Source: Microcaldota archaeon
GTDB lineage: Archaea > Micrarchaeota > Micrarchaeia > Micrarchaeales > Micrarchaeaceae
Reading direction: 5' to 3'
DNA length: 64,000 nt
Assembly: GCA_028866905.1 (NCBI GenBank)
Contig: JAGWHI010000001.1
Location: 1-64,000, forward strand
Positions 1-64,000 of the stretch are shown here, one piece after another (the first letter of the stretch is position 1; the number at the start of each line of letters is the position of its first letter). The translations under genes and the position numbers were made by a program. Below the pieces are notes generated by a model. The model searched no databases. It worked only from the letters and a program-made list of their open reading frames with translations, and was not told the DNA's origin.

Positions 1-2342
1 ACCACCTTGGTGAACCCATGCGGAGGCGGCGGGGTTTTTTTGGTCGCGTTAGAAGCAGTAATTGATACATTGGCTGCGCTTCCCGACACAGAGCTCATGG
101 TAAGGATAACATGCGCGCTCTGCACGTTTACGCTAACCGGGGACGTTGGTGACACGGTTACGTTCACGGTGCTTGGCCCTGTTGTGGTCAGGTTGACCAC
201 AGGTATTGTCGTGGTCTGTACTGTGGTCGTCTGCGCTGTTGTGGTGTAAGAGGTGGTATTGGTTGTTGTTGAGACTGTGGTGTTGGTGGTTGTCGAGACT
301 GTGGAGGACGACGTCGTTACTGTTGTCGATACTGTGCTGCCACCACCGCCTCCACCTCCTCCGCCGCCCAGTTGCGACACGCTGAGTATTACGCTAAAGG
401 TGTAGTAGCTGTAGTTGGCATTTCCAGGGTTCTTGAATGTGAAGTTGTAAGTCCCTGGGGCCGCCTGCTCTGAGAAATTGTACAGGCTGTTTGTTGTTGT
501 AACCAGTGCCCCGTTCTCATAGACGCTCCACGGCGACTGGTTGTTTATGGTCTTTATTCCGTTGAACGATATCGCGGCTATGTCGTAGTATCCGGCCGCA
601 TAGTTCGCGTTTGTGTTAGATGTTGCTGATGAGATGAGGCCGCCTGCGCTGTTGTCCCTTGTGTATTTTACCGTCGAGTTGACAAGGCTTGTGTTGACGA
701 TCTGGAATGCGCTGTTCACGGAATTGACGGTAACTGGGGTGGACGCCGAATCTGTTATACTTACACTTGCTGCAATGCTATTTCCGATATCGGAAGGCGG
801 AACATTCCATGTGAAGGCATTACTAGTCCCTGATAGGCCGGTTACAAGATAGTTACCCAGCACTGCCCCAGTAACTGAATTTGCTATTAGGTAATTGACA
901 GTATAAGAGGGTGAACCGCCGCCCCAGGAAGCCCCTAATTTTACTTGTGAATTTATACCGACATTGGCCGGGATACTATTCAATGTAGGGGTGGAAAGCG
1001 CAGGGTTTATTGTTATGGAATTGAACAGCATCACGGTGTTGCTGCCGTAGTAATACACCTTTGTCTTGTTGTCCTGCGCGAAGCTGTAGAGGCTCCATTT
1101 GCCATATACGGTGCTTGTTCCTGTGCTCTCATTGTACTGCACACCATTGAACGTTAGCGTTAGTTTGTTTTGTGACACTGCGTTTGCAATTAGTTTCAAT
1201 GAGCCGCCGGAAGGCAACTCCTGCAATGAGGTTTCTGGTATGTTTGCTATAACGCTTATGTTTCCGCTTCCGTAGTTGGCAACGTATGCCGCGGTTCCAA
1301 GGGGATTAAACGCTACGCCGATGGGCGTCGAGCCTACGGTTATGGTGTTGACGACCGTGTTGGTCGCTACATTGATCACGCTGACTGTTGTGCCTCCGTC
1401 GTTGGTAATGTATGCTAGGGTGCCTGATGGGTTGAAGGCGACCCTTGTTGGCTGAGACCCTACTATTATCGTGTTTACTACTGTGTTGGTGGCTATGTCG
1501 ATAACGCTGACCGTGGTGCCCCCGTTGTTAGCCACATATACCATGGTCCCTTCAGGATTTATCGCCACGCCGTAGGGCGACGTGCCGACGGTTATTGCGT
1601 TGCCCACGGTGTTTGTTGCAACGCTAATGACGTTGACAGTGCCGGCGTTATTGTTAGCGACATACGCTACTTTGCCAGATGGGCTGAAGGCCACGCCTAT
1701 CGGCGAGGACGCTGACCCTACACTCAGGGTATTTACCACTGTGTTAGTCGGTGCATCGATCACGCTTATAGTAGAGTCTCCGTTATTCGTAACATAAGCT
1801 AGTTTACCAGAGGGGTTGAAAGCGACATCAAACGCAGACGACCCTACATTTATCACTGTGCCTGCCAAGGTGTTGGACGCTACATTTACTACACCCATTT
1901 GGAGATTGTTGTTGTTTGCTACATAGGCTAGGGCGCCGGATGGGCTTATGGCTACACCTATAGGCACATCAAACCCTGTTATGGTATTGATCAGGGAATT
2001 GGTGGATGGGCTGATAACGTTAAGTGTGGCAGGGTTGGTGACATAAAGGAGGGTGCCGGACGGGTTGAAAGCAGCTACTGTTGGGTGCCATCCCACAGTT
2101 ATGGTGTTTGCTACTATATTGTCGAGCCCGTTGGAATTTTGCCATGTCCATTGGCCGGAGTATCCGGATCCGGCGCCGCCGCTCACTATGGTGTTTACGA
2201 CTGTTGTCTGGCCGACGTCGATGACAGCGTTGGTCACTATTATCTGGTTGGCGGTGAGCGAGCCTGCTGATGCCTGTGCGGCGAGCGCCAGGAGCAGAAA
2301 GGCGGCAATCGATATGCGTGAGATTGCGGAAACCAAGAACAC
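1..2342 (-). CDS. secreted seven-repeat beta-propeller surface protein (3' end truncated by window)
   Basis: The reading frame is open on the minus strand from a GTG at 2342 to the window edge, about 780 codons without a stop. An in-frame TAA lies three codons upstream of the GTG. The start gives a clear signal peptide (hydrophobic AFLLLALAAQA, about residues 14-24). Next come seven repeats of about 42 residues carrying the YVTN/NHL-type motif NPSGxxAYVxN, near 2055, 1945, 1815, 1690, 1560, 1430 and 1300, which fits a closed seven-bladed propeller. Ig-like beta segments, a poly-glycine hinge (about 345-365) and a Ser/Thr-rich, mucin-like stretch (about 180-340) follow. Such architectures are typical of archaeal surface or adhesion proteins. 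The ligand is unknown, and the missing carboxy terminus could hold a membrane anchor. Confidence 0.8.
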   Translation of the reverse strand, partial: MFLVSAISRISIAAFLLLALAAQASAGSLTANQIIVTNAVIDVGQTTVVNTIVSGGAGSGYSGQWTWQNSNGLDNIVANTITVGWHPTVAAFNPSGTLLYVTNPATLNVISPSTNSLINTITGFDVPIGVAISPSGALAYVANNNNLQMGVVNVASNTLAGTVINVGSSAFDVAFNPSGKLAYVTNNGDSTISVIDAPTNTVVNTLSVGSASSPIGVAFSPSGKVAYVANNNAGTVNVISVATNTVGNAITVGTSPYGVAINPEGTMVYVANNGGTTVSVIDIATNTVVNTIIVGSQPTRVAFNPSGTLAYITNDGGTTVSVINVATNTVVNTITVGSTPIGVAFNPLGTAAYVANYGSGNISVIANIPETSLQELPSGGSLKLIANAVSQNKLTLTFNGVQYNESTGTSTVYGKWSLYSFAQDNKTKVYYYGSNTVMLFNSITINPALSTPTLNSIPANVGINSQVKLGASWGGGSPSYTVNYLIANSVTGAVLGNYLVTGLSGTSNAFTWNVPPSDIGNSIAASVSITDSASTPVTVNSVNSAFQIVNTSLVNSTVKYTRDNSAGGLISSATSNTNANYAAGYYDIAAISFNGIKTINNQSPWSVYENGALVTTTNSLYNFSEQAAPGTYNFTFKNPGNANYSYYTFSVILSVSQLGGGGGGGGGGSTVSTTVTTSSSTVSTTTNTTVSTTTNTTSYTTTAQTTTVQTTTIPVVNLTTTGPSTVNVTVSPTSPVSVNVQSAHVILTMSSVSGSAANVSITASNATKKTPPPPHGFTKV

Positions 2343-2381
2343 ACTGCTTTATTGGTTGTAAGTGAATTGATTTATAGCTTG

Positions 2382-3302
2382 CTATCTTACCTCGGCCTTC
2401 ATCCTGAGGACCTCCATCAGCTCGTTCGCGCTCAGGAGGGGCTTTGGCGTCCTTTCTATGTCATCGATCGCTATCCTGGGGCATGCGGTGTTGACGAGCG
2501 CGTCGAACTCCAGCATGTTGTTTATGGATTCGAAGTCGAAGGTGTTGGCGGTAAGTATCGCTGCCGAATAGCCGGCGTCCTCTATCTTCCTCTTGATTAT
2601 CTTGGCCAGGTTTGTGTTCTGCTGGCCGTTCTTGGTGCTCAGGAGTATGCCGAACCTCTTGGCGTCGAGCGCCTTGAGGATCTTCCCCCTGCTCTTCCTC
2701 CTGTAAATCTCGCGGTACTTGTCTATGAACTCCACGCTTCCCTGGAACGGCTCGACCACTAGGAAGGGTTTTGTCGTAGAAAGGAGAGCGCCCAATGGGT
2801 GGAACAGGCCGCCGCCGAAGTATACGAAAGCGTCGACCTGTCTGTCGATCGATGCCGCGCTGCCTATGTCGCAGCCGAGTATCTGGCCCGGCTGCTTGGC
2901 GAAGCCGTACGGCCTCCCGATTATGACGTTCTTGCCGTGGTCTTCGTAGAATCGCTTTACGGCATCGAGCTGGTTGATGTGCTGGATCGGCGTTACCAAC
3001 CCTATTGTCTTGTGCTGCTCCAGCCTCTTCAGGGATTCCGGCAGCAGGTCAAGCGGCGCCTCTATGTAATACGGGACGTACTCGACGTTGAAGTCCACGT
3101 GGTGGAACTCGGCATGGCCGTAGTGGACCAGCTTGTCCGCCTTTATGTTCCTGGCCTCGTCTATCGCTAGGTCGCAAGCCCCGAACGTCGGCGACGCTGA
3201 CACGAAGACCTCGTGGCCCTCGCCCTCCATCAGCTTAGCGTGCGCCAGGGCCTTCTGCTTCAGCCCCTCCGGGAACTGCAAAAGAATACGCATTTGTAAC
3301 AC
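2382..3302 (-). CDS. dph2: diphthamide synthesis radical enzyme Dph2
   Basis: This is the 2-(3-amino-3-carboxypropyl)histidine synthase that starts diphthamide formation on elongation factor 2. It transfers the aminocarboxypropyl group of S-adenosylmethionine through a non-canonical radical 4Fe-4S chemistry. The 306-residue protein has the usual archaeal length. It carries the three widely spaced cysteines expected to hold the cluster: Cys43 (FGACD), Cys144 (LGCDIG) and Cys274 (TACPR). A second methionine three residues in (3293) is an equally possible start. It lies 12 bp downstream of rpl10e on the same strand. Its substrate, aEF2 with the acceptor histidine, is encoded at 33419-35611. Confidence 0.92.
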   Translation of the reverse strand: MLQMRILLQFPEGLKQKALAHAKLMEGEGHEVFVSASPTFGACDLAIDEARNIKADKLVHYGHAEFHHVDFNVEYVPYYIEAPLDLLPESLKRLEQHKTIGLVTPIQHINQLDAVKRFYEDHGKNVIIGRPYGFAKQPGQILGCDIGSAASIDRQVDAFVYFGGGLFHPLGALLSTTKPFLVVEPFQGSVEFIDKYREIYRRKSRGKILKALDAKRFGILLSTKNGQQNTNLAKIIKRKIEDAGYSAAILTANTFDFESINNMLEFDALVNTACPRIAIDDIERTPKPLLSANELMEVLRMKAEVR

Positions 3303-3314
3303 TTGAACGTAATG

Positions 3315-3833
3315 TCAGACCGCTGTTATCTTGTAGAGGCCCGACAGCTTTGACGCGGCCCTCTTCATCGCGTGCACGGCTATATCCCTGTGCTGCTTCT
3401 GGGCCCTTATCATGAATACGGCCTGTCCTTCCCTCAGCCTTGCCGCGAGCGACACCGGGCGTCCGAACGCCAGGCTCATTCCCCTGGAAATTCGGTCTGC
3501 ACCTGCTCCGGAGGCCATCTTGTGCTCCCTTATCACGTTGTGCGGGTAGACGAGCACCTTGAAGAAGTAGTTCTCCGGCACGTTGGTCTCCATGTACTTG
3601 TTGGCCACCATCCTTGCCGCTTCCAGCGAGTTCGCCCTGAGCTGTATGGGCTGCTTCGCGTTGAGCGTTACGGTCAGGTCGTAGTCGGGCTTGCGCTTGC
3701 CCATGTTGAAGATGAGCAGCTTCTTGCTGGGCATAGCCCTGACGTAGTTCTTCTTGGGCCTCCTGAGGGAGTACCTGGCCCACGCCTGCGAGTTGGGCGT
3801 CCTCATAGTCCTTGCCGGCCTTAATCTTGCCAT
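3315..3833 (-). CDS. rpl10e: 50S ribosomal protein L10e (uL16 family)
   Basis: This is a large-subunit ribosomal protein of the L10e/L16 family, 172 residues, which sits near the A-site tRNA and central protuberance. The basic amino terminus (MARLRPARTMR) and the later GADRISRGMSLAFGRPV segment are characteristic of the archaeal/eukaryotic form. It is followed after 12 bp by dph2, so the two are probably cotranscribed. The upstream gap to 3913 is AT-rich (for example 3840-3900) and likely carries the promoter, although I could not pin down one clean TATA element. Confidence 0.95.
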   Translation of the reverse strand: MARLRPARTMRTPNSQAWARYSLRRPKKNYVRAMPSKKLLIFNMGKRKPDYDLTVTLNAKQPIQLRANSLEAARMVANKYMETNVPENYFFKVLVYPHNVIREHKMASGAGADRISRGMSLAFGRPVSLAARLREGQAVFMIRAQKQHRDIAVHAMKRAASKLSGLYKITAV

Positions 3834-3912
3834 AATATCATCTTAAATAGACCTTAGGTTTACGATAGAAATCGCAATACTAATTGTGCTCAATAGGTAT
3901 AAAAATATGCCG

Positions 3913-4668
3913 CTAGTCCCCCCTGTAGCCCCTGTTCCTTGGTATCCTGAGCTCTATCGCCTGCGCCCTGGAGCCCTGCTTTTCTAGGAGGCCCAGGCCA
4001 ATCCCGGTCTCGACGAGGCGGAGCCTTTCGCCCTTCAGGCCCCGCAGCATGGGTCCTATCTGGTCGTGCGTCCTTATTATCTGGCCCGCGCTCCTCATGA
4101 CGCCCTCCAGGCCTGCGCCCTGCTGTTCCTTGGCATACGCCCTGGCGCCCTTTATCCTCTCGTAGTTCGCCTTGTCAGACCTGTAGTCCGCGTATACCTC
4201 CCAGGCCATGGAGTACCAGGCCGCCGCCTCCCTGATGTAACCCGAATAGAATATGTCATGGTCGAGAGCGGCCTTGGTCGTCTGGTCAGCTACCGACAGC
4301 GAGACGCAGAACATGAGCCTCATGGCCGTCTGTTGGATCTGCTGCGCCCCAAGGCCGGCTGACCGGTCCGCAATCCCGTGCAGCTCGCTGAACGCAAGCC
4401 CGCCCAGAAGGTCCAGACGCTCTATGTTCTTAGGGTCGTCAGCCCCTGACGAGATGTATGAAGCGTACCTGTCGACCTCGTTGACCGCTGCGCGTATCCC
4501 TATGGCGAACTCCTCGGACTGGGTGAACGGCCTGCTTTTGGCCGTCAAATCAAGCCTGGACTTGGCCTCCAGGAGTAGCGAGGTGTTAAGCCTGGCCATT
4601 GCGGCGTCTATGCTGTAGTGCACAGCCTCGTTCTTGATGGCCTTTGTCTCCCTTTTGAACAGCTTCAT
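3913..4668 (-). CDS. hypothetical soluble helical protein
   Basis: I do not recognise this 251-residue protein. It has no signal peptide or membrane segment and looks mostly alpha-helical. It is rich in Ala, Arg and Glu, has a single Cys in the middle (RLMFCVSLSVADQ), and ends in a basic tail (RIPRNRGYRGD). A strong minus-strand TATA element (ttatatatc, around 4720-4731) lies about 55 bp upstream, which supports the ATG start at 4668 with a short leader. It is transcribed divergently from the pilin-like gene at 4804. No function can be assigned from sequence. Confidence 0.75.
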   Translation of the reverse strand: MKLFKRETKAIKNEAVHYSIDAAMARLNTSLLLEAKSRLDLTAKSRPFTQSEEFAIGIRAAVNEVDRYASYISSGADDPKNIERLDLLGGLAFSELHGIADRSAGLGAQQIQQTAMRLMFCVSLSVADQTTKAALDHDIFYSGYIREAAAWYSMAWEVYADYRSDKANYERIKGARAYAKEQQGAGLEGVMRSAGQIIRTHDQIGPMLRGLKGERLRLVETGIGLGLLEKQGSRAQAIELRIPRNRGYRGD

Positions 4669-4758
4669 CGTATCGGCCCATGTCCGGAATGGCAGGTTTT
4701 AGAGAGCGATGAGCCCTCGAAGATATATAAGGGTTTTCTTTGGGCGCGGTGATTAAGG

Positions 4759-4768
4759 TTTTTATATC
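4759..4768 (+). promoter_or_regulatory. TATA box for pilin-like gene
   Basis: A tttttatatc element preceded by purine-rich aagg (BRE-like) places transcription start near 4789. This leaves a leader of about 14 nt that contains ggtg before the ATG at 4804. Confidence 0.6.
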
Positions 4769-4803
4769 TATCTATTGCAATCTAATCACCATAAGGTGTG
4801 CTA

Positions 4804-5337
4804 ATGTTAGGAATAAGAAAAGGAACCAGAAAGGCCCAATCGGCCATGGAATACCTCATGACCTACGGCTGGGCGATACTCGTGATCGCCGTAGTGCTCG
4901 GCGCGCTGTTCTCCCTTGGGGTGTTCAGCTCTTCGAGCGTTCTGCCACAGGGATGCGTAGCCGCATCAGGCTATCTCTGTTCGGGACAGGTGCTTCTGCC
5001 GAACGCAGCTAACGCCATAACCCCGACCTCTCTGACCTTCACGTTCGGCCAGAACACGGGTTCGACGATATACAACGCTTTCATAGCGGTGTCCGGACAG
5101 GGATCCGCAGTCAACAACGTCGGATTCCCGACTGCCGTGAGTGTCAACTCGATAGGAGCGAGCATGCTGCCGGGCCAGCAGACGACGGTCGTTGTGCCTA
5201 TAGCGAACACCATACTGGCGACAAACACGCTAGGAGGATCGCTATCTGGATACGTCTGGCTTAACTACTCGTCAACCTCTGGAGGAGTAGCGAACATCGC
5301 CACGAAGATCGCGACGATCAACATAAAGGTTACATAA
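4804..5337 (+). CDS. class III signal peptide pilin-like protein
   Basis: This small exported protein (177 residues from the ATG; a GTG two codons earlier is possible) has an archaeal class III signal peptide. A short basic leader RKGTRKA is followed by QSAMEYL and a hydrophobic core (about 26 residues, MTYGWAILVIAVVLG), as in archaellins and adhesive pilins. A prepilin peptidase of the FlaK/PibD/EppA type would cut between Ala and Gln. The remaining ~130 residues are Ser/Thr/Val/Gly-rich beta structure with two cysteines (CVAASGYLC) that may form a disulfide. The signal region closely resembles the two large adhesins at 8116 and 12463, so this is likely a short member of the same family. A T-rich terminator follows. 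Confidence 0.85.
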   Translation: MLGIRKGTRKAQSAMEYLMTYGWAILVIAVVLGALFSLGVFSSSSVLPQGCVAASGYLCSGQVLLPNAANAITPTSLTFTFGQNTGSTIYNAFIAVSGQGSAVNNVGFPTAVSVNSIGASMLPGQQTTVVVPIANTILATNTLGGSLSGYVWLNYSSTSGGVANIATKIATINIKVT

Positions 5338-5348
5338 ACGCTGTAACC

Positions 5349-5378
5349 TTTTCTTCTTTTTCTTTACTTTCTTCTTTC
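5349..5378 (+). terminator. T-rich archaeal terminator
   Basis: Runs of T interrupted by single C or A residues lie just after the stop codon of the pilin-like gene. This matches oligo-T termination in archaea, and no stem-loop is needed. Confidence 0.5.
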
Positions 5379-5396
5379 ATTTAAACGCCTCTTAGC

Positions 5397-6068
5397 GTGA
5401 GCTCCGTGAACCGCTTCGGCCTTGTGGTATTCGACCTTGACGGCACCCTTGTGGACAACAGGGCAGGCATAAAGGTGGCTTTCGACGCCACCCTTGACAA
5501 GTTCGGCCTGCCCCGCATGTCGGACATGGACATATACGCCGGCATAGGCAAGCCCATACTGGAGAGGTTCGAGACCGAGCTCCCGGTTTCCAGGGATACG
5601 GCCCTGGAGATGACAGACTACTTCAGGTCCGTATACCTGTCAAAGGGCCATACAGGGGTGGCGCTGCTGGACGGCGCCGAGGAGGCGCTGAGGCGCATAA
5701 GGGGGGCAGGGATCAAGACAGGGCTTGCCACTACAAAAGGAAACAACGGCACCCAGATGCTGCTCAGGGAGACGGGCCTTGACAGGTACTTCGACCTTGC
5801 CCTAGGCCTTACCAAGGAGTTCAGGCCGAAGCCGTACCCAGACATGATAGAGCACGTGATGGACAGGCTTGGCGTGCCGAAGGAGAGGACCGCCTACGTG
5901 GGCGACACGCCCATAGACATGGCGGCAGCAAGGAACGCCGGGGTGTTCCCGATAGCGGTAAAGACAGGGATAGCTCTTGGAATAACGGATTTGGAGGAAC
6001 TGGAGGAATCGAAGCCCGGCATGATGATAGGCACTTTGCGGGAACTTCCTGGGGCTCTTGGCATCTAG
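5397..6068 (+). CDS. HAD-superfamily phosphatase (phosphoglycolate phosphatase-like)
   Basis: This 223-residue HAD subfamily IA hydrolase has all the catalytic motifs. Motif I is DLDGTL at residues 13-18 (Asp nucleophile and Asp acid/base). Motif II is TT in GLATTKG. Motif III is the Lys in RPKPYP. Motif IV is VGDTPIDM. An alpha-helical cap lies between motifs I and II. The closest functional analogues are phosphoglycolate phosphatase and pyrophosphatase PpaX, but substrate cannot be read from sequence. The start is a GTG at 5397. The gene converges with the EamA transporter and their 3' ends overlap by 4 bp. Confidence 0.85.
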   Translation: MSSVNRFGLVVFDLDGTLVDNRAGIKVAFDATLDKFGLPRMSDMDIYAGIGKPILERFETELPVSRDTALEMTDYFRSVYLSKGHTGVALLDGAEEALRRIRGAGIKTGLATTKGNNGTQMLLRETGLDRYFDLALGLTKEFRPKPYPDMIEHVMDRLGVPKERTAYVGDTPIDMAAARNAGVFPIAVKTGIALGITDLEELEESKPGMMIGTLRELPGALGI

Positions 6069-6931
6069 CCCAGGCTTATCGCAATCGCCGCTATAACAGA
6101 GATTATCAGGCCAGCCCCTTGGAGCTTGGTGAGCCTGTCCTTGAATACGAAGTACGCTACTACCGCTATGAATGCGGGTATTATCGCGCTCAGTGCGCTG
6201 CCTAGCGCCACTACCCCTGTGAACATGGCGAAAGCGAACGTTATGTTCCCTATACCGTCCAGCGCGCCGCCTGACGGGGCGGCAAGCCACCTTATGCGCC
6301 TGGTCTCAGGCTTCCTGAAGCTGTGCCTGTGGGCGGCGTGCCTTGTCAGGTATTCCGATGACATGACGAGCACGGAAGTGAGGCCTACGACCCTTGCGAC
6401 AAGCAGAGGCATAAGGAACTGCTGGGACACGCCTATCGCTATTATTGTCAGCACCCAGTTTATACCCCAGGCGACGTTTGCCGTCACGGCCGGCATCAGC
6501 ATCATGTTGAACTTCATCTTCCTGGTTACGGTTATCATCAGCGACCCCACGAATATCCCGGCTATCGCTATGTCCTTCACAGTGCTGACTGCGTTGCCCA
6601 GGACAAGGAGCCCGAAGAGTACTATTATCGCGGGCTGCAGGTTGAACAGCGCCGCGGAGTTTGTGAGCTGCTCCGTCTCGAGCGCCTTGTAGAAGCTGTA
6701 GTAGCCTATGCCTAGGAAGACCCCCGCCAGAGCAGCCAGCCCCCAGGCCTCGAGCGACATCTGGTAGCCGTACAGCAGCGCTCCGATCAGCATCGGGATT
6801 GCGCCGATCGCAAGGAATATCGCCGCGGTCTGCCTGTTGCCTATCACGACAGAGGAGCGCTTGGCTATAGTGTCGCCTATTATCCAGGTCACCGCGCTGG
6901 TAAGTATTGCCAATACCCAGAATGAGCTCAT
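6065..6931 (-). CDS. EamA/DMT-family membrane transporter
   Basis: This 288-residue polytopic protein has about ten predicted transmembrane helices in two EamA repeats, the drug/metabolite transporter fold. The GYYSFYKALETEQLTNSAAL region and the terminal AFIAVVAYFVFKDRLTKLQGAGL helix pair are typical. Substrate is not predictable. A second, divergent EamA protein lies at 60068-60937. Its promoter overlaps that of the divergent ftsZ1. Confidence 0.85.
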   Translation of the reverse strand: MSSFWVLAILTSAVTWIIGDTIAKRSSVVIGNRQTAAIFLAIGAIPMLIGALLYGYQMSLEAWGLAALAGVFLGIGYYSFYKALETEQLTNSAALFNLQPAIIVLFGLLVLGNAVSTVKDIAIAGIFVGSLMITVTRKMKFNMMLMPAVTANVAWGINWVLTIIAIGVSQQFLMPLLVARVVGLTSVLVMSSEYLTRHAAHRHSFRKPETRRIRWLAAPSGGALDGIGNITFAFAMFTGVVALGSALSAIIPAFIAVVAYFVFKDRLTKLQGAGLIISVIAAIAISLG

Positions 6932-6964
6932 AAAAATGCCAGCCGCCGAGGCAAATCGGATTTG

Positions 6965-6982
6965 GAATATATCCTTTTATAC
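6965..6982. promoter_or_regulatory. overlapping divergent TATA elements (EamA gene and ftsZ1)
   Basis: A minus-strand TATA (aggatatatt, 6965-6974) for the transporter abuts a plus-strand TATA (cttttatac, 6974-6982) for ftsZ1. Predicted starts are near 6943 and 7004. The ftsZ1 mRNA would be essentially leaderless. Confidence 0.55.
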
Positions 6983-7011
6983 CTTTATTTGCAATCAAGT
7001 AAGTGGGTGGC

Positions 7012-8049
7012 ATGGATTTCATAGACAGCGCGATGAATCCCAATGTTAGGGATGACGACCTTTTCAAGCCAAGGATAGCGGTCTGCGGTGTCGGCGGCGG
7101 AGGGTCCAACACCATACAGAGGCTCTGCGGCATGGGGGTCAGGGGAGCCTCGCTAATCGCGGTCAACACCGATGCCAAGCACCTCAACACCATGGACCAG
7201 GTGGTCAAGAGGATACTGGTTGGCGGGTCGATCACGCGCGGCCTTGGCGCAGGGGGCTTCCCGGAGATGGGAGCCAAGGCTGCTGAGATATCCAGGGGTG
7301 CGATCGCAGGCGCCCTGGAAGGCTACAACCTTGTTTTTCTGACTGCAGGAATGGGGGGCGGAACTGGCACAGGGGCCGCACCGGTGGTCGCAGACGTAGC
7401 TAAGAAGAACGGAGCCGTTGTTGTTTCGATAGTCACGTTCCCGTTCGCGCTCGAGAGGAACAGGCTGGAGGTGGCCAGGCGCGGGATTGAGGAGCTGAGG
7501 AAGAACTCCGACACGCTCATAATCATAGACAACCAGAAGCTCGTAACGCTTTACCCGAACCTGGCGATAGAGCAGGCGTTCAGGGCCGCTGACGAGATTG
7601 CGGCAAGGGCGGTCCGAGGAATATCGGAGACCATCACCATGCCGAGCCTTGTCAACCTCGACTTCGCTGACGTCAAGAACATAATGACCGGCGGCGGAGT
7701 GGCGATGATCAGCGTCGGGGAGGGGCATGGCACCAACAAGGTGGATGACGTAGTGCGGGACACGCTCAAGAACAAGCTTCTGGACGTGGACTTCGAGGGC
7801 GCAAACGGAGTGCTGATGCACATAACCGGAGGCCCGGACATGACACTGGGCGACGTCAACGAGATCGGGAGGAAACTTTCCGATGTGGCCGCGTCGAACG
7901 CCAACGTCCTGTGGGGGGCGCGTGTCGACGAGAGCTACACGGACAAGGTGGAGGTAATAGCGATATTCACAGGAGTGAAGAGCCAGTCGATAACAGGCAG
8001 GTCTGAGATCGAGCAGCCCGAGGACGACCTTGGTTTGGGAAGGCTCTAG
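7012..8049 (+). CDS. ftsZ1: cell division GTPase FtsZ (first copy)
   Basis: This tubulin-like GTPase forms the division ring. The GTP-binding signature GGGTGTG is present ([11 protein letters not shown], about residue 115), as are the amino-terminal GVGGGGSN loop and the T7-loop region. Length (345 residues from ATG 7012; GTG 7003 is possible) matches archaeal FtsZ. The carboxy tail is short and acidic ([12 protein letters not shown]) and may bind partners such as SepF. The TATA position implies a leaderless transcript. A second FtsZ is encoded at 30424-31521. Many euryarchaea and DPANN carry two with separate roles in ring assembly and constriction. Confidence 0.95.
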
Positions 8050-8115
8050 CGCTGTTCAATTGGATGGGACATTCTGGAATGGAAAACCGCCGATGAGCCA
8101 TTGGCATTATCGGGA

Positions 8116-10062
8116 CTAAGTATTGCTAACAGCGAACACCACGATGCTCTGCTGTGCACCGTTGGTCGCGGATGCCTGTGCGCCGGACTGCGTGGCGTAG
8201 AGCGAATTGTACGCATCGGCGAACCATCCCTGCGAACTGTCGAGGCCGGTGAGCAACGTCCACGATGTTGAACTTGGATGACAATTGGACGCGATGCCTA
8301 TCACAACGTCGTTTGCGTTAGTCGTTGAATAAGACACGGTAGCTGTTGAACTGACTCCGTTCATATAGTTGGCTGGCAAGCTGGGATTAGGGTCGAACGA
8401 GTCTGCGTTCTTTAGTGCGACCACGAACGCAGAGATGTAGCCGCTGGTAGATGTGGTAGTCACTTGGTCGTTGGTCAGTGTGTTTGCTGGCCTCGTGTAG
8501 TACACCCAGGCGTTTCCGCAGTAGCCCGATAGGCCGGTGCTTCCGCCGTACTGGCTGGTCCACGTTGATCCGGCGGTGTCCGATATTGAGGGGACATTGC
8601 CGCCGTCCTCTACTATTATGGCAAGCACCATATCGTTCGCAGCGGTTGTGCTGAAGGACGGGCTTGTGGAGCTTCCGGATCCAGTACTAGCAGCGGCGAC
8701 ATGCGCATCTAACACAGGCGTTAATAGTATTGTGGATGTTGTAGATGTTGTGGTTGATGTCGTTGTAGATGTTGTAGAAGTGGATGTTGTTGAGGTGGTG
8801 GTTGTCAGGCTCTTGAACGCTATCGCGGATTCGTACCAGTAGGTATTGAGCGTGCTTAGGCTGAAGTTCACGCCAGTAGTTGAGCCACCCCAATTTGATG
8901 AGTATTCGGTTATGCTGCCGTAATTGGTCTGAGGGGTTGCTGGATACAGGGTGTACCCGTTTGCCGGCGTAACTGTGGGGTTGGCGTTGTTCCATGACAG
9001 GGACCCCGCAACGAATGAGCCGGCGCTCGGTGTGAACAGCACTACGTTAGATATTGCTGGAGCGCCGCCGTTTGAGCCTGCGGCGCTGGTGAGGGCGCCT
9101 GATGTCGAAACGCCAGACACCTCATAGCAGACCAGCATGGATTCATATGTTGTGCCGCTGCCCGTTAGTGTGACCGACTCAGGACCTGTAGTGCCAGCCT
9201 GCGCGAAGAAAATAGTACTGCGGAAATCGCCAGCGATGTACGAGTCGGAAAGCGGTCTGGTCCAGGTCAGTGACTGGGTGTCGGATATCGAGGGCACCCC
9301 GGTCGATGAGCCGTACACGTTGTACATGGCCAATAGGATATCCCCAGAGTTAACGTTGGACCCGTATGCGCATGTGGCGACATTGTTGCCGGTGTACGCC
9401 GATACCGACTGGACCAACGCCACAGGAGGTATGGACGATGTGGACGTGGATGTAGAAGTCGATGTTGTGGATGTGGAGGAACTGCCACTAACCGTGGTTG
9501 ACGTAGAAGTGATTGACGTAGAGGATGTTGTAGTCGAGGTTGAGCCTCCGCCGGCGCTGCCTGTTCCGCTCTTGCCCAGGGTGGCCCCTGTGGCAACTGC
9601 TGTCGAGACCCTGGCGACCATGGCGCTCTGCCCGGGCAGGCCTGATGCGGTGTAACCTATCCAGACCGTTCCTGTGAAAGAAGTTCCTACGGAATTGGCA
9701 GGTATCGGGCAATGGAGCACCAAAGGCACAGACTCGCCTGAAACCAGCACTACACTGTTGAGCCCGGTGGTCTGCGATGGGGGTGCTGTGGAGTTGGAGC
9801 ATCCTATCGATGTAATGGTTATGGTGCTTCCACTAAGCTGGCCTAGCGTTATGTTAAGCGCCCCTGTGGTGTTCAGCAGCGGCTTGCTGCAGAAGAATCC
9901 CGGGTTGGCAAGGCATGCGCTGGTTATCACGCTGCCCTTGTTGAAGATCCCAAGGGAGAACAAAGACACGAGTACGACGGCCATTATCAGTATCGCCCAG
10001 CCGTAGGTCATGAGGTATTCCATGGCCGATTGGGCCCTTTTTGGAACCTTTGCGGTATGCAC
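8116..10062 (-). CDS. class III signal peptide adhesin with two beta-sandwich passengers and Ser/Thr linkers
   Basis: This large pilin-like surface protein starts with a class III signal peptide (basic leader, then AQSAMEYLMTYGWAILIMAVV). A ~150-residue module with cysteine pairs follows, nearly identical to that of 12463-14016. Two homologous beta-rich passenger domains then share the pattern VPSISDTxxxTWT. They are separated by Thr/Ser-only linkers (encoded about 9425-9540 and 8735-8810) that are probable O-glycosylation stretches. I chose GTG 10062 rather than GTG 10077. The minus-strand TATA (gttttaaac, about 10082-10091) lies only a few bases before 10077, and the shorter start gives a nine-residue leader like its paralogues. 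It is probably assembled in a pilus or anchored by its hydrophobic helix. Confidence 0.85.
   Translation of the reverse strand: MHTAKVPKRAQSAMEYLMTYGWAILIMAVVLVSLFSLGIFNKGSVITSACLANPGFFCSKPLLNTTGALNITLGQLSGSTITITSIGCSNSTAPPSQTTGLNSVVLVSGESVPLVLHCPIPANSVGTSFTGTVWIGYTASGLPGQSAMVARVSTAVATGATLGKSGTGSAGGGSTSTTTSSTSITSTSTTVSGSSSTSTTSTSTSTSTSSIPPVALVQSVSAYTGNNVATCAYGSNVNSGDILLAMYNVYGSSTGVPSISDTQSLTWTRPLSDSYIAGDFRSTIFFAQAGTTGPESVTLTGSGTTYESMLVCYEVSGVSTSGALTSAAGSNGGAPAISNVVLFTPSAGSFVAGSLSWNNANPTVTPANGYTLYPATPQTNYGSITEYSSNWGGSTTGVNFSLSTLNTYWYESAIAFKSLTTTTSTTSTSTTSTTTSTTTSTTSTILLTPVLDAHVAAASTGSGSSTSPSFSTTAANDMVLAIIVEDGGNVPSISDTAGSTWTSQYGGSTGLSGYCGNAWVYYTRPANTLTNDQVTTTSTSGYISAFVVALKNADSFDPNPSLPANYMNGVSSTATVSYSTTNANDVVIGIASNCHPSSTSWTLLTGLDSSQGWFADAYNSLYATQSGAQASATNGAQQSIVVFAVSNT
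9886..10036 (-). repeat. 151-bp cassette, copy 1 (shared with 13837-13987)
   Basis: Aligned without gaps at a constant offset of 3951 bp, this segment differs from 13837-13987 at only three positions. It encodes the class III signal peptide, the hydrophobic helix and the following cysteine-containing strand. Confidence 0.9.
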
Positions 10063-10114
10063 TTTTCCTTTTCTCACACGTTGTTTAAAACCTTTCGCAA
10101 TCCGATACTGAATC

Positions 10115-10123
10115 CTTTTATAG
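10115..10123 (+). promoter_or_regulatory. TATA box for rad50
   Basis: cttttatag is centred about 36 bp upstream of the rad50 ATG. The predicted transcription start near 10145 gives a leader of about 10 nt. Confidence 0.5.
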
Positions 10124-10154
10124 TTTGAGAGCCAAATAGTAGCGTCTGGTTTCT

Positions 10155-12458
10155 ATGATAAAGTCCATCGAGCTTAGGGACTGGAAGACGCACAAGAGCA
10201 CCTCGATAGAATTCGGGAAAGGGGTCAACGTGCTCGTGGGGCTCATGGGCGCAGGGAAGAGCTCGGTCATGGACGCGATATCCTTCGCGCTATTCGGGAC
10301 ATTCCCGAGCCTGAAGCACAAGAGGGTAACACTCGACGGCATAATAAGCAACAGGCCTGTCCAGGCGGAGAACGCGGAGGTTTCGCTAACGTTCACCGTG
10401 GGCGGCAATACCTACAGGGTGCTAAGGAGGATAAGCCAGAAGGAGGGCGGATTCGCAAGGCTTGAGAAGGATGGCGCATACCTCCAGACCCAGCCCGAGC
10501 GCGTCAACGAGGAGATAGAGTCGCTGCTGAAGATAGACTACGACACGTTCTCAAGGGCGGTTTATTCGGAGCAGAACAGGCTCGACTACTTCCTTGAGAT
10601 AAGCAAGGGAGACAGGAAGAAGGAGATAGACCGGATGCTCGGCCTGGACCTGTTCGCCACCGCCGAGGAGAACGCCACATCCCTTGTCAACAGCGTGAGG
10701 AGCCTGATAAAGGACGAGGAGGCCACGCTTGCCAGCATGGACATCTCAAGTTTCAGGTTGCAAATGGACGCGCTCGTTGCCGAAGCGAAGAAGATGGCAC
10801 AGGAGCAAGAGGCTCTTGTGCGCGATTTCACCGAAAAGGAAAAACTGCACGGCAAGAGATCCGCAGAGCTGCGCGACATGAAGGCGCTGCTCGCTAAGGG
10901 GCAGGAGCTGTCGAACAGGCTGATACAGCTCAGGAGCTCCGCTGGCACCATCAAGGCCGAGATAGCGAAGATCGAGGAAAAAGGGATAGACGAAACTGCG
11001 GTCAGGAAGGAACTGGCAGATTCGATGGCGAAACAGGAGGAAGCCTCAAGGGCGATCAACAAGGCCAGGGAAGAGGAACGCACGCTTACAAAGAACCTTG
11101 CAACCTGCGATGCAGGGATAAAGGACGCGAGGGCGAGGCTTGCAGAGCGCGAAAAATACGCCGCGATGGCAAAGGGCAAAGACCCGGCAAAGCTAAGCGG
11201 CGAGCTGGACGACCTTAGGAAGAGGTCGAAGGCGCTGATAGAGGAGGGGGCGCTGTTCAAGTCCAAGGCAGCGGAGACAGAGGAGCTGATGAGGGAACTT
11301 GAGAAGCACGTAGGGCAGTGCCCTGTCTGTGAGAGGGAACTGAACGAGGACCTCAAGTCCTCGATAAGGAAGCGTAGGGCCGGCGCGCTTGATGAGATAA
11401 GGGCGAAGCTCGAGGCGAACAAGCCGGAACTCGACAGGTGCAATTCCAGGATCAGGGAGCTGGAAAAGGAGATCCCCGAAGTCTCGCTGGCGGCAGGGAG
11501 GATGAGGGAAACAGAGGGGGTCGATGCGAAGCTGGCGGAGCTGGAGAAGGAGAGAATGTCAATAAAATCGCTGCTGGACGCCGCGTCGTCGTCGCTGAAA
11601 TCAGCCTCTGAGGGCTATGAGGCCGTGATGAAGCAGTACGCAGGCGTCAAGGCGCGCGAAGAGGAGCTACGAAGGAAGGAGAAGTATTTAGATGAGATAA
11701 AGAGGCTGGACATCGACACCAAGAGGGCGGAGGGTGAACTGGAGGGAATAAAGGTCGACGAGAAGGCGATAGACAGGCTTCAGGAGGAGGTATCAAGGGA
11801 GGGCAATGCCGTAGCAGAGATGAAGGCGAAGGCTACGGCGAACAAGAGGTACATCGAGAGCCTTGATGCCCAGATTGCTGAGAAGAGGAAGCAGATAGAC
11901 AGCCTTGCCGCAATAGAGAAACGCATAGAGAGGAGGAGATCGCTCCTCTCAAGCCTTAACATATTCAAGGCCGCGCTTTCAGACACGAGCACAGCACTGA
12001 GGAACCGGCTCGTATCATCCATAAACGGGATAATGTCCGGCCTGTGGCCCGAGCTCTATCCGTACGGCGACTACGCCAACATAAGGCTGAACGCCAAGCG
12101 CGACGACTATATGCTGGAGTTCGATACGCAGAACGGCGCGGAGGAGCTCTGGCAGCCCGTAGACCAGATAGCGAGCGGCGGAGAGAGGAGCATAGGCTGC
12201 CTCACGCTGAGGATCGCTCTGGCGATGGTGATAGTGCCGAACCTTAAGTGGATAATACTGGATGAGCCCACGCACAACATAGACGAGGCCGGCATAGAGA
12301 AGCTGATAAAGGTTCTGCAGGACTCGCTGCCCAAGGTCGTCGAGCAGATCTTCATAATAACCCACGACAACGCGCTCAGGGAGATAGGCACTGCAAGGGT
12401 ATACCAGCTCGATAGGGACAAGAGCGTGAACGAACCTACTAGGGTTGCCGAGGTATAG
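10155..12458 (+). CDS. rad50: DNA double-strand break repair ATPase Rad50
   Basis: This SMC-like ATPase normally works with Mre11 nuclease to tether and process DNA ends. Walker A is GLMGAGKSS (residues 29-37). Long coiled coils flank a zinc hook CPVC (Cys389, Cys392). The signature motif is ASGGERS (from residue 673) and Walker B is LDEP (Asp703-Glu704). At 767 residues it is short for Rad50 (usually 850-900), so the coiled coil is compact. No mre11, herA or nurA lies beside it in this window, which is unusual because archaeal rad50 and mre11 are normally adjacent. A general SbcC-like role is the alternative. Confidence 0.9.
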   Translation: MIKSIELRDWKTHKSTSIEFGKGVNVLVGLMGAGKSSVMDAISFALFGTFPSLKHKRVTLDGIISNRPVQAENAEVSLTFTVGGNTYRVLRRISQKEGGFARLEKDGAYLQTQPERVNEEIESLLKIDYDTFSRAVYSEQNRLDYFLEISKGDRKKEIDRMLGLDLFATAEENATSLVNSVRSLIKDEEATLASMDISSFRLQMDALVAEAKKMAQEQEALVRDFTEKEKLHGKRSAELRDMKALLAKGQELSNRLIQLRSSAGTIKAEIAKIEEKGIDETAVRKELADSMAKQEEASRAINKAREEERTLTKNLATCDAGIKDARARLAEREKYAAMAKGKDPAKLSGELDDLRKRSKALIEEGALFKSKAAETEELMRELEKHVGQCPVCERELNEDLKSSIRKRRAGALDEIRAKLEANKPELDRCNSRIRELEKEIPEVSLAAGRMRETEGVDAKLAELEKERMSIKSLLDAASSSLKSASEGYEAVMKQYAGVKAREEELRRKEKYLDEIKRLDIDTKRAEGELEGIKVDEKAIDRLQEEVSREGNAVAEMKAKATANKRYIESLDAQIAEKRKQIDSLAAIEKRIERRRSLLSSLNIFKAALSDTSTALRNRLVSSINGIMSGLWPELYPYGDYANIRLNAKRDDYMLEFDTQNGAEELWQPVDQIASGGERSIGCLTLRIALAMVIVPNLKWIILDEPTHNIDEAGIEKLIKVLQDSLPKVVEQIFIITHDNALREIGTARVYQLDRDKSVNEPTRVAEV

Positions 12459-12462
12459 CCTA

Positions 12463-14016
12463 TCAAACGGTCTGCTCTACACCTACAGAGGTTGTAGGCG
12501 TTATAGCTGAAATCTGCCTTAGTATTACGTTTCCTATGAACATTTCGTCGATAGACCCATAGTTGCCAGTATGGAATTCCACCACATATGAAGATATGTT
12601 AGTGAATATGTTGGCTGGTATCTGCAATGGAGAAGCCTGAGAAGCGCCGCCTATATACTCGTACGCTACTGCATTGGAGCCCGTCCCGGGATACACCTGT
12701 ATTGAGGCGTTGAACCAGGTATTAGTGCTGACACTGTAGCTTCCAGAGGAGGTTATCGAGTTGCCTCCCCCTCCGGCCTGGAAGGCGACCTGGCTGTTGT
12801 GGGGGTTGAACTGCAGGAATATTGACGGATACCCGGGTTCGCCATAGTAGGTCGTATCCCTTGTCGCGCTCGGAGACCTTAGATAGATTATGCTCGGGCT
12901 ATCGCAATATGTGCCCCCGCAGTTGCCTACCGAGCTTAGCTGCGCCCAGTTGACGTTTACATCCAGTTCCCATGCAGTACTCGTTGGATAGGTTGGGTTA
13001 GTATACGCATCTGAACCCCACCATGTTGTACCATACAAGAGCTCTAACTTGTTATTTACCACTACTTGCCCGGTAGCAGGGCCCTGGTTATTTATCTGGT
13101 AAGCCGACCATTTGCTGGAGTTAAGCGTGCTTCCTGGGAAACTATCGAACAGGTTAAATGTATTGATGCCGCTACTTTGCGATGTAGCGACAGAGTTCCC
13201 GTAGTACATGTATATCACAGTGTTGCCCGCCGCTATCGTTGGGACGTTTATCCAAATGTTCGTAGATGCGGAATTTATCGGCCCTGCTAGATAGAATGGT
13301 ATTTGGGTCTGGCCGCTGTTATCCGTGACTACTATGTCGTTGCCATTAGCATTCATATGGCCCGCGCTTATCAACGATGCGGTGTTTGCCTTTACTAATA
13401 TCTGGTAATCGGATAGGCTGCCGCCACCGTTGGATATTGTTATTGGTTCCCTATACATCCAACCGGACAGCCATTTTATAGTGTTCGAGGATGAGCCTCC
13501 TCCAGCGCTGCCAGTACCGCTCTTGCCGACAGCGGCACCCGTTGCCACTGCGGTAGATACCCTTGCAATCATCGCGGTCTGGCCAGGCAAACCTGATGCG
13601 GTGTACCCTATCCAAACGGTACCCGTGAAAGATGTACCTACCGTGTTGGCAGTTATCGGGCAGTTTAGCACCAACGGCACCGATTCTCCGGACACTAAAA
13701 CTATACTGTTAAGCCCTGTTGTCTGGATCGGAGGAGCCGTAGAGTTAGAGCATCCTATGGAGGTCAGGGTGATTGTGCTGCCGCTGAGCTGCCCTACTGT
13801 TATGTTAAGTGCGCCAGTGGTGTTGAGAAGCGGCCTGCTGCAGAAGAATCCCGGGTTGGCAAGGCATGCGCTGGTTATCACGCTGCCTTTGTTGAAGATT
13901 CCAAGGGAGAACAAAGACACTAGTACGACGGCCATTATCAGTATCGCCCAGCCGTAGGTCATGAGGTATTCCATGGCCGATTGGGCCTTGCTTGCCAACA
14001 CCCTAGCGCATCTCAT
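12463..14016 (-). CDS. class III signal peptide protein with DUF2341-like passenger
   Basis: This 517-residue pilin-like surface protein shares about the first 170 residues with the protein at 8116-10062, with roughly a dozen substitutions. The passenger is different. A segment starting MYREPITISN, with IWINVPTI and VIYMYYGN, resembles DUF2341 carbohydrate-associated domains. A concanavalin-like beta sandwich region (LFDSFPG, ELDVNVNW, VAFQAGG) follows, of the kind that binds polysaccharide. The hinge between modules is Gly/Ser-rich. The ATG at 14016 gives a ten-residue basic leader. A TATA (ttttaaaata, 14020-14029) is very close, so a GTG at 14001 is an alternative. It converges with rad50 (4 bp apart). 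A role in surface attachment is inferred. Confidence 0.82.
   Translation of the reverse strand: MRCARVLASKAQSAMEYLMTYGWAILIMAVVLVSLFSLGIFNKGSVITSACLANPGFFCSRPLLNTTGALNITVGQLSGSTITLTSIGCSNSTAPPIQTTGLNSIVLVSGESVPLVLNCPITANTVGTSFTGTVWIGYTASGLPGQTAMIARVSTAVATGAAVGKSGTGSAGGGSSSNTIKWLSGWMYREPITISNGGGSLSDYQILVKANTASLISAGHMNANGNDIVVTDNSGQTQIPFYLAGPINSASTNIWINVPTIAAGNTVIYMYYGNSVATSQSSGINTFNLFDSFPGSTLNSSKWSAYQINNQGPATGQVVVNNKLELLYGTTWWGSDAYTNPTYPTSTAWELDVNVNWAQLSSVGNCGGTYCDSPSIIYLRSPSATRDTTYYGEPGYPSIFLQFNPHNSQVAFQAGGGGNSITSSGSYSVSTNTWFNASIQVYPGTGSNAVAYEYIGGASQASPLQIPANIFTNISSYVVEFHTGNYGSIDEMFIGNVILRQISAITPTTSVGVEQTV
13837..13987 (-). repeat. 151-bp cassette, copy 2 (shared with 9886-10036)
   Basis: This is a gap-free match to 9886-10036 with three mismatches, in the same orientation and in the same reading frame of the paralogous surface-protein gene. 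Similarity continues at the protein level beyond the cassette. Confidence 0.9.
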
Positions 14017-14060
14017 TATTATTTTAAAAGCCTTATGGAAAGCGCTATATATTTCTGATT

Positions 14061-15479
14061 ATGACACTAATTGTGGCGGACTTTAAGAGCGTTGACAAGC
14101 TTATTGCCAGGGGCGATAATGGGATATCGAAGGAACGCGAGGCGATAGTGAAAGCGTTCCAAAGCGCCGTTGTAGCTGTTCACCCCAGCGTGTGCATGAA
14201 GGAGCACATACGCCTGGAGGGCAACATGCTCAGCATCAATGCTATCGGCGAGGAGCTCAGCCTTGACGCGTACAAGGTGCTTGTGTCTGGGATGGGGAAG
14301 AGCACTGCTGAGATGGCGATAGCGCTTGAGAGTATCCTTTCCGGAGTCGAGATTAGGGGAGTGATAAGCCTTCCCCAGAACGCGGTGCAGGAACCCGAGA
14401 GGATACGAGCAATCCGAGGATCCCACCCCGTGCCTGACAGAAACAGCTTCAGAGGAGGCAGGGAGATGCTCGGCTTCCTCGACAAAAACGCCGATGAGGA
14501 TTCGGTGACGATCGCTCTGATAAGCGGCGGCGGATCATCCTGCGCAGAGGTACAGCGCGAAGGGCTTACACAGAAGGACATCAGAGAAGCTAATGAAATA
14601 ATGCTGAAAAGCGGGATGCCTATAACAGAGATGAACGTGATACGAAGCCATCTCTCCAGCATAAAGGCCGGCCAGCTTGCAATGCATTGCAGGGGAAGGG
14701 TTAGGGGCCTCATAATCTCGGATGTGCCTGACAACGATATTTCTGTAATAGCTTCGGGGCCGACCGCTGCAATGAATGCGACCTTTGAAGATGTGAAGGC
14801 CGTAATTCTCAAATACGGCCTTGAAAAAAGTTTTCCAAAGCGTATAATCGATTATGTCGATAGTGGGATTGGGCGCAAAGTCAAGGAGACGCCGAGGCCG
14901 AGCGATTCGAGGTTCAATGGCGGCATGCGGTACGACAGCATCGAAAACATAATAATCGCTGACAATGGCATGGCGAGGAGGGCGATGGTGGACAGCATCA
15001 GACTAAGCTATCCATGCATGAGCGTAGAGGACCTCGGGATAATAACAGGGGACGCCAACGATGCGGTAGACAGGATATTCTCTGCGATTTCCGAGAGAAG
15101 GAAGGCGATGCTTCCAGGAGAGCAGGCGGCGGTTGTCTGGGGCGGGGAAACCACCCTAAACGTGACGGGACACGGCATTGGTGGTAGGAACCTTCACCAG
15201 GGACTGCTTTCCCTGAGGATCATGCGCGATAAAAAGCTGAGGGGCGTCACCATAGGCTACATGGGCACGGACGGCAGGGATGGGAAGACCGACGCGGCAG
15301 GCGCAATCGTTGATGATTGGTCCCTTCAGCAGGTAGAAAAAATGGGCCTGTCGATAGACGGGTTCATCAACTACTGCGATTCGTACAGGTTCCTCAGGAG
15401 GGTTGAGGGCAGCACGATAATGGTTGAGAACGCCTATACCGGAACCAACGTGGCGGATGTGGGCTGCGCCATCTTCTAG
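14061..15479 (+). CDS. glycerate 2-kinase (DUF4147/MOFRL family)
   Basis: This kinase phosphorylates D-glycerate to 2-phosphoglycerate in the branched or non-phosphorylative Entner-Doudoroff pathway. The amino-terminal DUF4147 domain shows VLVSGMGKS, RGSHPVPD and the glycine-rich ALISGGGSSC loop. The carboxy-terminal MOFRL domain ends with the typical GYMGTDGRDG...DAAGAIVD and a TGTNVADV close. The 472-residue length fits. The start is ATG 14061; GTG 14073 is possible given the nearby TATA-like ctatatatt. Its product would feed enolase (not here) and the pyruvate kinase at 48981. Confidence 0.9.
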   Translation: MTLIVADFKSVDKLIARGDNGISKEREAIVKAFQSAVVAVHPSVCMKEHIRLEGNMLSINAIGEELSLDAYKVLVSGMGKSTAEMAIALESILSGVEIRGVISLPQNAVQEPERIRAIRGSHPVPDRNSFRGGREMLGFLDKNADEDSVTIALISGGGSSCAEVQREGLTQKDIREANEIMLKSGMPITEMNVIRSHLSSIKAGQLAMHCRGRVRGLIISDVPDNDISVIASGPTAAMNATFEDVKAVILKYGLEKSFPKRIIDYVDSGIGRKVKETPRPSDSRFNGGMRYDSIENIIIADNGMARRAMVDSIRLSYPCMSVEDLGIITGDANDAVDRIFSAISERRKAMLPGEQAAVVWGGETTLNVTGHGIGGRNLHQGLLSLRIMRDKKLRGVTIGYMGTDGRDGKTDAAGAIVDDWSLQQVEKMGLSIDGFINYCDSYRFLRRVEGSTIMVENAYTGTNVADVGCAIF

Positions 15480-15490
15480 CGCCGCCATAA

Positions 15491-15742
15491 TCAGATCAGG
15501 GTTTCGGATTCTACTTCTATCTCGTTTACCCCCTTTATCGACCTTAGCCTTTCCTCGAGCTTTGACGAGCTGGTCTCGGTGTCCTCGAACTTTATGAGCA
15601 CCTTTATGACCTTTATCCCGAAGCCTATGTCCTCTGTGGCCAAGGCAGCTGGGTTCATCTCGCGCTTTATGCCCTCTATGGCTGAGTCGAGCTGCCCCTC
15701 CTCCGGGTATATCTTGAAGGTTATGCCTACCCTGGACATCAT
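15491..15742 (-). CDS. ef1b: translation elongation factor 1-beta (aEF1B)
   Basis: This is the guanine-nucleotide exchange factor for aEF1A, a ferredoxin-like alpha-beta domain. The region GITFKIYPEEGQLDSAI followed by GIKVIKVLIKFED and the end GVNEIEVESETLI match archaeal aEF1B. I chose ATG 15742, giving 83 residues (family size about 88), because it overlaps the stop of the upstream zinc-ribbon gene as ATGA. This indicates translational coupling. Confidence 0.92.
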   Translation of the reverse strand: MMSRVGITFKIYPEEGQLDSAIEGIKREMNPAALATEDIGFGIKVIKVLIKFEDTETSSSKLEERLRSIKGVNEIEVESETLI

Positions 15743-15924
15743 GGTCCCTCGAAGCCGCACTCCTTGCACTTGTAGATATTGGATATCTCACGGCAGTGCT
15801 TGCACCTTGTTATGGTGGACTTGCCGCACGCTGGGCACTTGAACTCCGTGTACTCGTTGGTCAGGCGACCGCACGATACGCACACCTTCCCTGGCAATAC
15901 TTTTGCTATCAAATCACCTTTCAC
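15739..15924 (-). CDS. small zinc-ribbon protein (paired with aEF1B)
   Basis: This 61-residue protein has four CxxC-type knuckles: CVSC, CPAC, CKHC and CKEC. It would bind two zinc ions. The family is conserved in archaea and is regularly encoded directly upstream of aEF1-beta, as here with a 4-bp overlap. The precise function is not established, and a translation-linked nucleic-acid or protein-binding role is inferred. The start is GTG 15924. Confidence 0.88.
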   Translation of the reverse strand: MKGDLIAKVLPGKVCVSCGRLTNEYTEFKCPACGKSTITRCKHCREISNIYKCKECGFEGP

Positions 15925-15946
15925 TCTTGTTATGTTTTAGCATCAT

Positions 15947-17806
15947 TCATCTGCGCCTTCTCCCGGAAGGCCTTTCGCCGTGCCTGTGGCCGAATATGTG
16001 GTAAATGAGTACCGCAAGGGTCACCACGCTCACTACAAGCACTACCACGAGCAATACGAACATCGCGTAGACGAGGCCGAGAATCTGCCCTAGTGCGACA
16101 TTCTGAAGGCCGGCCTGCCCAGTCGCTGCGCCGGACGGCACTGTAGTGCTCAGCTGGCCCTGCACCATGTTCTGCGCTATCGCGGCGGTGTCATTGGACA
16201 GGTAGTTCGCAAGGAGCGCAACCTGGTAGGCCTGCTGCGCGTAGCCCATGGCCTGCTGCTGATTCTGGCTGTTCTGCGACAGGTATATGTAGAACAGCGC
16301 CTGGTTAGCGAACTGCGTAGACCAGAGCCCGTAAGTGGAATTGGACGCTATTGCTGACGTCGCCGAATTAAGCTGCGATAGCGAGAGCTGCGGTATCGGG
16401 GCGGAGAATGCGCGCTGGTAGTCGGCGTCCATTATGGCCACGGCGTAATCGCCGCTGTTGAACGCCTGCTGCGCGGTGCCTACGTATATGCCCCGGTCCT
16501 GTATGGGCGTTGAGCCAAGCCCTTTGTTCGCAGCCGTTATCCTTGAAAGCGCAAGTGAGCTGAGGTTCTGCGAGAAGTATACAGGGTTTCCGCCAATGTC
16601 TGACGACAGGTTGTACATCTCCTGCGCGGCGTTGCACCAGCCAGCCGATTCCGCCGCGTTGTAGAGCGACTGCAGCTCCTGGTCGGTCTCTACGTTCGAC
16701 TGGTTGTACGTTGCCAGGTTCTGCAGCACTGTGTAGTTGCCCCACCTCTGCCTGAGGTCGGCGCCCAGCACGAACTCGTAGTTTGCTGTGGTCAGCTGCG
16801 TCTGGTTGACCGAACTGCACAGGTCGAACGTGGAGTTCAGGAGGTTCTGCGCCTGGTTCCTGCTCGTTGCGTAGTTGTTGAAGAAGACAGTGTTTATGTA
16901 ATCGAGGAACGCCTGGTCTGCAGCGGCGTAGAGGTAGCCTTTGTCTGCCGCGGTCTCGCTCTGCGAAAGCGTAGCCGACAGCTGCGATGACACGTTAGCG
17001 AAGTTGCCGTAGGACTGCAGCCTTGATATCTGCGCCTGCGTGGCGTTGAATGTGAAGTTCACAAGCGTGCCGAACGCGCTGGTGTTGCAGCCGTTCTGGC
17101 AGGCGAGCGTGGCGTTCGGCGCGCCGCTTGCGTGGAGGTCCACGAACATGCTTGGTTTTACCGCCCTTCCCGCTATGCTGGCCTGGCCAGTCACATAGCT
17201 CTCTGCCTGGCTTATGTTTGACACCTCTATTAGAGGCAGCCCGAATGTCGACTGGACGAGCAGGTAGAGCTCGGATTCGAAGGTGCCGTTCTGCGCGTAC
17301 GGCACTAGGGCATAGGACAGGCCATCTGAAGCGGCTGCGCTGACCTTGTCGTATACGCCGCCGACCTCGCCAACCGTTCCATCGCTTTGTATGGTGCCGG
17401 TAACTGTGAAGTCCGTGGGGAGCGGCCTGTGGGACAGCGCGGATATCGCAAGGAGGGTCATGGCTGCGCCGGCGCTTGGCCCAGACACGTTGCCATTGTC
17501 CTGTATGTCGTATATGAAGTTGTAGTTGCTGAAGTTAAGGCGGAGGTAAGATGCCGCGTACGAAGCCGCGGTTTTTGCGGAATCGATAGTGCTGTTGGCC
17601 ACTTCTGACGGGCCCACTACGGAAACGTTCCCGCTGCCCGTTGTGACCGTCAGGTTTATGGTTGTCAGGCTTCCCTGGTTGCTGGTTAGTATTACCGCAG
17701 GCGCCTGTATTGTGGATGTCCCCACTATCGCGGCGTAAGATACCCCAAGGACAAGCCCCAGGGCTAGCAGTGCGAAAACCGCTTTGTTGAGCCTAACGAC
17801 TACCAT
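15947..17806 (-). CDS. exported membrane-anchored Lon-like serine protease (S16)
   Basis: This 619-residue protein has an amino-terminal signal/anchor (residues 9-27), then a Lon-type proteolytic domain without an AAA module. The catalytic serine is Ser111 in GPSAG and the general-base lysine is Lys154 in VYDKV. The 43-residue spacing equals that in bacterial Lon (Ser679-Lys722), which is strong support. A helical, Gln/Asn/Ala-rich region of about 350 residues follows. A single transmembrane helix (about 572-603) ends in a basic cytoplasmic tail RHGERPSGRRRR. Many NxS/T sequons suggest an external, glycosylated location. The family is the predicted archaeal S16 protease group. Its own TATA (ctatttatag, 17836-17846) precedes it, although it lies in line with mcm and the presenilin homologue. 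Confidence 0.88.
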   Translation of the reverse strand: MVVVRLNKAVFALLALGLVLGVSYAAIVGTSTIQAPAVILTSNQGSLTTINLTVTTGSGNVSVVGPSEVANSTIDSAKTAASYAASYLRLNFSNYNFIYDIQDNGNVSGPSAGAAMTLLAISALSHRPLPTDFTVTGTIQSDGTVGEVGGVYDKVSAAASDGLSYALVPYAQNGTFESELYLLVQSTFGLPLIEVSNISQAESYVTGQASIAGRAVKPSMFVDLHASGAPNATLACQNGCNTSAFGTLVNFTFNATQAQISRLQSYGNFANVSSQLSATLSQSETAADKGYLYAAADQAFLDYINTVFFNNYATSRNQAQNLLNSTFDLCSSVNQTQLTTANYEFVLGADLRQRWGNYTVLQNLATYNQSNVETDQELQSLYNAAESAGWCNAAQEMYNLSSDIGGNPVYFSQNLSSLALSRITAANKGLGSTPIQDRGIYVGTAQQAFNSGDYAVAIMDADYQRAFSAPIPQLSLSQLNSATSAIASNSTYGLWSTQFANQALFYIYLSQNSQNQQQAMGYAQQAYQVALLANYLSNDTAAIAQNMVQGQLSTTVPSGAATGQAGLQNVALGQILGLVYAMFVLLVVVLVVSVVTLAVLIYHIFGHRHGERPSGRRRR

Positions 17807-17854
17807 GCTAACTTCCAGTATGCCTTTTGAGTAAATCTATAAATAGCTGACGTA

Positions 17855-18847
17855 TCAGAGGTGGAGGGCCGCGAAATACGCCAGTACTGCGACGGCAATG
17901 CCGAAAAGGAGCGGAGGTATGGCGGGCAGCGCGCGCATGTACCTCTTCAGTATGAACATGGTCAGCAACAGCCCGAAAATTGCCCCCAGTATTATGGATA
18001 TGCTGAGGACGAAGTTCAGGAACAGCTTGTATGCCGATATCGCCACCATCAGCGGGACCGCAAGGTCGCCGGTGCCGAGCTCGACCCTTGCCGCAATCGG
18101 TACCATATTAGTGTAGTTCGGAATCCTGAACTTATGCGCGCCGGACTCCGCGAGCTCCTTCCTGTAGGCATCGAGCTGCGCCCTTGGCAGGCTGCTCTGC
18201 GGCACCGCCTTGACCTCGCTCACTCCGACGAGGAAGGCCATGTTGTTCTTGGACATCGCCTGCGCCATGGAGACCATGTGCTTGGTTATGAAGACCGCGA
18301 TGAAGTCGTACACCGCAAGCAGGCATATGAATATCATGGACGCCAGAAAGCTGAAGCTTATGCCGAGCACGAAGCCCACGCCTATGCTGGCTATTATCGC
18401 GGCGGTGTTCCTGAGGCCGGGCCAGAGGTTCTTCGCTGCGACAAGCCCCAGCGCGAGCGCTGCGGAAACCGCGAATATCGAGATTGGGGAGTTGCCGTAC
18501 ACTATGTCGTATATGCTGGATCCCTGGAGGTAGTTGAGCGCTATCGCGATCAGCGCCAGGAAGACGAAGAGCGAAGCGAAGAACAGCACGAAGCCCTCCA
18601 TCAGCTTGAATATCACGTTGCCCTTGTATATGCGCAGGATCATTACGATTATTATAGCGAATACTACGATGTACCCGATGTAGAACAGCGCGTTTATCGA
18701 CGACGAGGCGACCTCCGCGGTGGTGGCCTGCTGGTAGGACGTGCCGCTGAAGAACTCTATAGCGAGGAACAGGCCGGCGAACTGCACTATCGCGAACATA
18801 GAGAGTATCTGTAGCAGCTGCCTGTATTCTATGACGCGCAGGGGCAT
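17855..18847 (-). CDS. presenilin/signal-peptide-peptidase-like intramembrane aspartyl protease
   Basis: This polytopic 330-residue protein has about nine transmembrane helices and the three hallmark motifs of A22 GxGD proteases: YD (Asp181 in AVYDFIAVF), GxGD (Asp261 in ELGTGDLAVP) and the PAL-like PAIPP (308-312). It would cleave transmembrane helices within the membrane, such as remnant signal peptides. Archaeal homologues are structural models for presenilin. It follows mcm by 7 bp and precedes the exported Lon-like protease by 48 bp. Confidence 0.9.
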   Translation of the reverse strand: MPLRVIEYRQLLQILSMFAIVQFAGLFLAIEFFSGTSYQQATTAEVASSSINALFYIGYIVVFAIIIVMILRIYKGNVIFKLMEGFVLFFASLFVFLALIAIALNYLQGSSIYDIVYGNSPISIFAVSAALALGLVAAKNLWPGLRNTAAIIASIGVGFVLGISFSFLASMIFICLLAVYDFIAVFITKHMVSMAQAMSKNNMAFLVGVSEVKAVPQSSLPRAQLDAYRKELAESGAHKFRIPNYTNMVPIAARVELGTGDLAVPLMVAISAYKLFLNFVLSISIILGAIFGLLLTMFILKRYMRALPAIPPLLFGIAVAVLAYFAALHL

Positions 18848-18854
18848 GCCACCA

Positions 18855-20918
18855 CTACTCCGACTCGTGCTTCACCGTCTTCAGGATGCCCGGCCTCGGG
18901 CTGAATATGTCCCCTGACCTCTCGAGGTCGGCTATGTACTTGTTTGTGGTCGCTATGTCTATGCCCGCCTTCTCCGCCTCCTCGATCACCCTCTGGGTCT
19001 TGGCCGTCTTCTCGCTCTCCTCCAGGCCCCTTATTATGCCGAGTATGGCGTTGAGCTTGTCTACCTTCTCGCGCGGCATGCCTGTCAGTATGGTGTCTAT
19101 GTCGCGACGGCCGCCCCTGTCTACGGCAAGAGTCTTGAGCATGAACTCGCTGAGCGCTATGGCGCGCTCCGCGTCGAGCAGCTCGACCACCCCTGACAGC
19201 CTCGACTTCGCGCTCGCCTCGGCCATGCGGACAAGCCCTTCGATCTGACGCGGCGTTATCGGGACAGCACCCTGCTTCGCGCCGGTCTTCCTGAGGTCTA
19301 CGTAATACGCCTGGATCTTCTGGCTCGCCTCCTGGGATATCAGCGGGAAGACGTTCTTCCTGGCGTAGGCTATGTACTTCCTGAGCAGCTCCCCGTCTAT
19401 CGGCGGCAGCTCCACCTGCTCGTACTTCTCGACGTCAGCGAGCTTCGCGCCCGCAGCCCCATGCTGCAGAAGTATGTGCTTGGCTATGTTCTTGTCTAGT
19501 TCCTCGTCCAGTATGTCCTTGATCGGGAAGATGAGGTCGAATCTCGATAGCAATGTCACTGGTATGTCGAACTGCTCAGACGGATACGCGTTGGGGTCGA
19601 ACCTGCCGTACTTCGGGTTTGCCGCGGCCAGCACCGCAGCCCTTGCGTTGAACGTCGCTATTATGCCTGCCTTGGCTACGCTTATCGTCTGCGATTCCAG
19701 GGCCTCGTGTAGGGCAGACCTGTCGTCGTCGCCGAGCTTGTCGAACTCGTCGATCGCAACGATTCCTCCGGATCCCAGCACCATCGCGCCTGCCTTGAGC
19801 GTCCAGCCGCCCTCGGAGAACTCGTCCCTCTCCGCGACCGCGGTCATTCCGCCGCCGGTAACTGATTTTCCGCTAACGTAGATTCCCTTTGGCACCAGCT
19901 TTGATACCGCCTGCAGTATCCTCGTCTTGGCGCTTCCCGGGTCTCCTATCAGAAGTATGTGCATGTCGCTCCTTATGACTCCGCCGTCGACGAGCAGCTT
20001 GCCCGACGTCCCGCCGAAAAGCTGCAGGGCCACAGCCTGCTTTATCTGCTCGTGGCCGTATATCGAGGGCGCTATGGACATCGCGGCCTTCTCGAATATC
20101 TTCGGGTCCTTCGCCAGCTCCCTTATCGCGCGCTCCTCCTCCTCGCTTATGTCCAGTTCCGCGAACTCCTTCTGCTTCGGGAGTATCGATACGCACTCCA
20201 GGAACATGGTGAAGAGGTTCGGGTCGAGCTTGCCCCTGGCGTTCCTCCTGGGCCTTATCCTGAGTATCCCGGTCAGCTCTATCCTGTCACCCGGTATGAC
20301 TGTGTTGACGAGGTCGTCCTCTATCCAGACCTCCAGCTGCCAGGTTGGCGAGCTTCCCCTCAGCTTCTCTAGCGGGTCCTGCACCGCTATCTTCTGGAGG
20401 TTTATGAATTTCGACTCCTCGGACACCTGCTTCATCGAGCGCCTCTTGCACTGCTCGCATATGTCCGAGATCTCGTCCTTGCCCACGCGCACCTTGAGCG
20501 TGTTGCCGCAGTAGCTGCACTTGTACGTGCCGAGCTTCACCTTGGGGTTTATCTCCGACCTCTTTACTATGAGGCTGTCCAGCAGTATGAGCCTGTTGAT
20601 GTACGATGATCCAACGTCCTGGACCAGAGGGTTGTTTATCGTCTGCCCGAAGAACCTGACATGGGGCTCGAACTCGTCCATGTTGAGGTCCGACATCTTC
20701 CCCTTCAGCGACTGCTCCGCCGCCTCTATTATGTTGTCGGGGTGGGATATCAGCTCGCCCGCCAGTTCCGGGTCGAACTCCTCCAGCGACTTGACGTCGA
20801 CCTTCAGGCTCCTCCTTGTCGGGAACGAGATTATTATCGAGTTTATGTCGTCCCTGTAGTAGCGCTCGAGGAAGTCGTCGAACTTCATCCTTAGGGCCTC
20901 CAGGGTAGACGCGTCCAT
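18855..20918 (-). CDS. mcm: replicative helicase MCM
   Basis: This is the minichromosome maintenance AAA+ helicase, 687 residues from ATG 20918. The amino-terminal DNA-binding part has a zinc site (CSYC near residue 131, CEQC near 151). The ATPase part has Walker A GDPGSAKT (near 323), Walker B VAIDEFDK and the arginine finger SRFD. The carboxy end is a winged helix. An in-frame ATG at 21047 would add 43 residues. I rejected it because a minus-strand TATA (cctatataat, around 20957-20966) lies inside that extension and the shorter form has the usual family length. Confidence 0.95.
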   Translation of the reverse strand: MDASTLEALRMKFDDFLERYYRDDINSIIISFPTRRSLKVDVKSLEEFDPELAGELISHPDNIIEAAEQSLKGKMSDLNMDEFEPHVRFFGQTINNPLVQDVGSSYINRLILLDSLIVKRSEINPKVKLGTYKCSYCGNTLKVRVGKDEISDICEQCKRRSMKQVSEESKFINLQKIAVQDPLEKLRGSSPTWQLEVWIEDDLVNTVIPGDRIELTGILRIRPRRNARGKLDPNLFTMFLECVSILPKQKEFAELDISEEEERAIRELAKDPKIFEKAAMSIAPSIYGHEQIKQAVALQLFGGTSGKLLVDGGVIRSDMHILLIGDPGSAKTRILQAVSKLVPKGIYVSGKSVTGGGMTAVAERDEFSEGGWTLKAGAMVLGSGGIVAIDEFDKLGDDDRSALHEALESQTISVAKAGIIATFNARAAVLAAANPKYGRFDPNAYPSEQFDIPVTLLSRFDLIFPIKDILDEELDKNIAKHILLQHGAAGAKLADVEKYEQVELPPIDGELLRKYIAYARKNVFPLISQEASQKIQAYYVDLRKTGAKQGAVPITPRQIEGLVRMAEASAKSRLSGVVELLDAERAIALSEFMLKTLAVDRGGRRDIDTILTGMPREKVDKLNAILGIIRGLEESEKTAKTQRVIEEAEKAGIDIATTNKYIADLERSGDIFSPRPGILKTVKHESE

Positions 20919-21045
20919 GAAACCACAGCAGAAGACATTACCATATGGGTCGAAGAGTATTATATAGGTTTTCAATCCCTGGATTAGGGGAATGCGGGCT
21001 CGAGAGGCGATACCGTGAAACTGCTGAAATTGGCGTTTTTGAAGC

Positions 21046-21092
21046 ATGGAAATGCGGAAAATGTGCGTTTTCCATTTATGATGGAAGCCCCC
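21046..21092. promoter_or_regulatory. cluster of ATGGAAA/TTTCCAT inverted repeats between mcm and the AAA-associated gene
   Basis: ATGGAAA (21046-21052), TTTCCAT (21069-21075) and ATGGAAG (21081-21087) form two nested palindromes with 16-nt and 5-nt spacers, followed by CCCCC. The surrounding 218-bp intergenic region (20919-21136) is otherwise promoter-like AT-rich DNA. It could be an operator or a replication-related element. Confidence 0.35.
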
Positions 21093-21136
21093 TGATAAGC
21101 TTTTTAGTTATTGCCATAAATTAGTAATCGAATCGC

Positions 21137-21613
21137 ATGGCAGACATATTTCCGGTCGGCTCAGGGGTCACCAGGCTCAGGGGGCTCATGAAGATAATGA
21201 GGGATCACCAGGGCTCTGTGAGCCTTTCTCACCTTGCAGAGGAGACGGGCAAGCTCGTGGACGAGCTTCTGCCGCTTGTCGGTGTCAGCGAGCTGCTGGG
21301 TTTCGCAAGGATAGAGAACGGGGTGCTCGTGCTCACGGACCTGGGCAGGCAGTTTCCCCCTGGCAACCCGCTGCCTGTGATAAGGTCCAGGCTCGCGCTT
21401 GTCGAGCCGTTCAAGAGCGCGGTTTTCATCCTCAACGGCAGGAGCATGTCCACCGATGAGCTCGCAGCTGAGCTGAAAGCCAAGGGTGTGGAGTTCCAGG
21501 AGAGCGGCACGGAGCACAGGCTGCTCAAGGAGGTGCTTGTCAAATGGGGCGTGAGGACGAAGCTGATCGCCTACGACCTCGAGGCCGACAGGTGGAGCCT
21601 GCCTAGTCAGTGA
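21137..21613 (+). CDS. stand-alone AAA-associated (ABC-linked) domain protein
   Basis: This 158-residue soluble protein matches the domain usually fused to the carboxy end of NitT/TauT-type ABC ATPases (AAA_assoc_C). The segments LVDELLPLVGVSELLGFARI, GVLVLTDLGRQF and the following helix are characteristic. The fold looks winged-helix-like. Here it is a separate gene that converges with the ABC ATPase, overlapping its end by 11 bp. It probably regulates or accompanies that transporter. A TATA-like ctttttagtta lies at 21099-21109. Confidence 0.72.
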   Translation: MADIFPVGSGVTRLRGLMKIMRDHQGSVSLSHLAEETGKLVDELLPLVGVSELLGFARIENGVLVLTDLGRQFPPGNPLPVIRSRLALVEPFKSAVFILNGRSMSTDELAAELKAKGVEFQESGTEHRLLKEVLVKWGVRTKLIAYDLEADRWSLPSQ

Positions 21614-22349
21614 GCGTCGCGTATATCTGGTCGACCTCCCGCAGGAATTCCTCCGAGTGCTTGTCCCTAGGGTATGGCAGGCCTATCTCCCTTATCTCCT
21701 TCACTACGGCCGGCTTGTTCGAGAGTATGACAACGCTGTTCGAGACCTCCACCGCCTCCTCCACGTTGTGCGTCACCATTATCACGCAGTTTACGGAGAG
21801 CGCAGCGCTGTTAAGCATGTACATTATGTCGCCCCTGAGCGTCTCGGCGGTCAGGACGTCTAGCGAGCTGAACGGCTCATCCATGAGCAGCACGTTGGGC
21901 TCGGATGCTATCGCCCTTGCTATGCCCACCCTCTGCTTCATTCCGCCGCTTATCACGTTCGGATAATCGTTTGCGAAGCCGCCCAGGCCGAACTTGTCTA
22001 GCAGGTCTGCGGCGCGCCTCTTCTTCTCGTCGTCTGGCACATCGAACCTGGACAGTCCGAGCTCGACGTTCTCTATGTTGGTAAGCCATGGGAGGAGCGC
22101 GAAGTCCTGGAACACGAAGGATATCCCGGTCACCGGCCCGATAATCTCCTTGCCCATGTAGAGCACGCTTCCCGAAGTCGGCCTTATGAGGCCAGCTATG
22201 ATCCTGAGCATCGTGCTCTTGCCGCATCCCGATGGACCTACAATCGAGACGAACTGGCCCTTGTCAGCGCTGAACGATACCCCGTCTATGACCTTGGCCT
22301 GGCCGTTGTTGAAGTAGAGCCTAAGGTCCTTGACCTCTATCAGCGGCAT
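21603..22349 (-). CDS. NitT/TauT-type ABC transporter ATP-binding protein
   Basis: This 248-residue ABC ATPase has Walker A GPSGCGKST (38-46), Q-loop FQDFALLPW, signature ISGGMKQR, Walker B VLLMDEP and the switch His in VTHN. The FVFQDFALLPWLTN and EAVEVSNSVVILS features are those of nitrate, sulfonate, taurine or aliphatic-anion importers. It is encoded 4 bp downstream of its permease. No periplasmic-type binding protein gene is seen in the window, so substrate is open. Confidence 0.9.
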   Translation of the reverse strand: MPLIEVKDLRLYFNNGQAKVIDGVSFSADKGQFVSIVGPSGCGKSTMLRIIAGLIRPTSGSVLYMGKEIIGPVTGISFVFQDFALLPWLTNIENVELGLSRFDVPDDEKKRRAADLLDKFGLGGFANDYPNVISGGMKQRVGIARAIASEPNVLLMDEPFSSLDVLTAETLRGDIMYMLNSAALSVNCVIMVTHNVEEAVEVSNSVVILSNKPAVVKEIREIGLPYPRDKHSEEFLREVDQIYATLTD

Positions 22350-22353
22350 GTTA

Positions 22354-23946
22354 TCAGCTATATATGACAGAAATCTTATTATAGAGTCTTTTCCAGACGA
22401 GGCTGTTGATTATCAGTATCATGGCGACGAGGTTGAGCAGCGCCACGAACATCAGCACCAGGTTGTTCGCCGACAGCGCCGTGTCGAGGAGCTTGCCCAT
22501 GCCGTACTGCACCGCGCTTAGAACTGTGCCGCCGCTTGCGGCGTTGCTGGTGAAGTATTCTGCCACGATGCTGGCGTTCCATTCGGCCGCTATGGCCGTG
22601 ACCGCCCCGGTCACCAAACCGGGAAAGATCGCCTTCATGTATATGTTCTTGAACGCGTTGTGGCCGTTCACGAAGAACAGCTTCTTCACCTCGAACACGC
22701 TGGCGGGGAGCGTCTTTGTGCTGGCTATTATGCTGAACACCACGTACCAAATGCCGCTGAGGAAGAATACCGCTATCGCTATCGCCTCGTTGTGCATCGG
22801 GTAGCCCTTGAGCGCCTCCACTATTATCGGCATGAGTATGGTTGCCGGTATGGAGGCGAGCACCTGGAAGAAGAGCAGGTAGCTGTTGCTGTTCTTAGCC
22901 TTGAACACGAGGTAGATGCACAGCGGCACAGACACCAGCAGTATCATCGCGAATGTTATCCAGACCCTTGCGAAGCTTATCGCGAGCGCGGCAAGCGCCT
23001 CGGCCTCATACGATATCAGGTTGTTTTGCAGGAACACCGCCGCAATCACCGCGAGTATGGCTACCACGGCGATCAGGGTCGCGTGCCTCTTTATCGAAGA
23101 TTCGACTGCCGACATCCTTCCGGGGCCGTTGTGGATGTTTATCGAGTCTATCGACCTGCGGGCCACAGATCCAGCCTTATGGCGCATCTTTATCACGATG
23201 TGCGGAACCCTGATCAGCCTGTTGTGCAGTATCGAGCTCTTGACCCTGTCCGAGAACTTCGGCTCCTCTACGCGCTGCGTCTCGGCGTTGTACCTGGTCA
23301 CGTACCTCTCTAGCGGCGCGAAGAAGAGGAACCTTGTGGCGACCACGAAAAGTATGAAGACGGCAAGCCCTAGGACATACCCCTCGGTGTTGCCTCCCAG
23401 CGCGAGCTGCGTTAGCTGGGAGCCTATCCCGTACTTGACCTGGTAGACCGCTGAGCCTGTAGAGAATATCTCGCTCGTGACAAGGTAGAAAAGCCCTATC
23501 GCCCAGGAGAGCACGGATTGCTCCACCACCCTGGGCATCGCCGCGGGCAGGTAGATCTTGGTAAGCCTCTCGAAAGTGCTCATCCCGTAAAGCTTCGACA
23601 CCTCGTCGAACTCCGCGGGCAGAGCCTTTATCGACTCGTAGACGCCGAAGCTTATGTTCCACATCATGCTCGTCACTATAAGGAAGATCACTGCGGCGTT
23701 TATCCCTATGAAACCGGGGAGCACACCCACGAAAATGAATATGACGAACGGAAAGAAGGCGAGTATCGGCAGGGTCTGGAATATGTCCAGTATCGGGAGT
23801 ATTATCCTCCCCCCGACCTCTGATCGGGCGGCGTAGATCCCTATGCCGAGGCTCACGAGTATTGATAGGAATAGCGCGATAAACATTCGGGCCCATGACG
23901 CTGAAGTGCTTAGCACAAGCGTCAGGATTAAGCTTGCGAAATCCAT
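22354..23946 (-). CDS. fused double-domain ABC permease (NitT/TauT type)
   Basis: This 530-residue membrane protein consists of two binding-protein-dependent permease domains joined by a ~70-residue charged linker (about residues 225-290). Each half has about six helices and an EAA-like coupling loop: ALPAEFDEVSKLYGMSTFERLTKIYLP in the first half, and LPASVFEVKKLFFVNGHNAFKNIYMKAIFP in the second. A fused permease with one ATPase gene suggests an importer with one ATPase homodimer. Known archaeal double-permease relatives are annotated as nitrate/sulfonate-type transporters. The substrate is unknown. Confidence 0.88.
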   Translation of the reverse strand: MDFASLILTLVLSTSASWARMFIALFLSILVSLGIGIYAARSEVGGRIILPILDIFQTLPILAFFPFVIFIFVGVLPGFIGINAAVIFLIVTSMMWNISFGVYESIKALPAEFDEVSKLYGMSTFERLTKIYLPAAMPRVVEQSVLSWAIGLFYLVTSEIFSTGSAVYQVKYGIGSQLTQLALGGNTEGYVLGLAVFILFVVATRFLFFAPLERYVTRYNAETQRVEEPKFSDRVKSSILHNRLIRVPHIVIKMRHKAGSVARRSIDSINIHNGPGRMSAVESSIKRHATLIAVVAILAVIAAVFLQNNLISYEAEALAALAISFARVWITFAMILLVSVPLCIYLVFKAKNSNSYLLFFQVLASIPATILMPIIVEALKGYPMHNEAIAIAVFFLSGIWYVVFSIIASTKTLPASVFEVKKLFFVNGHNAFKNIYMKAIFPGLVTGAVTAIAAEWNASIVAEYFTSNAASGGTVLSAVQYGMGKLLDTALSANNLVLMFVALLNLVAMILIINSLVWKRLYNKISVIYS

Positions 23947-24005
23947 GCGGTTTATGAGCTCATGGAATTAATTTATACCTGCGCATTTTGCGCCGAGCGG
24001 ACAAA

Positions 24006-24015
24006 CTATTTATAG
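24006..24015 (+). promoter_or_regulatory. TATA box for metS
   Basis: ctatttatag puts transcription start near 24036, about nine bases before the TTG start codon chosen for metS. Confidence 0.55.
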
Positions 24016-24044
24016 TAGACCATCAAATCGATTAACGTGGTTTT

Positions 24045-25706
24045 TTGGCAAGGACGATTGTGACATCCGCGCTGCCGTACACCTATTCTCTGCCGCACCT
24101 TGGCAACTTCATAGGGTCTGTGCTGCCGGCCGATGTCTACTACAAGTACCTGCTCATGAAGGGCGAGGACGCGGTGTTCATCTGCGGCTCCGACCAGCAC
24201 GGCACCCCAATAGAGCTCCGCGCGATAAAGGAGGGTGTTGAGCCGCAGGAGCTTGCCGACGCGATGCACGAGAAGATAAAGAGGCTGTTCGCGGACTTCG
24301 GATGCACGTTCAGCTACTTCGGCAAGACGCACAGCGATGAGAACAGGTCGGTCACTTACGACACCTTCAACGCGCTGAAGAGGAATGGATACATAAAGGA
24401 GGTGGAGCGGCAGCAGGCGTACTGCAGATTCGACAAGAGGTTCCTTGTCGACAGGCTCATAGAGGGCACGTGCCCCTACTGCGGGCAATCCCACGCCAGG
24501 GGGGACCAGTGCGACGACTGCGGCCGTCTGCTTGACCCGCACCTGATAATCAACCCGACGTGCAGCATATGCGGCAGGCGGGAGATAGAGTTCGTGAAGA
24601 GCAAGAACCTTGCGATAGAGCTCGAGAAGCTCGCGCCGATGGTGGAGGATTTCATAAAGAGGGAATCTGCGAACGATTGGACAAAGAATGCGGTGAACAA
24701 GTCCCTGAGCTACATCGGCGAGGGGCTGCGCACAAGGGACATAACGCGCCACATGAAGTGGGGCTTCCCGGTGCCCGAGAAGGGCTACGAGGATTCGGTT
24801 TTCTACGTCTGGTTCGACGCCCCTCTCGCGTACATAGCCATGACAAAGGAATGGAACAGCAAAAGGTGGGCCGATTACTGGGACGGATCCGCCAGGCTAG
24901 TCCAGTTCATGGGCAAGGACAACATAGAGTTCCACACGGTGTTCTGGCCTGCGCTGATAATAGGGTCAGGCGTGGTCAAGGCGCTGCCGAACACCATACG
25001 CGCATCAGAGTTCCTCAACTTCGAGGGGCAGAAGTTCTCCAAGAGCAGGGGCATCGGCATAGACATGGTGGAGGCGCTGGAAATACTCGATGCCGACTAC
25101 TGGAGGTTCGTGCTGATGCACATATACCCGGAGACAGGGGACAGCGAGTTCTACATAGACGAGACAATAGACACGATAAACACCCTGATGAACGACAAGA
25201 TAGGTAACTTCATACACAGGGTGCTCAAGATGGCCAAGATGCACTCCGATCTGCTCCCGAAGCAGATGGCGCAGTCGGGCGAAATCGCAGATGCAATAGA
25301 AAGGGCCGTTAAGAGGTACACAGAATCGTTCGACGGCATGAGGATAAGGGAGGCGCTCCAGGCCGTCGTCGAGCTGGCAGGGGAGGGCAATGCCATAATG
25401 AGCAACAGTCAGCCGTGGGCCATGGCGAAGAAGGCGAAGTCCGACAAGAAAACAGCCGAGGAGTTCGCATCGCTTATGTCAGGGTTGCTCTCGGTAGCGT
25501 ACACTTTGACGATCATGCTCTGGCCGTTCTGCCCTTCTGCGAGCGGCAGGGCGTCAGTATATTTCGGGATAAAGGAACACTCGTTGGGCCTTTTCGGGAA
25601 GAAGTTCGCGCTAAATCTTGAGGATGAGCCGGAGCCCATATTCTCCAAGCTCTCCGAAGACACGGTAATGAAGCTGGACTCCTTCAGGATAAAGGGGAAG
25701 GGCTAG
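24045..25706 (+). CDS. metS: methionyl-tRNA synthetase
   Basis: This class I synthetase charges tRNA-Met. The HIGH-type motif is PHLGN and the KMSKS-type motif is KFSKS (near residue 330). The connective domain carries zinc knuckles CPYC, CDDC and CSIC. The 553-residue length matches archaeal enzymes without the carboxy-terminal dimerisation domain. No ATG or GTG lies in frame near the conserved MARTIVTSALPY start, so translation must begin at TTG 24045. The TATA at 24006-24015 supports a nearly leaderless transcript. Confidence 0.95.
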   Translation: MARTIVTSALPYTYSLPHLGNFIGSVLPADVYYKYLLMKGEDAVFICGSDQHGTPIELRAIKEGVEPQELADAMHEKIKRLFADFGCTFSYFGKTHSDENRSVTYDTFNALKRNGYIKEVERQQAYCRFDKRFLVDRLIEGTCPYCGQSHARGDQCDDCGRLLDPHLIINPTCSICGRREIEFVKSKNLAIELEKLAPMVEDFIKRESANDWTKNAVNKSLSYIGEGLRTRDITRHMKWGFPVPEKGYEDSVFYVWFDAPLAYIAMTKEWNSKRWADYWDGSARLVQFMGKDNIEFHTVFWPALIIGSGVVKALPNTIRASEFLNFEGQKFSKSRGIGIDMVEALEILDADYWRFVLMHIYPETGDSEFYIDETIDTINTLMNDKIGNFIHRVLKMAKMHSDLLPKQMAQSGEIADAIERAVKRYTESFDGMRIREALQAVVELAGEGNAIMSNSQPWAMAKKAKSDKKTAEEFASLMSGLLSVAYTLTIMLWPFCPSASGRASVYFGIKEHSLGLFGKKFALNLEDEPEPIFSKLSEDTVMKLDSFRIKGKG

Positions 25707-26426
25707 CTAGATTACCTGGGCGTACAGCAGCACCACTATAACCAGCACTATCAGCACGGCTATCCAGACTATCATCAGCTTGGATCCGAGCACGCCGCCG
25801 CCCTGCATCGGGGGAGGGGTGTAAGGCGCCTGAGGTGCGGCAGCCGGCTGGGGTGCAGATTGCTGGGCCTGCGCCTGCTGCGGCGAAGCCTGTTGCGTTA
25901 TCATAGTGGAACCCATTGGCGGAATCGGCTCGCCTAGGGCGGCCTGCTGGATCGCTCCGGCATCCTGCGGCATCCCGTTCTTTACCTGTAGGAACCCCTT
26001 CTCGGTCAGGGCGAGATCCACGTTCCCGCTCTTGAATGTGGAAACGAGGTAGTCCTGGGCCTCGAGCTTGTATATGTGCATTGCAAGATCCTTCGGCCTT
26101 ATGTTTACCGCGCTGCCTATATCCACTACAGACCTCTTCCCGCCGGAGAGCTGCGTCAGCACCTCGTAATCTAGGTGGTCGAACGGCTGGGTCGCGCGCT
26201 CGTCGGCCTCGGTTATCAGCTTCTTGCCGTTGTCCGTCACGTGGACGGCACTCTGCCCGGGGAAGGCGGTTGTGAAGTCTATGAGGCCCTTTATCTTAAG
26301 GGTGCCTAGTATGTTGGATGCGTCGAAAAACGAGGAATTTATCTGGGCGCCATACCGCTCCACTACCGTTTCCGGGGTTATCTTCAGGAGAGCGGCAAGG
26401 TCCTGGAATTGGATTTCGTCGGGCAT
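25707..26426 (-). CDS. winged-helix protein with carboxy-terminal membrane anchor
   Basis: This 239-residue protein has two winged-helix-like segments (about 5-70 and 85-150, for example FDHLDYEVLTQLSGGKRSV and GLIDFTTAF). A Gln/Pro/Ala-rich linker (about 165-205) and one carboxy-terminal transmembrane helix (about 212-236) follow. It resembles archaeal tail-anchored HTH proteins of unknown role, so a membrane-tethered DNA-binding factor is inferred. The start at ATG 26426 is supported by a minus-strand TATA (gatatatct, about 26450-26458), giving a leaderless mRNA. It abuts the metS stop codon. Confidence 0.75.
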   Translation of the reverse strand: MPDEIQFQDLAALLKITPETVVERYGAQINSSFFDASNILGTLKIKGLIDFTTAFPGQSAVHVTDNGKKLITEADERATQPFDHLDYEVLTQLSGGKRSVVDIGSAVNIRPKDLAMHIYKLEAQDYLVSTFKSGNVDLALTEKGFLQVKNGMPQDAGAIQQAALGEPIPPMGSTMITQQASPQQAQAQQSAPQPAAAPQAPYTPPPMQGGGVLGSKLMIVWIAVLIVLVIVVLLYAQVI

Positions 26427-26561
26427 AATATCACTATAGGGTTTGGTCGATAGATATATCGACAGCAAGCTTTTTATACATTAATCGCCCATTCGATATG
26501 AACAGGAGTTCTGACCCTATTCCTAAGATCGGGATGCCAGTCTCACTGCTAGGATGTATAG

Positions 26562-27818
26562 ATGAATCTGAAGTTTTTGGGAGCAGCGCAGGAAGTAGGC
26601 CGGTCGGCCATACTGCTCGATGACGGCAAGAAGCTGCTGATGGATTACGGAGTGAAAATAAGCTCGGACAAGCCTGAGTACCCGGCGGAGGTGCACAGCG
26701 CCGATGCCGTAGTGCTTAGCCACGCACATCTGGACCACAGCGGGTACGTGCCTGCGCTCTACAACCACATGGCGATACCGACCTTCGGGACCTACCCGAC
26801 GCTCAAGCTGTCGGAGCTACTCCTTGAGGATTCGCTGAATGTCGCAAAGAAGAACAAGAACTGGCCTGGCTTCAAGAAGCGCGAGATACGCACCTTCATG
26901 AGCAGGTACGTCAACCTCAATTACAAGGTGCCGATAACCGTTGACGACTTCAACATAACCTTCTACGACGCCGGCCACATAAGCGGGAGCGCAGTAACGC
27001 TGATAGAGAGGGAGAAGGCCAAGGACAACAGGCGCATTGTCTACACCGGTGACTTCAAGATAGAGAAGCAGGAGCTCCATGACGGGGCCGAGATAATCAA
27101 GTCCGACGTGCTTATAACCGAGGCGACATACGCGACCAGGGAGCACCCGGACCGCGAGAAGACGATCAGGGAGTTCGTGGAGAAGATAAAGGAAACGCTA
27201 GACAACGGCGGGACTGCGCTCATACCGGTCTTTGCGGTGGGGCGCAGCCAGGAGATCCTTTCGATACTCTACAGGCACAACCTTTGCGGCATGACATACC
27301 TGGACGGAATGGCGAGGGCGGCGACATCGATAGTCGCGAACTTCCCGAGGTTCATAACAAACTCCGACACGCTCCACAATGCCATCGGCGAGACCACAAG
27401 GATAAACGACAGGAGCGACAGGCACCTCGCGCTCGGAGAGCCGGCGATAATTGTCACTACGTCGGGCATGCTCAACGGCGGGCCGGTGCTGGACTACATC
27501 ACAAGGCTGAACAGGGAGTCGAACATACTCATAACAGGATACCAGGCGGAGGGATCGAACGGGCGCAGCCTCATCGAGGATGGCTTCGTGACGATCGACG
27601 AGGTGAAGAGGAAGATCAGCACCCCGGTCACAACCTACGACCTTTCCGCGCACGCTGGGATGAGCGACATATACAGGTATGTGCGCGAGAGCGACCCGAA
27701 CCTTGTGCTCTGCGTGCACGCCGACAACGAGAGCGCGACAACGCTTGCGGACAACCTGAACCTTGAGGGGTTCAACGCAGTGGCGCCGAAATTGGGAGAC
27801 GTTATAAAAGTTAGCTGA
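26562..27818 (+). CDS. metallo-beta-lactamase/beta-CASP ribonuclease
   Basis: This 418-residue nuclease of the beta-CASP family belongs to the archaeal CPSF2/RNase J-like group without KH domains. The metal site is HAHLDH (His54, His56, Asp58, His59). Further beta-CASP motifs are DAGHISGSA, TGDFK, the Glu in TEATYA, PVFAVGRSQE (motif A) and the final DLSAHAG and CVHAD histidines. It would process or degrade RNA from the 5' or 3' side. It starts 57 nt after its probable transcription start (TATA ttttatac, about 26472-26480) and is followed after 11 bp by deoxyhypusine synthase. Confidence 0.9.
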   Translation: MNLKFLGAAQEVGRSAILLDDGKKLLMDYGVKISSDKPEYPAEVHSADAVVLSHAHLDHSGYVPALYNHMAIPTFGTYPTLKLSELLLEDSLNVAKKNKNWPGFKKREIRTFMSRYVNLNYKVPITVDDFNITFYDAGHISGSAVTLIEREKAKDNRRIVYTGDFKIEKQELHDGAEIIKSDVLITEATYATREHPDREKTIREFVEKIKETLDNGGTALIPVFAVGRSQEILSILYRHNLCGMTYLDGMARAATSIVANFPRFITNSDTLHNAIGETTRINDRSDRHLALGEPAIIVTTSGMLNGGPVLDYITRLNRESNILITGYQAEGSNGRSLIEDGFVTIDEVKRKISTPVTTYDLSAHAGMSDIYRYVRESDPNLVLCVHADNESATTLADNLNLEGFNAVAPKLGDVIKVS

Positions 27819-27829
27819 GAGTTGTTACC

Positions 27830-28777
27830 ATGTACTCGAAGAAGGAGCTGCTCGCGAAGCCGGTCAGGGACATACGCCTGAAGAAGGGGATGAAGGTTTC
27901 CGACCTCATATCCTCGATGGACAGGATGGGGGGCTTTTCCGGCCAGCACATGGTCGAGGGCATAGGCATACTCGAACGGATGCTGAAAGACAAGAAGTCG
28001 TACAACTTCCTCTCGTTCACTGCGGACCTGGTTTCAACAGGGCTGAGGGGAGTGCTTGCCGATGGCGTCAAGCACTTCGATGCGATAATGACGACCTGCG
28101 GCACCCTGGACCATGACATAGCCAGGGCTGCAGGCGGGGTCTACTCTATGGGAAGCTTCGGTGCCGACGACACCGAGCTGCACAAGATAGGCGTTTACAG
28201 GCTCGGCAACGTCTTCATAGAGAACGAGCAGTACGGAATGGAGCTCGAGAAGGAGTTCAATAGGATAATGGCCGACATAGCGAAGGCGCCCGACTACAAG
28301 AAGGTGTACAGCCCGAGCGAGCTGCTGTACGAGTTCGGCAAGAGGATCGGCGACCCGCACTCGATACTCAGGCAGGCTTACCTCCACAAGGTGCCTGTGT
28401 TCTGCCCAGGCATAGTCGACGGCGCGTTCGGGACGCAGCTGACAATATACGCCCAGGACCATGACTTCAGGCTCGACATACTGAGGGACGAGCACATACT
28501 CAGCGACATATCGTTCGACCAGAAGGTGACAGGCGCGCTGATGGTCGGCGGAGGGATAAGCAAGCACCACGTGATATGGTGGAACCAGTTCAAGGGAGGC
28601 CTAGACTACGCGGTTTACATAACCACTTCGTCCCAGTTCGATGGCAGCCTGTCCGGGGCCAGGCTCACCGAGGCGGTATCGTGGGGGAAGATAAAGGAGA
28701 AGGCTAAGTACACCACAATAGACGGGGACGCGACGATAATACTGCCGATAATGTTCTCGGCGCTTGACATTGTTTAG
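27830..28777 (+). CDS. dys: deoxyhypusine synthase
   Basis: This enzyme transfers the aminobutyl group of spermidine to a lysine of aIF5A, using NAD. The 315-residue protein has the NAD-binding segments (FLSFTADLVSTGLRG, TTCGTLDHD) and the catalytic lysine Lys245 in GGGISKHH. The substrate-binding WWN directly follows. It is probably cotranscribed with the beta-CASP nuclease. Its last 4 bp overlap the convergent unknown gene. aIF5A itself is not in this window. Confidence 0.95.
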   Translation: MYSKKELLAKPVRDIRLKKGMKVSDLISSMDRMGGFSGQHMVEGIGILERMLKDKKSYNFLSFTADLVSTGLRGVLADGVKHFDAIMTTCGTLDHDIARAAGGVYSMGSFGADDTELHKIGVYRLGNVFIENEQYGMELEKEFNRIMADIAKAPDYKKVYSPSELLYEFGKRIGDPHSILRQAYLHKVPVFCPGIVDGAFGTQLTIYAQDHDFRLDILRDEHILSDISFDQKVTGALMVGGGISKHHVIWWNQFKGGLDYAVYITTSSQFDGSLSGARLTEAVSWGKIKEKAKYTTIDGDATIILPIMFSALDIV

Positions 28778-30315
28778 GATTTTATTTTCCTCGCCTGCTC
28801 TACAATCTTCAACGAGTTCTTTCTCGCGTCTGGGGTGGCGTTGCGGTTGTTGGCTATCTGCTCCAGGACTTCGAGCGAACCGCCGCGTTTTAGTGACACT
28901 ATGCCATTATGGCCGGGTTCCACCTCGTTGTTGAATATCCTGTTAAGCGACATGGAGCTTGCGTGTTCGCTTGCCGATATCACCTTAAGCACATCCTTGT
29001 CGTCTTTCCTCAGCCAGTACTCTGTGGCCTTGTTGAGGTAGAACTTAAACGCGGTCGATTGGTCGCTGAGGCAGCCGATCCCATCTGGGCTCTTCGCACT
29101 ACGCCTGATGTTGAAGAGCTTTTCGGTTATGTTCCTTATCTCTATAATCGCTTCCTGCTTGTTTGTCGGAGGCTCGCCGAATGAGATAGTATAATCCAGG
29201 GAGAGTTTTGCCCCCTGGTCGCCAGTGTTGGAATTTTGCGATTGCGTGCCGAAGGCCTTTTCCGGCTCTTTCAATACTTCTGCGCTCATCGCAAGCCCTT
29301 TTATTATTGTATGGCGCAGCCCTTCGATCTTGGCTTCGTGCTCGGATGGGAGCTGGCCCTCCTCGAAGCACAGGAAGGGCTGTCTGTCGAAATCGAGATC
29401 CCTTTCGATCTTCACGTTCCTGTTCCCGAACTGTACGAAAAGCGTTTCCAGTGGCCGGGGAAGGTTCCCGTCGCCGTATATCTTTGCGCTCAGCTTGAAA
29501 TGGAATAGTTCCCCTTCCCTTTCGTACCTTAGGCCTGTCTCAGAAAGCGACATGTCTATGCTGCATATGGCCTTTCGCGGATTCCCGTTCAGGTTATTGT
29601 TCAGGAAAACTACTACGTGCGCTTCGCCAGTTTTCCCTACGAGTATGGCGTTCCGCTTTTCCAGGAGTGTGCTTTTGGGTATCATTACATATGGAATCCC
29701 GCTCCTGTCTATCAGGCTCAACAGATGCCTGGATTTTACCGCGGGGTCTGAAGTAATCGGCCTGTGCGGCGGCCTTTCCTTTGTTCGCATCGATACATGT
29801 ATTATCTCGTTTGGCCTTTGGTTCGCCGCGAGCAGCATGTATTCCTCGTCAAGCCCGTTGCCTTTGGGCAGTTCCTCCTGCTTCGTGCACAGGAGCGGCC
29901 GCCTGTTTAATCCCCTTACGGTCTTTACCCTGAAATCCTTGTGCTCCAATTCCTCAAGGAACAGTTTGACGTTTTGGGTCGGGTTTGCCTCGACGTCGCC
30001 GTAGATTTTTGCCGTGATTGCGAAATGGGTACCCTCGTTGTCATGCCTTATGGCGATCCCTGAATCTGAATTCCTGATGTCTATGCTGCAAAGGACCTTG
30101 GGCTGGGGTATCGCGCGCTGGAAAGACTTCTTGCCGCCGATATAATCGTCCAGTATCAAGAGGAAGTTGTTCCTGCCCCTGTAGTTCGTGAGCATTGCGT
30201 TCATGCTTTCCGAAAGCGCGCCTCCGGATATTATCAGGTAGGGGATGCCCCTCAAATCGGCGATGTTGAGTATCTGCTGCGCCTTGGCTGCCACTATCTT
30301 ATCTTCGAATCCCAT
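28774..30315 (-). CDS. unknown protein with a tandemly duplicated ~135-residue domain
   Basis: I do not recognise this 513-residue protein. It contains two copies of one domain, about residues 11-150 and 194-325. Shared signatures, in order, are RGIPYLII/SGIPYVMI, NAML/NAIL, a hydrophobic FLLILDD/VVVFLNN strand, VLCSIDI/AICSIDM, SGIAIRHDNEGTHF/TGLRYEREGELF, the invariant SAKIYGD or TAKIYGD, and RRPLLC/RQPFLC near the end. A charged, probably helical carboxy-terminal part (about 400-513) follows. There is no signal peptide or membrane helix. The start ATG 30315 sits about 26 bp from a minus-strand TATA (aaatataaatag on the plus strand, 30335-30346), so the mRNA is leaderless. It lies divergently from ftsZ2. 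Confidence 0.72.
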   Translation of the reverse strand: MGFEDKIVAAKAQQILNIADLRGIPYLIISGGALSESMNAMLTNYRGRNNFLLILDDYIGGKKSFQRAIPQPKVLCSIDIRNSDSGIAIRHDNEGTHFAITAKIYGDVEANPTQNVKLFLEELEHKDFRVKTVRGLNRRPLLCTKQEELPKGNGLDEEYMLLAANQRPNEIIHVSMRTKERPPHRPITSDPAVKSRHLLSLIDRSGIPYVMIPKSTLLEKRNAILVGKTGEAHVVVFLNNNLNGNPRKAICSIDMSLSETGLRYEREGELFHFKLSAKIYGDGNLPRPLETLFVQFGNRNVKIERDLDFDRQPFLCFEEGQLPSEHEAKIEGLRHTIIKGLAMSAEVLKEPEKAFGTQSQNSNTGDQGAKLSLDYTISFGEPPTNKQEAIIEIRNITEKLFNIRRSAKSPDGIGCLSDQSTAFKFYLNKATEYWLRKDDKDVLKVISASEHASSMSLNRIFNNEVEPGHNGIVSLKRGGSLEVLEQIANNRNATPDARKNSLKIVEQARKIKS

Positions 30316-30334
30316 CGGAATTAAACTTGTTCCG

Positions 30335-30384
30335 AAATATAAATAGCTATCAGCTGCTCGATGCAATCGCATCGTATTATATAT
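30335..30384. promoter_or_regulatory. divergent TATA boxes (duplicated-domain gene and ftsZ2)
   Basis: A minus-strand TATA at 30335-30346 serves the unknown gene. A plus-strand TATA (tattatatat, 30375-30384) serves ftsZ2, with a predicted start near 30405 and a ~19-nt leader containing aggt. Confidence 0.55.
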
Positions 30385-30423
30385 TTTGGGTTTGAAACTC
30401 CATAGTTCTTCACAGGTAATTTT

Positions 30424-31521
30424 ATGGCGACAGAAGTCCTGAGTCCGGATGATGAGGAGATATTACGATTTATAGAGAGCGCAAAGCCCAAGATATACGT
30501 TGTGGGCACCGGCGGCAGCGGAAGCAACACGATTAACAGGCTGCACAGCGTTGGGGTCCAGGGCGCGACATTGGTTGCGATGAACACCGACGCGCCGCAT
30601 CTTGTAAAGACCAAGGCGGACAGGAAGCTGCTGCTCGGCAAGAAGCTAACGAAAGGGCTCGGCGCAGGCAGCGACATAAAGGTCGGTGAAGACTCTGCAG
30701 TCGAGAGCAAGGAGGAGATAAAGCACCTGCTAGGAGACGCGCAGCTGGTCTTCATAACGTGCGGGCTTGGAGGGGGCACCGGGACCGGCTCGGTCAGCAC
30801 TATAGCGCATCAGGCGAAGGAGGCTGGCGCGCTCACTGTGGCGATCGTGACGCTGCCGTTCTCGAGCGAGGGGCGCACCAGGATGAGGAACGCGCTGGAG
30901 GGGCTGAACAAGCTCAGGAAGGTGACCGACACAACGATAATAATCCACAACAACAAACTGCTTTCGATAGCCCCGGACCTGCCGCTCAACATGGCGTTCA
31001 GGGTTTCGGACGAGGTGCTCGCGGGGGCCGCCAAGGGGATAGTCGAGATGGTGACAAAACCCGGGCTCGTCAACATAGACTTCGCAGACCTGAGGAGCGT
31101 GCTCAAGGATTCGGGCTACGCGGTGATCGGAAGCGGAGAGGGCATAAGCACCGGCGACGGCGCGAACAGGGCGACTATAGCTCTCGAGAACGCGATAAAG
31201 AGCCCGCTGCTGGACGCAGACCTGGGCAACGCGAAGCGCGCGCTAGTCAACATAGTGGGGGGCGAGAGCCTCACGCTGAGGGAAGCGGAAAAGGTCTTCC
31301 AGGAGGTCGCGAGCAGGATAAGCAGCGACGCTCTCCTTAAGTGGGGCGCCAGGATAGACGACAGCCTGCAGAAGGACGCAGTGAAGGTTATGCTTGTGGT
31401 CAGCGGCGTTGACTTCCCTGAGTACACGGAGCAGAGCATAACCCGCAGCATAGAGAACATGGACAACGCTGAGATAGATCTGGACGAGCTCTTCGCAAAG
31501 GAGAAGTTCGACAAGGAATAG
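30424..31521 (+). CDS. ftsZ2: cell division GTPase FtsZ (second copy)
   Basis: This 365-residue FtsZ paralogue has the GTP-binding loop GTGGSGSN near the start and the signature GGGTGTG in CGLGGGTGTGSV. The amino-terminal extension (MATEVLSPDDEEILRFIES) and acidic tail (IDLDELFAKEKFDKE) differ from ftsZ1. Similarity to ftsZ1 is clear across the whole GTPase fold but distant enough for an old duplication. In archaea with two copies, one organises the ring and the other drives constriction. Which is which here is not decidable. Confidence 0.94.
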   Translation: MATEVLSPDDEEILRFIESAKPKIYVVGTGGSGSNTINRLHSVGVQGATLVAMNTDAPHLVKTKADRKLLLGKKLTKGLGAGSDIKVGEDSAVESKEEIKHLLGDAQLVFITCGLGGGTGTGSVSTIAHQAKEAGALTVAIVTLPFSSEGRTRMRNALEGLNKLRKVTDTTIIIHNNKLLSIAPDLPLNMAFRVSDEVLAGAAKGIVEMVTKPGLVNIDFADLRSVLKDSGYAVIGSGEGISTGDGANRATIALENAIKSPLLDADLGNAKRALVNIVGGESLTLREAEKVFQEVASRISSDALLKWGARIDDSLQKDAVKVMLVVSGVDFPEYTEQSITRSIENMDNAEIDLDELFAKEKFDKE

Positions 31522-31524
31522 GGA

Positions 31525-31710
31525 TTACTTCTTCTGCTGCTTCACTGCGGCGACCGACTTCCTTATCTCCTTGGGGTTCAGCTTCCTCTTAAGCTCGATC
31601 TGCCTGGTGTAGCACCTGCTGGAGCAGAAATAGCTTATCGCGCCGATTCTCGACACGTACATCGTGCCGGTTCCGGGCCTTATCTGCTTTGAGCAATAGG
31701 AGCAGTTCAT
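31525..31710 (-). CDS. rpl24e: 50S ribosomal protein L24e
   Basis: This 61-residue zinc-binding ribosomal protein has two knuckles: CSYC at the start and CSSRC after the YFCSS turn. The basic tail ([10 protein letters not shown]) contacts rRNA. It is the last gene of the L7Ae-S28e-L24e operon, 7 bp after S28e. The nucleoside diphosphate kinase gene that often follows in other archaea is absent here. Confidence 0.93.
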
Positions 31711-31717
31711 ACAAACA

Positions 31718-32029
31718 CTACTTTACCTTTATCTCCTTGGCTTCGCGGCTCGTGTCAGGCAATCGTATTATGTCGCCGACCTTGGCCGGGCCGAGCATGT
31801 TCCTCCTTATTATCCTGCCGGTGTCCTTTCCGCTGAGTATCCTGCACGCAACCTGGTAGATCTCGCCGTATATCCCGGTCTTTACCACCTGGTTGATCTC
31901 GATTATCTCTGCCTCGAAGCCCTGGAACTGCGGCTGGTCGTCGGACGGCTCCGGCTTCCTCTGCTGTGCCTGCTGCGCAGCGGGCTTCTGGGGCTTCTGC
32001 CCCTCTTCAGGATTTTGTGCCTCGGCCAT
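31718..32029 (-). CDS. rps28e: 30S ribosomal protein S28e, with disordered amino-terminal extension
   Basis: The carboxy-terminal ~68 residues are a standard S28e OB-fold: [46 protein letters not shown] and the end [11 protein letters not shown]. About 35 residues rich in Gln, Pro, Glu and Lys precede the fold. This is unusual for S28e, which is normally about 70 residues. The reading frame is continuous with a good ATG, 10 bp after L7Ae. Confidence 0.92.
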
Positions 32030-32039
32030 TTAGAATCAT

Positions 32040-32447
32040 CTACTTCTGCTGCTTGTGCTCGGCAGCTGGGGCCTCCCTCTTCTGGGACGTGCCAGTGACC
32101 TTCGCTATTATGTCCTTAATCGCGTTGGCGGCATCTCCCTCCTTCTCAACGGCTATGGCGGTGCACGGCACGTTTATGCCTATCGCCTTGCCTAGGTCCA
32201 GCTTGCTCGGTACGAACGAGTACGGGATCTTCCTCTGCTTGCAGAGCTTCGGGATGTGCATCACCACTTCCTCCGGCTCAACGTCACCGGCAACAACCAC
32301 GAACTTCGCCAGTCCGCGCTCAACGCTCTTCGTGACCTCGTTTGCGCCCTTCCTTATGGTTCCCGCCCGCCTTGCGGACTGGAGCGCCTCGATCGTCTTC
32401 GCTACAACTTCGTCTGATACCTCTATGTCCATGTATGATTTTGCCAT
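32040..32447 (-). CDS. rpl7ae: 50S ribosomal protein L7Ae (kink-turn binding)
   Basis: This 135-residue kink-turn binding protein is shared by the ribosome, box C/D and H/ACA RNPs and RNase P. Hallmarks are RRAGTIRKGANEVTKSVERGLAKFVVVAGDVEPEE and the VPSKLDLGKAIGI loop. A ~20-residue Glu/Lys/Gln tail is added at the end. It leads the operon with S28e and L24e. The leader from the TATA at 32539-32548 is about 70 nt long and contains a hairpin. Confidence 0.95.
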   Translation of the reverse strand: MAKSYMDIEVSDEVVAKTIEALQSARRAGTIRKGANEVTKSVERGLAKFVVVAGDVEPEEVVMHIPKLCKQRKIPYSFVPSKLDLGKAIGINVPCTAIAVEKEGDAANAIKDIIAKVTGTSQKREAPAAEHKQQK

Positions 32448-32460
32448 ATTTACACCGTCA

Positions 32461-32481
32461 GCAATACCTCATTCGGTATTG
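32461..32481 (-). promoter_or_regulatory. hairpin in the L7Ae leader
   Basis: CAATACC and GGTATTG form a perfect 7-bp stem around a six-base loop (gaatga on the mRNA strand), 14-34 nt upstream of the L7Ae start codon. L7Ae is known to repress its own mRNA through kink-turns in some archaea. A canonical kink-turn is not evident here, so regulation is only a possibility. Confidence 0.35.
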
Positions 32482-32538
32482 GCATTAGCATCATTATCCT
32501 TAGATAAAGAGCGCCGTCATAGGATATCTCGAAAGAAA

Positions 32539-32548
32539 CTATTTAAAG
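32539..32548 (-). promoter_or_regulatory. TATA box for L7Ae-S28e-L24e operon
   Basis: On the minus strand the sequence reads cctttaaata, with the predicted start near 32518. It is followed by a leader of about 70 nt, long for this genome. Confidence 0.45.
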
Positions 32549-32613
32549 GTTCCTGAGTAGCGGCACACCGGCCGCCCTTATTTAAATATAGGGCGCCAAT
32601 GGTTAGCGATTGG

Positions 32614-33414
32614 ATGTCTAGATTAGGCGCGGCTTTTCTGGCTGTTATGTTGCTGTTCTCGGCCATCGGCCTTGCTTATGCCCAGATAGGGGAGGTTGCA
32701 GGGACCCTGGATTTCGTGGTTGCCGCGGGCTCCAGCCAGACTCTGAACCTGACATTGATAAATGTCGAGAACCAATCGCTGAACGTGTCGGTAAGCCAGA
32801 TATTTGCGGGAAATGCCATACCTAATACGATAACGCCGATGGCGAGCGTATATCCTATGAACGGCACGATACCGGCCAATTCGTCATTGAAGCTGAAGGT
32901 GACTGTGCAGATGCCTAACCAGAGCTACAGCCCGAATGCCAGATGGAAGGGCTATGTGTCTGTGATTATACCTGCTCCGGCTTCGGGAGGGGCCAGTATC
33001 GAAGCGGGCGTGCTGAAAGTGATTATGATAAAGGAGAGGGCTCCGCCGCCGGCCATTGAGGTATCGCCGAACCCTACAGTAGTGCCGTATGCAAATTCGT
33101 CCACTGTGACCGCCACGTGCGCCAATACAAACGATACATGCGCCATACAGTTCCTTACTTTAGGAAATACCGTGGCTACCGGAACTGGGACGGTGGCTTA
33201 CAAGCCGGGTGCGAATCTCTCCATCGGGTCCTATGCATTTTACGCGAACGACTTATCGCAGAACGTGAATAGCGTTGCCGCCACCATGCACATTTTGCCT
33301 GCAGTAGATAACGTACCTGGCCCAACCGGCAATATAGTTACCTATAGTATAGGAGCTGCAATCGTAGTAGTAGCTGCTGTTGTTGCGGCGTTTCTCCTGA
33401 AGAAAAGGAAGTAG
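32614..33414 (+). CDS. exported beta-rich protein with carboxy-terminal membrane anchor
   Basis: This 266-residue protein has a signal peptide (MSRLGAAFLAVMLLFSAIGLAYA) and a beta-sandwich-like region with many NxS/T glycosylation sequons. A second beta segment with two cysteines (TATCANTNDTCAI) follows. It ends in a transmembrane helix (VTYSIGAAIVVVAAVVAAFLL) plus KKRK stop-transfer. The TATA tttaaatata (32580-32589) predicts a start near 32610, so I prefer ATG 32614 over ATG 32599. Topology suggests the bulk is outside the cell. The function is unknown. Confidence 0.78.
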   Translation: MSRLGAAFLAVMLLFSAIGLAYAQIGEVAGTLDFVVAAGSSQTLNLTLINVENQSLNVSVSQIFAGNAIPNTITPMASVYPMNGTIPANSSLKLKVTVQMPNQSYSPNARWKGYVSVIIPAPASGGASIEAGVLKVIMIKERAPPPAIEVSPNPTVVPYANSSTVTATCANTNDTCAIQFLTLGNTVATGTGTVAYKPGANLSIGSYAFYANDLSQNVNSVAATMHILPAVDNVPGPTGNIVTYSIGAAIVVVAAVVAAFLLKKRK

Positions 33415-33418
33415 GAAG

Positions 33419-35611
33419 CTAATCCATGAACACTTCGGGAGTCGGCGGCTCAGGCTGCTGCCCCTTCCTTGTTCGTATCTCTCGCACGACCTTGTTCTGC
33501 TGCTCCGTAGGCATCTTCTCGTAGCCAGCGAACTCGTGGTACCATATCGCTCTTCCCTGGGTTATGCCCCTGAGGTCGTTGGAGAAATTCTTTATTACCT
33601 CGGCCACTGGCATCTTCGCGATTATGCTGACCTGCTCCCTGTCCTGGTTCACGCTGACAATCTGTCCGCGCTTGCTCTGAAGGAATGAGATTACGTCGGA
33701 CATGTAGTCCTGCGGTATGTTGACCGTGAAGTTCTGCTTGGGCTCGAGGAGCACAACGCCTGCCGTGAGCATGCCGGCGAATATTGCCCTCCTTATCGCC
33801 GGGATTATCTGGGCCGGCCCCCTGTGCACAGGGTCCTCGTGGATCGTCGCGTCCACTATGCTCACCATTATCGCTGTCGCCTTCTCCCTCGCCAGCGGGC
33901 CCTCCTTTACCGCCTCGTTGAATCCGTCTATCAGGAGCTCCATAACCTCGTTGAGGTACTGGATCCCGTGGGTGGCGTCTATGAGCATGCAGTTGTTGGT
34001 TATCTGGACAACGCCCTTCGCTATGGGCCTCTCCAGGCCTGCCTCTATCATTGCGTTTATCGCCGCCTGGCCCTTGGGCTTGCCATCGTTTATGAGGCCG
34101 TCGTCCATGGCCTTGAGCACCTTTTCCGGCACCGGCTCTATGTCAACATAGAACCTCGAGTGCTTGTTCGGCGACTTCCCCTCTATCGGCCCGACCTTCC
34201 TCTCTATCGCCTCCTCGTATACGACTATGGGCTCGCTTGTCGTGATCGGGACCTGGAACTCGTCCCTTATCTTGGTCTCGATCGTCTCCAGGTGGAGCTC
34301 ACCCATTCCGCTTATCAGGTGCTCGCCGGTTTCCTGGTTGATCTCGACCTTCATCGTCATGTCTTCCTTTGTCAGCGCCCTCAGCGCGTTGATCAGCTTT
34401 GTGGTATCCCTCGAATCCTTTGCCTCGACGGCCTTTGTCACCACGGGCTGGGTGTAGTGCTTTATCTGCTCGAACGGATCTATCTCGTCCTCGCTGAGGG
34501 TGTCTCCGATCACCACGTCCTTCATGCCGACCAGGGCCGCAATGTTGCCCGCCGGTATGGCGTCGACTATGACCTTGTCAGGGCCCATGTAGATGGCCAC
34601 CTGCTGGACCTTCTGGGTCTGCGACTTGCCAGACACGTGGAACTCAGTCCCCTTCTTCACTACTCCGGAGAACACGCGCCCTATGGCGACATCTCCGCTG
34701 TGCTGGTCGTACCTTATTCCGAATATGACTACATTGGTCTTGGCGGTGGCGTCTACTCCGAGCATCGCCTTTGCGTTCGGCGTCTCGAGGTCGCCGTGCC
34801 AGATCTGCGGGATTCGGTACACCTGCGCCTGCTTCGGGTTGGGCAGGTGTTCTATTATCATGGGGAGTATAGCCTCGTCTATCGGGGCCACATCCTGCAG
34901 CTTCGCCTCGTCCCCTGCTGCCGTAAGCGTGAATATGTCCTTGAAGGAAACCTTCTTCCTGTCCATCATGGGCTTCGATATGGCCCATTTCTTCATCGCG
35001 GACCCGAAGGCTACGCTTCCGTCCTCCACCTTGACGCGCCACTTTGTGGCAAACTCCTCTGGCGAGTACTGCTCGATCATCTTGTTGATGTTGTTTATGA
35101 GCTCGAGCAATCGCTCGAATGTCTGCTCCGGAGTGAGTCGCAGCTCGTTGAGGAGCCTGTCGACCTTGTTAACGAATAGCACTGGCTTGGCCTTCTCCTT
35201 TAGCGCCTGCCTCAATACGGTCTCGGTCTGCGGCATTACCCCCTCGACCGGGTCTACGACGAGTATTACGCCGTCGACAGCCCGCATAGACCTCGTCACG
35301 TGCCCTCCGAAGTCCACGTGCCCCGGGGTGTCTATCAGGTTGATTATGTAGTCGCTGTCCTTGTAGTTGAAACCCAGCGACAGGTATGCAGACTTGATCG
35401 TCATTCGCCTGTCCTTCTCTATGGCCTCGTAGTTGGTGTATAGGACATCGCCGGAGACGCTCTGGGATATGAGGCCGACCTTGGCGAGAAGCGTGTCGGT
35501 CAGCGTGGTTTTGCCGTGGTGGACGTGCGCTATTATGGCCACGTTGCGGATCTTCTCCACTTGGCCCATAACCTTCGTTACTTCATCTACTACGAATTCC
35601 TTCCTTACCAT
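33419..35611 (-). CDS. fusA: translation elongation factor 2 (aEF2)
   Basis: This 730-residue translocase GTPase has G1 AHVHHGKTT, G3 DTPGHVDF and G4 NKVD. It has the five EF-G/EF-2 domains. The diphthamide acceptor is His596 in the domain IV tip loop (DPVHRGPAQIIPA), matching the His699 context of yeast eEF2. Dph2, which starts that modification, is encoded at 2382-3302. The gene follows rps7 by 9 bp and ends the L30e-S12-S7-EF2 operon. EF1A and S10, often next in other archaea, are absent. Confidence 0.97.
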   Translation of the reverse strand: MVRKEFVVDEVTKVMGQVEKIRNVAIIAHVHHGKTTLTDTLLAKVGLISQSVSGDVLYTNYEAIEKDRRMTIKSAYLSLGFNYKDSDYIINLIDTPGHVDFGGHVTRSMRAVDGVILVVDPVEGVMPQTETVLRQALKEKAKPVLFVNKVDRLLNELRLTPEQTFERLLELINNINKMIEQYSPEEFATKWRVKVEDGSVAFGSAMKKWAISKPMMDRKKVSFKDIFTLTAAGDEAKLQDVAPIDEAILPMIIEHLPNPKQAQVYRIPQIWHGDLETPNAKAMLGVDATAKTNVVIFGIRYDQHSGDVAIGRVFSGVVKKGTEFHVSGKSQTQKVQQVAIYMGPDKVIVDAIPAGNIAALVGMKDVVIGDTLSEDEIDPFEQIKHYTQPVVTKAVEAKDSRDTTKLINALRALTKEDMTMKVEINQETGEHLISGMGELHLETIETKIRDEFQVPITTSEPIVVYEEAIERKVGPIEGKSPNKHSRFYVDIEPVPEKVLKAMDDGLINDGKPKGQAAINAMIEAGLERPIAKGVVQITNNCMLIDATHGIQYLNEVMELLIDGFNEAVKEGPLAREKATAIMVSIVDATIHEDPVHRGPAQIIPAIRRAIFAGMLTAGVVLLEPKQNFTVNIPQDYMSDVISFLQSKRGQIVSVNQDREQVSIIAKMPVAEVIKNFSNDLRGITQGRAIWYHEFAGYEKMPTEQQNKVVREIRTRKGQQPEPPTPEVFMD

Positions 35612-35620
35612 AAAAACACG

Positions 35621-36352
35621 CTACTTTGCGCTCCTTGCCATGCGCTCTATCTCGTTCTTGCGCTTTATCGAGTAGCTGTTGACGTCGTTCCTTGACGCCA
35701 GTATCAGCTCGCTTGCAAGCGTATCCGCCACGGACCTCTTGGTTCCGAAGCCGCCTATCAGCGCCGCGAGCGCTATGTTCCTGAGCGCTATGTCCATGCG
35801 TCGGCTGGCGCTCACGTCAACGGCGACGTTGGATATTATGCCTCCGTACCTTACCCTTGTCGTATCGTCGATTGGAGCGCTGTATTCCAGCGCCCTGACA
35901 AATATCTGAATCGGGTTGGCGCCGGTCTGCCTGTGGATGGAATCGAAGGCGTCCTCGATTATCTTTATCGTCTTGAGTTTCTTTCCCTGAAGCCTCCCCT
36001 TTGTCCTTATGACGCGTCCGCCTATCTTCCCTCCGGTGCCTCCGCGCATCAGCGAGTTCTCGAGGCGTTCTATCACGCTCATCTCAGCCTTTGAGAACTT
36101 CTTCTGGCTGGTCCTCCTGAATGACATCGGATACGCCACCGGCTTGAGGTTGATGTAGTTCCTGAGGCTCGGGTCGGATATCTTGACCGCGAAGCTGTAC
36201 TTCCCGAAAAGCATCGTGTCGTTCTGCTGTATCGGCCCTTCCTCGGCCGGCGACGCCTTCTTGGCGGCGGGCCTTGCTGCGCGCCTCTTTGGCTTCTCCG
36301 CCGTTGCCGCCTCGGCTGTTTCCTGGACTACCTGTTGAACCTCGTCTGCCAT
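35621..36352 (-). CDS. rps7: 30S ribosomal protein S7, with Ala/Glu-rich extension
   Basis: The core from about residue 45 matches archaeal S7: LFGKYSFAVKISDPSLRNYINL, NSLMRGGTGGKIGGRVIRTKGR, and the end NDVNSYSIKRKNEIERMARSAK. S7 binds the head of 16S rRNA near the exit site. About 40 extra amino-terminal residues are Ala/Lys/Glu-rich (MADEVQQVVQETAEAATAE) and probably disordered. Spacing of 7 bp after S12 and 9 bp before EF2 supports cotranscription. Confidence 0.95.
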   Translation of the reverse strand: MADEVQQVVQETAEAATAEKPKRRAARPAAKKASPAEEGPIQQNDTMLFGKYSFAVKISDPSLRNYINLKPVAYPMSFRRTSQKKFSKAEMSVIERLENSLMRGGTGGKIGGRVIRTKGRLQGKKLKTIKIIEDAFDSIHRQTGANPIQIFVRALEYSAPIDDTTRVRYGGIISNVAVDVSASRRMDIALRNIALAALIGGFGTKRSVADTLASELILASRNDVNSYSIKRKNEIERMARSAK

Positions 36353-36359
36353 GGAATCG

Positions 36360-36788
36360 TTATCTCTTCTGCTTCTCGGCCTTGCCCTTGATTATCTGCC
36401 TTAGGTTGGTCGAATTCACTTCCACCACCTTGTACTTCATGCCCGGTATGCATCCCATTTGGCCTCTCTGGGATCCCCCGAGGCCCTCAATAGTCACCTC
36501 GTCGTGCTCGTCTATGTAGTTGACGCCGCCGTCGCCTGGGACGAATGCGCCCACGACCTTGCCGTTCTTGATTATCTGTACGCGCACGCACTTTATCTGG
36601 CCGGAGTGCGGCTGCTTCTGGCCGACCGCGAACTTGGACAGGACCAGAGCCTTCGCCCTAGGGACGGTTCCCATCGGGTCGTACTTCTGCTTGAGCTTGA
36701 ACTTCCTCCTCTTCAGCCACTTCTTGAGCAGCCTCTGGTGCTTCCTCTGTCGCACCAACTTCCTTGCAGCAAATTCTCCGTTCGGCAA
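36360..36788 (-). CDS. rps12: 30S ribosomal protein S12
   Basis: This 142-residue decoding-centre protein shows the archaeal features KYDPMGTVPRAKALVLSK, GQKQPHSGQIKCVRVQIIKNGK, and VPGDGGVNYIDEHDEV. The last contains the PGDGG loop near the decoding site. The reading frame begins with TTG 36788, four bases after the L30e stop codon. No ATG or GTG is available upstream in frame, so coupled initiation at TTG is likely. Confidence 0.95.
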   Translation of the reverse strand: MPNGEFAARKLVRQRKHQRLLKKWLKRRKFKLKQKYDPMGTVPRAKALVLSKFAVGQKQPHSGQIKCVRVQIIKNGKVVGAFVPGDGGVNYIDEHDEVTIEGLGGSQRGQMGCIPGMKYKVVEVNSTNLRQIIKGKAEKQKR

Positions 36789-36792
36789 ATTA

Positions 36793-37098
36793 TCACTGGT
36801 TACCTAAGTTTTCAAGTATCTTCGAGTCGCCCGGCTCTATTATGGCGAGCATAGATATCGAGTACGGCTTTCCGCAGACCGCGCCCAGCTCGACCGGGTT
36901 GCCCTGGAACACTAGCGACGGTATCGTTGACACCTTCGAGAGGTGCTGCACGTCCTGGAGCGCCATCCCCTTGTTCTTCGAAGCGGCTATCACCAGGCGC
37001 GCTGTGTTGTCCCTTATCGCCTTCACGACCTCGCGGTTGCCCAAGGCTACCTTACCGCTGTCGACAGCTAGACGTATGTCGTTGGTCAAATCGGCCAT
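36793..37098 (-). CDS. rpl30e: 50S ribosomal protein L30e
   Basis: This 101-residue protein has the L7Ae/L30e fold: DIRLAVDSGKVALGNREVVKAI, ARLVIAASKN and the ending LAIIEPGDSKIL. It is first in the L30e-S12-S7-EF2 operon. NusA, usually between L30e and S12 in archaea, is missing. A minus-strand TATA (aatatatacc, about 37180-37189) implies a leader of about 65 nt. Confidence 0.94.
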   Translation of the reverse strand: MADLTNDIRLAVDSGKVALGNREVVKAIRDNTARLVIAASKNKGMALQDVQHLSKVSTIPSLVFQGNPVELGAVCGKPYSISMLAIIEPGDSKILENLGNQ

Positions 37099-37218
37099 AG
37101 AATCACACAGGACTGAAACCGTAAGTAGAGAGTAAAATTAGAGCCTCTCTGTCTGTGCAAGCATAATTGGTAGGGAAAGGTATATATTAGCTTATGGTGC
37201 CGTCGGATATCGGAATTG

Positions 37219-37854
37219 TCAGAGGAGCTCGGTAGCTTCCTCCTTTGAGTTCAGCTGCGGTATTATGAGGCGGAGGAGCTCGTGGACCTTTTGGTTGTCC
37301 AGGCCCTCGCTCTTGCCTTCCGGATGCATGGATTCGGCGAAGGACGGCACATACCTGAAGAAGCCTGCAAGCTCGGTATGGTTCCCTGAGACGCCCTTCA
37401 GCACCGTTTTCTTTATCGGCCCGAATTTCGCGTTGGGCACGTTTTCGTGCTGCGGTATCACCCTCTTCAGGATGGCGTATACGGAGCTGTAGCTTATGTC
37501 ATCCAATCCGGTATTGAACAGCTTGTCTACAAGTGTCAGGGTGAACGCGGCCTGCACGAATGCGCTGCCGGTCACAGTGCTGAACTTGTACCGCATCGGC
37601 AGATCCATCGTGGGCTCCGCCTCGAGCTGGGACATCGTGGAGTAAAAAAAGCAGATCGGCGCTATCGTTACTAGGTTTTTCGTGTCTTCTGGAGACAGGT
37701 GTATGTTTATCGCTATGTTCTTCGCGGCTTCGTGGATGTTCCTGATCTTCCTTAGGTTTGGTTCGACATTGTGCCGATTCATGGATTCCGACGTCTTTTT
37801 CGCTATATCCCGGATAGGGATAGGCGCTGGTTTTACGTCCACTGTCCTTGCCAT
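37219..37854 (-). CDS. hypothetical soluble protein
   Basis: I do not recognise this 211-residue protein. It is predicted mixed alpha/beta with no export signal. It has a conserved-looking centre (NLVTIAPICFFYSTMSQLEAEP) with one Cys. I chose ATG 37854 over TTG 37875 because a TATA-like taataaatattt near 37885-37896 predicts a start close to it. It is flanked by the L30e promoter region and a VOC protein and is probably monocistronic. Confidence 0.7.
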   Translation of the reverse strand: MARTVDVKPAPIPIRDIAKKTSESMNRHNVEPNLRKIRNIHEAAKNIAINIHLSPEDTKNLVTIAPICFFYSTMSQLEAEPTMDLPMRYKFSTVTGSAFVQAAFTLTLVDKLFNTGLDDISYSSVYAILKRVIPQHENVPNAKFGPIKKTVLKGVSGNHTELAGFFRYVPSFAESMHPEGKSEGLDNQKVHELLRLIIPQLNSKEEATELL

Positions 37855-37914
37855 CGCAGCTGCACCGGCTTCCAATCAGGTTCCGGAAATATTTATTAGC
37901 TACGGAGCCAGACA

Positions 37915-38301
37915 CTAACGGGCGGGCTGTATTAGATTGACCCTGTTCCCTTCTGTGTCGAAGAACGACATGAACCGCCCTATGCCCGGCATGTCCATTA
38001 TGTCGCCGGAGATTTTCCCTCCGGCCTCTACTATCTTGTCCCTATACGCCGCTATGTCATCGACCTGTATGGTCACTGTTGTGGTCTGCGCTGCATCGCC
38101 TGTCCTCTGGTAAAACCCGCCGTTTATCGTGCCCGGCTTTCTGGGTGTGCCGTTCTCCGATTCCGTGGTTTCTACAGTAACAAAGTCCCCCATCTCTGGG
38201 CCAAGCTGTTTCGCCTGCCAGCCGAACACCTTCGAATAAAAATCGCGCATGCGCTTCCTGTCGTCTGCTGGCATCTCGAAGTGGACTACCGGATCCGCCA
38301 T
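37915..38301 (-). CDS. VOC-superfamily (glyoxalase-like) protein
   Basis: This 128-residue protein has one vicinal-oxygen-chelate domain made of two beta-alpha-beta-beta-beta units. The first unit is VVHFEMPADDRKRMRDFYSKVFGW. The second is TVTIQVDDIAAYRDKIVEAGGKI, closing with FMSFFDTEGNRVNLIQP. The metal-ligand pattern is compatible with His in HFEM and Glu in DTEGN. Substrate is unknown; members range from glyoxalases to antibiotic-binding proteins. It resembles widely transferred bacterial genes. Confidence 0.85.
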   Translation of the reverse strand: MADPVVHFEMPADDRKRMRDFYSKVFGWQAKQLGPEMGDFVTVETTESENGTPRKPGTINGGFYQRTGDAAQTTTVTIQVDDIAAYRDKIVEAGGKISGDIMDMPGIGRFMSFFDTEGNRVNLIQPAR

Positions 38302-38370
38302 GATGGGCTTTCCCAGTAGAAGTATAATAAGCTTGGCTTCATCCGCAACGATGCGGCGGATAATGATGGG

Positions 38371-39378
38371 TTAGTTGGACACCGTTGAGTTGCAGCCGGC
38401 CGGCTGGCTTAGGCTCTGCCTTAGTATCAGGTTGAGATAGCCAAGGTAGGGCACCGATGCTATCACCTTGCCCTGCACGTCGGATGCGTTGACGGGCTCG
38501 TTGCCGTACTGTATGTCGAGGCCCGGGTTGTTGTCGCCCTTCGTTAGGAGATAGTAGCTTCCGCTGACATTGAGTATTGCGTACACCCTGTGTACGATGT
38601 AGTCGCTGCCCTCGGCGTGGAAGAGGTCGATGTTTGTGGTCTTGTAGACAATGACACTGTTGTTCCTGCTCCACGTTATCGGGGTGCCGTTTATCCTCAC
38701 CTCTGTCGTGAATGCCTCGTTGTAGCTCTGACCCGTGTTTGTGGTTACCTGCCGAGTGCCGCAGACGTACTGGAGCACGCCGCCTATGGTGTAGTTTGGC
38801 TGGAGTATCTGGGTTGCGCTAGGCGTCGACCTGACAAGCCCCACAGTGTATCCGGGCTGTACCTGCTGCGATATCGTGGCTGTGTTGCCGCTGACCCTAT
38901 ACGCTACGCACGAGTATGTGCCTGATGTGACGCTGTTGAATATCGGCTGCGCCTGCGATTCGGTGATGTTTACGACCGGAGCAGTCAGTGTGCTGACTGG
39001 CACGCCCTGTATGACTATCATGTCGCCCCTCTGCAGGACCGGCAGCATGCTGCAGCTCGGCACCACGTCGAAGGGATACTGGGTGTTCAGCACGAACCTG
39101 AGCCCTATCCAGAAGACCACGAGCAGAGCGACTACGATGAGGGTTGATATGATGTTCTTCTTCGCCCCTTCCTGCATCGCTCCGCTTACGAACTCCAGCA
39201 CAAGGATTACTACGAAGATCCCAAGTGCAGCAGTGCCTGAAATCGCTGATACTATGGCTGACGACTGGAAGGCTACGAAGACGAAAAGCAGGAGGAACAG
39301 GAGCGCATAGAGAGGCCAGAGGACCAGGCCCTTGCGCTTGCGCTTTGCAGAATCTGGCTTGCGCTTGCGTGAAGCCAC
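38371..39378 (-). CDS. archaeal signal peptidase I (Sec11-type)
   Basis: This membrane serine protease removes Sec signal peptides. After a basic tail and about three amino-terminal helices (19-39, 49-67, 76-96) comes the nucleophile Ser110 in SCSMLP. A histidine takes the place of the bacterial lysine (His263 in YIVHRVY), and there is a catalytic acid in KGDNN (Asp282). This Ser-His arrangement marks the S26B/Sec11 type. The ~130-residue insert between the catalytic boxes, with NxS/T sequons and cysteines, is longer than usual. It lies 3 bp downstream of smc. Confidence 0.9.
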   Translation of the reverse strand: MASRKRKPDSAKRKRKGLVLWPLYALLFLLLFVFVAFQSSAIVSAISGTAALGIFVVILVLEFVSGAMQEGAKKNIISTLIVVALLVVFWIGLRFVLNTQYPFDVVPSCSMLPVLQRGDMIVIQGVPVSTLTAPVVNITESQAQPIFNSVTSGTYSCVAYRVSGNTATISQQVQPGYTVGLVRSTPSATQILQPNYTIGGVLQYVCGTRQVTTNTGQSYNEAFTTEVRINGTPITWSRNNSVIVYKTTNIDLFHAEGSDYIVHRVYAILNVSGSYYLLTKGDNNPGLDIQYGNEPVNASDVQGKVIASVPYLGYLNLILRQSLSQPAGCNSTVSN

Positions 39379-39381
39379 GCG

Positions 39382-42300
39382 CTACACCTTCTGGGCGGCT
39401 TCCTTCGCCACCATCTTGACGCCGACCACCTGCGATTCGCCGTCCGCCTTTGAGACCCCTATCGCGGTGTCCGAAGCCGCTATGAGCGAGTCGTTGTGGC
39501 TGACGACTATGAATTGCGAGCCCGCGCTCATCTCCTTTATCAGCTTGGAGAGCTTCCTCGAGTTCTCCTTGTCGAGCGAGGCGTCTATCTCGTCGAATAT
39601 GTAGAGCGCCATGGGGTGGCGCATCTGTATTGCAAAGACGAGCAGTATGCTGACGAGCGACTTCTCGCCGCCAGACATGCGCTCTGATGTCGCCTGCTTC
39701 TTGCCGTGCGACTGTATGCTGATGTACAGCCCGGAGTTGAACGGGTCTGTGGGATTCTCTATCTTCAGCTGCGCAGCGCCCTCGAATATGTGGTTGTACA
39801 GGCTCTTGAAGTTTGAGTTGACCGCGTCGAGCGTCTCGTTGAATATGTGGAGCTTCTTGCCCTCTATCTCGTCTATCATGGACATTATGGACCTCTTCTC
39901 GTTCTCCAGCGTCTCTATCTTCTGCCGGGCCTCGTCCACGTCCTTGCTCTTCTGCGCGTACAGCTCCGGCGCCTTCAGGTTGACCGTGCCCAGTATGCTG
40001 AGCTTGGCCCTCGACGTGGCGAGCTCCTCGTCCATGTTCTTGCCCCCCTCGACTTCCAGGGGTTGGACCCCAGAGTAGGATATCAGCTCCGCCTTTATGT
40101 CGTTCATTCGGGTCTGGACCTGTATCTTCTGGCCCTCCTGCTCTATCATCTCCTTCTCTATCCTGTTGACCTCGGCCTCTGACCCCCCCTTCTCTGTAGC
40201 GAGCTTCGCGATCTGGTTGCCCATATCCGTTATCTCGTTGAACAGGGATTTCGACCTTGCGTCATGGCCCTTTACCTGCTCCTGCATGTCCGCCTTCCTC
40301 TTCCTTGCGTCATCAAGCATGGACGCGAGCTCGGCCTTGCTCTTCTTCGACGACTTAAGCTCGCCATCAAGCGCGGATATCTCCGATGATATCTCCTTGC
40401 CCCTTGCGCCGATCATCTCGTTCTCCTTCTCGGCCGTGGCTATCTCCACCTTGAGCTTGCTCACCTCCTCGCGTATCGCCTTGACCTTCTCCACGTCCTC
40501 CTTGCTGCGCTTGGACTTCGCGCTCTTTGAGAGCATTCGCTGCATCGCGGATTGTATCGATGACATCTCCCCCTTGGACGACTGCATGCTGGAAGAGGCC
40601 TCGTCCCTCTTAGCTGAAATCTTTCCAATGGCCTCGTCCAGTTCGGCGGCCTTCTTCCTTGACTGCTCCGTTCTCTCTGCTACGGAGCGCGCCTCGCGCT
40701 CCAGGCGGTCCGCCTCCGATTTGAGGTGCTTCACCTCTATGCTTATGTTCAGCTGCAGGGTCTGGTCTGCCGCGATCGCGCGCCTCACCCGCTCGGACTC
40801 GGCGTTCAGCTTGGCAGTGCCCTCGATTATCTGCTCCTTCTCCTTCGCTATCTTCTGCAGCCTCGATTCAAGCATCGGTATGGATACTGCCATCTTTATC
40901 CTTCCGCCTGTTATGATCCCTGATGGCTCGACCAGCTCGCCGTCGAGCGTGACGAACCTGTACTGCCCTATGCCGATCTTCTTCGCCTCTGCTATATCCG
41001 AGACTATGAAGGTGTTCGAGAATATGTACTGGAACGCCTTCTCGTATCGCTTCTCGAACTTTATGTGCTTCAGCAGCGGGTCGAGGCCGTCGGCCTTCGT
41101 GTCCTTGGCCTTGACGTCGTCCAAGGGTATGAAGGAGGTCCTTCCGAGGTCCTTCTCCCTCATCAGCCTGATCGCCCTGTCCGCCACCTCCGCGGAATCC
41201 ACTATTATGTAGCTCATTCTCTGGCCGGCGGAGGCGTTTACTGCTACTGCGTACTTATCGTCGTAGCTGCAGAGCTCGTATGCCTTCCCGTGTATTCCTG
41301 CCTTTATCGAACCCTTGAGCACTGACATGCGCCTGTCGGAGCTCCCGCCAAGCTGTGCGAGCTGCTCCCTGAGATTGATGTTGTCGGCATCTATCTCCGA
41401 CTGCCTTTTAGCGAGCGCTTGTATCCCCGAGTTTATCTTTTCGAGCTCCCTGTACTCAGCATCTATCCTCTGCGCTATTGAGGACTCCTCGGATTCCTTG
41501 CTCTTCGACTTTGTTGCTATGCCTGCAAGCTCTGCGCTGATGTTGTTGTGCTGCATCTTAAGCGATGATTGCTCCTTCTCTACGGAGCCCTTCTCGAATT
41601 GCTGCCTTGCAAGCTGCGATTCTAATTCGGAGAGAGCCGATTCCCTTTTCTCCACCTCCCTCTGTATCGAAGCGAACCTGTCGGAAAGGGAGTCCTCGCC
41701 GGCATCGTCGGCGACGGCGTCTATGTCGCTCGAATCCAGCAGTTTCGATTTTGACGACAGGCCCGCCTTGAGGCTCTCGAGGAGCGATGCGTTCATCTTC
41801 TGCTTCTCGGCCCCGCGCTTGAGCTCCGACTTCAGCTCCTCCAGCCTCTGCTCCGACTTCCTCAACGATTCGTCTAGCGAGCGAATCTGCTCCTCCTTTA
41901 TCGCGATCTCCTTGTTTATCTCCTCGATTATGCTGTTCGTGGAGCTGAGCTCTGCCGACCTCTCGTTTAGCTTGTTGGCGAGGGTGTCCTTCTTGGAGTT
42001 AAGCTCCATTATGCGCTTGCCCGCTTCGGATATCGTTGCTGCTATCTCCTGCCTGCGCCTTGTCCTGCCCTGTATCTCGCCGTGTATGCGCTCTAGGTCC
42101 GCGGCGAGCGCCTTCTCGCGCTCGTGGAGTATTGTGAAGCTCAGCCTCTTTATCGTCTCCGACAGGGCGAGGTATTCCTCGGCGTCGCGCTTCTCCTTTT
42201 CCAGTTCCCTTAGAAAGCCTGACCTCTCCCTGAACATTATCTCGGATTCGTTTATCTTGGCTTGGACCTTCTCCAGCTCCCTGAGCGCCGCGGTCTTCTT

Positions 42301-42807
42301 GTCGTCGAACTCCTTGATCCCAGCAGCGATGTCTATCAGCTCCCTTCGCTCCTTGGGGTTGAGGTTGAGCATCCTGGTTATCTCCTCCTGCGTTATCGTG
42401 TTTGTCTCGTTAATCTCGCTGTTGTTCGCCTTGAGGATGTCGAGGACCTCCTGCCTGGTCGAGTTCTTCCCGTTCAGCTTGTAGACTATAGTCTGGTTGG
42501 GCCTTATCACCCTGGATATCTCAAGAGGCGTGTCGCCTGCGAACGTAAGGTGGACGTAAGCCTTCTTGCCCTCCTCGTCGCCGGATTTAGGGGTGTAGTC
42601 GCTGAGCAGCTGCGCCGAGGATGAGACTCTCATCCGCTTGAGCGATGTCTCTCCAAGGGCGAAGAGCAGCGCGTCGCATATGTTCGACTTCCCGGATCCG
42701 TTCGGGCCCAGGATGCAGTTGAACCCGTTGTTGAACTTAATGTTGGCGTGCTTGAAGGATTTGAAGTTGTGGACTACTACCTTGTCTAGGTAAAGCAACT
42801 TTAACAC
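39382..42807 (-). CDS. smc: chromosome segregation protein SMC
   Basis: This 1141-residue SMC ATPase has Walker A GPNGSGKSN (34-42) and long coiled coils rich in Lys/Glu/Ala. A central hinge lies around residues 490-640 (GIHGKAYELCSYDDKYAVAV and the LVEPSGIITGG segment). The head is completed by the signature RMSGGEKS and Walker B YIFDEIDASLD. The start is a GTG at 42807. It follows the site-2 protease by 43 bp and precedes signal peptidase by 3 bp. ScpA/ScpB partners are not in the window. Confidence 0.95.
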   Translation of the reverse strand: MLKLLYLDKVVVHNFKSFKHANIKFNNGFNCILGPNGSGKSNICDALLFALGETSLKRMRVSSSAQLLSDYTPKSGDEEGKKAYVHLTFAGDTPLEISRVIRPNQTIVYKLNGKNSTRQEVLDILKANNSEINETNTITQEEITRMLNLNPKERRELIDIAAGIKEFDDKKTAALRELEKVQAKINESEIMFRERSGFLRELEKEKRDAEEYLALSETIKRLSFTILHEREKALAADLERIHGEIQGRTRRRQEIAATISEAGKRIMELNSKKDTLANKLNERSAELSSTNSIIEEINKEIAIKEEQIRSLDESLRKSEQRLEELKSELKRGAEKQKMNASLLESLKAGLSSKSKLLDSSDIDAVADDAGEDSLSDRFASIQREVEKRESALSELESQLARQQFEKGSVEKEQSSLKMQHNNISAELAGIATKSKSKESEESSIAQRIDAEYRELEKINSGIQALAKRQSEIDADNINLREQLAQLGGSSDRRMSVLKGSIKAGIHGKAYELCSYDDKYAVAVNASAGQRMSYIIVDSAEVADRAIRLMREKDLGRTSFIPLDDVKAKDTKADGLDPLLKHIKFEKRYEKAFQYIFSNTFIVSDIAEAKKIGIGQYRFVTLDGELVEPSGIITGGRIKMAVSIPMLESRLQKIAKEKEQIIEGTAKLNAESERVRRAIAADQTLQLNISIEVKHLKSEADRLEREARSVAERTEQSRKKAAELDEAIGKISAKRDEASSSMQSSKGEMSSIQSAMQRMLSKSAKSKRSKEDVEKVKAIREEVSKLKVEIATAEKENEMIGARGKEISSEISALDGELKSSKKSKAELASMLDDARKRKADMQEQVKGHDARSKSLFNEITDMGNQIAKLATEKGGSEAEVNRIEKEMIEQEGQKIQVQTRMNDIKAELISYSGVQPLEVEGGKNMDEELATSRAKLSILGTVNLKAPELYAQKSKDVDEARQKIETLENEKRSIMSMIDEIEGKKLHIFNETLDAVNSNFKSLYNHIFEGAAQLKIENPTDPFNSGLYISIQSHGKKQATSERMSGGEKSLVSILLVFAIQMRHPMALYIFDEIDASLDKENSRKLSKLIKEMSAGSQFIVVSHNDSLIAASDTAIGVSKADGESQVVGVKMVAKEAAQKV

Positions 42808-42850
42808 CGATCGCCGATATGCTATCGTAGGGAACGCATTTAAGCCTTAT

Positions 42851-43951
42851 CTATCGGCGCTCCGAGGGAGCCCCGACGGAGGACTTTCCCCTACCGGTGC
42901 TGTGCGACGCGTATAGCGCTATGACGGAGAGCATGTGGTCGGCCGTTATAACACCCACCACCCGGCCGCGCCTGGTCACGGCGACGAGCCCTATGTTGCT
43001 GTTCTCCATGGTGTCGACGGCCTTAGAGAGCTTCTGGCCGTACTCCACAGTGGGTACCTCGTACCCTGTGACGCTTGTCGCGCCCTGCCTGCCGGACTGC
43101 ATCTGCCGCCTCGGCACGTTGGCCACCATTAGCTTGCCCCCGCTCCGGTAGAGCACGAGGTGGGTCCTGTGCTTGACTACCGCCATGTATAGCTGGGTTA
43201 TCGTGGGCGCGCCCTCCATCATGGCGAAGTTCCTGCTCATCGTGCTCTGCATGCTTATCCGCGAGCCGTATTCCTTGAGGTAGGCGTTCTGCAGCTCTGC
43301 CTGCGCGCCGCCGTAAAGGAAGAGCGCTATTATGAAGTCCCAGAGTATTACGAACCCCTTGTACGACGGGTCCGCGTTGGCGTATATCTCGTACACTATC
43401 GTCCCGAGCACGAAAAGCACGATTATGATGACGCTGGCCCTGACTGTTATCTCTGTTGCGCGAAGGTATGTCCTTCCCTTCTCCAAATACGCCCTGAGCG
43501 CCCTGCCGCCGTCGAGCGGGAAGGCCGGCAGGAGGTTGAATATTCCCAGCAGCAGGTTTATCTCGAATAGGAATACCACTACGTCCTGCAGCGCGGATGG
43601 AGTGAACGGGACAAGCAGGCCGAATAACATGCCTAGTATTATGCTAGTGAAAGGTCCGGCGAGCGCTATCCTTATCTCTACGCCGGGGGCGACCTTGTCC
43701 AGGTCTATCATGGACATTCCGCCGAGAGGTATGAGCACTATTCGCTTCACCTGTATCCCGTGCATCTGCGAAGTTATCGAGTGGGCGAGCTCGTGAAGAA
43801 GCACGCATACGAACAGCAGCACTATCAACACGAACGGGAGAAGGCCGGAAGACGGGACTAGCGCCAGGGCAAAGAGGAAGAGCAGGAGCAGCGTCCAGTG
43901 TATCTGTATGCTGATGCCGTTTATCTTCATTATCTGGGGCGAGCCGTCCAT
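42851..43951 (-). CDS. site-2 protease family (M50) membrane metalloprotease
   Basis: This 366-residue polytopic protein has the zinc site HELAH (His53, Glu54, His57) and the third ligand Asp147 in LPAFPLDGGR. These define the rhomboid-independent S2P/M50 intramembrane metalloproteases. About six helices are followed by a cytosolic region (about 220-355) that ends like a CBS repeat (NIGLVAVTRRGRVVGVITADHML). CBS domains in this family usually sense nucleotides. It starts the run of smc and signal peptidase genes. The substrate is unknown. Confidence 0.9.
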   Translation of the reverse strand: MDGSPQIMKINGISIQIHWTLLLLFLFALALVPSSGLLPFVLIVLLFVCVLLHELAHSITSQMHGIQVKRIVLIPLGGMSMIDLDKVAPGVEIRIALAGPFTSIILGMLFGLLVPFTPSALQDVVVFLFEINLLLGIFNLLPAFPLDGGRALRAYLEKGRTYLRATEITVRASVIIIVLFVLGTIVYEIYANADPSYKGFVILWDFIIALFLYGGAQAELQNAYLKEYGSRISMQSTMSRNFAMMEGAPTITQLYMAVVKHRTHLVLYRSGGKLMVANVPRRQMQSGRQGATSVTGYEVPTVEYGQKLSKAVDTMENSNIGLVAVTRRGRVVGVITADHMLSVIALYASHSTGRGKSSVGAPSERR

Positions 43952-43996
43952 ATCCTAGACCATATAGCATTACACATTACGAGAATAAAAGCATAA

Positions 43997-44007
43997 GTTT
44001 ATATATC
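43997..44007 (+). promoter_or_regulatory. TATA box for gene at 44046
   Basis: gtttatatatc predicts a transcription start near 44028, shortly before the candidate starts GTG 44037 and ATG 44046. Confidence 0.5.
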
Positions 44008-44045
44008 TCGCAAACGGGATAGTATTCTAATCCTGAGTGGTATTA

Positions 44046-44453
44046 ATGCCGTCGAACACGACCATCAAGTACGATTTCAGCAAGGTCACTGGGAAGATTG
44101 ACGTAGGGCTGGTTGCCAAGGCGATAAATGAGATAGCAGCGGGACCCGGAACTGCAAAGATAGCTAGATCGTCTCTTGAGCTTTATATGGACCAGAGCAA
44201 GGAACCGAAGACTGAGATGTACGCGCTTAGCTTTTCTGACAGGGCATCGATTGAATGGATTCTGCGCCAGCGCAAATCTAGCAAGGCTAATACATCGGAC
44301 GAGGCACCTACAAATACAACCTTGGGAAATACAGGAAATAAACTCGCATTGGTAAAGGACATCCACCTTATACCTGCTGAGTTGCCAGATGAACATCCTG
44401 CTAAGATGAGGAGCAACTGGATAAGACATCTGCAGAAGAGACTGCACTTATAA
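44046..44453 (+). CDS. hypothetical small protein
   Basis: I do not recognise this 135-residue protein (GTG 44037 would add three residues). It is probably soluble, with a basic carboxy end (RSNWIRHLQKRLHL) and an Asn/Thr-rich middle (TSDEAPTNTTLGNTGN). Base composition is more AT-rich than neighbours. It is followed after 17 bp by another unknown gene on the same strand. Confidence 0.6.
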   Translation: MPSNTTIKYDFSKVTGKIDVGLVAKAINEIAAGPGTAKIARSSLELYMDQSKEPKTEMYALSFSDRASIEWILRQRKSSKANTSDEAPTNTTLGNTGNKLALVKDIHLIPAELPDEHPAKMRSNWIRHLQKRLHL

Positions 44454-44470
44454 TCGAGCATCTGATTTTC

Positions 44471-44776
44471 ATGGTAAAAGGCAAACGCTTAACCCCGAAG
44501 CAGAGGGAGACCGAGGAGTTCGACAGAAAGTACAGCAAGGGATTCGTGGGGGACGGAAGGAGGATTTCCCCGGATGAGTACCTGGCGAACCAGTTGAGGC
44601 AGGGTCAGCCGCAAAGGCAGACTACCGGTGGTAGTGACATCGCAACCCAGTCGCAAAACACGATTAGCAGGATATACGGATCGGCTATAGACGCTTACAT
44701 AAAGTTCCTTGAGGGGCTGGGCCATCACGAGTCTGCCAGAACCATCAAGATAAAATTCGGCAAGCAGTCGGATTGA
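44471..44776 (+). CDS. hypothetical small basic protein
   Basis: This is an unrecognised 101-residue protein. It starts with a lysine-rich segment (MVKGKRLTPKQRE) and has a Gln-rich centre. It ends in a likely amphipathic helix (IYGSAIDAYIKFLEGLGHHESARTI, read in two parts) and a basic tail. A nucleic-acid or ribosome-associated role is possible but unsupported. Its TGA abuts the convergent rpoK stop codon. Confidence 0.6.
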   Translation: MVKGKRLTPKQRETEEFDRKYSKGFVGDGRRISPDEYLANQLRQGQPQRQTTGGSDIATQSQNTISRIYGSAIDAYIKFLEGLGHHESARTIKIKFGKQSD

Positions 44777-44953
44777 CTACTTCTTCTCCCTGAGTATGGT
44801 TATGGGGATGACCTGCTTCTCGAACTCGAGCTCCGCCAGGTCTATCGGGTTTATCATTCCCTCCGGAACCTTGACTAGCGGCGGAGCGCCGTAAGCAAGC
44901 TGCAGCGCCCTGGCGCCTATGATCCTAGCCTTCTCGTATTTCGTATAGTCCAT
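44777..44953 (-). CDS. rpoK: RNA polymerase subunit K (Rpo6, omega/RPB6 homologue)
   Basis: This short gene encodes a 58-residue protein, MDYTKYEKARIIGARALQLA followed by YGAPPLVKVPEGMINPIDLA and ending ITILREKK. The TKYEKARIIGARALQ motif and the acidic-helix/VIPITI end are diagnostic of archaeal RpoK, which clamps the polymerase largest subunit. The protein is close to the usual minimal RpoK size. It lies 8 bp downstream of the geranylgeranyl reductase gene. Confidence 0.93.
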   Translation of the reverse strand: MDYTKYEKARIIGARALQLAYGAPPLVKVPEGMINPIDLAELEFEKQVIPITILREKK

Positions 44954-44961
44954 CTAACCAC

Positions 44962-46410
44962 TTAAATCGGCTTGGGCTTGAACTTCGCCTTCGCCTCTTC
45001 CATCTCCTTCGTAACCTCCTGCCTCCATGCACCGAACTGCTCCGGAGACTTCGGGTACCTTTCATAAATAGCGTTAAGCCTCTTCATCGCCTTGACGACG
45101 TAGAGCAGGTTCATGAAAGCGTCCATGTTCTGTGCGCCCTTCAGCACCATCCTGAACTTTGATGCAAGGCTCAGCTCAGGCACGCGCCCGTAGCTTATGT
45201 CTATCGCCTCCTGCTGCGTCAGGAACGTGCGCATCCCGTAGTTTATCTGCTCGTTGTTGAGCGACTGCAGGTATATCCTGAAGACCTCGAGGCCTGCGGT
45301 CTTCCTCCCGTACGCCTCGTTGAAGTCGAGGTTGTACTGCCACAGCCCCTTTATCGAAGTGTCGTTGTTGTGCACGGCCTTTACGGCGTTCTCGCCCGCG
45401 AGGATTCCCGCGACCAGCGCTGGGCCTATGCCGCCGGCGCTTATCGGGTTGGGCATCGCCATGCTGTCGCCGGCTCCCATATACCCGTCGAAAACGAGGC
45501 TCTCGAGCTGCCTCCTGACCGCGACAGACCAATAGCCCTTGCCGTTGTTGTTGTCGTTCCTCAGCCTCGGGTTCTTTACCACGGGGTTCCACTTGACATA
45601 ATCATCTATCAGCGAGTGAAGGTTGTCGTTCTTGTTCATGGCCTTGTTCCTTATCTGCAGGCTTGTCTTCTGCACCCCGAGACCCACGTTCATGCACGTC
45701 CCGCTCTTTGGGAATACCCAGCCGTAACCGCCTGGAGCTAGCTCCTGGTTAAGGTGTATGAGCGCGTTCTTCGGGTCGTAGTACGTCAGGTCCTCGTGGT
45801 CGAGATCGAAATCGTATATGTACCTGCCGGTCGACTCGACATCGTCTATGTCTACGACCTTGTCGACGTACGGGTTGTCTGGGAGCTTCCTCCTCAGGTT
45901 TGTCGCTACGCCTAGCGCGTCTATTACTACCTTGGCCCTCATCTCGGTGTGCTTCTCGTGGGCGTCCTTCCCGAATATGCCCACGACCTTGTTGTTCTCT
46001 ATTATCGGCCCCTCTACCTCGAACTTGGATATGTGGTGCGCGCCGTACTTCTTCGCGTACTGCAGAAGCTTGTGTTCGAACAGCGGCCTGTTGAGCACGT
46101 ACCCCTCTCCGTCGAACAGCAGCTTGTGCTGCAGGTCCGGGGATATCGCGTACACCCCGTCGACCTTTAGGTCGAGCTCGGGGAAGTCGAAGTCTATGCT
46201 TATCTTGGACTTTATGAACTTGAGGTGGTCGTTAGCGACCGCATCGCCGCAGACCCAGCCCCAGTTGGTCTTCTTTCCAACGTCGAGCTCCTCGTTCCTG
46301 TCGAGGAGGGCGACATTCAGGCCGCCCTTGGCGGCAAGCGCCGCGGCAAGGTTGCCTGACATTCCTGCGCCTGCGACTATAACATCATAGGAATTTTCCA
46401 TCGAAAACAC
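44962..46410 (-). CDS. geranylgeranyl reductase family flavoprotein
   Basis: This FAD-dependent reductase probably saturates the geranylgeranyl chains of archaeal membrane lipids. The dinucleotide-binding fold VIVAGAGMSGNLAA is followed by the flavin motifs GDAVANDH, GYGWVFP and GYMGAGDSMAMPNPISAGGIG. Length (482 residues) is slightly above the usual 390-460. I kept GTG 46410 because aaggaagg sits five bases upstream; ATG 46401 is the alternative. TATA-like sequence (ttaaatagttatattttaaag) lies around 46455-46475 on the minus strand. Confidence 0.88.
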   Translation of the reverse strand: MFSMENSYDVIVAGAGMSGNLAAALAAKGGLNVALLDRNEELDVGKKTNWGWVCGDAVANDHLKFIKSKISIDFDFPELDLKVDGVYAISPDLQHKLLFDGEGYVLNRPLFEHKLLQYAKKYGAHHISKFEVEGPIIENNKVVGIFGKDAHEKHTEMRAKVVIDALGVATNLRRKLPDNPYVDKVVDIDDVESTGRYIYDFDLDHEDLTYYDPKNALIHLNQELAPGGYGWVFPKSGTCMNVGLGVQKTSLQIRNKAMNKNDNLHSLIDDYVKWNPVVKNPRLRNDNNNGKGYWSVAVRRQLESLVFDGYMGAGDSMAMPNPISAGGIGPALVAGILAGENAVKAVHNNDTSIKGLWQYNLDFNEAYGRKTAGLEVFRIYLQSLNNEQINYGMRTFLTQQEAIDISYGRVPELSLASKFRMVLKGAQNMDAFMNLLYVVKAMKRLNAIYERYPKSPEQFGAWRQEVTKEMEEAKAKFKPKPI

Positions 46411-46521
46411 TTGACCTTCCTTAGAATAGACTTGATAAATTGGAAGTGAATACTACTTTAAAATATAACTATTTAATCCTTTACCAAAAGGCCGGTTTTG
46501 CCCCTTGGGGCGCGGTGGCGC

Positions 46522-47550
46522 TCACCCCCTGTCGAGTATGGTTATTGTGCCCTTGACTGCGTCAACTCTGACCAGGTAACCGTCCTTCAGCACTTTGGTC
46601 GCTATGCGCGTTCCTACTACGCACGGTTTGTTGAGTTCGCGGGAGTTGATGGCAGCGTGGCAGGTTATTCCGCCCTCGTCTGTGACTATCGCGGACGCCA
46701 TAGCCATCGCCGATACGTAGTCGGGGGTGGTCATTGGCGCCACGAGCACCTCCCCCTGTTCCACGCTCCTCAGCTGTTCCCTCTTCATTATTATCCTGAC
46801 CCTGCCGGACGCCGTGCCCGCGACCGCCGCCTTGCCGGAAATCACGTCTGCGGGCCTGGCCTCCCCCTCTTCTGATGCAAGGTTGTTCTTCGCAAGGAAA
46901 TCGGGAAGCTCAATCCCGGTGAATATTGAGTAGTTGAAGTATATGTAGTGCCTCTTTCTGGCCTCAAGCTCGCTTGTTTGCGGGATGGCGCCGGCCGTTA
47001 TTTCTTCCATGGACAAGTAGTCGGCGTACTCCCCGAGCTGCGGGTATAGCTTCCTTATGGTCTTCCCGACTATGAAGTCGACGTGCCTAGAGAAGTTCTC
47101 TGATTTCTTGCGCATCTCTAGCGCGATTTTCCTGTCGGCTTCGCTTATGGCTGGGTCCTTCATGTCCGGCACTATGAAGGCCATGTCGAGCCCGACCCAT
47201 GCCCTTACCACCGCGTTGTAGTATTCCGACAGCTCTTCCGCGGATCCGAGCGCCTCTCCCCTGGCGAAAACCGCCTCGAGAGGCCCCAGCGCATCGGAAT
47301 ACCGTTTCATCGAGTCTGTGACGTGGCGCCTGTCCTTCCGCACGTTTTCAGCTATCTGCTTCTCCCACTCCTCGCCGTACCCCTCCCTGAAATAAAGCGT
47401 GGCTATGCCGTCGCTGGCGTCGAATATGGTGAACGGCGCGGCCCAGCCCATGGACCTCTTCACCTCCTTTGTCAGCTGGTCCTCCCACATCTGGATTACG
47501 AGCAGCCTGTGCTCCCTTGTGAAGCCCTTCCTGTACCTGGTAATCCCCAT
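46522..47550 (-). CDS. stand-alone PEP-utilising (swivelling phosphohistidine) domain protein
   Basis: The 342-residue protein ends in a ~90-residue PEP-utiliser mobile domain. The segments GKAAVAGTASGRVRIIM, VLVAPMTTPDYV and ITCHAAINSRELNKPCVVG include the catalytic histidine (GGITCHAA). The preceding 240 residues are helical (for example MSMEEITAGAIPQ-like LSMEEI) and resemble the linker found in PEP synthase-like proteins. No ATP-grasp or PEP-binding TIM barrel is present. Alone it cannot be PEP synthase. It may partner with a separate ATP-grasp protein or act as a phosphocarrier. Confidence 0.8.
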   Translation of the reverse strand: MGITRYRKGFTREHRLLVIQMWEDQLTKEVKRSMGWAAPFTIFDASDGIATLYFREGYGEEWEKQIAENVRKDRRHVTDSMKRYSDALGPLEAVFARGEALGSAEELSEYYNAVVRAWVGLDMAFIVPDMKDPAISEADRKIALEMRKKSENFSRHVDFIVGKTIRKLYPQLGEYADYLSMEEITAGAIPQTSELEARKRHYIYFNYSIFTGIELPDFLAKNNLASEEGEARPADVISGKAAVAGTASGRVRIIMKREQLRSVEQGEVLVAPMTTPDYVSAMAMASAIVTDEGGITCHAAINSRELNKPCVVGTRIATKVLKDGYLVRVDAVKGTITILDRG

Positions 47551-47575
47551 GGCAATCACGCGCAGTAGTTTGATG

Positions 47576-47692
47576 TGCGGGGGGAGAGATTCGAACTCTC
47601 GAAGGTGCTAGACCACAGGATCTTAAGTCCCGCGCATTTTTCCGTGGCTTTGCCCTAGCGTGCAATGCCAGACCAGACTTTGCTACCCCCGC
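47576..47692 (-). tRNA. tRNA-Leu (anticodon UAA) with a D-loop intron
   Basis: The acceptor stem is GCGGGGG/CCCCCGC with discriminator A73 (no encoded CCA). The anticodon arm is CGGGA-CTTAAGA-TCCTG, giving UAA. A short variable arm and a T-arm GAGAG-TTCGAAT-CTCTC follow. The sequence becomes a standard cloverleaf only when 33 nt are removed from the D-loop. The mature D-arm is then GCA-A-AGTCTGGTAA-TGC, with A14, G15, G18G19 and A21 in place and C48 for the Levitt pair. The intron is flanked by a bulge-helix-bulge. See the separate intron entry. Confidence 0.88.
47639..47671 (-). other. predicted 33-nt tRNA intron at position 20/21
   Basis: Exon and intron pair as TCTG/CGGA (four-base central helix, one G-U), flanked by three-base bulges GTC and AAA and an inner helix TGGC/GCCA. 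This is the substrate of archaeal splicing endonuclease. Cleavage inside the bulges joins T20 to A21. Confidence 0.75.
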
Positions 47693-47714
47693 ATGTATGC
47701 CTGGCGGCTAAAAA

Positions 47715-48473
47715 TCAAGCGTATACTGGAGGGCCCGAACTCGTCCCGGCGCCCTCGATTGCCCTCTTGTATGACTCGTGCGTCTGGCGGTTCTTCTCTA
47801 TTATCTCCCTCAGCTTGGCTTCTACCTCCTTGGCCTCCTTCTCAAGAGCGGTAGTGTCTATGTTTAGCTTAAGGAGCTTGTTTATGTTCTTTATCGCGAG
47901 CTCGGCGTACTTCGGATCTATTATACCGGGATCGACCGGCACGAGCACGTTGATGTCCGGCACTGTGCCCTCGAAGGCCGCCTTCGTTATTATGAGCGCC
48001 CCTATGCCTGTGGAGACGCCGTCACCTACCGGCTTGAGCCCTGCTGTCTGGGCCTCCTTGACCAGGGCAGGTGTCGATGCTATAGCGAATCCCTGCAGCT
48101 GCTTGCCCGTCGATAGTTGCACGGGCACCCCGCCTATCGAGATTATCTTGCTGAGCTTCTGGTCCTTTATGAACCTGTAGACTATCTCTGCCATCTCGTA
48201 CGTAAGCTCGAGCGGTATCGCAAATTCCGCGAATATCGTGACGAGCTTCGACCTCTCGCTGTAGTAGATGCGCACGGGAGGCATCGGCACGTTGTCGTGG
48301 ACGGATATTATCGGGGGAAACTGGTTGCTCTGTATGTAGCCGACATACTCCATCTCCAGCTTCTCGACCATATAGCTTATCGCCATAGGCCCGACCAGGC
48401 CAACTCCCGGAAATCCCTCAATGAACGTTGCCCCCTTGAGGTTCGCATCCTTGAAAAGCCTTACTTCTATCAT
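47715..48473 (-). CDS. PAC2-family protein (proteasome assembly chaperone homologue)
   Basis: This 252-residue protein of the archaeal PAC2/PbaB-like family has the conserved start GATFIEGFPGVGLVGPMAISYMVEKL. The central VPVQLSTGKQ...GVSTGIGALII segment and an extended carboxy-terminal coiled helix also match. Archaeal members are linked to proteasome assembly, but some are untested. I chose ATG 48473 over ATG 48500 because a minus-strand TATA (gatataaataa, about 48509-48519) is too close to the upstream one. Confidence 0.88.
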   Translation of the reverse strand: MIEVRLFKDANLKGATFIEGFPGVGLVGPMAISYMVEKLEMEYVGYIQSNQFPPIISVHDNVPMPPVRIYYSERSKLVTIFAEFAIPLELTYEMAEIVYRFIKDQKLSKIISIGGVPVQLSTGKQLQGFAIASTPALVKEAQTAGLKPVGDGVSTGIGALIITKAAFEGTVPDINVLVPVDPGIIDPKYAELAIKNINKLLKLNIDTTALEKEAKEVEAKLREIIEKNRQTHESYKRAIEGAGTSSGPPVYA

Positions 48474-48599
48474 CGAATCCTTGCCATCTGTATATCGCAT
48501 CGGAAGTTATTTATATCGCTTCTATTTTGCGGATTACGAGAACAAACGCGCGGATTTTAGTTAGTCTTCTGACGACATATCGACGATAACTATTTAAGC

Positions 48600-48609
48600 G
48601 TTTATATCG
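48600..48609 (+). promoter_or_regulatory. promoter region of the 74-residue gene
   Basis: gtttatatcg, together with an upstream actatttaag (48590-48599), is TATA-like. aggtga at 48619-48624 is a good Shine-Dalgarno sequence for ATG 48630. Confidence 0.45.
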
Positions 48610-48629
48610 ATAGAATATCAGGTGAATTG

Positions 48630-48854
48630 ATGGCTGAAAGGATCGGATCCGAGAGAATAAGCAGGGAGGACGGCTACCTTTACTTCTTAGGTAAGGATGG
48701 TTACGTCTGGCGCACGCCCATGAAGACGAACAACAGGGGAAGGAAGTCCAAGGTCGGCTCAGAGAAGATCGACCGAAGGCAGGGATTCCTCTACTTCATA
48801 GACAAGAGCGGCTATGTTGCCAGGGCAAAGATGAACAGGAGGGGCAAGAGATAA
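48630..48854 (+). CDS. small basic two-repeat protein
   Basis: This 74-residue protein is built from two copies of a ~30-residue motif: GSERISREDGYLYFLGKDGYVWR and, after a basic spacer, GSEKIDRRQGFLYFIDKSGYVAR. Both copies place GxLYFxxKxGYV. The sequence is highly basic (ends MNRRGKR). Small proteins of this type are common in DPANN and other archaeal genomes without known function; chromatin or ribosome association is a guess. Strong promoter, ribosome-binding site and T-rich terminator suggest high expression. Confidence 0.8.
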   Translation: MAERIGSERISREDGYLYFLGKDGYVWRTPMKTNNRGRKSKVGSEKIDRRQGFLYFIDKSGYVARAKMNRRGKR

Positions 48855-48858
48855 CCCC

Positions 48859-48889
48859 TCTTTCTTTTGTTTTCTTTACATTTTACATT
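48859..48889 (+). terminator. T-rich archaeal terminator
   Basis: Repeated T runs (tctttcttttgttttcttt and on) follow the stop codon of the 74-residue gene, as expected for oligo-T termination. Confidence 0.5.
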
Positions 48890-48980
48890 TCACACTTTGA
48901 TTCGGGCTCCGGTTGAGCGACCGACCGGCTCCCGCGAATATCTACTGTAAACGACCAATGGCGTATTTCTCGATGATAAC

Positions 48981-50042
48981 ATGAGCTTCGGCGACCGAAA
49001 AGGCACTGACATATGGTTCACTATGGGGCCGGCGTCCTCGGACAGGGACGTGATACGGCAGATACTGGAGGCAGGCGCGACCGGCGTCAGGCTTACCTTC
49101 TCATACGGGACGCCGCAGATACAGATAGAGAGGGCGAACCTCGTGAGGGACGTGGCCATGGAGCTGTCTGTGCGCTGCACTATCGTGGCCGACATAGAGG
49201 GTGAGAAGATACGCCTAGGCGAGATGGACGGTTCCAAGAGCATCTCCGTTACAGAGGGGGAGACACTCAACCTTGTTCCCTCAAGCAACTTCCACCACGA
49301 ACAGCACACCATCCCGGTAAACTCGGACAGCTTCATAACCAAGGCAAAGAAAGGGGACAGGATAGTCATAGGCGACGGAGCGACGAGCCTGAAGATCGTT
49401 GAGAAGCACAGGGGAGAGGCAGTCTGCGACGTCGTCAAGGGCGGGGTGATTAACCCGAACCGTGGAATCATAGACCAGTCTTCCGGGTTCCAGCCCGCGT
49501 GCCTTACGGACAAGGACAGGAGCGACCTTGGAGAGATCGCGGAGTCGGGGGCTTTTGACGCGGTGGCGGTGTCATCGGTTTCAAACTCCGATGACATCGT
49601 TGAGGTGCGACGGATAATCAACGAACGTTCCCCGGACCTTAGGATAATCGCGAAGATAGAGACGAAGAGCGGGATACTTAACCTGGGGAAAATACTGGAG
49701 GCCTCTGACATGATAATGATTGCGAGGGGCGACCTTGCGCTCTTCCTGCCATGGTACGAGCTGGGCAACAACGTCGACAGGATAGTCCACCAGGCGAAGA
49801 GGTCTGGCAAGCCCTGGATTATGGCGACCCAGGTGGCCGAGGGCCTGGAGAGGTTCTCCTTCCCCACTAGGGCGGAAATATGCGACATAACCCACTGGGT
49901 GAAGGAGGGCGCAGGGGGTTTCCTTCTTTCGACAGAAACAGCGTTCGGAAAGAGGCCTGTCGATGCCGTCGCATGCGTCAGCAAAGTGGTGAGCGCAGCA
50001 TCGGTGGAAGAGGTCCAGGAGAAGTTTGCGAAGCATCGATGA
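48981..50042 (+). CDS. pyk: pyruvate kinase, minimal (no regulatory domain)
   Basis: This enzyme converts phosphoenolpyruvate and ADP to pyruvate and ATP. The 353-residue protein has the barrel motifs GPASSD, VRLTFSYG, DIEGEKIR, IIAKIE (catalytic Lys), ARGDL (metal Asp), MATQV and the late TRAEICD...STETAFGKRP. It lacks the carboxy-terminal allosteric domain (typical length about 470). The usual KGPE is EGEK here. Lys76 occupies the site of Glu117 in muscle enzyme, a replacement known from potassium-independent pyruvate kinases. Potassium ligands N75 and T113/114 of the muscle enzyme are Thr and Ile here. Confidence 0.87.
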   Translation: MSFGDRKGTDIWFTMGPASSDRDVIRQILEAGATGVRLTFSYGTPQIQIERANLVRDVAMELSVRCTIVADIEGEKIRLGEMDGSKSISVTEGETLNLVPSSNFHHEQHTIPVNSDSFITKAKKGDRIVIGDGATSLKIVEKHRGEAVCDVVKGGVINPNRGIIDQSSGFQPACLTDKDRSDLGEIAESGAFDAVAVSSVSNSDDIVEVRRIINERSPDLRIIAKIETKSGILNLGKILEASDMIMIARGDLALFLPWYELGNNVDRIVHQAKRSGKPWIMATQVAEGLERFSFPTRAEICDITHWVKEGAGGFLLSTETAFGKRPVDAVACVSKVVSAASVEEVQEKFAKHR

Positions 50043-50045
50043 CCT

Positions 50046-50789
50046 TTAACAGGACATCTCTTCCGCGGCCCTTAGGAGGTCCTGATAGCTTGAGACCCCC
50101 TCGGACTTGTACCGGCCGTTATTTATCCCGGATATTACGCTTATCAGCTTTAGTTTGAGGATCGCCTCTGTGTCCGTAGGCATCCTGTAGTGGGCTTCCT
50201 TGAACTGGATGAGCTTTATGCAGGCGGGATGAAGATCGCTTGTCCTCTTTATTCCCCTATTGCCATCTTCAACGGAAGGTTGCGCCCTGAGGGATGTGGA
50301 CTGTGTCTTCTTCATGGGTCTCTGTCGAGGTGCAACTTTTGCCGCCTCGCTCTTCCTTGGCTCCACGGGCTTGGGGGCATTTGCCGCTTCAGGCTGCCCT
50401 GCCTGTCCCACGCCGAATTCAGGCAGTATGGCGAGAAGCCTTGACCTCCGGAACTGGTCCGCGGCTATCGGGTCGTTGTTCACCCTGGTCCTCGCTATCC
50501 TGACGTCCGGCCTGAGGCTGACCATACCCTTCCCTATGAGGTCGAGGGTGACGTCGGTCACAAACCTGCTCTCGCATATTACTGAAAGCACCATGGGGCT
50601 TTCGATGCACTCCTCGGCTTTCTTGTGGAGATATGCGCGGTAGTCGAAGCCGTTGATCGGGAGATGCCCAAGCTCGCCGTACTCCTTGCGCGCGATATCC
50701 TCCATCTTGCGCAAGTTTATTACGGTGGAGTCCACTACGGACTGCTGCAAGCGCTGCTTAGGCTTGCCGAACTTGCTGATGCACACCAC
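50046..50789 (-). CDS. hypothetical protein
   Basis: I do not recognise this 247-residue protein. It has a folded amino-terminal half (VICESRFVTDVTLDLIGKGMVSLRPDV). A long Pro/Ala/Lys/Arg-rich low-complexity linker (about 130-175) and a short helical carboxy end (AILKLKLISVISGI) follow. No export signal or membrane segment is seen. It converges with pyruvate kinase 3 bp apart. Confidence 0.65.
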   Translation of the reverse strand: MVCISKFGKPKQRLQQSVVDSTVINLRKMEDIARKEYGELGHLPINGFDYRAYLHKKAEECIESPMVLSVICESRFVTDVTLDLIGKGMVSLRPDVRIARTRVNNDPIAADQFRRSRLLAILPEFGVGQAGQPEAANAPKPVEPRKSEAAKVAPRQRPMKKTQSTSLRAQPSVEDGNRGIKRTSDLHPACIKLIQFKEAHYRMPTDTEAILKLKLISVISGINNGRYKSEGVSSYQDLLRAAEEMSC

Positions 50790-50822
50790 CCGGAATTTCT
50801 ATTGCTTGGAAGGTATATAACG

Positions 50823-51173
50823 CTATTGTGCGGCCCTGCATGCTGACGTTATCGATTCTATCCTGTCGCCGAGCCTCAGCTTGAGCCTGGCTGCTGCGCC
50901 AGACTTGAGTTCCAGGACATACCTCGCCCGCTTGGCAGGTTCGTAGGACCTGCAGGAGAGGACGCCCTTGCAGGGCTTCATGTCGCGCTCGATGTGCACC
51001 GCCCTCCTGCTGCTGTCGAGCCATACCGTGTCTATAGGGAAGCGCATGTTGAGCATCCATATCTTCCACTTGTGGTCGAACGGGAAGCAGAAAAGCATGC
51101 CCTCGTTTTCCCTGATTGATGCCCTGTACATCAGCCCTATCGATTTCTGCGCGAAGCTCCTTGCGAGGTACAT
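50823..51173 (-). CDS. DUF192-family protein
   Basis: This 116-residue protein matches DUF192: SIGLMYRASIRENEGMLFCFPF, WMLNMRFPIDTVWLD, and later CRSYEPAKRARYVLEL with GDRI near the end. A strong Shine-Dalgarno (gcaggagg) precedes ATG 51173, and TATA-like gatataaa lies about 25 bp upstream. Coding-like sequence without a start codon extends a little further upstream, so the amino terminus may have been shortened. The function of DUF192 is unknown. Confidence 0.85.
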   Translation of the reverse strand: MYLARSFAQKSIGLMYRASIRENEGMLFCFPFDHKWKIWMLNMRFPIDTVWLDSSRRAVHIERDMKPCKGVLSCRSYEPAKRARYVLELKSGAAARLKLRLGDRIESITSACRAAQ

Positions 51174-51256
51174 GTCGAACCTCCTGCCCTTTATATCGAT
51201 GCTCGCTCTGTCGAACCTGGTGATCCGGTATAGAATTTTTGTGATGATAGCAGCAC

Positions 51257-52882
51257 CTATTTTGTTATCGAAAGGCTTTGCTCCCTCATGAATTGAGGGA
51301 GGTAAAACTTGCTGCCGGTGCCCTTGCCGGTCAGGGCGCTGCCCTTCCAGCCCACGAACGTGTGCAGTCCCACAATCGCGCCCGTTGTCGCGCTGATGGG
51401 CCTGTTGATATATACCACTCCGGCCTCTATCCGCTCGGAGAACTCCTTTATCTCGCGCTTGTTCCTCGAGTAGAGCGCTGCGGTCAGGCCGTACTCCACA
51501 TCGTTGGCCATGCTTAGCGCAGCGTCGAACTTCTCGTACTCCTCAACAGTCACGAAAGGCAGGAAGAGCTCAGTCTTTACTATCTCGTTTGTGTGGGCGA
51601 CCTCGGCTATGACCGGCTGCACGTAGTGCCCCTTCAGGCCGGTCTGCACTGCGTCGCCGCCGTAAAGCAGCCGCCCGGTCCTCCTCACGTGCTCTACCGA
51701 CTGGACGTATCGCTTGTAGGCGGACTCGCTTATCAGCGGGCCGATGTACACCTCCTTGTCCAGGGGGTTGCCCACCCTGAAGTTCCTAGCCCTGTCTATC
51801 AGCTTGCTTACGAACTGCTCCTTGACTGACGAGTGCACATATACCCTTGAGAGGGCGCTGCACTTCTGCCCCGCGAACCCGAAGGCTGCGCTTGCGCATC
51901 CGGAGACCGCATCGTCCAGGTCGGCATACTTTGACACTATAGCGGGGTTCTTGCCGCCCATCTCCACAACGAACGTCTTCCGCTGGCCGTTCGCGTAAGA
52001 CTTCGCCGCCATGCTCATCCCCGTGCTCCCTGATCCTGTGAAAGCTATTCCCGAAACGTCTTGGTTTATCGCCAGCTCGGCGCCCACCTCAGAGCCAGGG
52101 CCGGTCACATAGTTGAACACGCCGTCGGGTATTCCGGCGCGCTTAAGCGCCTCATAGAGCTTCAGCCCCGTCATCATCGACATGTTGTCTGTGGATGACG
52201 GTTTGAACACCACCGTGTTGCCCGTAACCAATGCTGCTGCGCTCATGCCAGTGGATATCGATACAGGGAAATTGAAAGGCGCTATGACTCCGAATACGCC
52301 GAAAGGCCTCATCCGTATGCTTACCCTCTCCGATCCGGATGGAGCGCCCTGGAACCCCGCCGACACCTTTGCGGTGCTGCTCTCCTGCGAGGTCTTCCTG
52401 GAGAATCCCTTGTTCGATTCCATCTCGTCGCAGTAATAGTGCATGAAGTCTATCGCCTCGTCGACCTCGCCTACGGATTCGTACCTAGACTTTCCGTTCT
52501 CGTAGCTTAATATCGCGGAGAGCAGGAATTTCTCGCCGCTGATTATCTCTGCGGCTTTTCTGAGAATCTTGGCCCTTTCCCTGTAATCGGTTTCTCCCCA
52601 CGATGCAAACGCGGCTTTTGCCGCGGCCACTGCCTGCCTCGCATGGTCCTTTGTGCCCTTCTGGAAGCTGCCTATCGTCACGCTGCTGTTTATAGGCGAG
52701 CGCTCGACGAGCAGCTCTGTCGCGTATATCTCCTTTCCGTTTATGTATATCGGATGCTGCTTGCCGAAGAGGGCCTCCGCCTGCCGCACAGCGGCGTCGA
52801 AGAGCCCGTCGAACTCGTCCTCGCGCCCGGATTCGACGAACCGCTTGTAGGTGTATTCGTTCTCGAACCTGCGCTTCACCAC
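51257..52882 (-). CDS. aldehyde dehydrogenase, probable 1-pyrroline-5-carboxylate dehydrogenase
   Basis: This 541-residue NAD(P)-dependent aldehyde dehydrogenase has the ALDH core: APFNFPVSIS, FKPSSTDN, FTGSGSTGMSMA, EMGGKNPAIVS and the catalytic Cys in GFAGQKCSALSRVYV. The 540-residue length, extended amino terminus and GQKCSA context are those of L-glutamate-gamma-semialdehyde (P5C) dehydrogenases. With proline dehydrogenase at 62519 it would complete proline oxidation to glutamate. The start is GTG 52882. Confidence 0.85.
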   Translation of the reverse strand: MVKRRFENEYTYKRFVESGREDEFDGLFDAAVRQAEALFGKQHPIYINGKEIYATELLVERSPINSSVTIGSFQKGTKDHARQAVAAAKAAFASWGETDYRERAKILRKAAEIISGEKFLLSAILSYENGKSRYESVGEVDEAIDFMHYYCDEMESNKGFSRKTSQESSTAKVSAGFQGAPSGSERVSIRMRPFGVFGVIAPFNFPVSISTGMSAAALVTGNTVVFKPSSTDNMSMMTGLKLYEALKRAGIPDGVFNYVTGPGSEVGAELAINQDVSGIAFTGSGSTGMSMAAKSYANGQRKTFVVEMGGKNPAIVSKYADLDDAVSGCASAAFGFAGQKCSALSRVYVHSSVKEQFVSKLIDRARNFRVGNPLDKEVYIGPLISESAYKRYVQSVEHVRRTGRLLYGGDAVQTGLKGHYVQPVIAEVAHTNEIVKTELFLPFVTVEEYEKFDAALSMANDVEYGLTAALYSRNKREIKEFSERIEAGVVYINRPISATTGAIVGLHTFVGWKGSALTGKGTGSKFYLPQFMREQSLSITK

Positions 52883-52945
52883 TTCACCACCGGTGTATAA
52901 TCTCAGTATGAGTTTATAACCCCTATGTCGGTTCGCACGGAATCA

Positions 52946-52956
52946 TTTTATATTTG
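52946..52956 (+). promoter_or_regulatory. TATA box for gene at 52988
   Basis: attttatattt predicts a start near 52977, with ggtgag as a possible ribosome-binding site before ATG 52988. Confidence 0.5.
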
Positions 52957-52987
52957 AGCGGGATAAGTACTATCGGGTGAGACTGTG

Positions 52988-53344
52988 ATGGTGAGCACAA
53001 GGAAGGCGACTTTGGCGGATGTCGCTATTGCAGGGAAGACAGCGCCGAAGCTTACTACGGATATAGCCGGAATCTTCGCATGGGACAACCGGCCCAGGAG
53101 CGTGTTTGAGATAGCTAGGGCGCTGAAGACAAAGGACCTGGACGCGATAATGAACGTAATATCCAGACTGGAGCACGAATATGGGATACTCGAGAAAATG
53201 CCGAACGATGAGAGCCACGTAAGAAAGCTCAGGAATGGTGTCGTGAGGATATCCCCAAGGTATCGCATCGTGGAGGACCACATAGGCGATATGAGAGATG
53301 TGGTCGCTTTGAGGAGCGGGAGCTACTTCGAAACTACATACTAG
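52988..53344 (+). CDS. small winged-helix-like protein
   Basis: This 118-residue protein has a central segment FEIARALKTKDLDAIMNVISRLEHEYGILEK that looks like a winged helix (helix-turn-helix plus wing RNGVVRISPRYRIV). It is probably a DNA-binding or adapter protein. ATG 52988 is preferred over GTG 52985. It is followed after 13 bp by the gene at 53358. Confidence 0.65.
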   Translation: MVSTRKATLADVAIAGKTAPKLTTDIAGIFAWDNRPRSVFEIARALKTKDLDAIMNVISRLEHEYGILEKMPNDESHVRKLRNGVVRISPRYRIVEDHIGDMRDVVALRSGSYFETTY

Positions 53345-53357
53345 CGGTGGGCGCCTG

Positions 53358-53705
53358 GTGAAGAGAATCCCTGCGATAGACATCGACACAAGGAAACTGT
53401 CGCAGGAGGACGAGCTGAACAGGGCGGTCTACGTCCTGCTTAGGGGAAAACTAAACCCGGAGAAGAGTTTCCTGCTGCATGCCGCGCTCGCATTCAAGTA
53501 CATGGACGACCGTGGAACCCTCAACGACGTGCCGCAGCGGCTGTTCGGGATAGTCGGAGAGAAGGTATTCAATGGCTCAGGCGACAGGAAGCTTAAATCG
53601 CTTCATCTGACGGCAAAGTTCGGAGGGCTTTCGGAGATAGAATTCGCAGCTTACAGGAGGCAGGTTCTGGACGCGATTGCGGCGAATGCCCTTTCCGAAA
53701 AATAG
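53358..53705 (+). CDS. hypothetical small helical protein
   Basis: This unrecognised 115-residue soluble protein starts with GTG and is rich in Leu, Lys and Ala (for example KSLHLTAKFGGLSEIEFAAYRRQVLDAI). It is probably cotranscribed with the winged-helix gene 13 bp upstream and lies just before the suf operon. No function can be assigned. Confidence 0.6.
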   Translation: MKRIPAIDIDTRKLSQEDELNRAVYVLLRGKLNPEKSFLLHAALAFKYMDDRGTLNDVPQRLFGIVGEKVFNGSGDRKLKSLHLTAKFGGLSEIEFAAYRRQVLDAIAANALSEK

Positions 53706-53743
53706 CAAATTTTGTAAAAATCTGGAGCTTTTCCGACGCAAGG

Positions 53744-53752
53744 TTTAAATAC
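53744..53752 (+). promoter_or_regulatory. TATA box for suf operon
   Basis: tttaaatac, preceded by aagg, places transcription start near 53774, inside the palindrome at 53772-53790. Confidence 0.6.
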
Positions 53753-53771
53753 TAGCCGACGCACTACCTCT

Positions 53772-53790
53772 ATTATAACTGAGTTATAAT
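53772..53790 (+). promoter_or_regulatory. perfect 8+8 palindrome at suf transcription start
   Basis: ATTATAACTGAGTTATAAT is an inverted repeat of eight bases on each side of a three-base centre. It overlaps the predicted start site of sufB. Such placement would block polymerase, which fits an operator. Confidence 0.6.
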
Positions 53791-53802
53791 CCAGTGACGC
53801 TT

Positions 53803-55224
53803 ATGGCAGAACAGGCAGCCGAAACCATGGAATTCGCGAACGAGGAGGAGTACCGTCAGAGGTACGGCTTCAGCGACAAGATAGAATACAAGTTCAAGAC
53901 CAGGAGAGGCATCGACGAGGATGTGGTCAGGGAGATATCGAGGGTAAAGGGGGAGCCGGATTGGATGCTCGAGAAGAGGCTCACGGCTTACAGGATATTC
54001 AAGTCCAAGCCGACACCCACGTGGGGAGCCGACCTGAGCGGAATAAACTACGACAACATATTCTATTATCAGAGAGCTACGGACACGAAGGCGGAGAACT
54101 GGGAGAACGTTCCGAAGGAGATAAAGGAGACCTTCGACAAGCTCGGGATTCCAGAAGCCGAGCAAAAGTTCTTTGCAGGGGCTGAGGCGCAATACGATTC
54201 AGAGGTAGTCTACCACCACGTTCACGAGGCGCTCGCGAAGCAGGGAGTTATATTCACAGACACCGACACTGCAGTAAAGAAGTATCCGGAGATCATGAAG
54301 AAATACTTTGGAACTGTTATTCCTTCGACCGACAACAAGTACGCCGCGCTCAACACCGCAGTCTGGAGCGGGGGATCCTTCATATACGTCCCGAAGGGGG
54401 TTAAGGTTACGATGCCGCTGCAGGCGTACTTCAGGATAAACTCCCAGGATGCTGGCCAATTCGAGAGGACGCTCATAATCGCAGACGAGGGTGCGGACAT
54501 CACCTACATAGAGGGGTGCACCGCCCCGATTTACGTTAGCTCTTCCCTGCACTCCGCAGTGGTGGAGCTTGTGGCGCACAAGGACGCACACATAAGGTAC
54601 GTGACTATACAGAACTGGTCGAAGAACGTATACAACCTTGTTACCCAGCGTGCGTTCGCCTATGAAAACGCGCATGTCGAATGGATCGACGGCAATATAG
54701 GCAGCAAGGTCAATATGAAGTATCCGTCAGTATACCTCAAGGAGCGTGGGGCACGTGGAGAGATATTATCGATTGCTGTTGCTGGCATGCATCAGACCCA
54801 GGATTCCGGGGGTAAGATATACCACCTGGCCCCCGACACCACGTCCAAGATAATCTCGAAGAGCGTATCGACGGGTGATGGGGTGGCATCGTACAGGGGG
54901 CTCCTGTACGTATCGAAGGACGCCGGCAACGTGAAGAGCACAGTACGCTGCGACGCGCTGCTTCTCGACGAGAAAGCGAAGACGAACACTTATCCGTACA
55001 TGCAGATATACAGGGACGATGCGAACATAACCCACGAGGCCACAGTCGGCAAGGTCGGCGAGGAGCAGCTCTTCTACCTGATGTCGAGGGGCCTGAGCGA
55101 GGAGGACGCGATAACCGCGATAGTACTCGGCTTCATAGACCCGCTCGCCAAGGCGTTGCCCATGGAGTACTCGCTGGAGCTCAAGAGGCTTGTGAAGCTC
55201 GACATGTCAAAGTCTGTAGGATGA
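53803..55224 (+). CDS. sufB: Fe-S cluster assembly protein SufB
   Basis: This scaffold subunit of the SufBCD complex is about 473 residues from ATG 53803 (GTG 53794 adds three). Hallmarks are FGTVIPSTDNKYAALNTAVWSGGSFIYVPKGV, the beta-helix core, GCTAPIY, and the late QDSGGKIYHLAPDTTSKIISKS. The end PLAKALPMEYSLELKRLVKLDM matches the family. It is translationally coupled to sufD by ATGA. The cluster is probably controlled through the palindrome at 53772-53790. Confidence 0.96.
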   Translation: MAEQAAETMEFANEEEYRQRYGFSDKIEYKFKTRRGIDEDVVREISRVKGEPDWMLEKRLTAYRIFKSKPTPTWGADLSGINYDNIFYYQRATDTKAENWENVPKEIKETFDKLGIPEAEQKFFAGAEAQYDSEVVYHHVHEALAKQGVIFTDTDTAVKKYPEIMKKYFGTVIPSTDNKYAALNTAVWSGGSFIYVPKGVKVTMPLQAYFRINSQDAGQFERTLIIADEGADITYIEGCTAPIYVSSSLHSAVVELVAHKDAHIRYVTIQNWSKNVYNLVTQRAFAYENAHVEWIDGNIGSKVNMKYPSVYLKERGARGEILSIAVAGMHQTQDSGGKIYHLAPDTTSKIISKSVSTGDGVASYRGLLYVSKDAGNVKSTVRCDALLLDEKAKTNTYPYMQIYRDDANITHEATVGKVGEEQLFYLMSRGLSEEDAITAIVLGFIDPLAKALPMEYSLELKRLVKLDMSKSVG

Positions 55225-56513
55225 CTCATGGTGAATTTCTGGACGGTTATAGGCTATTCGTAGAGGACGCGCTAAAGCGGTACAATGAGCTGCCCGACGA
55301 GAAGGACGAGCTCTATAAGAGGTATTTCGTGAAGGTTCCGCTGGGCGAGGACTCTGCGGTTAAGGACACCGTTGATGCGGGGGAGCGGATATCCAAGTCC
55401 ATAGCGGACGCAACCGGGATCGTATTCGATGCGGTAGTGGGAGCCAGTGGCGCATCCGCCAAAAAAAGCTCTATTCGTGTGCTTCAGCCGCAGGAACTGG
55501 GAAACGATGTCCTTGAGAGCAAGATTGTGCACAGCGGCGACGACAAGATCGCTGCGCTTATACACGCCCACTCAAAGAAGGTTGTGCTTATAGACGTTCC
55601 CGACGGGGCAGACGAGACCATGAACATCCTGTTCTTCGCTGTCGACGAGCAGCTGCCGGTGCAGGTCATAATAAAGGCGGGGGAGAACTCGAAGCTTACG
55701 CTGCTCGAGTGGTACGCCTCCGAGGGGGTTGCCCAAAAGTACATCGGGCCGCTGCATGAAGTGTCTGCCGGGAGGTACTCGAACGTGGAGATAGACATAA
55801 TACACAACGAGAACGAGAGCACGAGCGTGGCGGGCTTCTCCAAGTGCAGGTCTGACGAGGGCGCCACGATCAGATTCAACCAGGTCTTCAATGGCGCACC
55901 TTTCACAAAGGCTAAGAGCGACCTTGAGGCTTACGGATACTCGAGCAGCGTTCATGGAACTGAGATTGCGATAGGTTCCAAGGAGCAGAAGTTTGACATC
56001 GGCTCCCACATAACGAACTCCGCGAAGGCGAGCGTGGCGGAGCTCGAGTCCAAAGCGGTCCTCACCGGCAAGTCGTACTGCCTGTTCAAGGGGCTCGCCA
56101 AGATAAGGAGCGGGGCGAAGGAATCGAAGTCGTTCCTGAAGGAATCCGGGCTCCTTGTGGATCCGCAGGCACACATAGACTCGATACCATCGATGTCGGT
56201 CGACGACAGCGACGTGAAGGCGACCCATTCGTCAGCAACGGCGCCTATAGACGAGGAGGCGCTGTTCTATATGATGACAAAGGGCCTGGACATCGGCCAC
56301 GCTAAAAAGCTTGTTGTCGAGAGCTACATGTCAAAGGCGATCGACAGGATAAAGAACCCTGCAGTAAGGGAGGTAGTCACCCATATGCTGATCGAGAAAC
56401 TTGAGACCGGCTCTTTCGGGACCGTGCCAAAGCCCAGGCAGACCGACATCTGGATGACAAGGAACATCGATGAGGGGGACCTCTTCGAGGGCCACTACAA
56501 ATACAGGAGCTGA
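55221..56513 (+). CDS. sufD: Fe-S cluster assembly protein SufD
   Basis: This SufB-related partner has 430 residues. The beta-helix core is present, and the end DIGHAKKLVVESYMSKAIDRIKN resembles SufD. It lacks the strict SufB motifs, which fits the non-scaffold subunit. It overlaps sufB by 4 bp and is followed 1 bp later by an HTH gene. Confidence 0.94.
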   Translation: MTHGEFLDGYRLFVEDALKRYNELPDEKDELYKRYFVKVPLGEDSAVKDTVDAGERISKSIADATGIVFDAVVGASGASAKKSSIRVLQPQELGNDVLESKIVHSGDDKIAALIHAHSKKVVLIDVPDGADETMNILFFAVDEQLPVQVIIKAGENSKLTLLEWYASEGVAQKYIGPLHEVSAGRYSNVEIDIIHNENESTSVAGFSKCRSDEGATIRFNQVFNGAPFTKAKSDLEAYGYSSSVHGTEIAIGSKEQKFDIGSHITNSAKASVAELESKAVLTGKSYCLFKGLAKIRSGAKESKSFLKESGLLVDPQAHIDSIPSMSVDDSDVKATHSSATAPIDEEALFYMMTKGLDIGHAKKLVVESYMSKAIDRIKNPAVREVVTHMLIEKLETGSFGTVPKPRQTDIWMTRNIDEGDLFEGHYKYRS

Positions 56514-56514
56514 C

Positions 56515-56835
56515 ATGCCGACCAATTATGAGAGAGTGCTGAAGGAATTCCTGCCCGCCTTCAAGGCTGGCGCAGCAAAGGCTATGGTCAGGGAGTACAA
56601 GCTATCGCAGCAGGAATCCGCGTCGATATTGGGGATAACCCAGGCTGCGATAAGCAAGTACCTCAACAACAGCTACTCCGCTAAGATTAAGAGGATAGAA
56701 TCTGGCCTGGACAAGCGGATGATAAGGAGGTTCGTCGAGGAAAGGATGAACGGCAGCAGGAGGGGGGCGCAACGGATCGCCTGTGACATGTGCCAGCTGT
56801 ACCACGAGTTCGACTGCTCGTTGAGGGTGAAATGA
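56515..56835 (+). CDS. HTH regulator with three-cysteine tail inside the suf operon
   Basis: This 106-residue protein is a helix-turn-helix factor. The segment YKLSQQESASILGITQAAISKYL is the HTH (about residues 28-50), like archaeal COG2522 regulators. Its carboxy end contains Cys90, Cys93 and Cys101 (CDMC and later FDCS) plus His97, which could bind an Fe-S cluster or zinc. Location between sufD and sufC suggests a dedicated regulator of Fe-S assembly. The operator-like palindrome upstream of sufB is a likely target. The role is inferred. Confidence 0.8.
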   Translation: MPTNYERVLKEFLPAFKAGAAKAMVREYKLSQQESASILGITQAAISKYLNNSYSAKIKRIESGLDKRMIRRFVEERMNGSRRGAQRIACDMCQLYHEFDCSLRVK

Positions 56836-56851
56836 CGCTTAAGGTAATAAC

Positions 56852-57586
56852 ATGAGACTTGAGATAAAGGACCTGCATATCTCCGTTGATAGCAAGGAGG
56901 TAGTGAAAGGTGTGAGCCTAACCATAAACGAGGGCGAGGTGCACGTGATAATGGGCCCGAACGGGTCAGGCAAGACGACGCTCGTCAAAGGAGTCATGGG
57001 ATACCCCAAGCTCAAGGTTACGGCGGGCGACATAATGGTCGACGGCGAGAGCATAAGAGAGCTCTCGACTGACAAGAGGGCCAAGCTGGGCCTGTTCCTC
57101 CAGTTCCAGAATCCGGTCGAGGTGGAGGGCGTTGGTTTCGTCAACTTCCTGCACAACGCGAAGGAAGCTGCGTCCGGAGGCGGTATTAACACCAAGGAGT
57201 TCGTAAAGGAGGTGAAGGAGAATGCGGCCCGGCTCAAGATGGGGGAGGGCTTCATGAGCAGGTCGCTTAACCAGGGATTCTCCGGCGGGGAGAAGAAGAA
57301 GGCCGAGATACTCCAGATGTCCATGCTCAAGCCGAAGATCGCCATACTGGACGAGCCCGACTCTGGGCTCGACATAGACGCGGTCAAGATCGTTGCCGAG
57401 AACATAAACGAGATAGCGGAACGGACAAGGATGGGTGTGCTCGTGATAACGCACTACAGCAGGATACTGGACTATATGAAGCCTGATTTCGTGCACGTGA
57501 TGGTGAACGGAAGGATAGTGGCAGAAGGGGACAAGTCAATGATAGCAAAACTTGAGAAGGAAGGATATGACTCTTTCACAAAATAG
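56852..57586 (+). CDS. sufC: Fe-S assembly ATPase SufC
   Basis: This ABC-type ATPase energises SufBD. It has 244 residues with Walker A GPNGSGKTT, signature FSGGEKKKAEI, Walker B AILDEPDSGLDIDA and the switch His in ITHYSR. The SGGEKKKAE signature is diagnostic for SufC. The stop codon lies inside sufS (20-bp overlap). Confidence 0.96.
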   Translation: MRLEIKDLHISVDSKEVVKGVSLTINEGEVHVIMGPNGSGKTTLVKGVMGYPKLKVTAGDIMVDGESIRELSTDKRAKLGLFLQFQNPVEVEGVGFVNFLHNAKEAASGGGINTKEFVKEVKENAARLKMGEGFMSRSLNQGFSGGEKKKAEILQMSMLKPKIAILDEPDSGLDIDAVKIVAENINEIAERTRMGVLVITHYSRILDYMKPDFVHVMVNGRIVAEGDKSMIAKLEKEGYDSFTK

Positions 57587-58847
57587 CGAGTACTTCGCAG
57601 GCGAAAGCCTGAACGTAGACAGGATCCGCAGGGACTTCCCGGAGCTGAGCGTGAAGGTAAACGGGAATAGGCTTGTCTACCTGGACAGCGCAGCAACGTC
57701 TCAGAAACCGATGCAGGTGATACGCGCGGTGGACGAGTTCTATTCCAGGTACAATGCCAACATCCACAGAGGTGTTTACAAGATCGCAGAGGAGGCGACG
57801 GCAGCGTACACCGAATCGAAGGAGAAGGTGGCTCGCCTGATAAACGCGAATGGGATAGAGGAGATAGTTTACGTCAGGAACGCGACCGAGGCGATAAACC
57901 TTGTCGCGCTGGGATGGGCCGCGCACAACATCTCCAAGGGAGACCACATACTGATATCAGAGATGGAGCACCACAGCAACATCGTCCCATGGATAATACT
58001 CTCCAACAGGGCGGGAGCCGTGCTCGATTATGTAGAGATAGACAAGAGCACAGGGCTTCTCGACGACAACAGCCTCCATGAAAACCTTGAAAAATCGCCG
58101 AAGCTGGTCGCGATAACCCAGGCCTCCAACGTGCTTGGCACGATAAACGACGTAAAGCAGATAGCAAAGCTTGCTCACAAAAGGGGGGCGAAGGTGCTCG
58201 TAGACGCTGCGCAGTCAGTGCCGCACATGAAAGTTGACGTGAGGGATATCGATTCCGATTTCTTCGCCTTCTCGGGCCACAAGATGCTCGCGCCGACTGG
58301 AATCGGTGTGCTCCACGCAAAAGCTGAGATACTCGACAGGATGGAGCCCGTGTTCGGAGGAGGGGACATGATAAAGTCCGTTGAATACCACTCTTATACG
58401 CCGAACGACCTGCCTTGGAAGTTCGAGGCCGGTACAGCGAACATAGAGGGAGGAATAGGGCTTGGCGCCGCAGTAGACTACCTCAACATGCTTGGCATGG
58501 ATAGGATAAGGAGGCACGAGATGGAGATAACAAAGTACGCGCTTGAAAGGCTGCAGGATGTATCCAATGTCACGGTATACGGGCCGTCGCTGGATATGCT
58601 CGAGTCGCGGGTCGGCGTGGTGTCCTTCTCGCTCGACGATGTGCACCCCCATGATGTAGCGACGATATTCGACAGGGACGGCGTTGCAATAAGGGCAGGG
58701 CACCACTGCGCTATGCCGCTGGTGACGAAGGTGATAGGAAAGCCAGCGCTTTCCAGGATGAGCTTCTATATGTACAACGGCAACGACGATGTTGATGCCG
58801 CGGTCAAGGCCATAGGAGAGGTTAAGAAGATATTCAGGATAAAGTGA
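57567..58847 (+). CDS. sufS: cysteine desulfurase SufS (class V PLP enzyme)
   Basis: This enzyme mobilises sulfur from cysteine for Fe-S assembly. It has 426 residues. The PLP lysine is in FSGHKMLAP and the persulfide cysteine in RAGHHCAMP. The YLDSAATSQKP start and the EMEHHSNIVPW and FEAGTANIEGG motifs are typical of SufS/CsdA. I chose ATG 57567 because ggaagg precedes it; it overlaps sufC by 20 bp. Confidence 0.95.
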   Translation: MTLSQNSEYFAGESLNVDRIRRDFPELSVKVNGNRLVYLDSAATSQKPMQVIRAVDEFYSRYNANIHRGVYKIAEEATAAYTESKEKVARLINANGIEEIVYVRNATEAINLVALGWAAHNISKGDHILISEMEHHSNIVPWIILSNRAGAVLDYVEIDKSTGLLDDNSLHENLEKSPKLVAITQASNVLGTINDVKQIAKLAHKRGAKVLVDAAQSVPHMKVDVRDIDSDFFAFSGHKMLAPTGIGVLHAKAEILDRMEPVFGGGDMIKSVEYHSYTPNDLPWKFEAGTANIEGGIGLGAAVDYLNMLGMDRIRRHEMEITKYALERLQDVSNVTVYGPSLDMLESRVGVVSFSLDDVHPHDVATIFDRDGVAIRAGHHCAMPLVTKVIGKPALSRMSFYMYNGNDDVDAAVKAIGEVKKIFRIK

Positions 58848-58851
58848 GGAT

Positions 58852-59250
58852 ATGGACCTTTACGCTGAAGAGATAATATCTCATTACGAGCATCCGCACA
58901 ACAAGGGCAAGCTCGATGCGGAGAACGCGACATTCCACGAGCATAACCCGCTCTGCGGTGACGAGATAACGATCCACCTCCACATAGACAACGGGAGGGT
59001 CGACAGGATAAGCTTCGAGGGCAACGGTTGCGCCATAAGCATGGGCACGGCCAGCATGCTTACCGATTTCATAAAGGGGAAAACCCTGGAAGAAGTGGAG
59101 AAGATGGGCGTCAGCACCGTCATAGACCTTCTCGGGATAGACCCGGGGCCCGGCAGGCTAAAGTGCGCTACGCTGTCGCTCAAGACCCTCAAGGAGGCGA
59201 TATTCGTCTACGAGCACAAGTCGGTGGACAGCGGCACCAGGAACCTCTAG
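58852..59250 (+). CDS. sufU: Fe-S scaffold SufU/IscU-like
   Basis: This 132-residue IscU-fold protein has the three cluster cysteines in NPLCGD, GNGCAIS and RLKCATL. Absence of the IscU LPPVK motif and the presence of extra residues between the second and third cysteines point to SufU-type. SufU accepts sulfur from SufS and is often zinc-binding. It ends the operon and overlaps the convergent alaX by 4 bp. Confidence 0.93.
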   Translation: MDLYAEEIISHYEHPHNKGKLDAENATFHEHNPLCGDEITIHLHIDNGRVDRISFEGNGCAISMGTASMLTDFIKGKTLEEVEKMGVSTVIDLLGIDPGPGRLKCATLSLKTLKEAIFVYEHKSVDSGTRNL

Positions 59251-59978
59251 CCTACGGATATCTCTATGCGCTTCCTCTTCGAGCCCTTATTCTCGTAGTT
59301 CTTCAGCGTTATCCTGCCGATTTCCCTGGTGTTTGCAACATGGGTGCCGCCGTCAAGCTGGAAATCTAGGCCCTCCAGCTCTATTACGCGGACCTCGGTA
59401 AGCTTGTTGAGAAGCTCCCTCCCCGGCGCTGTCCTTGCCAGGTTTGGGACGGCGAGCGCCTGATCCTTCGTAAGCATCTTTGCGGTTACCGCGTGGCCTT
59501 CGTCTATGTACCTCTGGGACGTGTCAATCAGGAGTTGCACAAGTTCCTTCGTGCAGTTCGCTATCTCGAGATCTATCCTGGCCCTGTCGTGATATATCTG
59601 TCCGCCCGTTATCGATCCCCCTGCAGAGTTGTCGAAAGCCCTGCCTGTTTCCAGTATACCGTCCAGGATATGCAGCGCGGTGTGGTGCCGCATGTGGCCG
59701 TATCTCCTGTCCCAGTCTATCTTCAGCAAGGCCCCGTCGCCTGCTTTTGCTTCGGCCGGGGCTTCCAGCACGTGGATGACATTGTCGCCAGATTTCTTCA
59801 CATCCACAACGCCGTGTTCCTTGCCGTTAATCAAAATCTTTCCGAGGTCGCAGGGCTGGCCGCCGCCAGTGGGATAAAAAATAGTCCTGTCGAACTCCAA
59901 TTCCGCGCCGTTTGCCGCGGTAACGGTAGCGCGAAGCTCCTTGGCATAGGAATCCTTAAGGTATACCTTTTCCGTCAT
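59247..59978 (-). CDS. alaX: alanyl-tRNA editing protein AlaX
   Basis: This 243-residue trans-editing enzyme hydrolyses Ser (or Gly) mischarged on tRNA-Ala. The zinc site is formed by HHTALHIL and the downstream LDGGTHVANTREIG. The amino-terminal glycine-rich beta-barrel (TIFYPTGGGQPCDLG) is the AlaX-M/AlaRS editing-domain type. AlaRS itself is not in the window. Confidence 0.9.
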   Translation of the reverse strand: MTEKVYLKDSYAKELRATVTAANGAELEFDRTIFYPTGGGQPCDLGKILINGKEHGVVDVKKSGDNVIHVLEAPAEAKAGDGALLKIDWDRRYGHMRHHTALHILDGILETGRAFDNSAGGSITGGQIYHDRARIDLEIANCTKELVQLLIDTSQRYIDEGHAVTAKMLTKDQALAVPNLARTAPGRELLNKLTEVRVIELEGLDFQLDGGTHVANTREIGRITLKNYENKGSKRKRIEISVG

Positions 59979-60067
59979 AATCAGTCGACTCTCTTTTCAT
60001 CACTAGTCAGAAATACCTCGACTCATCATCTGGATTGTATTGTGCGGAGCAATATTTATCGCTATTG

Positions 60068-60937
60068 CTAGACGATGAGGAGGTATGACGCAGCTACAAG
60101 AACTAGCCCGAGTATGGTTTTCTTGAACAGGTTCCCTTCGCGGAATATCGCTCCGCCGACAAGCACCGTTACTATGATAAACACCGCGTTCAGCAGGGGG
60201 ACGGCGAGGCTCACCTCTGTAGCCGATATAGACAGGTAAAGCGGCACCCTGTAACCTACGGTGAAAACCCCAATCGCCACAAGAGGCACTGCGTTCTGCC
60301 TTACGTTGGAGGCTATCTCCTTCACCCCGCCGAACCTGGCAATCATGTATATGCACATGTTGAGCGCCACGAAGAGCTGGGAGAGCACGACGTACGTCAG
60401 CGGATCCAGGCCTACGTCTATCAGGTATTTGACCGCGACATAGGCTATCGCGTTGAGCAGCGACGTCCCTATAAGTATGTCGGCATACCTCATGCCCTTG
60501 CCCTTCGCATCGGACTGGTCGTTGTTATACCTGGCAAGGAACACGTAGCTGGCGACCACAAGCACGGCTATCGCAGCGTACTCGTAGAGCTTCAGGCTCT
60601 CACCTATGAAGACGAAGCCTAGCACCACTGTGAACAGGGAGGGCATGGAGCTGGTTATGGCTGTCCCCACGGATATTCGCCCATGCCTGAAGGCCTTGGC
60701 GAGCAGCAGGTAGGAAGCGGTTACAAGGATGCTGAGTATGTATATTGCTATCCAGGTTGCTACCCCGATATTAAGGTTCGCGAACGGCAATATCGACAGA
60801 GAAAAGAGCGCGGCGATTATGGAGAACGCTGCCGTGTAGGCGCTCGCGTGCACGTTCTTGAGCGCGTACTTCTCGATTATCGTTGCGATACCCATCGATA
60901 CCGCAGCCGCAATCGTGATGTAGTACCACTCGATCAA
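60068..60937 (-). CDS. EamA/DMT-family membrane transporter
   Basis: This 289-residue protein has about ten transmembrane helices in two EamA repeats. The first repeat has AITSSMPSLFTVVLGFVFIGESLKLYEYAAI and the second has LAVPLLNAVFIIVTVLVGGAIFREGNLFKKTILGL; both show the ExLxxxx/xxGxxL signature. It ends about 11 bp from tRNA-Gln on the same strand. Substrate is not predictable. Confidence 0.85.
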   Translation of the reverse strand: MIEWYYITIAAAVSMGIATIIEKYALKNVHASAYTAAFSIIAALFSLSILPFANLNIGVATWIAIYILSILVTASYLLLAKAFRHGRISVGTAITSSMPSLFTVVLGFVFIGESLKLYEYAAIAVLVVASYVFLARYNNDQSDAKGKGMRYADILIGTSLLNAIAYVAVKYLIDVGLDPLTYVVLSQLFVALNMCIYMIARFGGVKEIASNVRQNAVPLVAIGVFTVGYRVPLYLSISATEVSLAVPLLNAVFIIVTVLVGGAIFREGNLFKKTILGLVLVAASYLLIV

Positions 60938-60948
60938 CTTATCACCAT

Positions 60949-61021
60949 TAGCCCCGATCGGATTCGAACCGATGTCCGCGGGTCCAAAGCCCGCTGTGCT
61001 TGGCCTCTACACTACGGGGCT
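60949..61021 (-). tRNA. tRNA-Gln (anticodon UUG)
   Basis: The 73-nt gene folds into a complete cloverleaf. The acceptor is AGCCCCG/CGGGGCT with A73, the anticodon arm is GCGGG-CTTTGGA-CCCGC, and the T-arm is ATCGG-TTCGAAT-CCGAT. No intron and no encoded CCA are present. The anticodon UUG reads glutamine. Confidence 0.93.
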
Positions 61022-61053
61022 GCGAAGATAAAGCACAAGATAGCAATATAAAA

Positions 61054-62517
61054 CTAATAGGACTTGGCGAAGTTGGCCATGTGCTTCGCCTCCTTCCCGC
61101 AGTATATGCATTTCTTCCCCTTCAGGTGCGCTTGTGCGTCAAGCGGCATGTTGGTTATCTTTGCGCCCGTCTCCTCCTTTATAGACTTCTCGCACGCCTC
61201 TGACCCGCACCAGGGCGCCTGGGCTATCCCCTTCTGCGAGTTGGCTATCGACTTGAGCTCGTCGTAATCCTTCACCTTGAAGGTGTGCGTGTCCAGGAAC
61301 TCCTTCGCCCTGCCGTACAGCCCCTCGTTTATCTCATCGAGGAGCTCGGCAACCCTCTTGTCTAACTTGGCTAGCGGCACGCTCTCCTTCTTTCCGGTGT
61401 CCCTCCGCACTACGGTGGCCTCGTCCTTGGACAGGTCCCTCTCCCCGAGCTCGATGCGTATGGGCACGCCCCTCATCTCCCACTGGTTGAACTTCCAGCC
61501 GGGCGAATATGCATCGGAATCGTCGAGAAGGGCCCTTATGGACTTTGCGAGCTCGGCGCTTATCCTTGATGCCGCGGCGAGCACCTTGCCCTTGTTGTCC
61601 TCCTTGAATATAGGCACTATTACCGCCTGCACCCTTGCGACCTTGGGCGGCAGCACCAGCCCCTTATCGTCGCCGTGCACCGCTACCATCGCCCCGAGCT
61701 CCCTTGTGGAGAAGCCGAACGTGTTCTGGTAGGCGTAGCGCTTCTGGCCTTCCCTGTCTATGAAGCTTATCTCGAAAGCCTTGGAGAAGTTGTTGCCGTA
61801 ATCGTGCGTGTCCGGCCCCTGTATCGCCTTGCCCTCCGGGAGCAGGTGCTCGATGCTGTACGACGCGACCGCGCCTGCGAACTTCTCCGACTGCGTCTTT
61901 TCGCCGACGACACCGGGCAGCGCGAGGTACTCCCTGAGCACGTCGCCGTATATCTTCAGCACTGCGGCCCTTTCCTCCTCGGCCTCCTCCTTGGTGGCGA
62001 AGGCAGTGTGGCCCTCGTTCCACATGAACTCCCTGCTGCGCAGCAGCGGGGTCGGATGCTTGAACTCCCACCTGAGCACCGAACACCACTGGTTCAGCCT
62101 CAGCGGCAGGTCCCTCCAGGACCTTATCCACTTTGCTATCGTGTCGTAGATTATGGTTTCTGATGTCGGCCTTATCGCAAGGCGCTCGTCGAGCTTGGAA
62201 TCGCCAGTGTGGGTGACCCATGCGACCTCGGGATTGAATCCCTCGACATGCTCCTTCTCCTTGTTGAGGTGCTTCTCCGGTATGAGCATCGGGAAATAGG
62301 CGTTTGATATACCTATCCCCTTGAACCTCTGGTCGAGCGCCTTCTGTAGCGTCTCCCATACGAAATAGCTGTCAGGCCTGAAGGCTATGCAGCCCGATAC
62401 CGAGGTGTAATCTATGAACCCGCTCCTTATCACAGTCTGGGTATACCACTCGGAGAAATCGGACGCCTTCTTTGCGGTTATCCCCTTCTCCTCCTTCGCG
62501 TCAGCCTTTCCAGCCAT
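61054..62517 (-). CDS. proS: prolyl-tRNA synthetase (archaeal/eukaryotic type)
   Basis: This class II synthetase is 487 residues. Motif 2 is VLRWEFKHPTPLLRSREFMWNEGHTAF and the catalytic HDYGNNFSKAFEI segment follows. The carboxy-terminal zinc-ribbon-like domain (APWCGSEACE, KKCIYCGKEAKHMANFAKSY) and the final tyrosine identify the archaeal type. ATG 62517 is one base after the proline dehydrogenase stop; GTG 62526 is possible. Both genes act on proline. Confidence 0.95.
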   Translation of the reverse strand: MAGKADAKEEKGITAKKASDFSEWYTQTVIRSGFIDYTSVSGCIAFRPDSYFVWETLQKALDQRFKGIGISNAYFPMLIPEKHLNKEKEHVEGFNPEVAWVTHTGDSKLDERLAIRPTSETIIYDTIAKWIRSWRDLPLRLNQWCSVLRWEFKHPTPLLRSREFMWNEGHTAFATKEEAEEERAAVLKIYGDVLREYLALPGVVGEKTQSEKFAGAVASYSIEHLLPEGKAIQGPDTHDYGNNFSKAFEISFIDREGQKRYAYQNTFGFSTRELGAMVAVHGDDKGLVLPPKVARVQAVIVPIFKEDNKGKVLAAASRISAELAKSIRALLDDSDAYSPGWKFNQWEMRGVPIRIELGERDLSKDEATVVRRDTGKKESVPLAKLDKRVAELLDEINEGLYGRAKEFLDTHTFKVKDYDELKSIANSQKGIAQAPWCGSEACEKSIKEETGAKITNMPLDAQAHLKGKKCIYCGKEAKHMANFAKSY

Positions 62518-62518
62518 G

Positions 62519-63373
62519 CTATACACTCTGCCTTTCGAATAGGGACCTGATTATTAGTGATAGGTGGCCGGCCTCTTTAAGCCTTCTGTATGAGTAGTCC
62601 ACCCACCTGCTGCCGAATGGCACGTAGAGCGAGACCCTGTGCCCGCTTCGGGCCAGCGCAATGGCGTACCTGTTCCTTATCCCGTTCAGCATCGCGTATG
62701 TGACATCGCGGTTGTAGTGCCCGTTCAGCCGGAGTGCGGCCTTTATCATCTTGGTGTCGTGCGTGGCTACCATGAATTTTTTCGAGCGCTTGAAAAGGTA
62801 TTCCATGAGCGCCATGTAATCCCTGTCGACGGCGGGCTTGGTCTTGAAAGCGCCGTTCCCCTTTACCGAGTATGCCCCCTTCACCAGCCGGATTATCCCG
62901 CCCATCGCGACTATCCCCCTTATGTCAGCGGCGCTACGCCTTAGGTATGCCTGCACGCATATCCCGACATTTCCGCGGCCGACCTCTGCCATGTAGAAGC
63001 TTATAGTGTCATCGACATGCTCCGCGTCCTCCATGTCCAGCCAGACGAAGATCCCGCGCGATCTGGCGCGCGCGACTATCCTGCCGTAGTTATCCTTTGC
63101 GAGCCTCCTTGAAATTAGGAGGCCGAGCTGCGTAGGCTTCAGCGAGATATCTGCGTCGAGCCTGTCCCTTTTTATCTCGTCTATCAGCCTGAAGTACGTC
63201 TGCACGGCATCCCTTACCTCTGCCTTTGTACGGAAATCCTCGCCGAGGTAGTTTATCTCTGTGCCTATCCCGAGCCTGTTGAACCGCGCAGAGCGTTCTG
63301 CCGCGTCCTTTATCCTTGGGCCGGCTATCCACCTCCCGGCGAGGGCTTTTTCCAGCAGCGCCCATCCGGACAT
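62519..63373 (-). CDS. proline dehydrogenase (FAD-dependent)
   Basis: This 284-residue TIM-barrel flavoenzyme oxidises proline to 1-pyrroline-5-carboxylate. Signatures are INYLGEDF, SLKPTQLGL, IIRLVKGAYS, VATHDTKMI, MLNGIR and YVPFGSRWVDYSYRRLKE, all of which line the proline/FAD pocket of PutA/PRODH. Its start codon overlaps the HAD gene stop (TAATG). It pairs functionally with the P5C dehydrogenase at 51257. Confidence 0.92.
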   Translation of the reverse strand: MSGWALLEKALAGRWIAGPRIKDAAERSARFNRLGIGTEINYLGEDFRTKAEVRDAVQTYFRLIDEIKRDRLDADISLKPTQLGLLISRRLAKDNYGRIVARARSRGIFVWLDMEDAEHVDDTISFYMAEVGRGNVGICVQAYLRRSAADIRGIVAMGGIIRLVKGAYSVKGNGAFKTKPAVDRDYMALMEYLFKRSKKFMVATHDTKMIKAALRLNGHYNRDVTYAMLNGIRNRYAIALARSGHRVSLYVPFGSRWVDYSYRRLKEAGHLSLIIRSLFERQSV

Positions 63374-63972
63374 TAGCGCACCCTTACTCCTAGCCTCTTC
63401 AATTCCGCTACAGTGTTGTCGTACCCCTTGAATCTGACCGCGTGCATGCCTACAGACCTCGCACCCTTTACGTTGGCGGGCATGTCGTCGATGAAGACGG
63501 CCTCCTCGGGCTTTACGCCCATCTTCCCGAGCACATAGCGGTATATCCGGCTTTCGGGCTTCCTCATGTGTATGCGATAGGATACGAAACGCCTTCCGAA
63601 TATCCGCTCGGGCACGAACCTCTCCGTTGCCACGAGGTACCGGCTCATGCTGACATTGGAGAGCAGGGCGATCTTGTACCTCAGCGAGATGCGCTCGGCC
63701 AGGTCCAGCATCTTCCTGTTTACAGTAGCCTGGACCTCATAGACCTTGACCCACGACAGGTCCCGCCTAGGGAGTTTCAGCGCGTCCGACGCAAGCCGTT
63801 CGAACCTCTCCTGGCTCAGCCTCCCGTACTCCATCCTTGTGATCAGCGGGTCGAGGGTGCGCTGCACCTTTTTGTATGGGATGCCGAAGGTCTTGGAGAG
63901 GTAGTTGAAGTAGTCCGCCTCGGAGAAGTTTATTATGACCCCTCCCATGTCGAATACAACCAGCTTTATCAT
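63373..63972 (-). CDS. HAD-superfamily hydrolase
   Basis: This 199-residue HAD subfamily IA protein has motif I VFDMGGVI (Asp8, with Gly for Thr nearby), motif II SN in ALLSNVS, the motif III Lys in RKPESRIY and motif IV FIDDMPANV. Motif I has MGG in place of DGT. This is seen in the epoxide-hydrolase-like and phosphatase HAD branch and keeps only one of the two Asp residues. The catalytic mode is therefore uncertain. It is coupled to proline dehydrogenase by TAATG. Confidence 0.82.
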   Translation of the reverse strand: MIKLVVFDMGGVIINFSEADYFNYLSKTFGIPYKKVQRTLDPLITRMEYGRLSQERFERLASDALKLPRRDLSWVKVYEVQATVNRKMLDLAERISLRYKIALLSNVSMSRYLVATERFVPERIFGRRFVSYRIHMRKPESRIYRYVLGKMGVKPEEAVFIDDMPANVKGARSVGMHAVRFKGYDNTVAELKRLGVRVR

Positions 63973-64000
63973 TAGGTCGCCAATAGCATAGAGCTGCCGA

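Follow-up and report, generated by a model that had tools for sequence, protein, structure and literature searches.

How do archaea control the assembly of Fe-S clusters? This control is largely unknown, and the question is raised here by the suf operon of a Micrarchaeota genome (886 kb), which carries an inverted repeat at its promoter and a gene for a helix-turn-helix (HTH) protein in its interior. The operon lies in the window, by which we mean the whole 64-kb stretch of DNA that was analyzed, and its gene order is sufB-sufD-HTH-sufC-sufS-sufU; the HTH open reading frame (ORF) begins 1 nt past the sufD stop and ends 16 nt ahead of the sufC start. Judged by SufB, the close relatives in the genome collection are Micrarchaeota records throughout, save one labeled Marsarchaeota. 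The features of the locus are these:

53744..53751, + strand: TATA box TTTAAATA of the suf promoter (sequence)
53772..53790, strand not applicable: putative operator, a perfect palindrome (ATTATAACT-G-AGTTATAAT) with the conserved core TTATAACYNRGTTATAA (sequence and relatives)
53803..55224, + strand: sufB (NCBIfam TIGR01980, E 4e-211)
55221..56513, + strand: sufD (TIGR01981, E 5e-47, under the curated cut-off; Pfam SUFBD_core, E 9e-43)
56515..56835, + strand: Cys-tailed Cro/XRE-type HTH regulator of 106 aa, the proposed suf/iron repressor (Pfam HTH_3; relatives)
56641..56664, + strand: predicted recognition helix, residues 43 to 50 (QAAISKYL), of which Q43 and K48 do not vary among 53 relatives
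56782..56817, + strand: Cys90-xx-Cys93-x7-Cys101 tail, the proposed cluster ligands (conservation in 53 proteins)
56852..57586, + strand: sufC (TIGR01978, E 1e-94)
57570..58847, + strand: sufS (TIGR01979, E 3e-165)
58852..59250, + strand: sufU (TIGR01994, E 8e-33)

Two small ORFs (52985-53344 and 53358-53705) directly precede the suf promoter; because they have no clear family in Pfam and no match in the suf loci fetched from relatives, they are left out of the model developed below. In many relatives, SufB contains an in-frame, intein-like insertion of ~1 kb that gives an open frame of about 840 to 900 aa (seen at L040, L041, L043 and L044, and in G003, G006, G010, G015, G027, G038, G051 to G053, G055 and others). 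The sufB gene of the window has no such insertion.

The sequence ATTATAACTGAGTTATAAT, at 53772-53790, is a perfect inverted repeat in which the arms ATTATAACT and AGTTATAAT flank a central G (9+1+9). The preliminary description of this DNA had called it a perfect 8+8 inverted repeat; the palindrome is indeed perfect, but its arms are 9+9 around one base. A scan of the 64 kb (45% AT) for inverted repeats with arms of ≥9 and loops of ≤6 found no other, and 100 dinucleotide shuffles gave no match to it at ≤3 mismatches. The palindrome lies downstream of the TATA box at 53744-53751, with 12 nt between its end and the sufB ATG at 53803, and these positions uphold the earlier claim that it overlaps the expected transcription start of sufB. 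An operator in that position fits a repressor.

To ask how far the palindrome and the HTH gene occur together, we turn to the relatives of this organism. An HTH homologue was detected in 56 of 60 relatives and is found at the suf locus in nearly all of the 60, either between sufD and sufC (family f1) or immediately 5′ of sufB (family f2). We scored the regions upstream of the first gene of the suf operon (59 loci) against the 17-bp consensus TTATAACYNRGTTATAA. The palindrome, which the preliminary description had proposed to seek in relatives, was present at ≤3 mismatches in the suf promoters of all 54 loci scored as HTH-bearing and in none of the five promoters of the four HTH-less genomes (G007, twice, G014, G015 and G021), where the best sites had 5 to 8 mismatches, the same as in shuffled sequence. 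With the HTH gene in place (53 loci), mismatches numbered 0 in 22, 1 in 19, 2 in 11 and 3 in 1; at the 54th locus (G035), the operator is at suf and the HTH gene is on another contig. Fisher's test of the association gives 2e-6 by genome, a value to be read in the light of the fact that relatives are not independent, and the four HTH-less genomes represent four genera. The sampled genomes, which lie within the phylum, are mostly metagenome assemblies, and for that reason a missing gene could be a gap; in the four HTH-less genomes, the suf loci are assembled and the operator is absent too. G007 has a second, divergent SufB (49% identity; L053, G007:C1:240106-241473), without HTH gene and operator.

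When the 54 sites were aligned, positions −7 to −2 and +2 to +7 proved nearly invariant, and the flanks were free. Where the TATA box is clear (42 promoters of relatives), the operator center lies a median of 26 nt downstream of the TATA center and therefore sits on the transcription start, a position that supports repression. Archaeal repressors usually sit at the start site downstream of TATA, and activators usually sit upstream of BRE/TATA. We accordingly consider it improbable that the HTH protein activates suf, since its putative operator lies at the start site and 3′ of the TATA box.

The HTH protein matches HTH_3 (PF01381, the Cro/C1-type XRE family) over residues 26 to 61, marginally, at 23.7 bits against a gathering cut-off of 23, and P14, Q43 and K48 are invariant across the 53 aligned HTH proteins. 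The three cysteines and one histidine that the preliminary description had placed in the tail of the product of 56515-56835 are there (Cys90, Cys93, Cys101 and His97), and the fates of the two residue types differ among relatives. C90 and C93 occur in 53/53 aligned proteins and C101 occurs in 52/53, with the CxxC-x7-C spacing kept in 51/53, in line with the earlier expectation that a CxxC...C tail would be conserved. Neither of the two outcomes that the preliminary description had set as fatal to its sensor model, HTH-bearing relatives without a conserved palindrome and unconserved cysteines, was thus observed. His97 was rejected as a ligand because it is kept in only 3/53 proteins, and a role for the tail histidine is therefore not supported. 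In an AlphaFold model built from ten sequences (mean pLDDT, 90), the recognition helix spans residues 43 to 50 and the last helix spans residues 82 to 97, bearing C90 and C93. A fold search with this model returned generic HTH matches only, none at E <0.001, and the top PDB profile matches, to the zinc regulator AdcR and its kin, are confined to the helix-turn-helix region. A second, weaker-matching HTH homologue is present in most genomes of the order; in the genome of the window, this paralogue (G000:C21:18013-18279; L002, L105) has no cysteines, is 30% identical to the suf HTH protein and adjoins a PEP-synthase-like gene.

The operator also occurs away from suf. The exact motif TATAACYNRGTTATA is present in 0 to 3 copies per genome (44 of the 60 relatives have 1 to 3 each), at suf in most genomes, and its reversed-pattern control has no match in the 61 genomes. 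We took forward 22 non-suf sites from the exact-motif scan and, for comparison, a 1-mismatch site on C9 and two 3-mismatch sites (C1 and C4) in the genome of the window. The 1-mismatch site lies at a contig end with no gene visible, and the two 3-mismatch sites were judged to be chance. Ten of the 22 non-suf sites precede one family of ZIP-like membrane proteins of 250 to 283 aa, but because the family was defined from site-bearing genes, these ten are not independent evidence. Two of its members match Pfam Zip, under the cut-off (E 6e-8 and 9e-7), and a search with the family found 23 genes in 22 genomes. Among 13 ZIP loci outside the family definition, four (L237, L238, L240 and L245) have a site of ≤3 mismatches 10 to 29 nt upstream, one (L235) ends at a contig edge, and no site was found at L232, L233, L234, L239, L242, L246 and L248. 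In the genome of the window, an operator at G000:C24:15408-15424 (L142) is followed 28 nt on by the start of a ZIP-like gene, whose product matched nothing in Pfam and is called ZIP-like on alignment alone. A divergent gene for an FAD-linked oxidase (485 aa) lies 43 nt from the same operator and might share its control. Further non-suf sites precede genes for a radical-SAM protein, methyltransferases, an HxlR regulator and a 123-aa protein. The 123-aa protein is conserved in two genomes of one genus (L143 and L146) and has no Pfam match.

We extended the comparison to an outer set: the other families of the class contributed homologues from 33 genomes, and 30 loci were examined. These 30 loci, which come from the best-scoring genomes, are the basis on which helix and operator classes were assigned. 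In most of these loci, the homologue heads an HTH-sufCB or an HTH-iscS-iscU (cysteine desulfurase-IscU) operon. The CxxC..C tail is kept by nearly all of them (the exceptions are L220, without the first Cys, and L208, with the third displaced), and 28 of the 30 homologues also have an N-terminal Cys, versus 1 of 53 in the window's order. The sequence of the recognition helix goes with that of the operator. Helices of the form TQ..SK (or SQ..SK) pair with TATAAC-N3-GTTATA, which was found at ≤2 mismatches in 13 of 17 loci; the remaining four are L210, which is truncated, and L206, L207 and L209, where the 160 nt that were read contain no site. In G081, the genome of L206, the motif lies 5′ of the ThiI gene that precedes the HTH gene, and in G086, the genome of L207, a site lies ~650 nt upstream. 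Helices of the form T(P/E)..SQ pair instead with TTAAC-N4-GTTAA, the operator then being TTAACNATNGTTAA; its strict form, TTAACRATYGTTAA, occurs once each in 5 of the 33 genomes, always directly 5′ of the HTH gene, and none of these five genomes has the TATAAC-N3-GTTATA motif. In family f6, with the helix TQPAISQ, TATAACGTYGTTA-type sites were found in two of three loci.

Could the palindrome be bound by some other factor, such as the Cys-less paralogue (G000:C21:18013), or be a chance occurrence or part of the promoter? In its HTH the paralogue is similar, at the identity given above, yet several observations make this reading very improbable. Relatives with one homologue only, the suf copy (G011, G013, G028 and G036), keep the operator, and so it is not the paralogue that preserves it; in outer families with a single homologue, the operator adjoins that gene; and helix and operator covary. 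The pairing of palindrome and HTH gene put forward in the preliminary description is thus supported by conservation, co-loss, a shared regulon and helix-operator covariation, all of which point to the palindrome as the operator of the HTH protein encoded within the operon.

Outer TATAAC-N3-GTTATA sites precede further genes: FTR1 iron permease (L273 directly and L276, less certain, at 227 nt), cysteine desulfurase and Thi4 (L269 and L270), Fe/Mn superoxide dismutase (SOD; L271) and CTP-dependent riboflavin kinase (L272). Together, the sites at suf, iscS, ZIP-like, FTR1 and SOD genes make up a predicted regulon of Fe-S assembly and iron supply. The operator, the conserved cysteines, the predicted protein-operator pairing and the predicted regulon content all emerge from comparison of genomes, and the pairing and the iron/Fe-S regulon are strongly supported by it.

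From these results, we consider it probable that the 106-aa protein is a repressor of Fe-S assembly and iron supply whose cluster-bound form blocks the suf start. We infer that its Cro/XRE-type HTH binds TTATAACYNRGTTATAA over the suf transcription start as a dimer, and the same protein would bind over the start of the ZIP-like importer gene in the window's genome. The CxxC-x7-C tail most likely carries a labile Fe-S cluster, and the cluster-bound protein would occlude the start site and so block RNA polymerase; under a shortage of clusters, the apo form would let go, such that suf, the importer and the regulator itself are induced. A single operator in front of both Fe-S assembly genes and iron importers, together with an all-Cys HTH protein encoded in the operon, fits a labile-cluster repressor. 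Several points speak against this reading: three Cys could instead ligate Zn or make a disulfide, one protein (L059) lacks the third Cys, a few operator sites stand before methyltransferase genes or genes with no obvious tie to iron, and at some of the ZIP loci listed above there is no site.

The main rival keeps the operator and the regulator but has the cysteines bind a metal ion, Fe2+ or Zn2+, as the signal in place of a cluster, in the manner of DtxR- or MarR-type metal sensors. We regard this as possible but rather unlikely. The ZIP-like and FTR1 metal importers in the regulon would suit it, as would the profile matches to AdcR, although those extend over the helix-turn-helix region only; the all-Cys ligation without a conserved His and the steady location in suf/isc operons favor a cluster, and FTR1, cysteine desulfurase and SOD fit iron, not zinc. 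A less likely variant has the cysteines act as a structural zinc knuckle or as a thiol redox switch, both of which are roles of CxxC motifs in other regulators, and has the protein report oxidative stress rather than cluster status. One related site does precede SOD, but such a role would not by itself account for the regulon's iron importers and cysteine desulfurases.

The labile-cluster repressor proposed here recalls known regulators. In cyanobacteria and actinobacteria, SufR (e.g., Rv1460) is a repressor with a Cys-rich C-terminal part, encoded in or beside the suf operon, for which [4Fe-4S] sensing and autoregulation have been proposed (PMC6034842). The HTH protein resembles SufR in the location of its gene in the suf operon and in its Cys-bearing C-terminal tail; it differs in its operator sequence and in the metal importer genes of its predicted regulon, and no SufR model matched it among the NCBIfam models at E 0.1. 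SufR is also of another HTH class and longer than 106 aa. IscR is an Rrf2 winged-helix protein with three Cys and a His as cluster ligands. Like IscR/Rrf2, the HTH protein is small, has three Cys and is predicted to control isc/suf and iron genes; unlike IscR, it has a His that is not conserved, and no Rrf2 domain was found in it with Pfam or NCBIfam at E 0.1. The combination of iron importers and a palindromic operator is shared with DtxR/IdeR and Fur-type repressors; DtxR_N (PF01325, Fe_dep_repress N-terminal) has no match in the HTH protein, nor was a DtxR domain found in the genome of the window at E 0.001. By these profile tests and by IscR's unmatched His, the protein would work like SufR and IscR yet appears to belong to neither, nor did any other described regulator family match it. 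A short XRE-type HTH with a Cys-rich tail is also the make-up of COG2522, the archaeal "predicted transcriptional regulator" to whose type the preliminary description had assigned the proposed sensor; the name did not appear in the open literature searched. Searches of that literature for archaeal Fe-S regulators turned up none, its papers on the archaeal SUF, SMS and ISC systems name no such regulator, and an earlier description in the subscription literature, outside that search, is possible.

Beyond what the preliminary description had envisaged, metal importers belong to the predicted regulon and the system extends across the phylum. The comparison yields a defined protein, an operator specified exactly over 17 bp, a predicted regulon with iron importers among its members and a natural series of helix-operator changes. 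Synthetic genes would allow all of these to be tested directly, even though none of the organisms has been cultured. We lean slightly toward the view that this undescribed family is a phylum-wide Fe-S/iron switch, which was kept through iscSU, sufCB and sufBDCSU changes and coevolved with its operator. If so, the family would fill the role played elsewhere by SufR, IscR, Fur and DtxR. The regulator would have stayed with the Fe-S assembly genes while their arrangements changed from one to another of these three, its operator would have changed jointly with the recognition helix, and the window's order would have been left with three cluster ligands, without the N-terminal Cys of most of its outer relatives.
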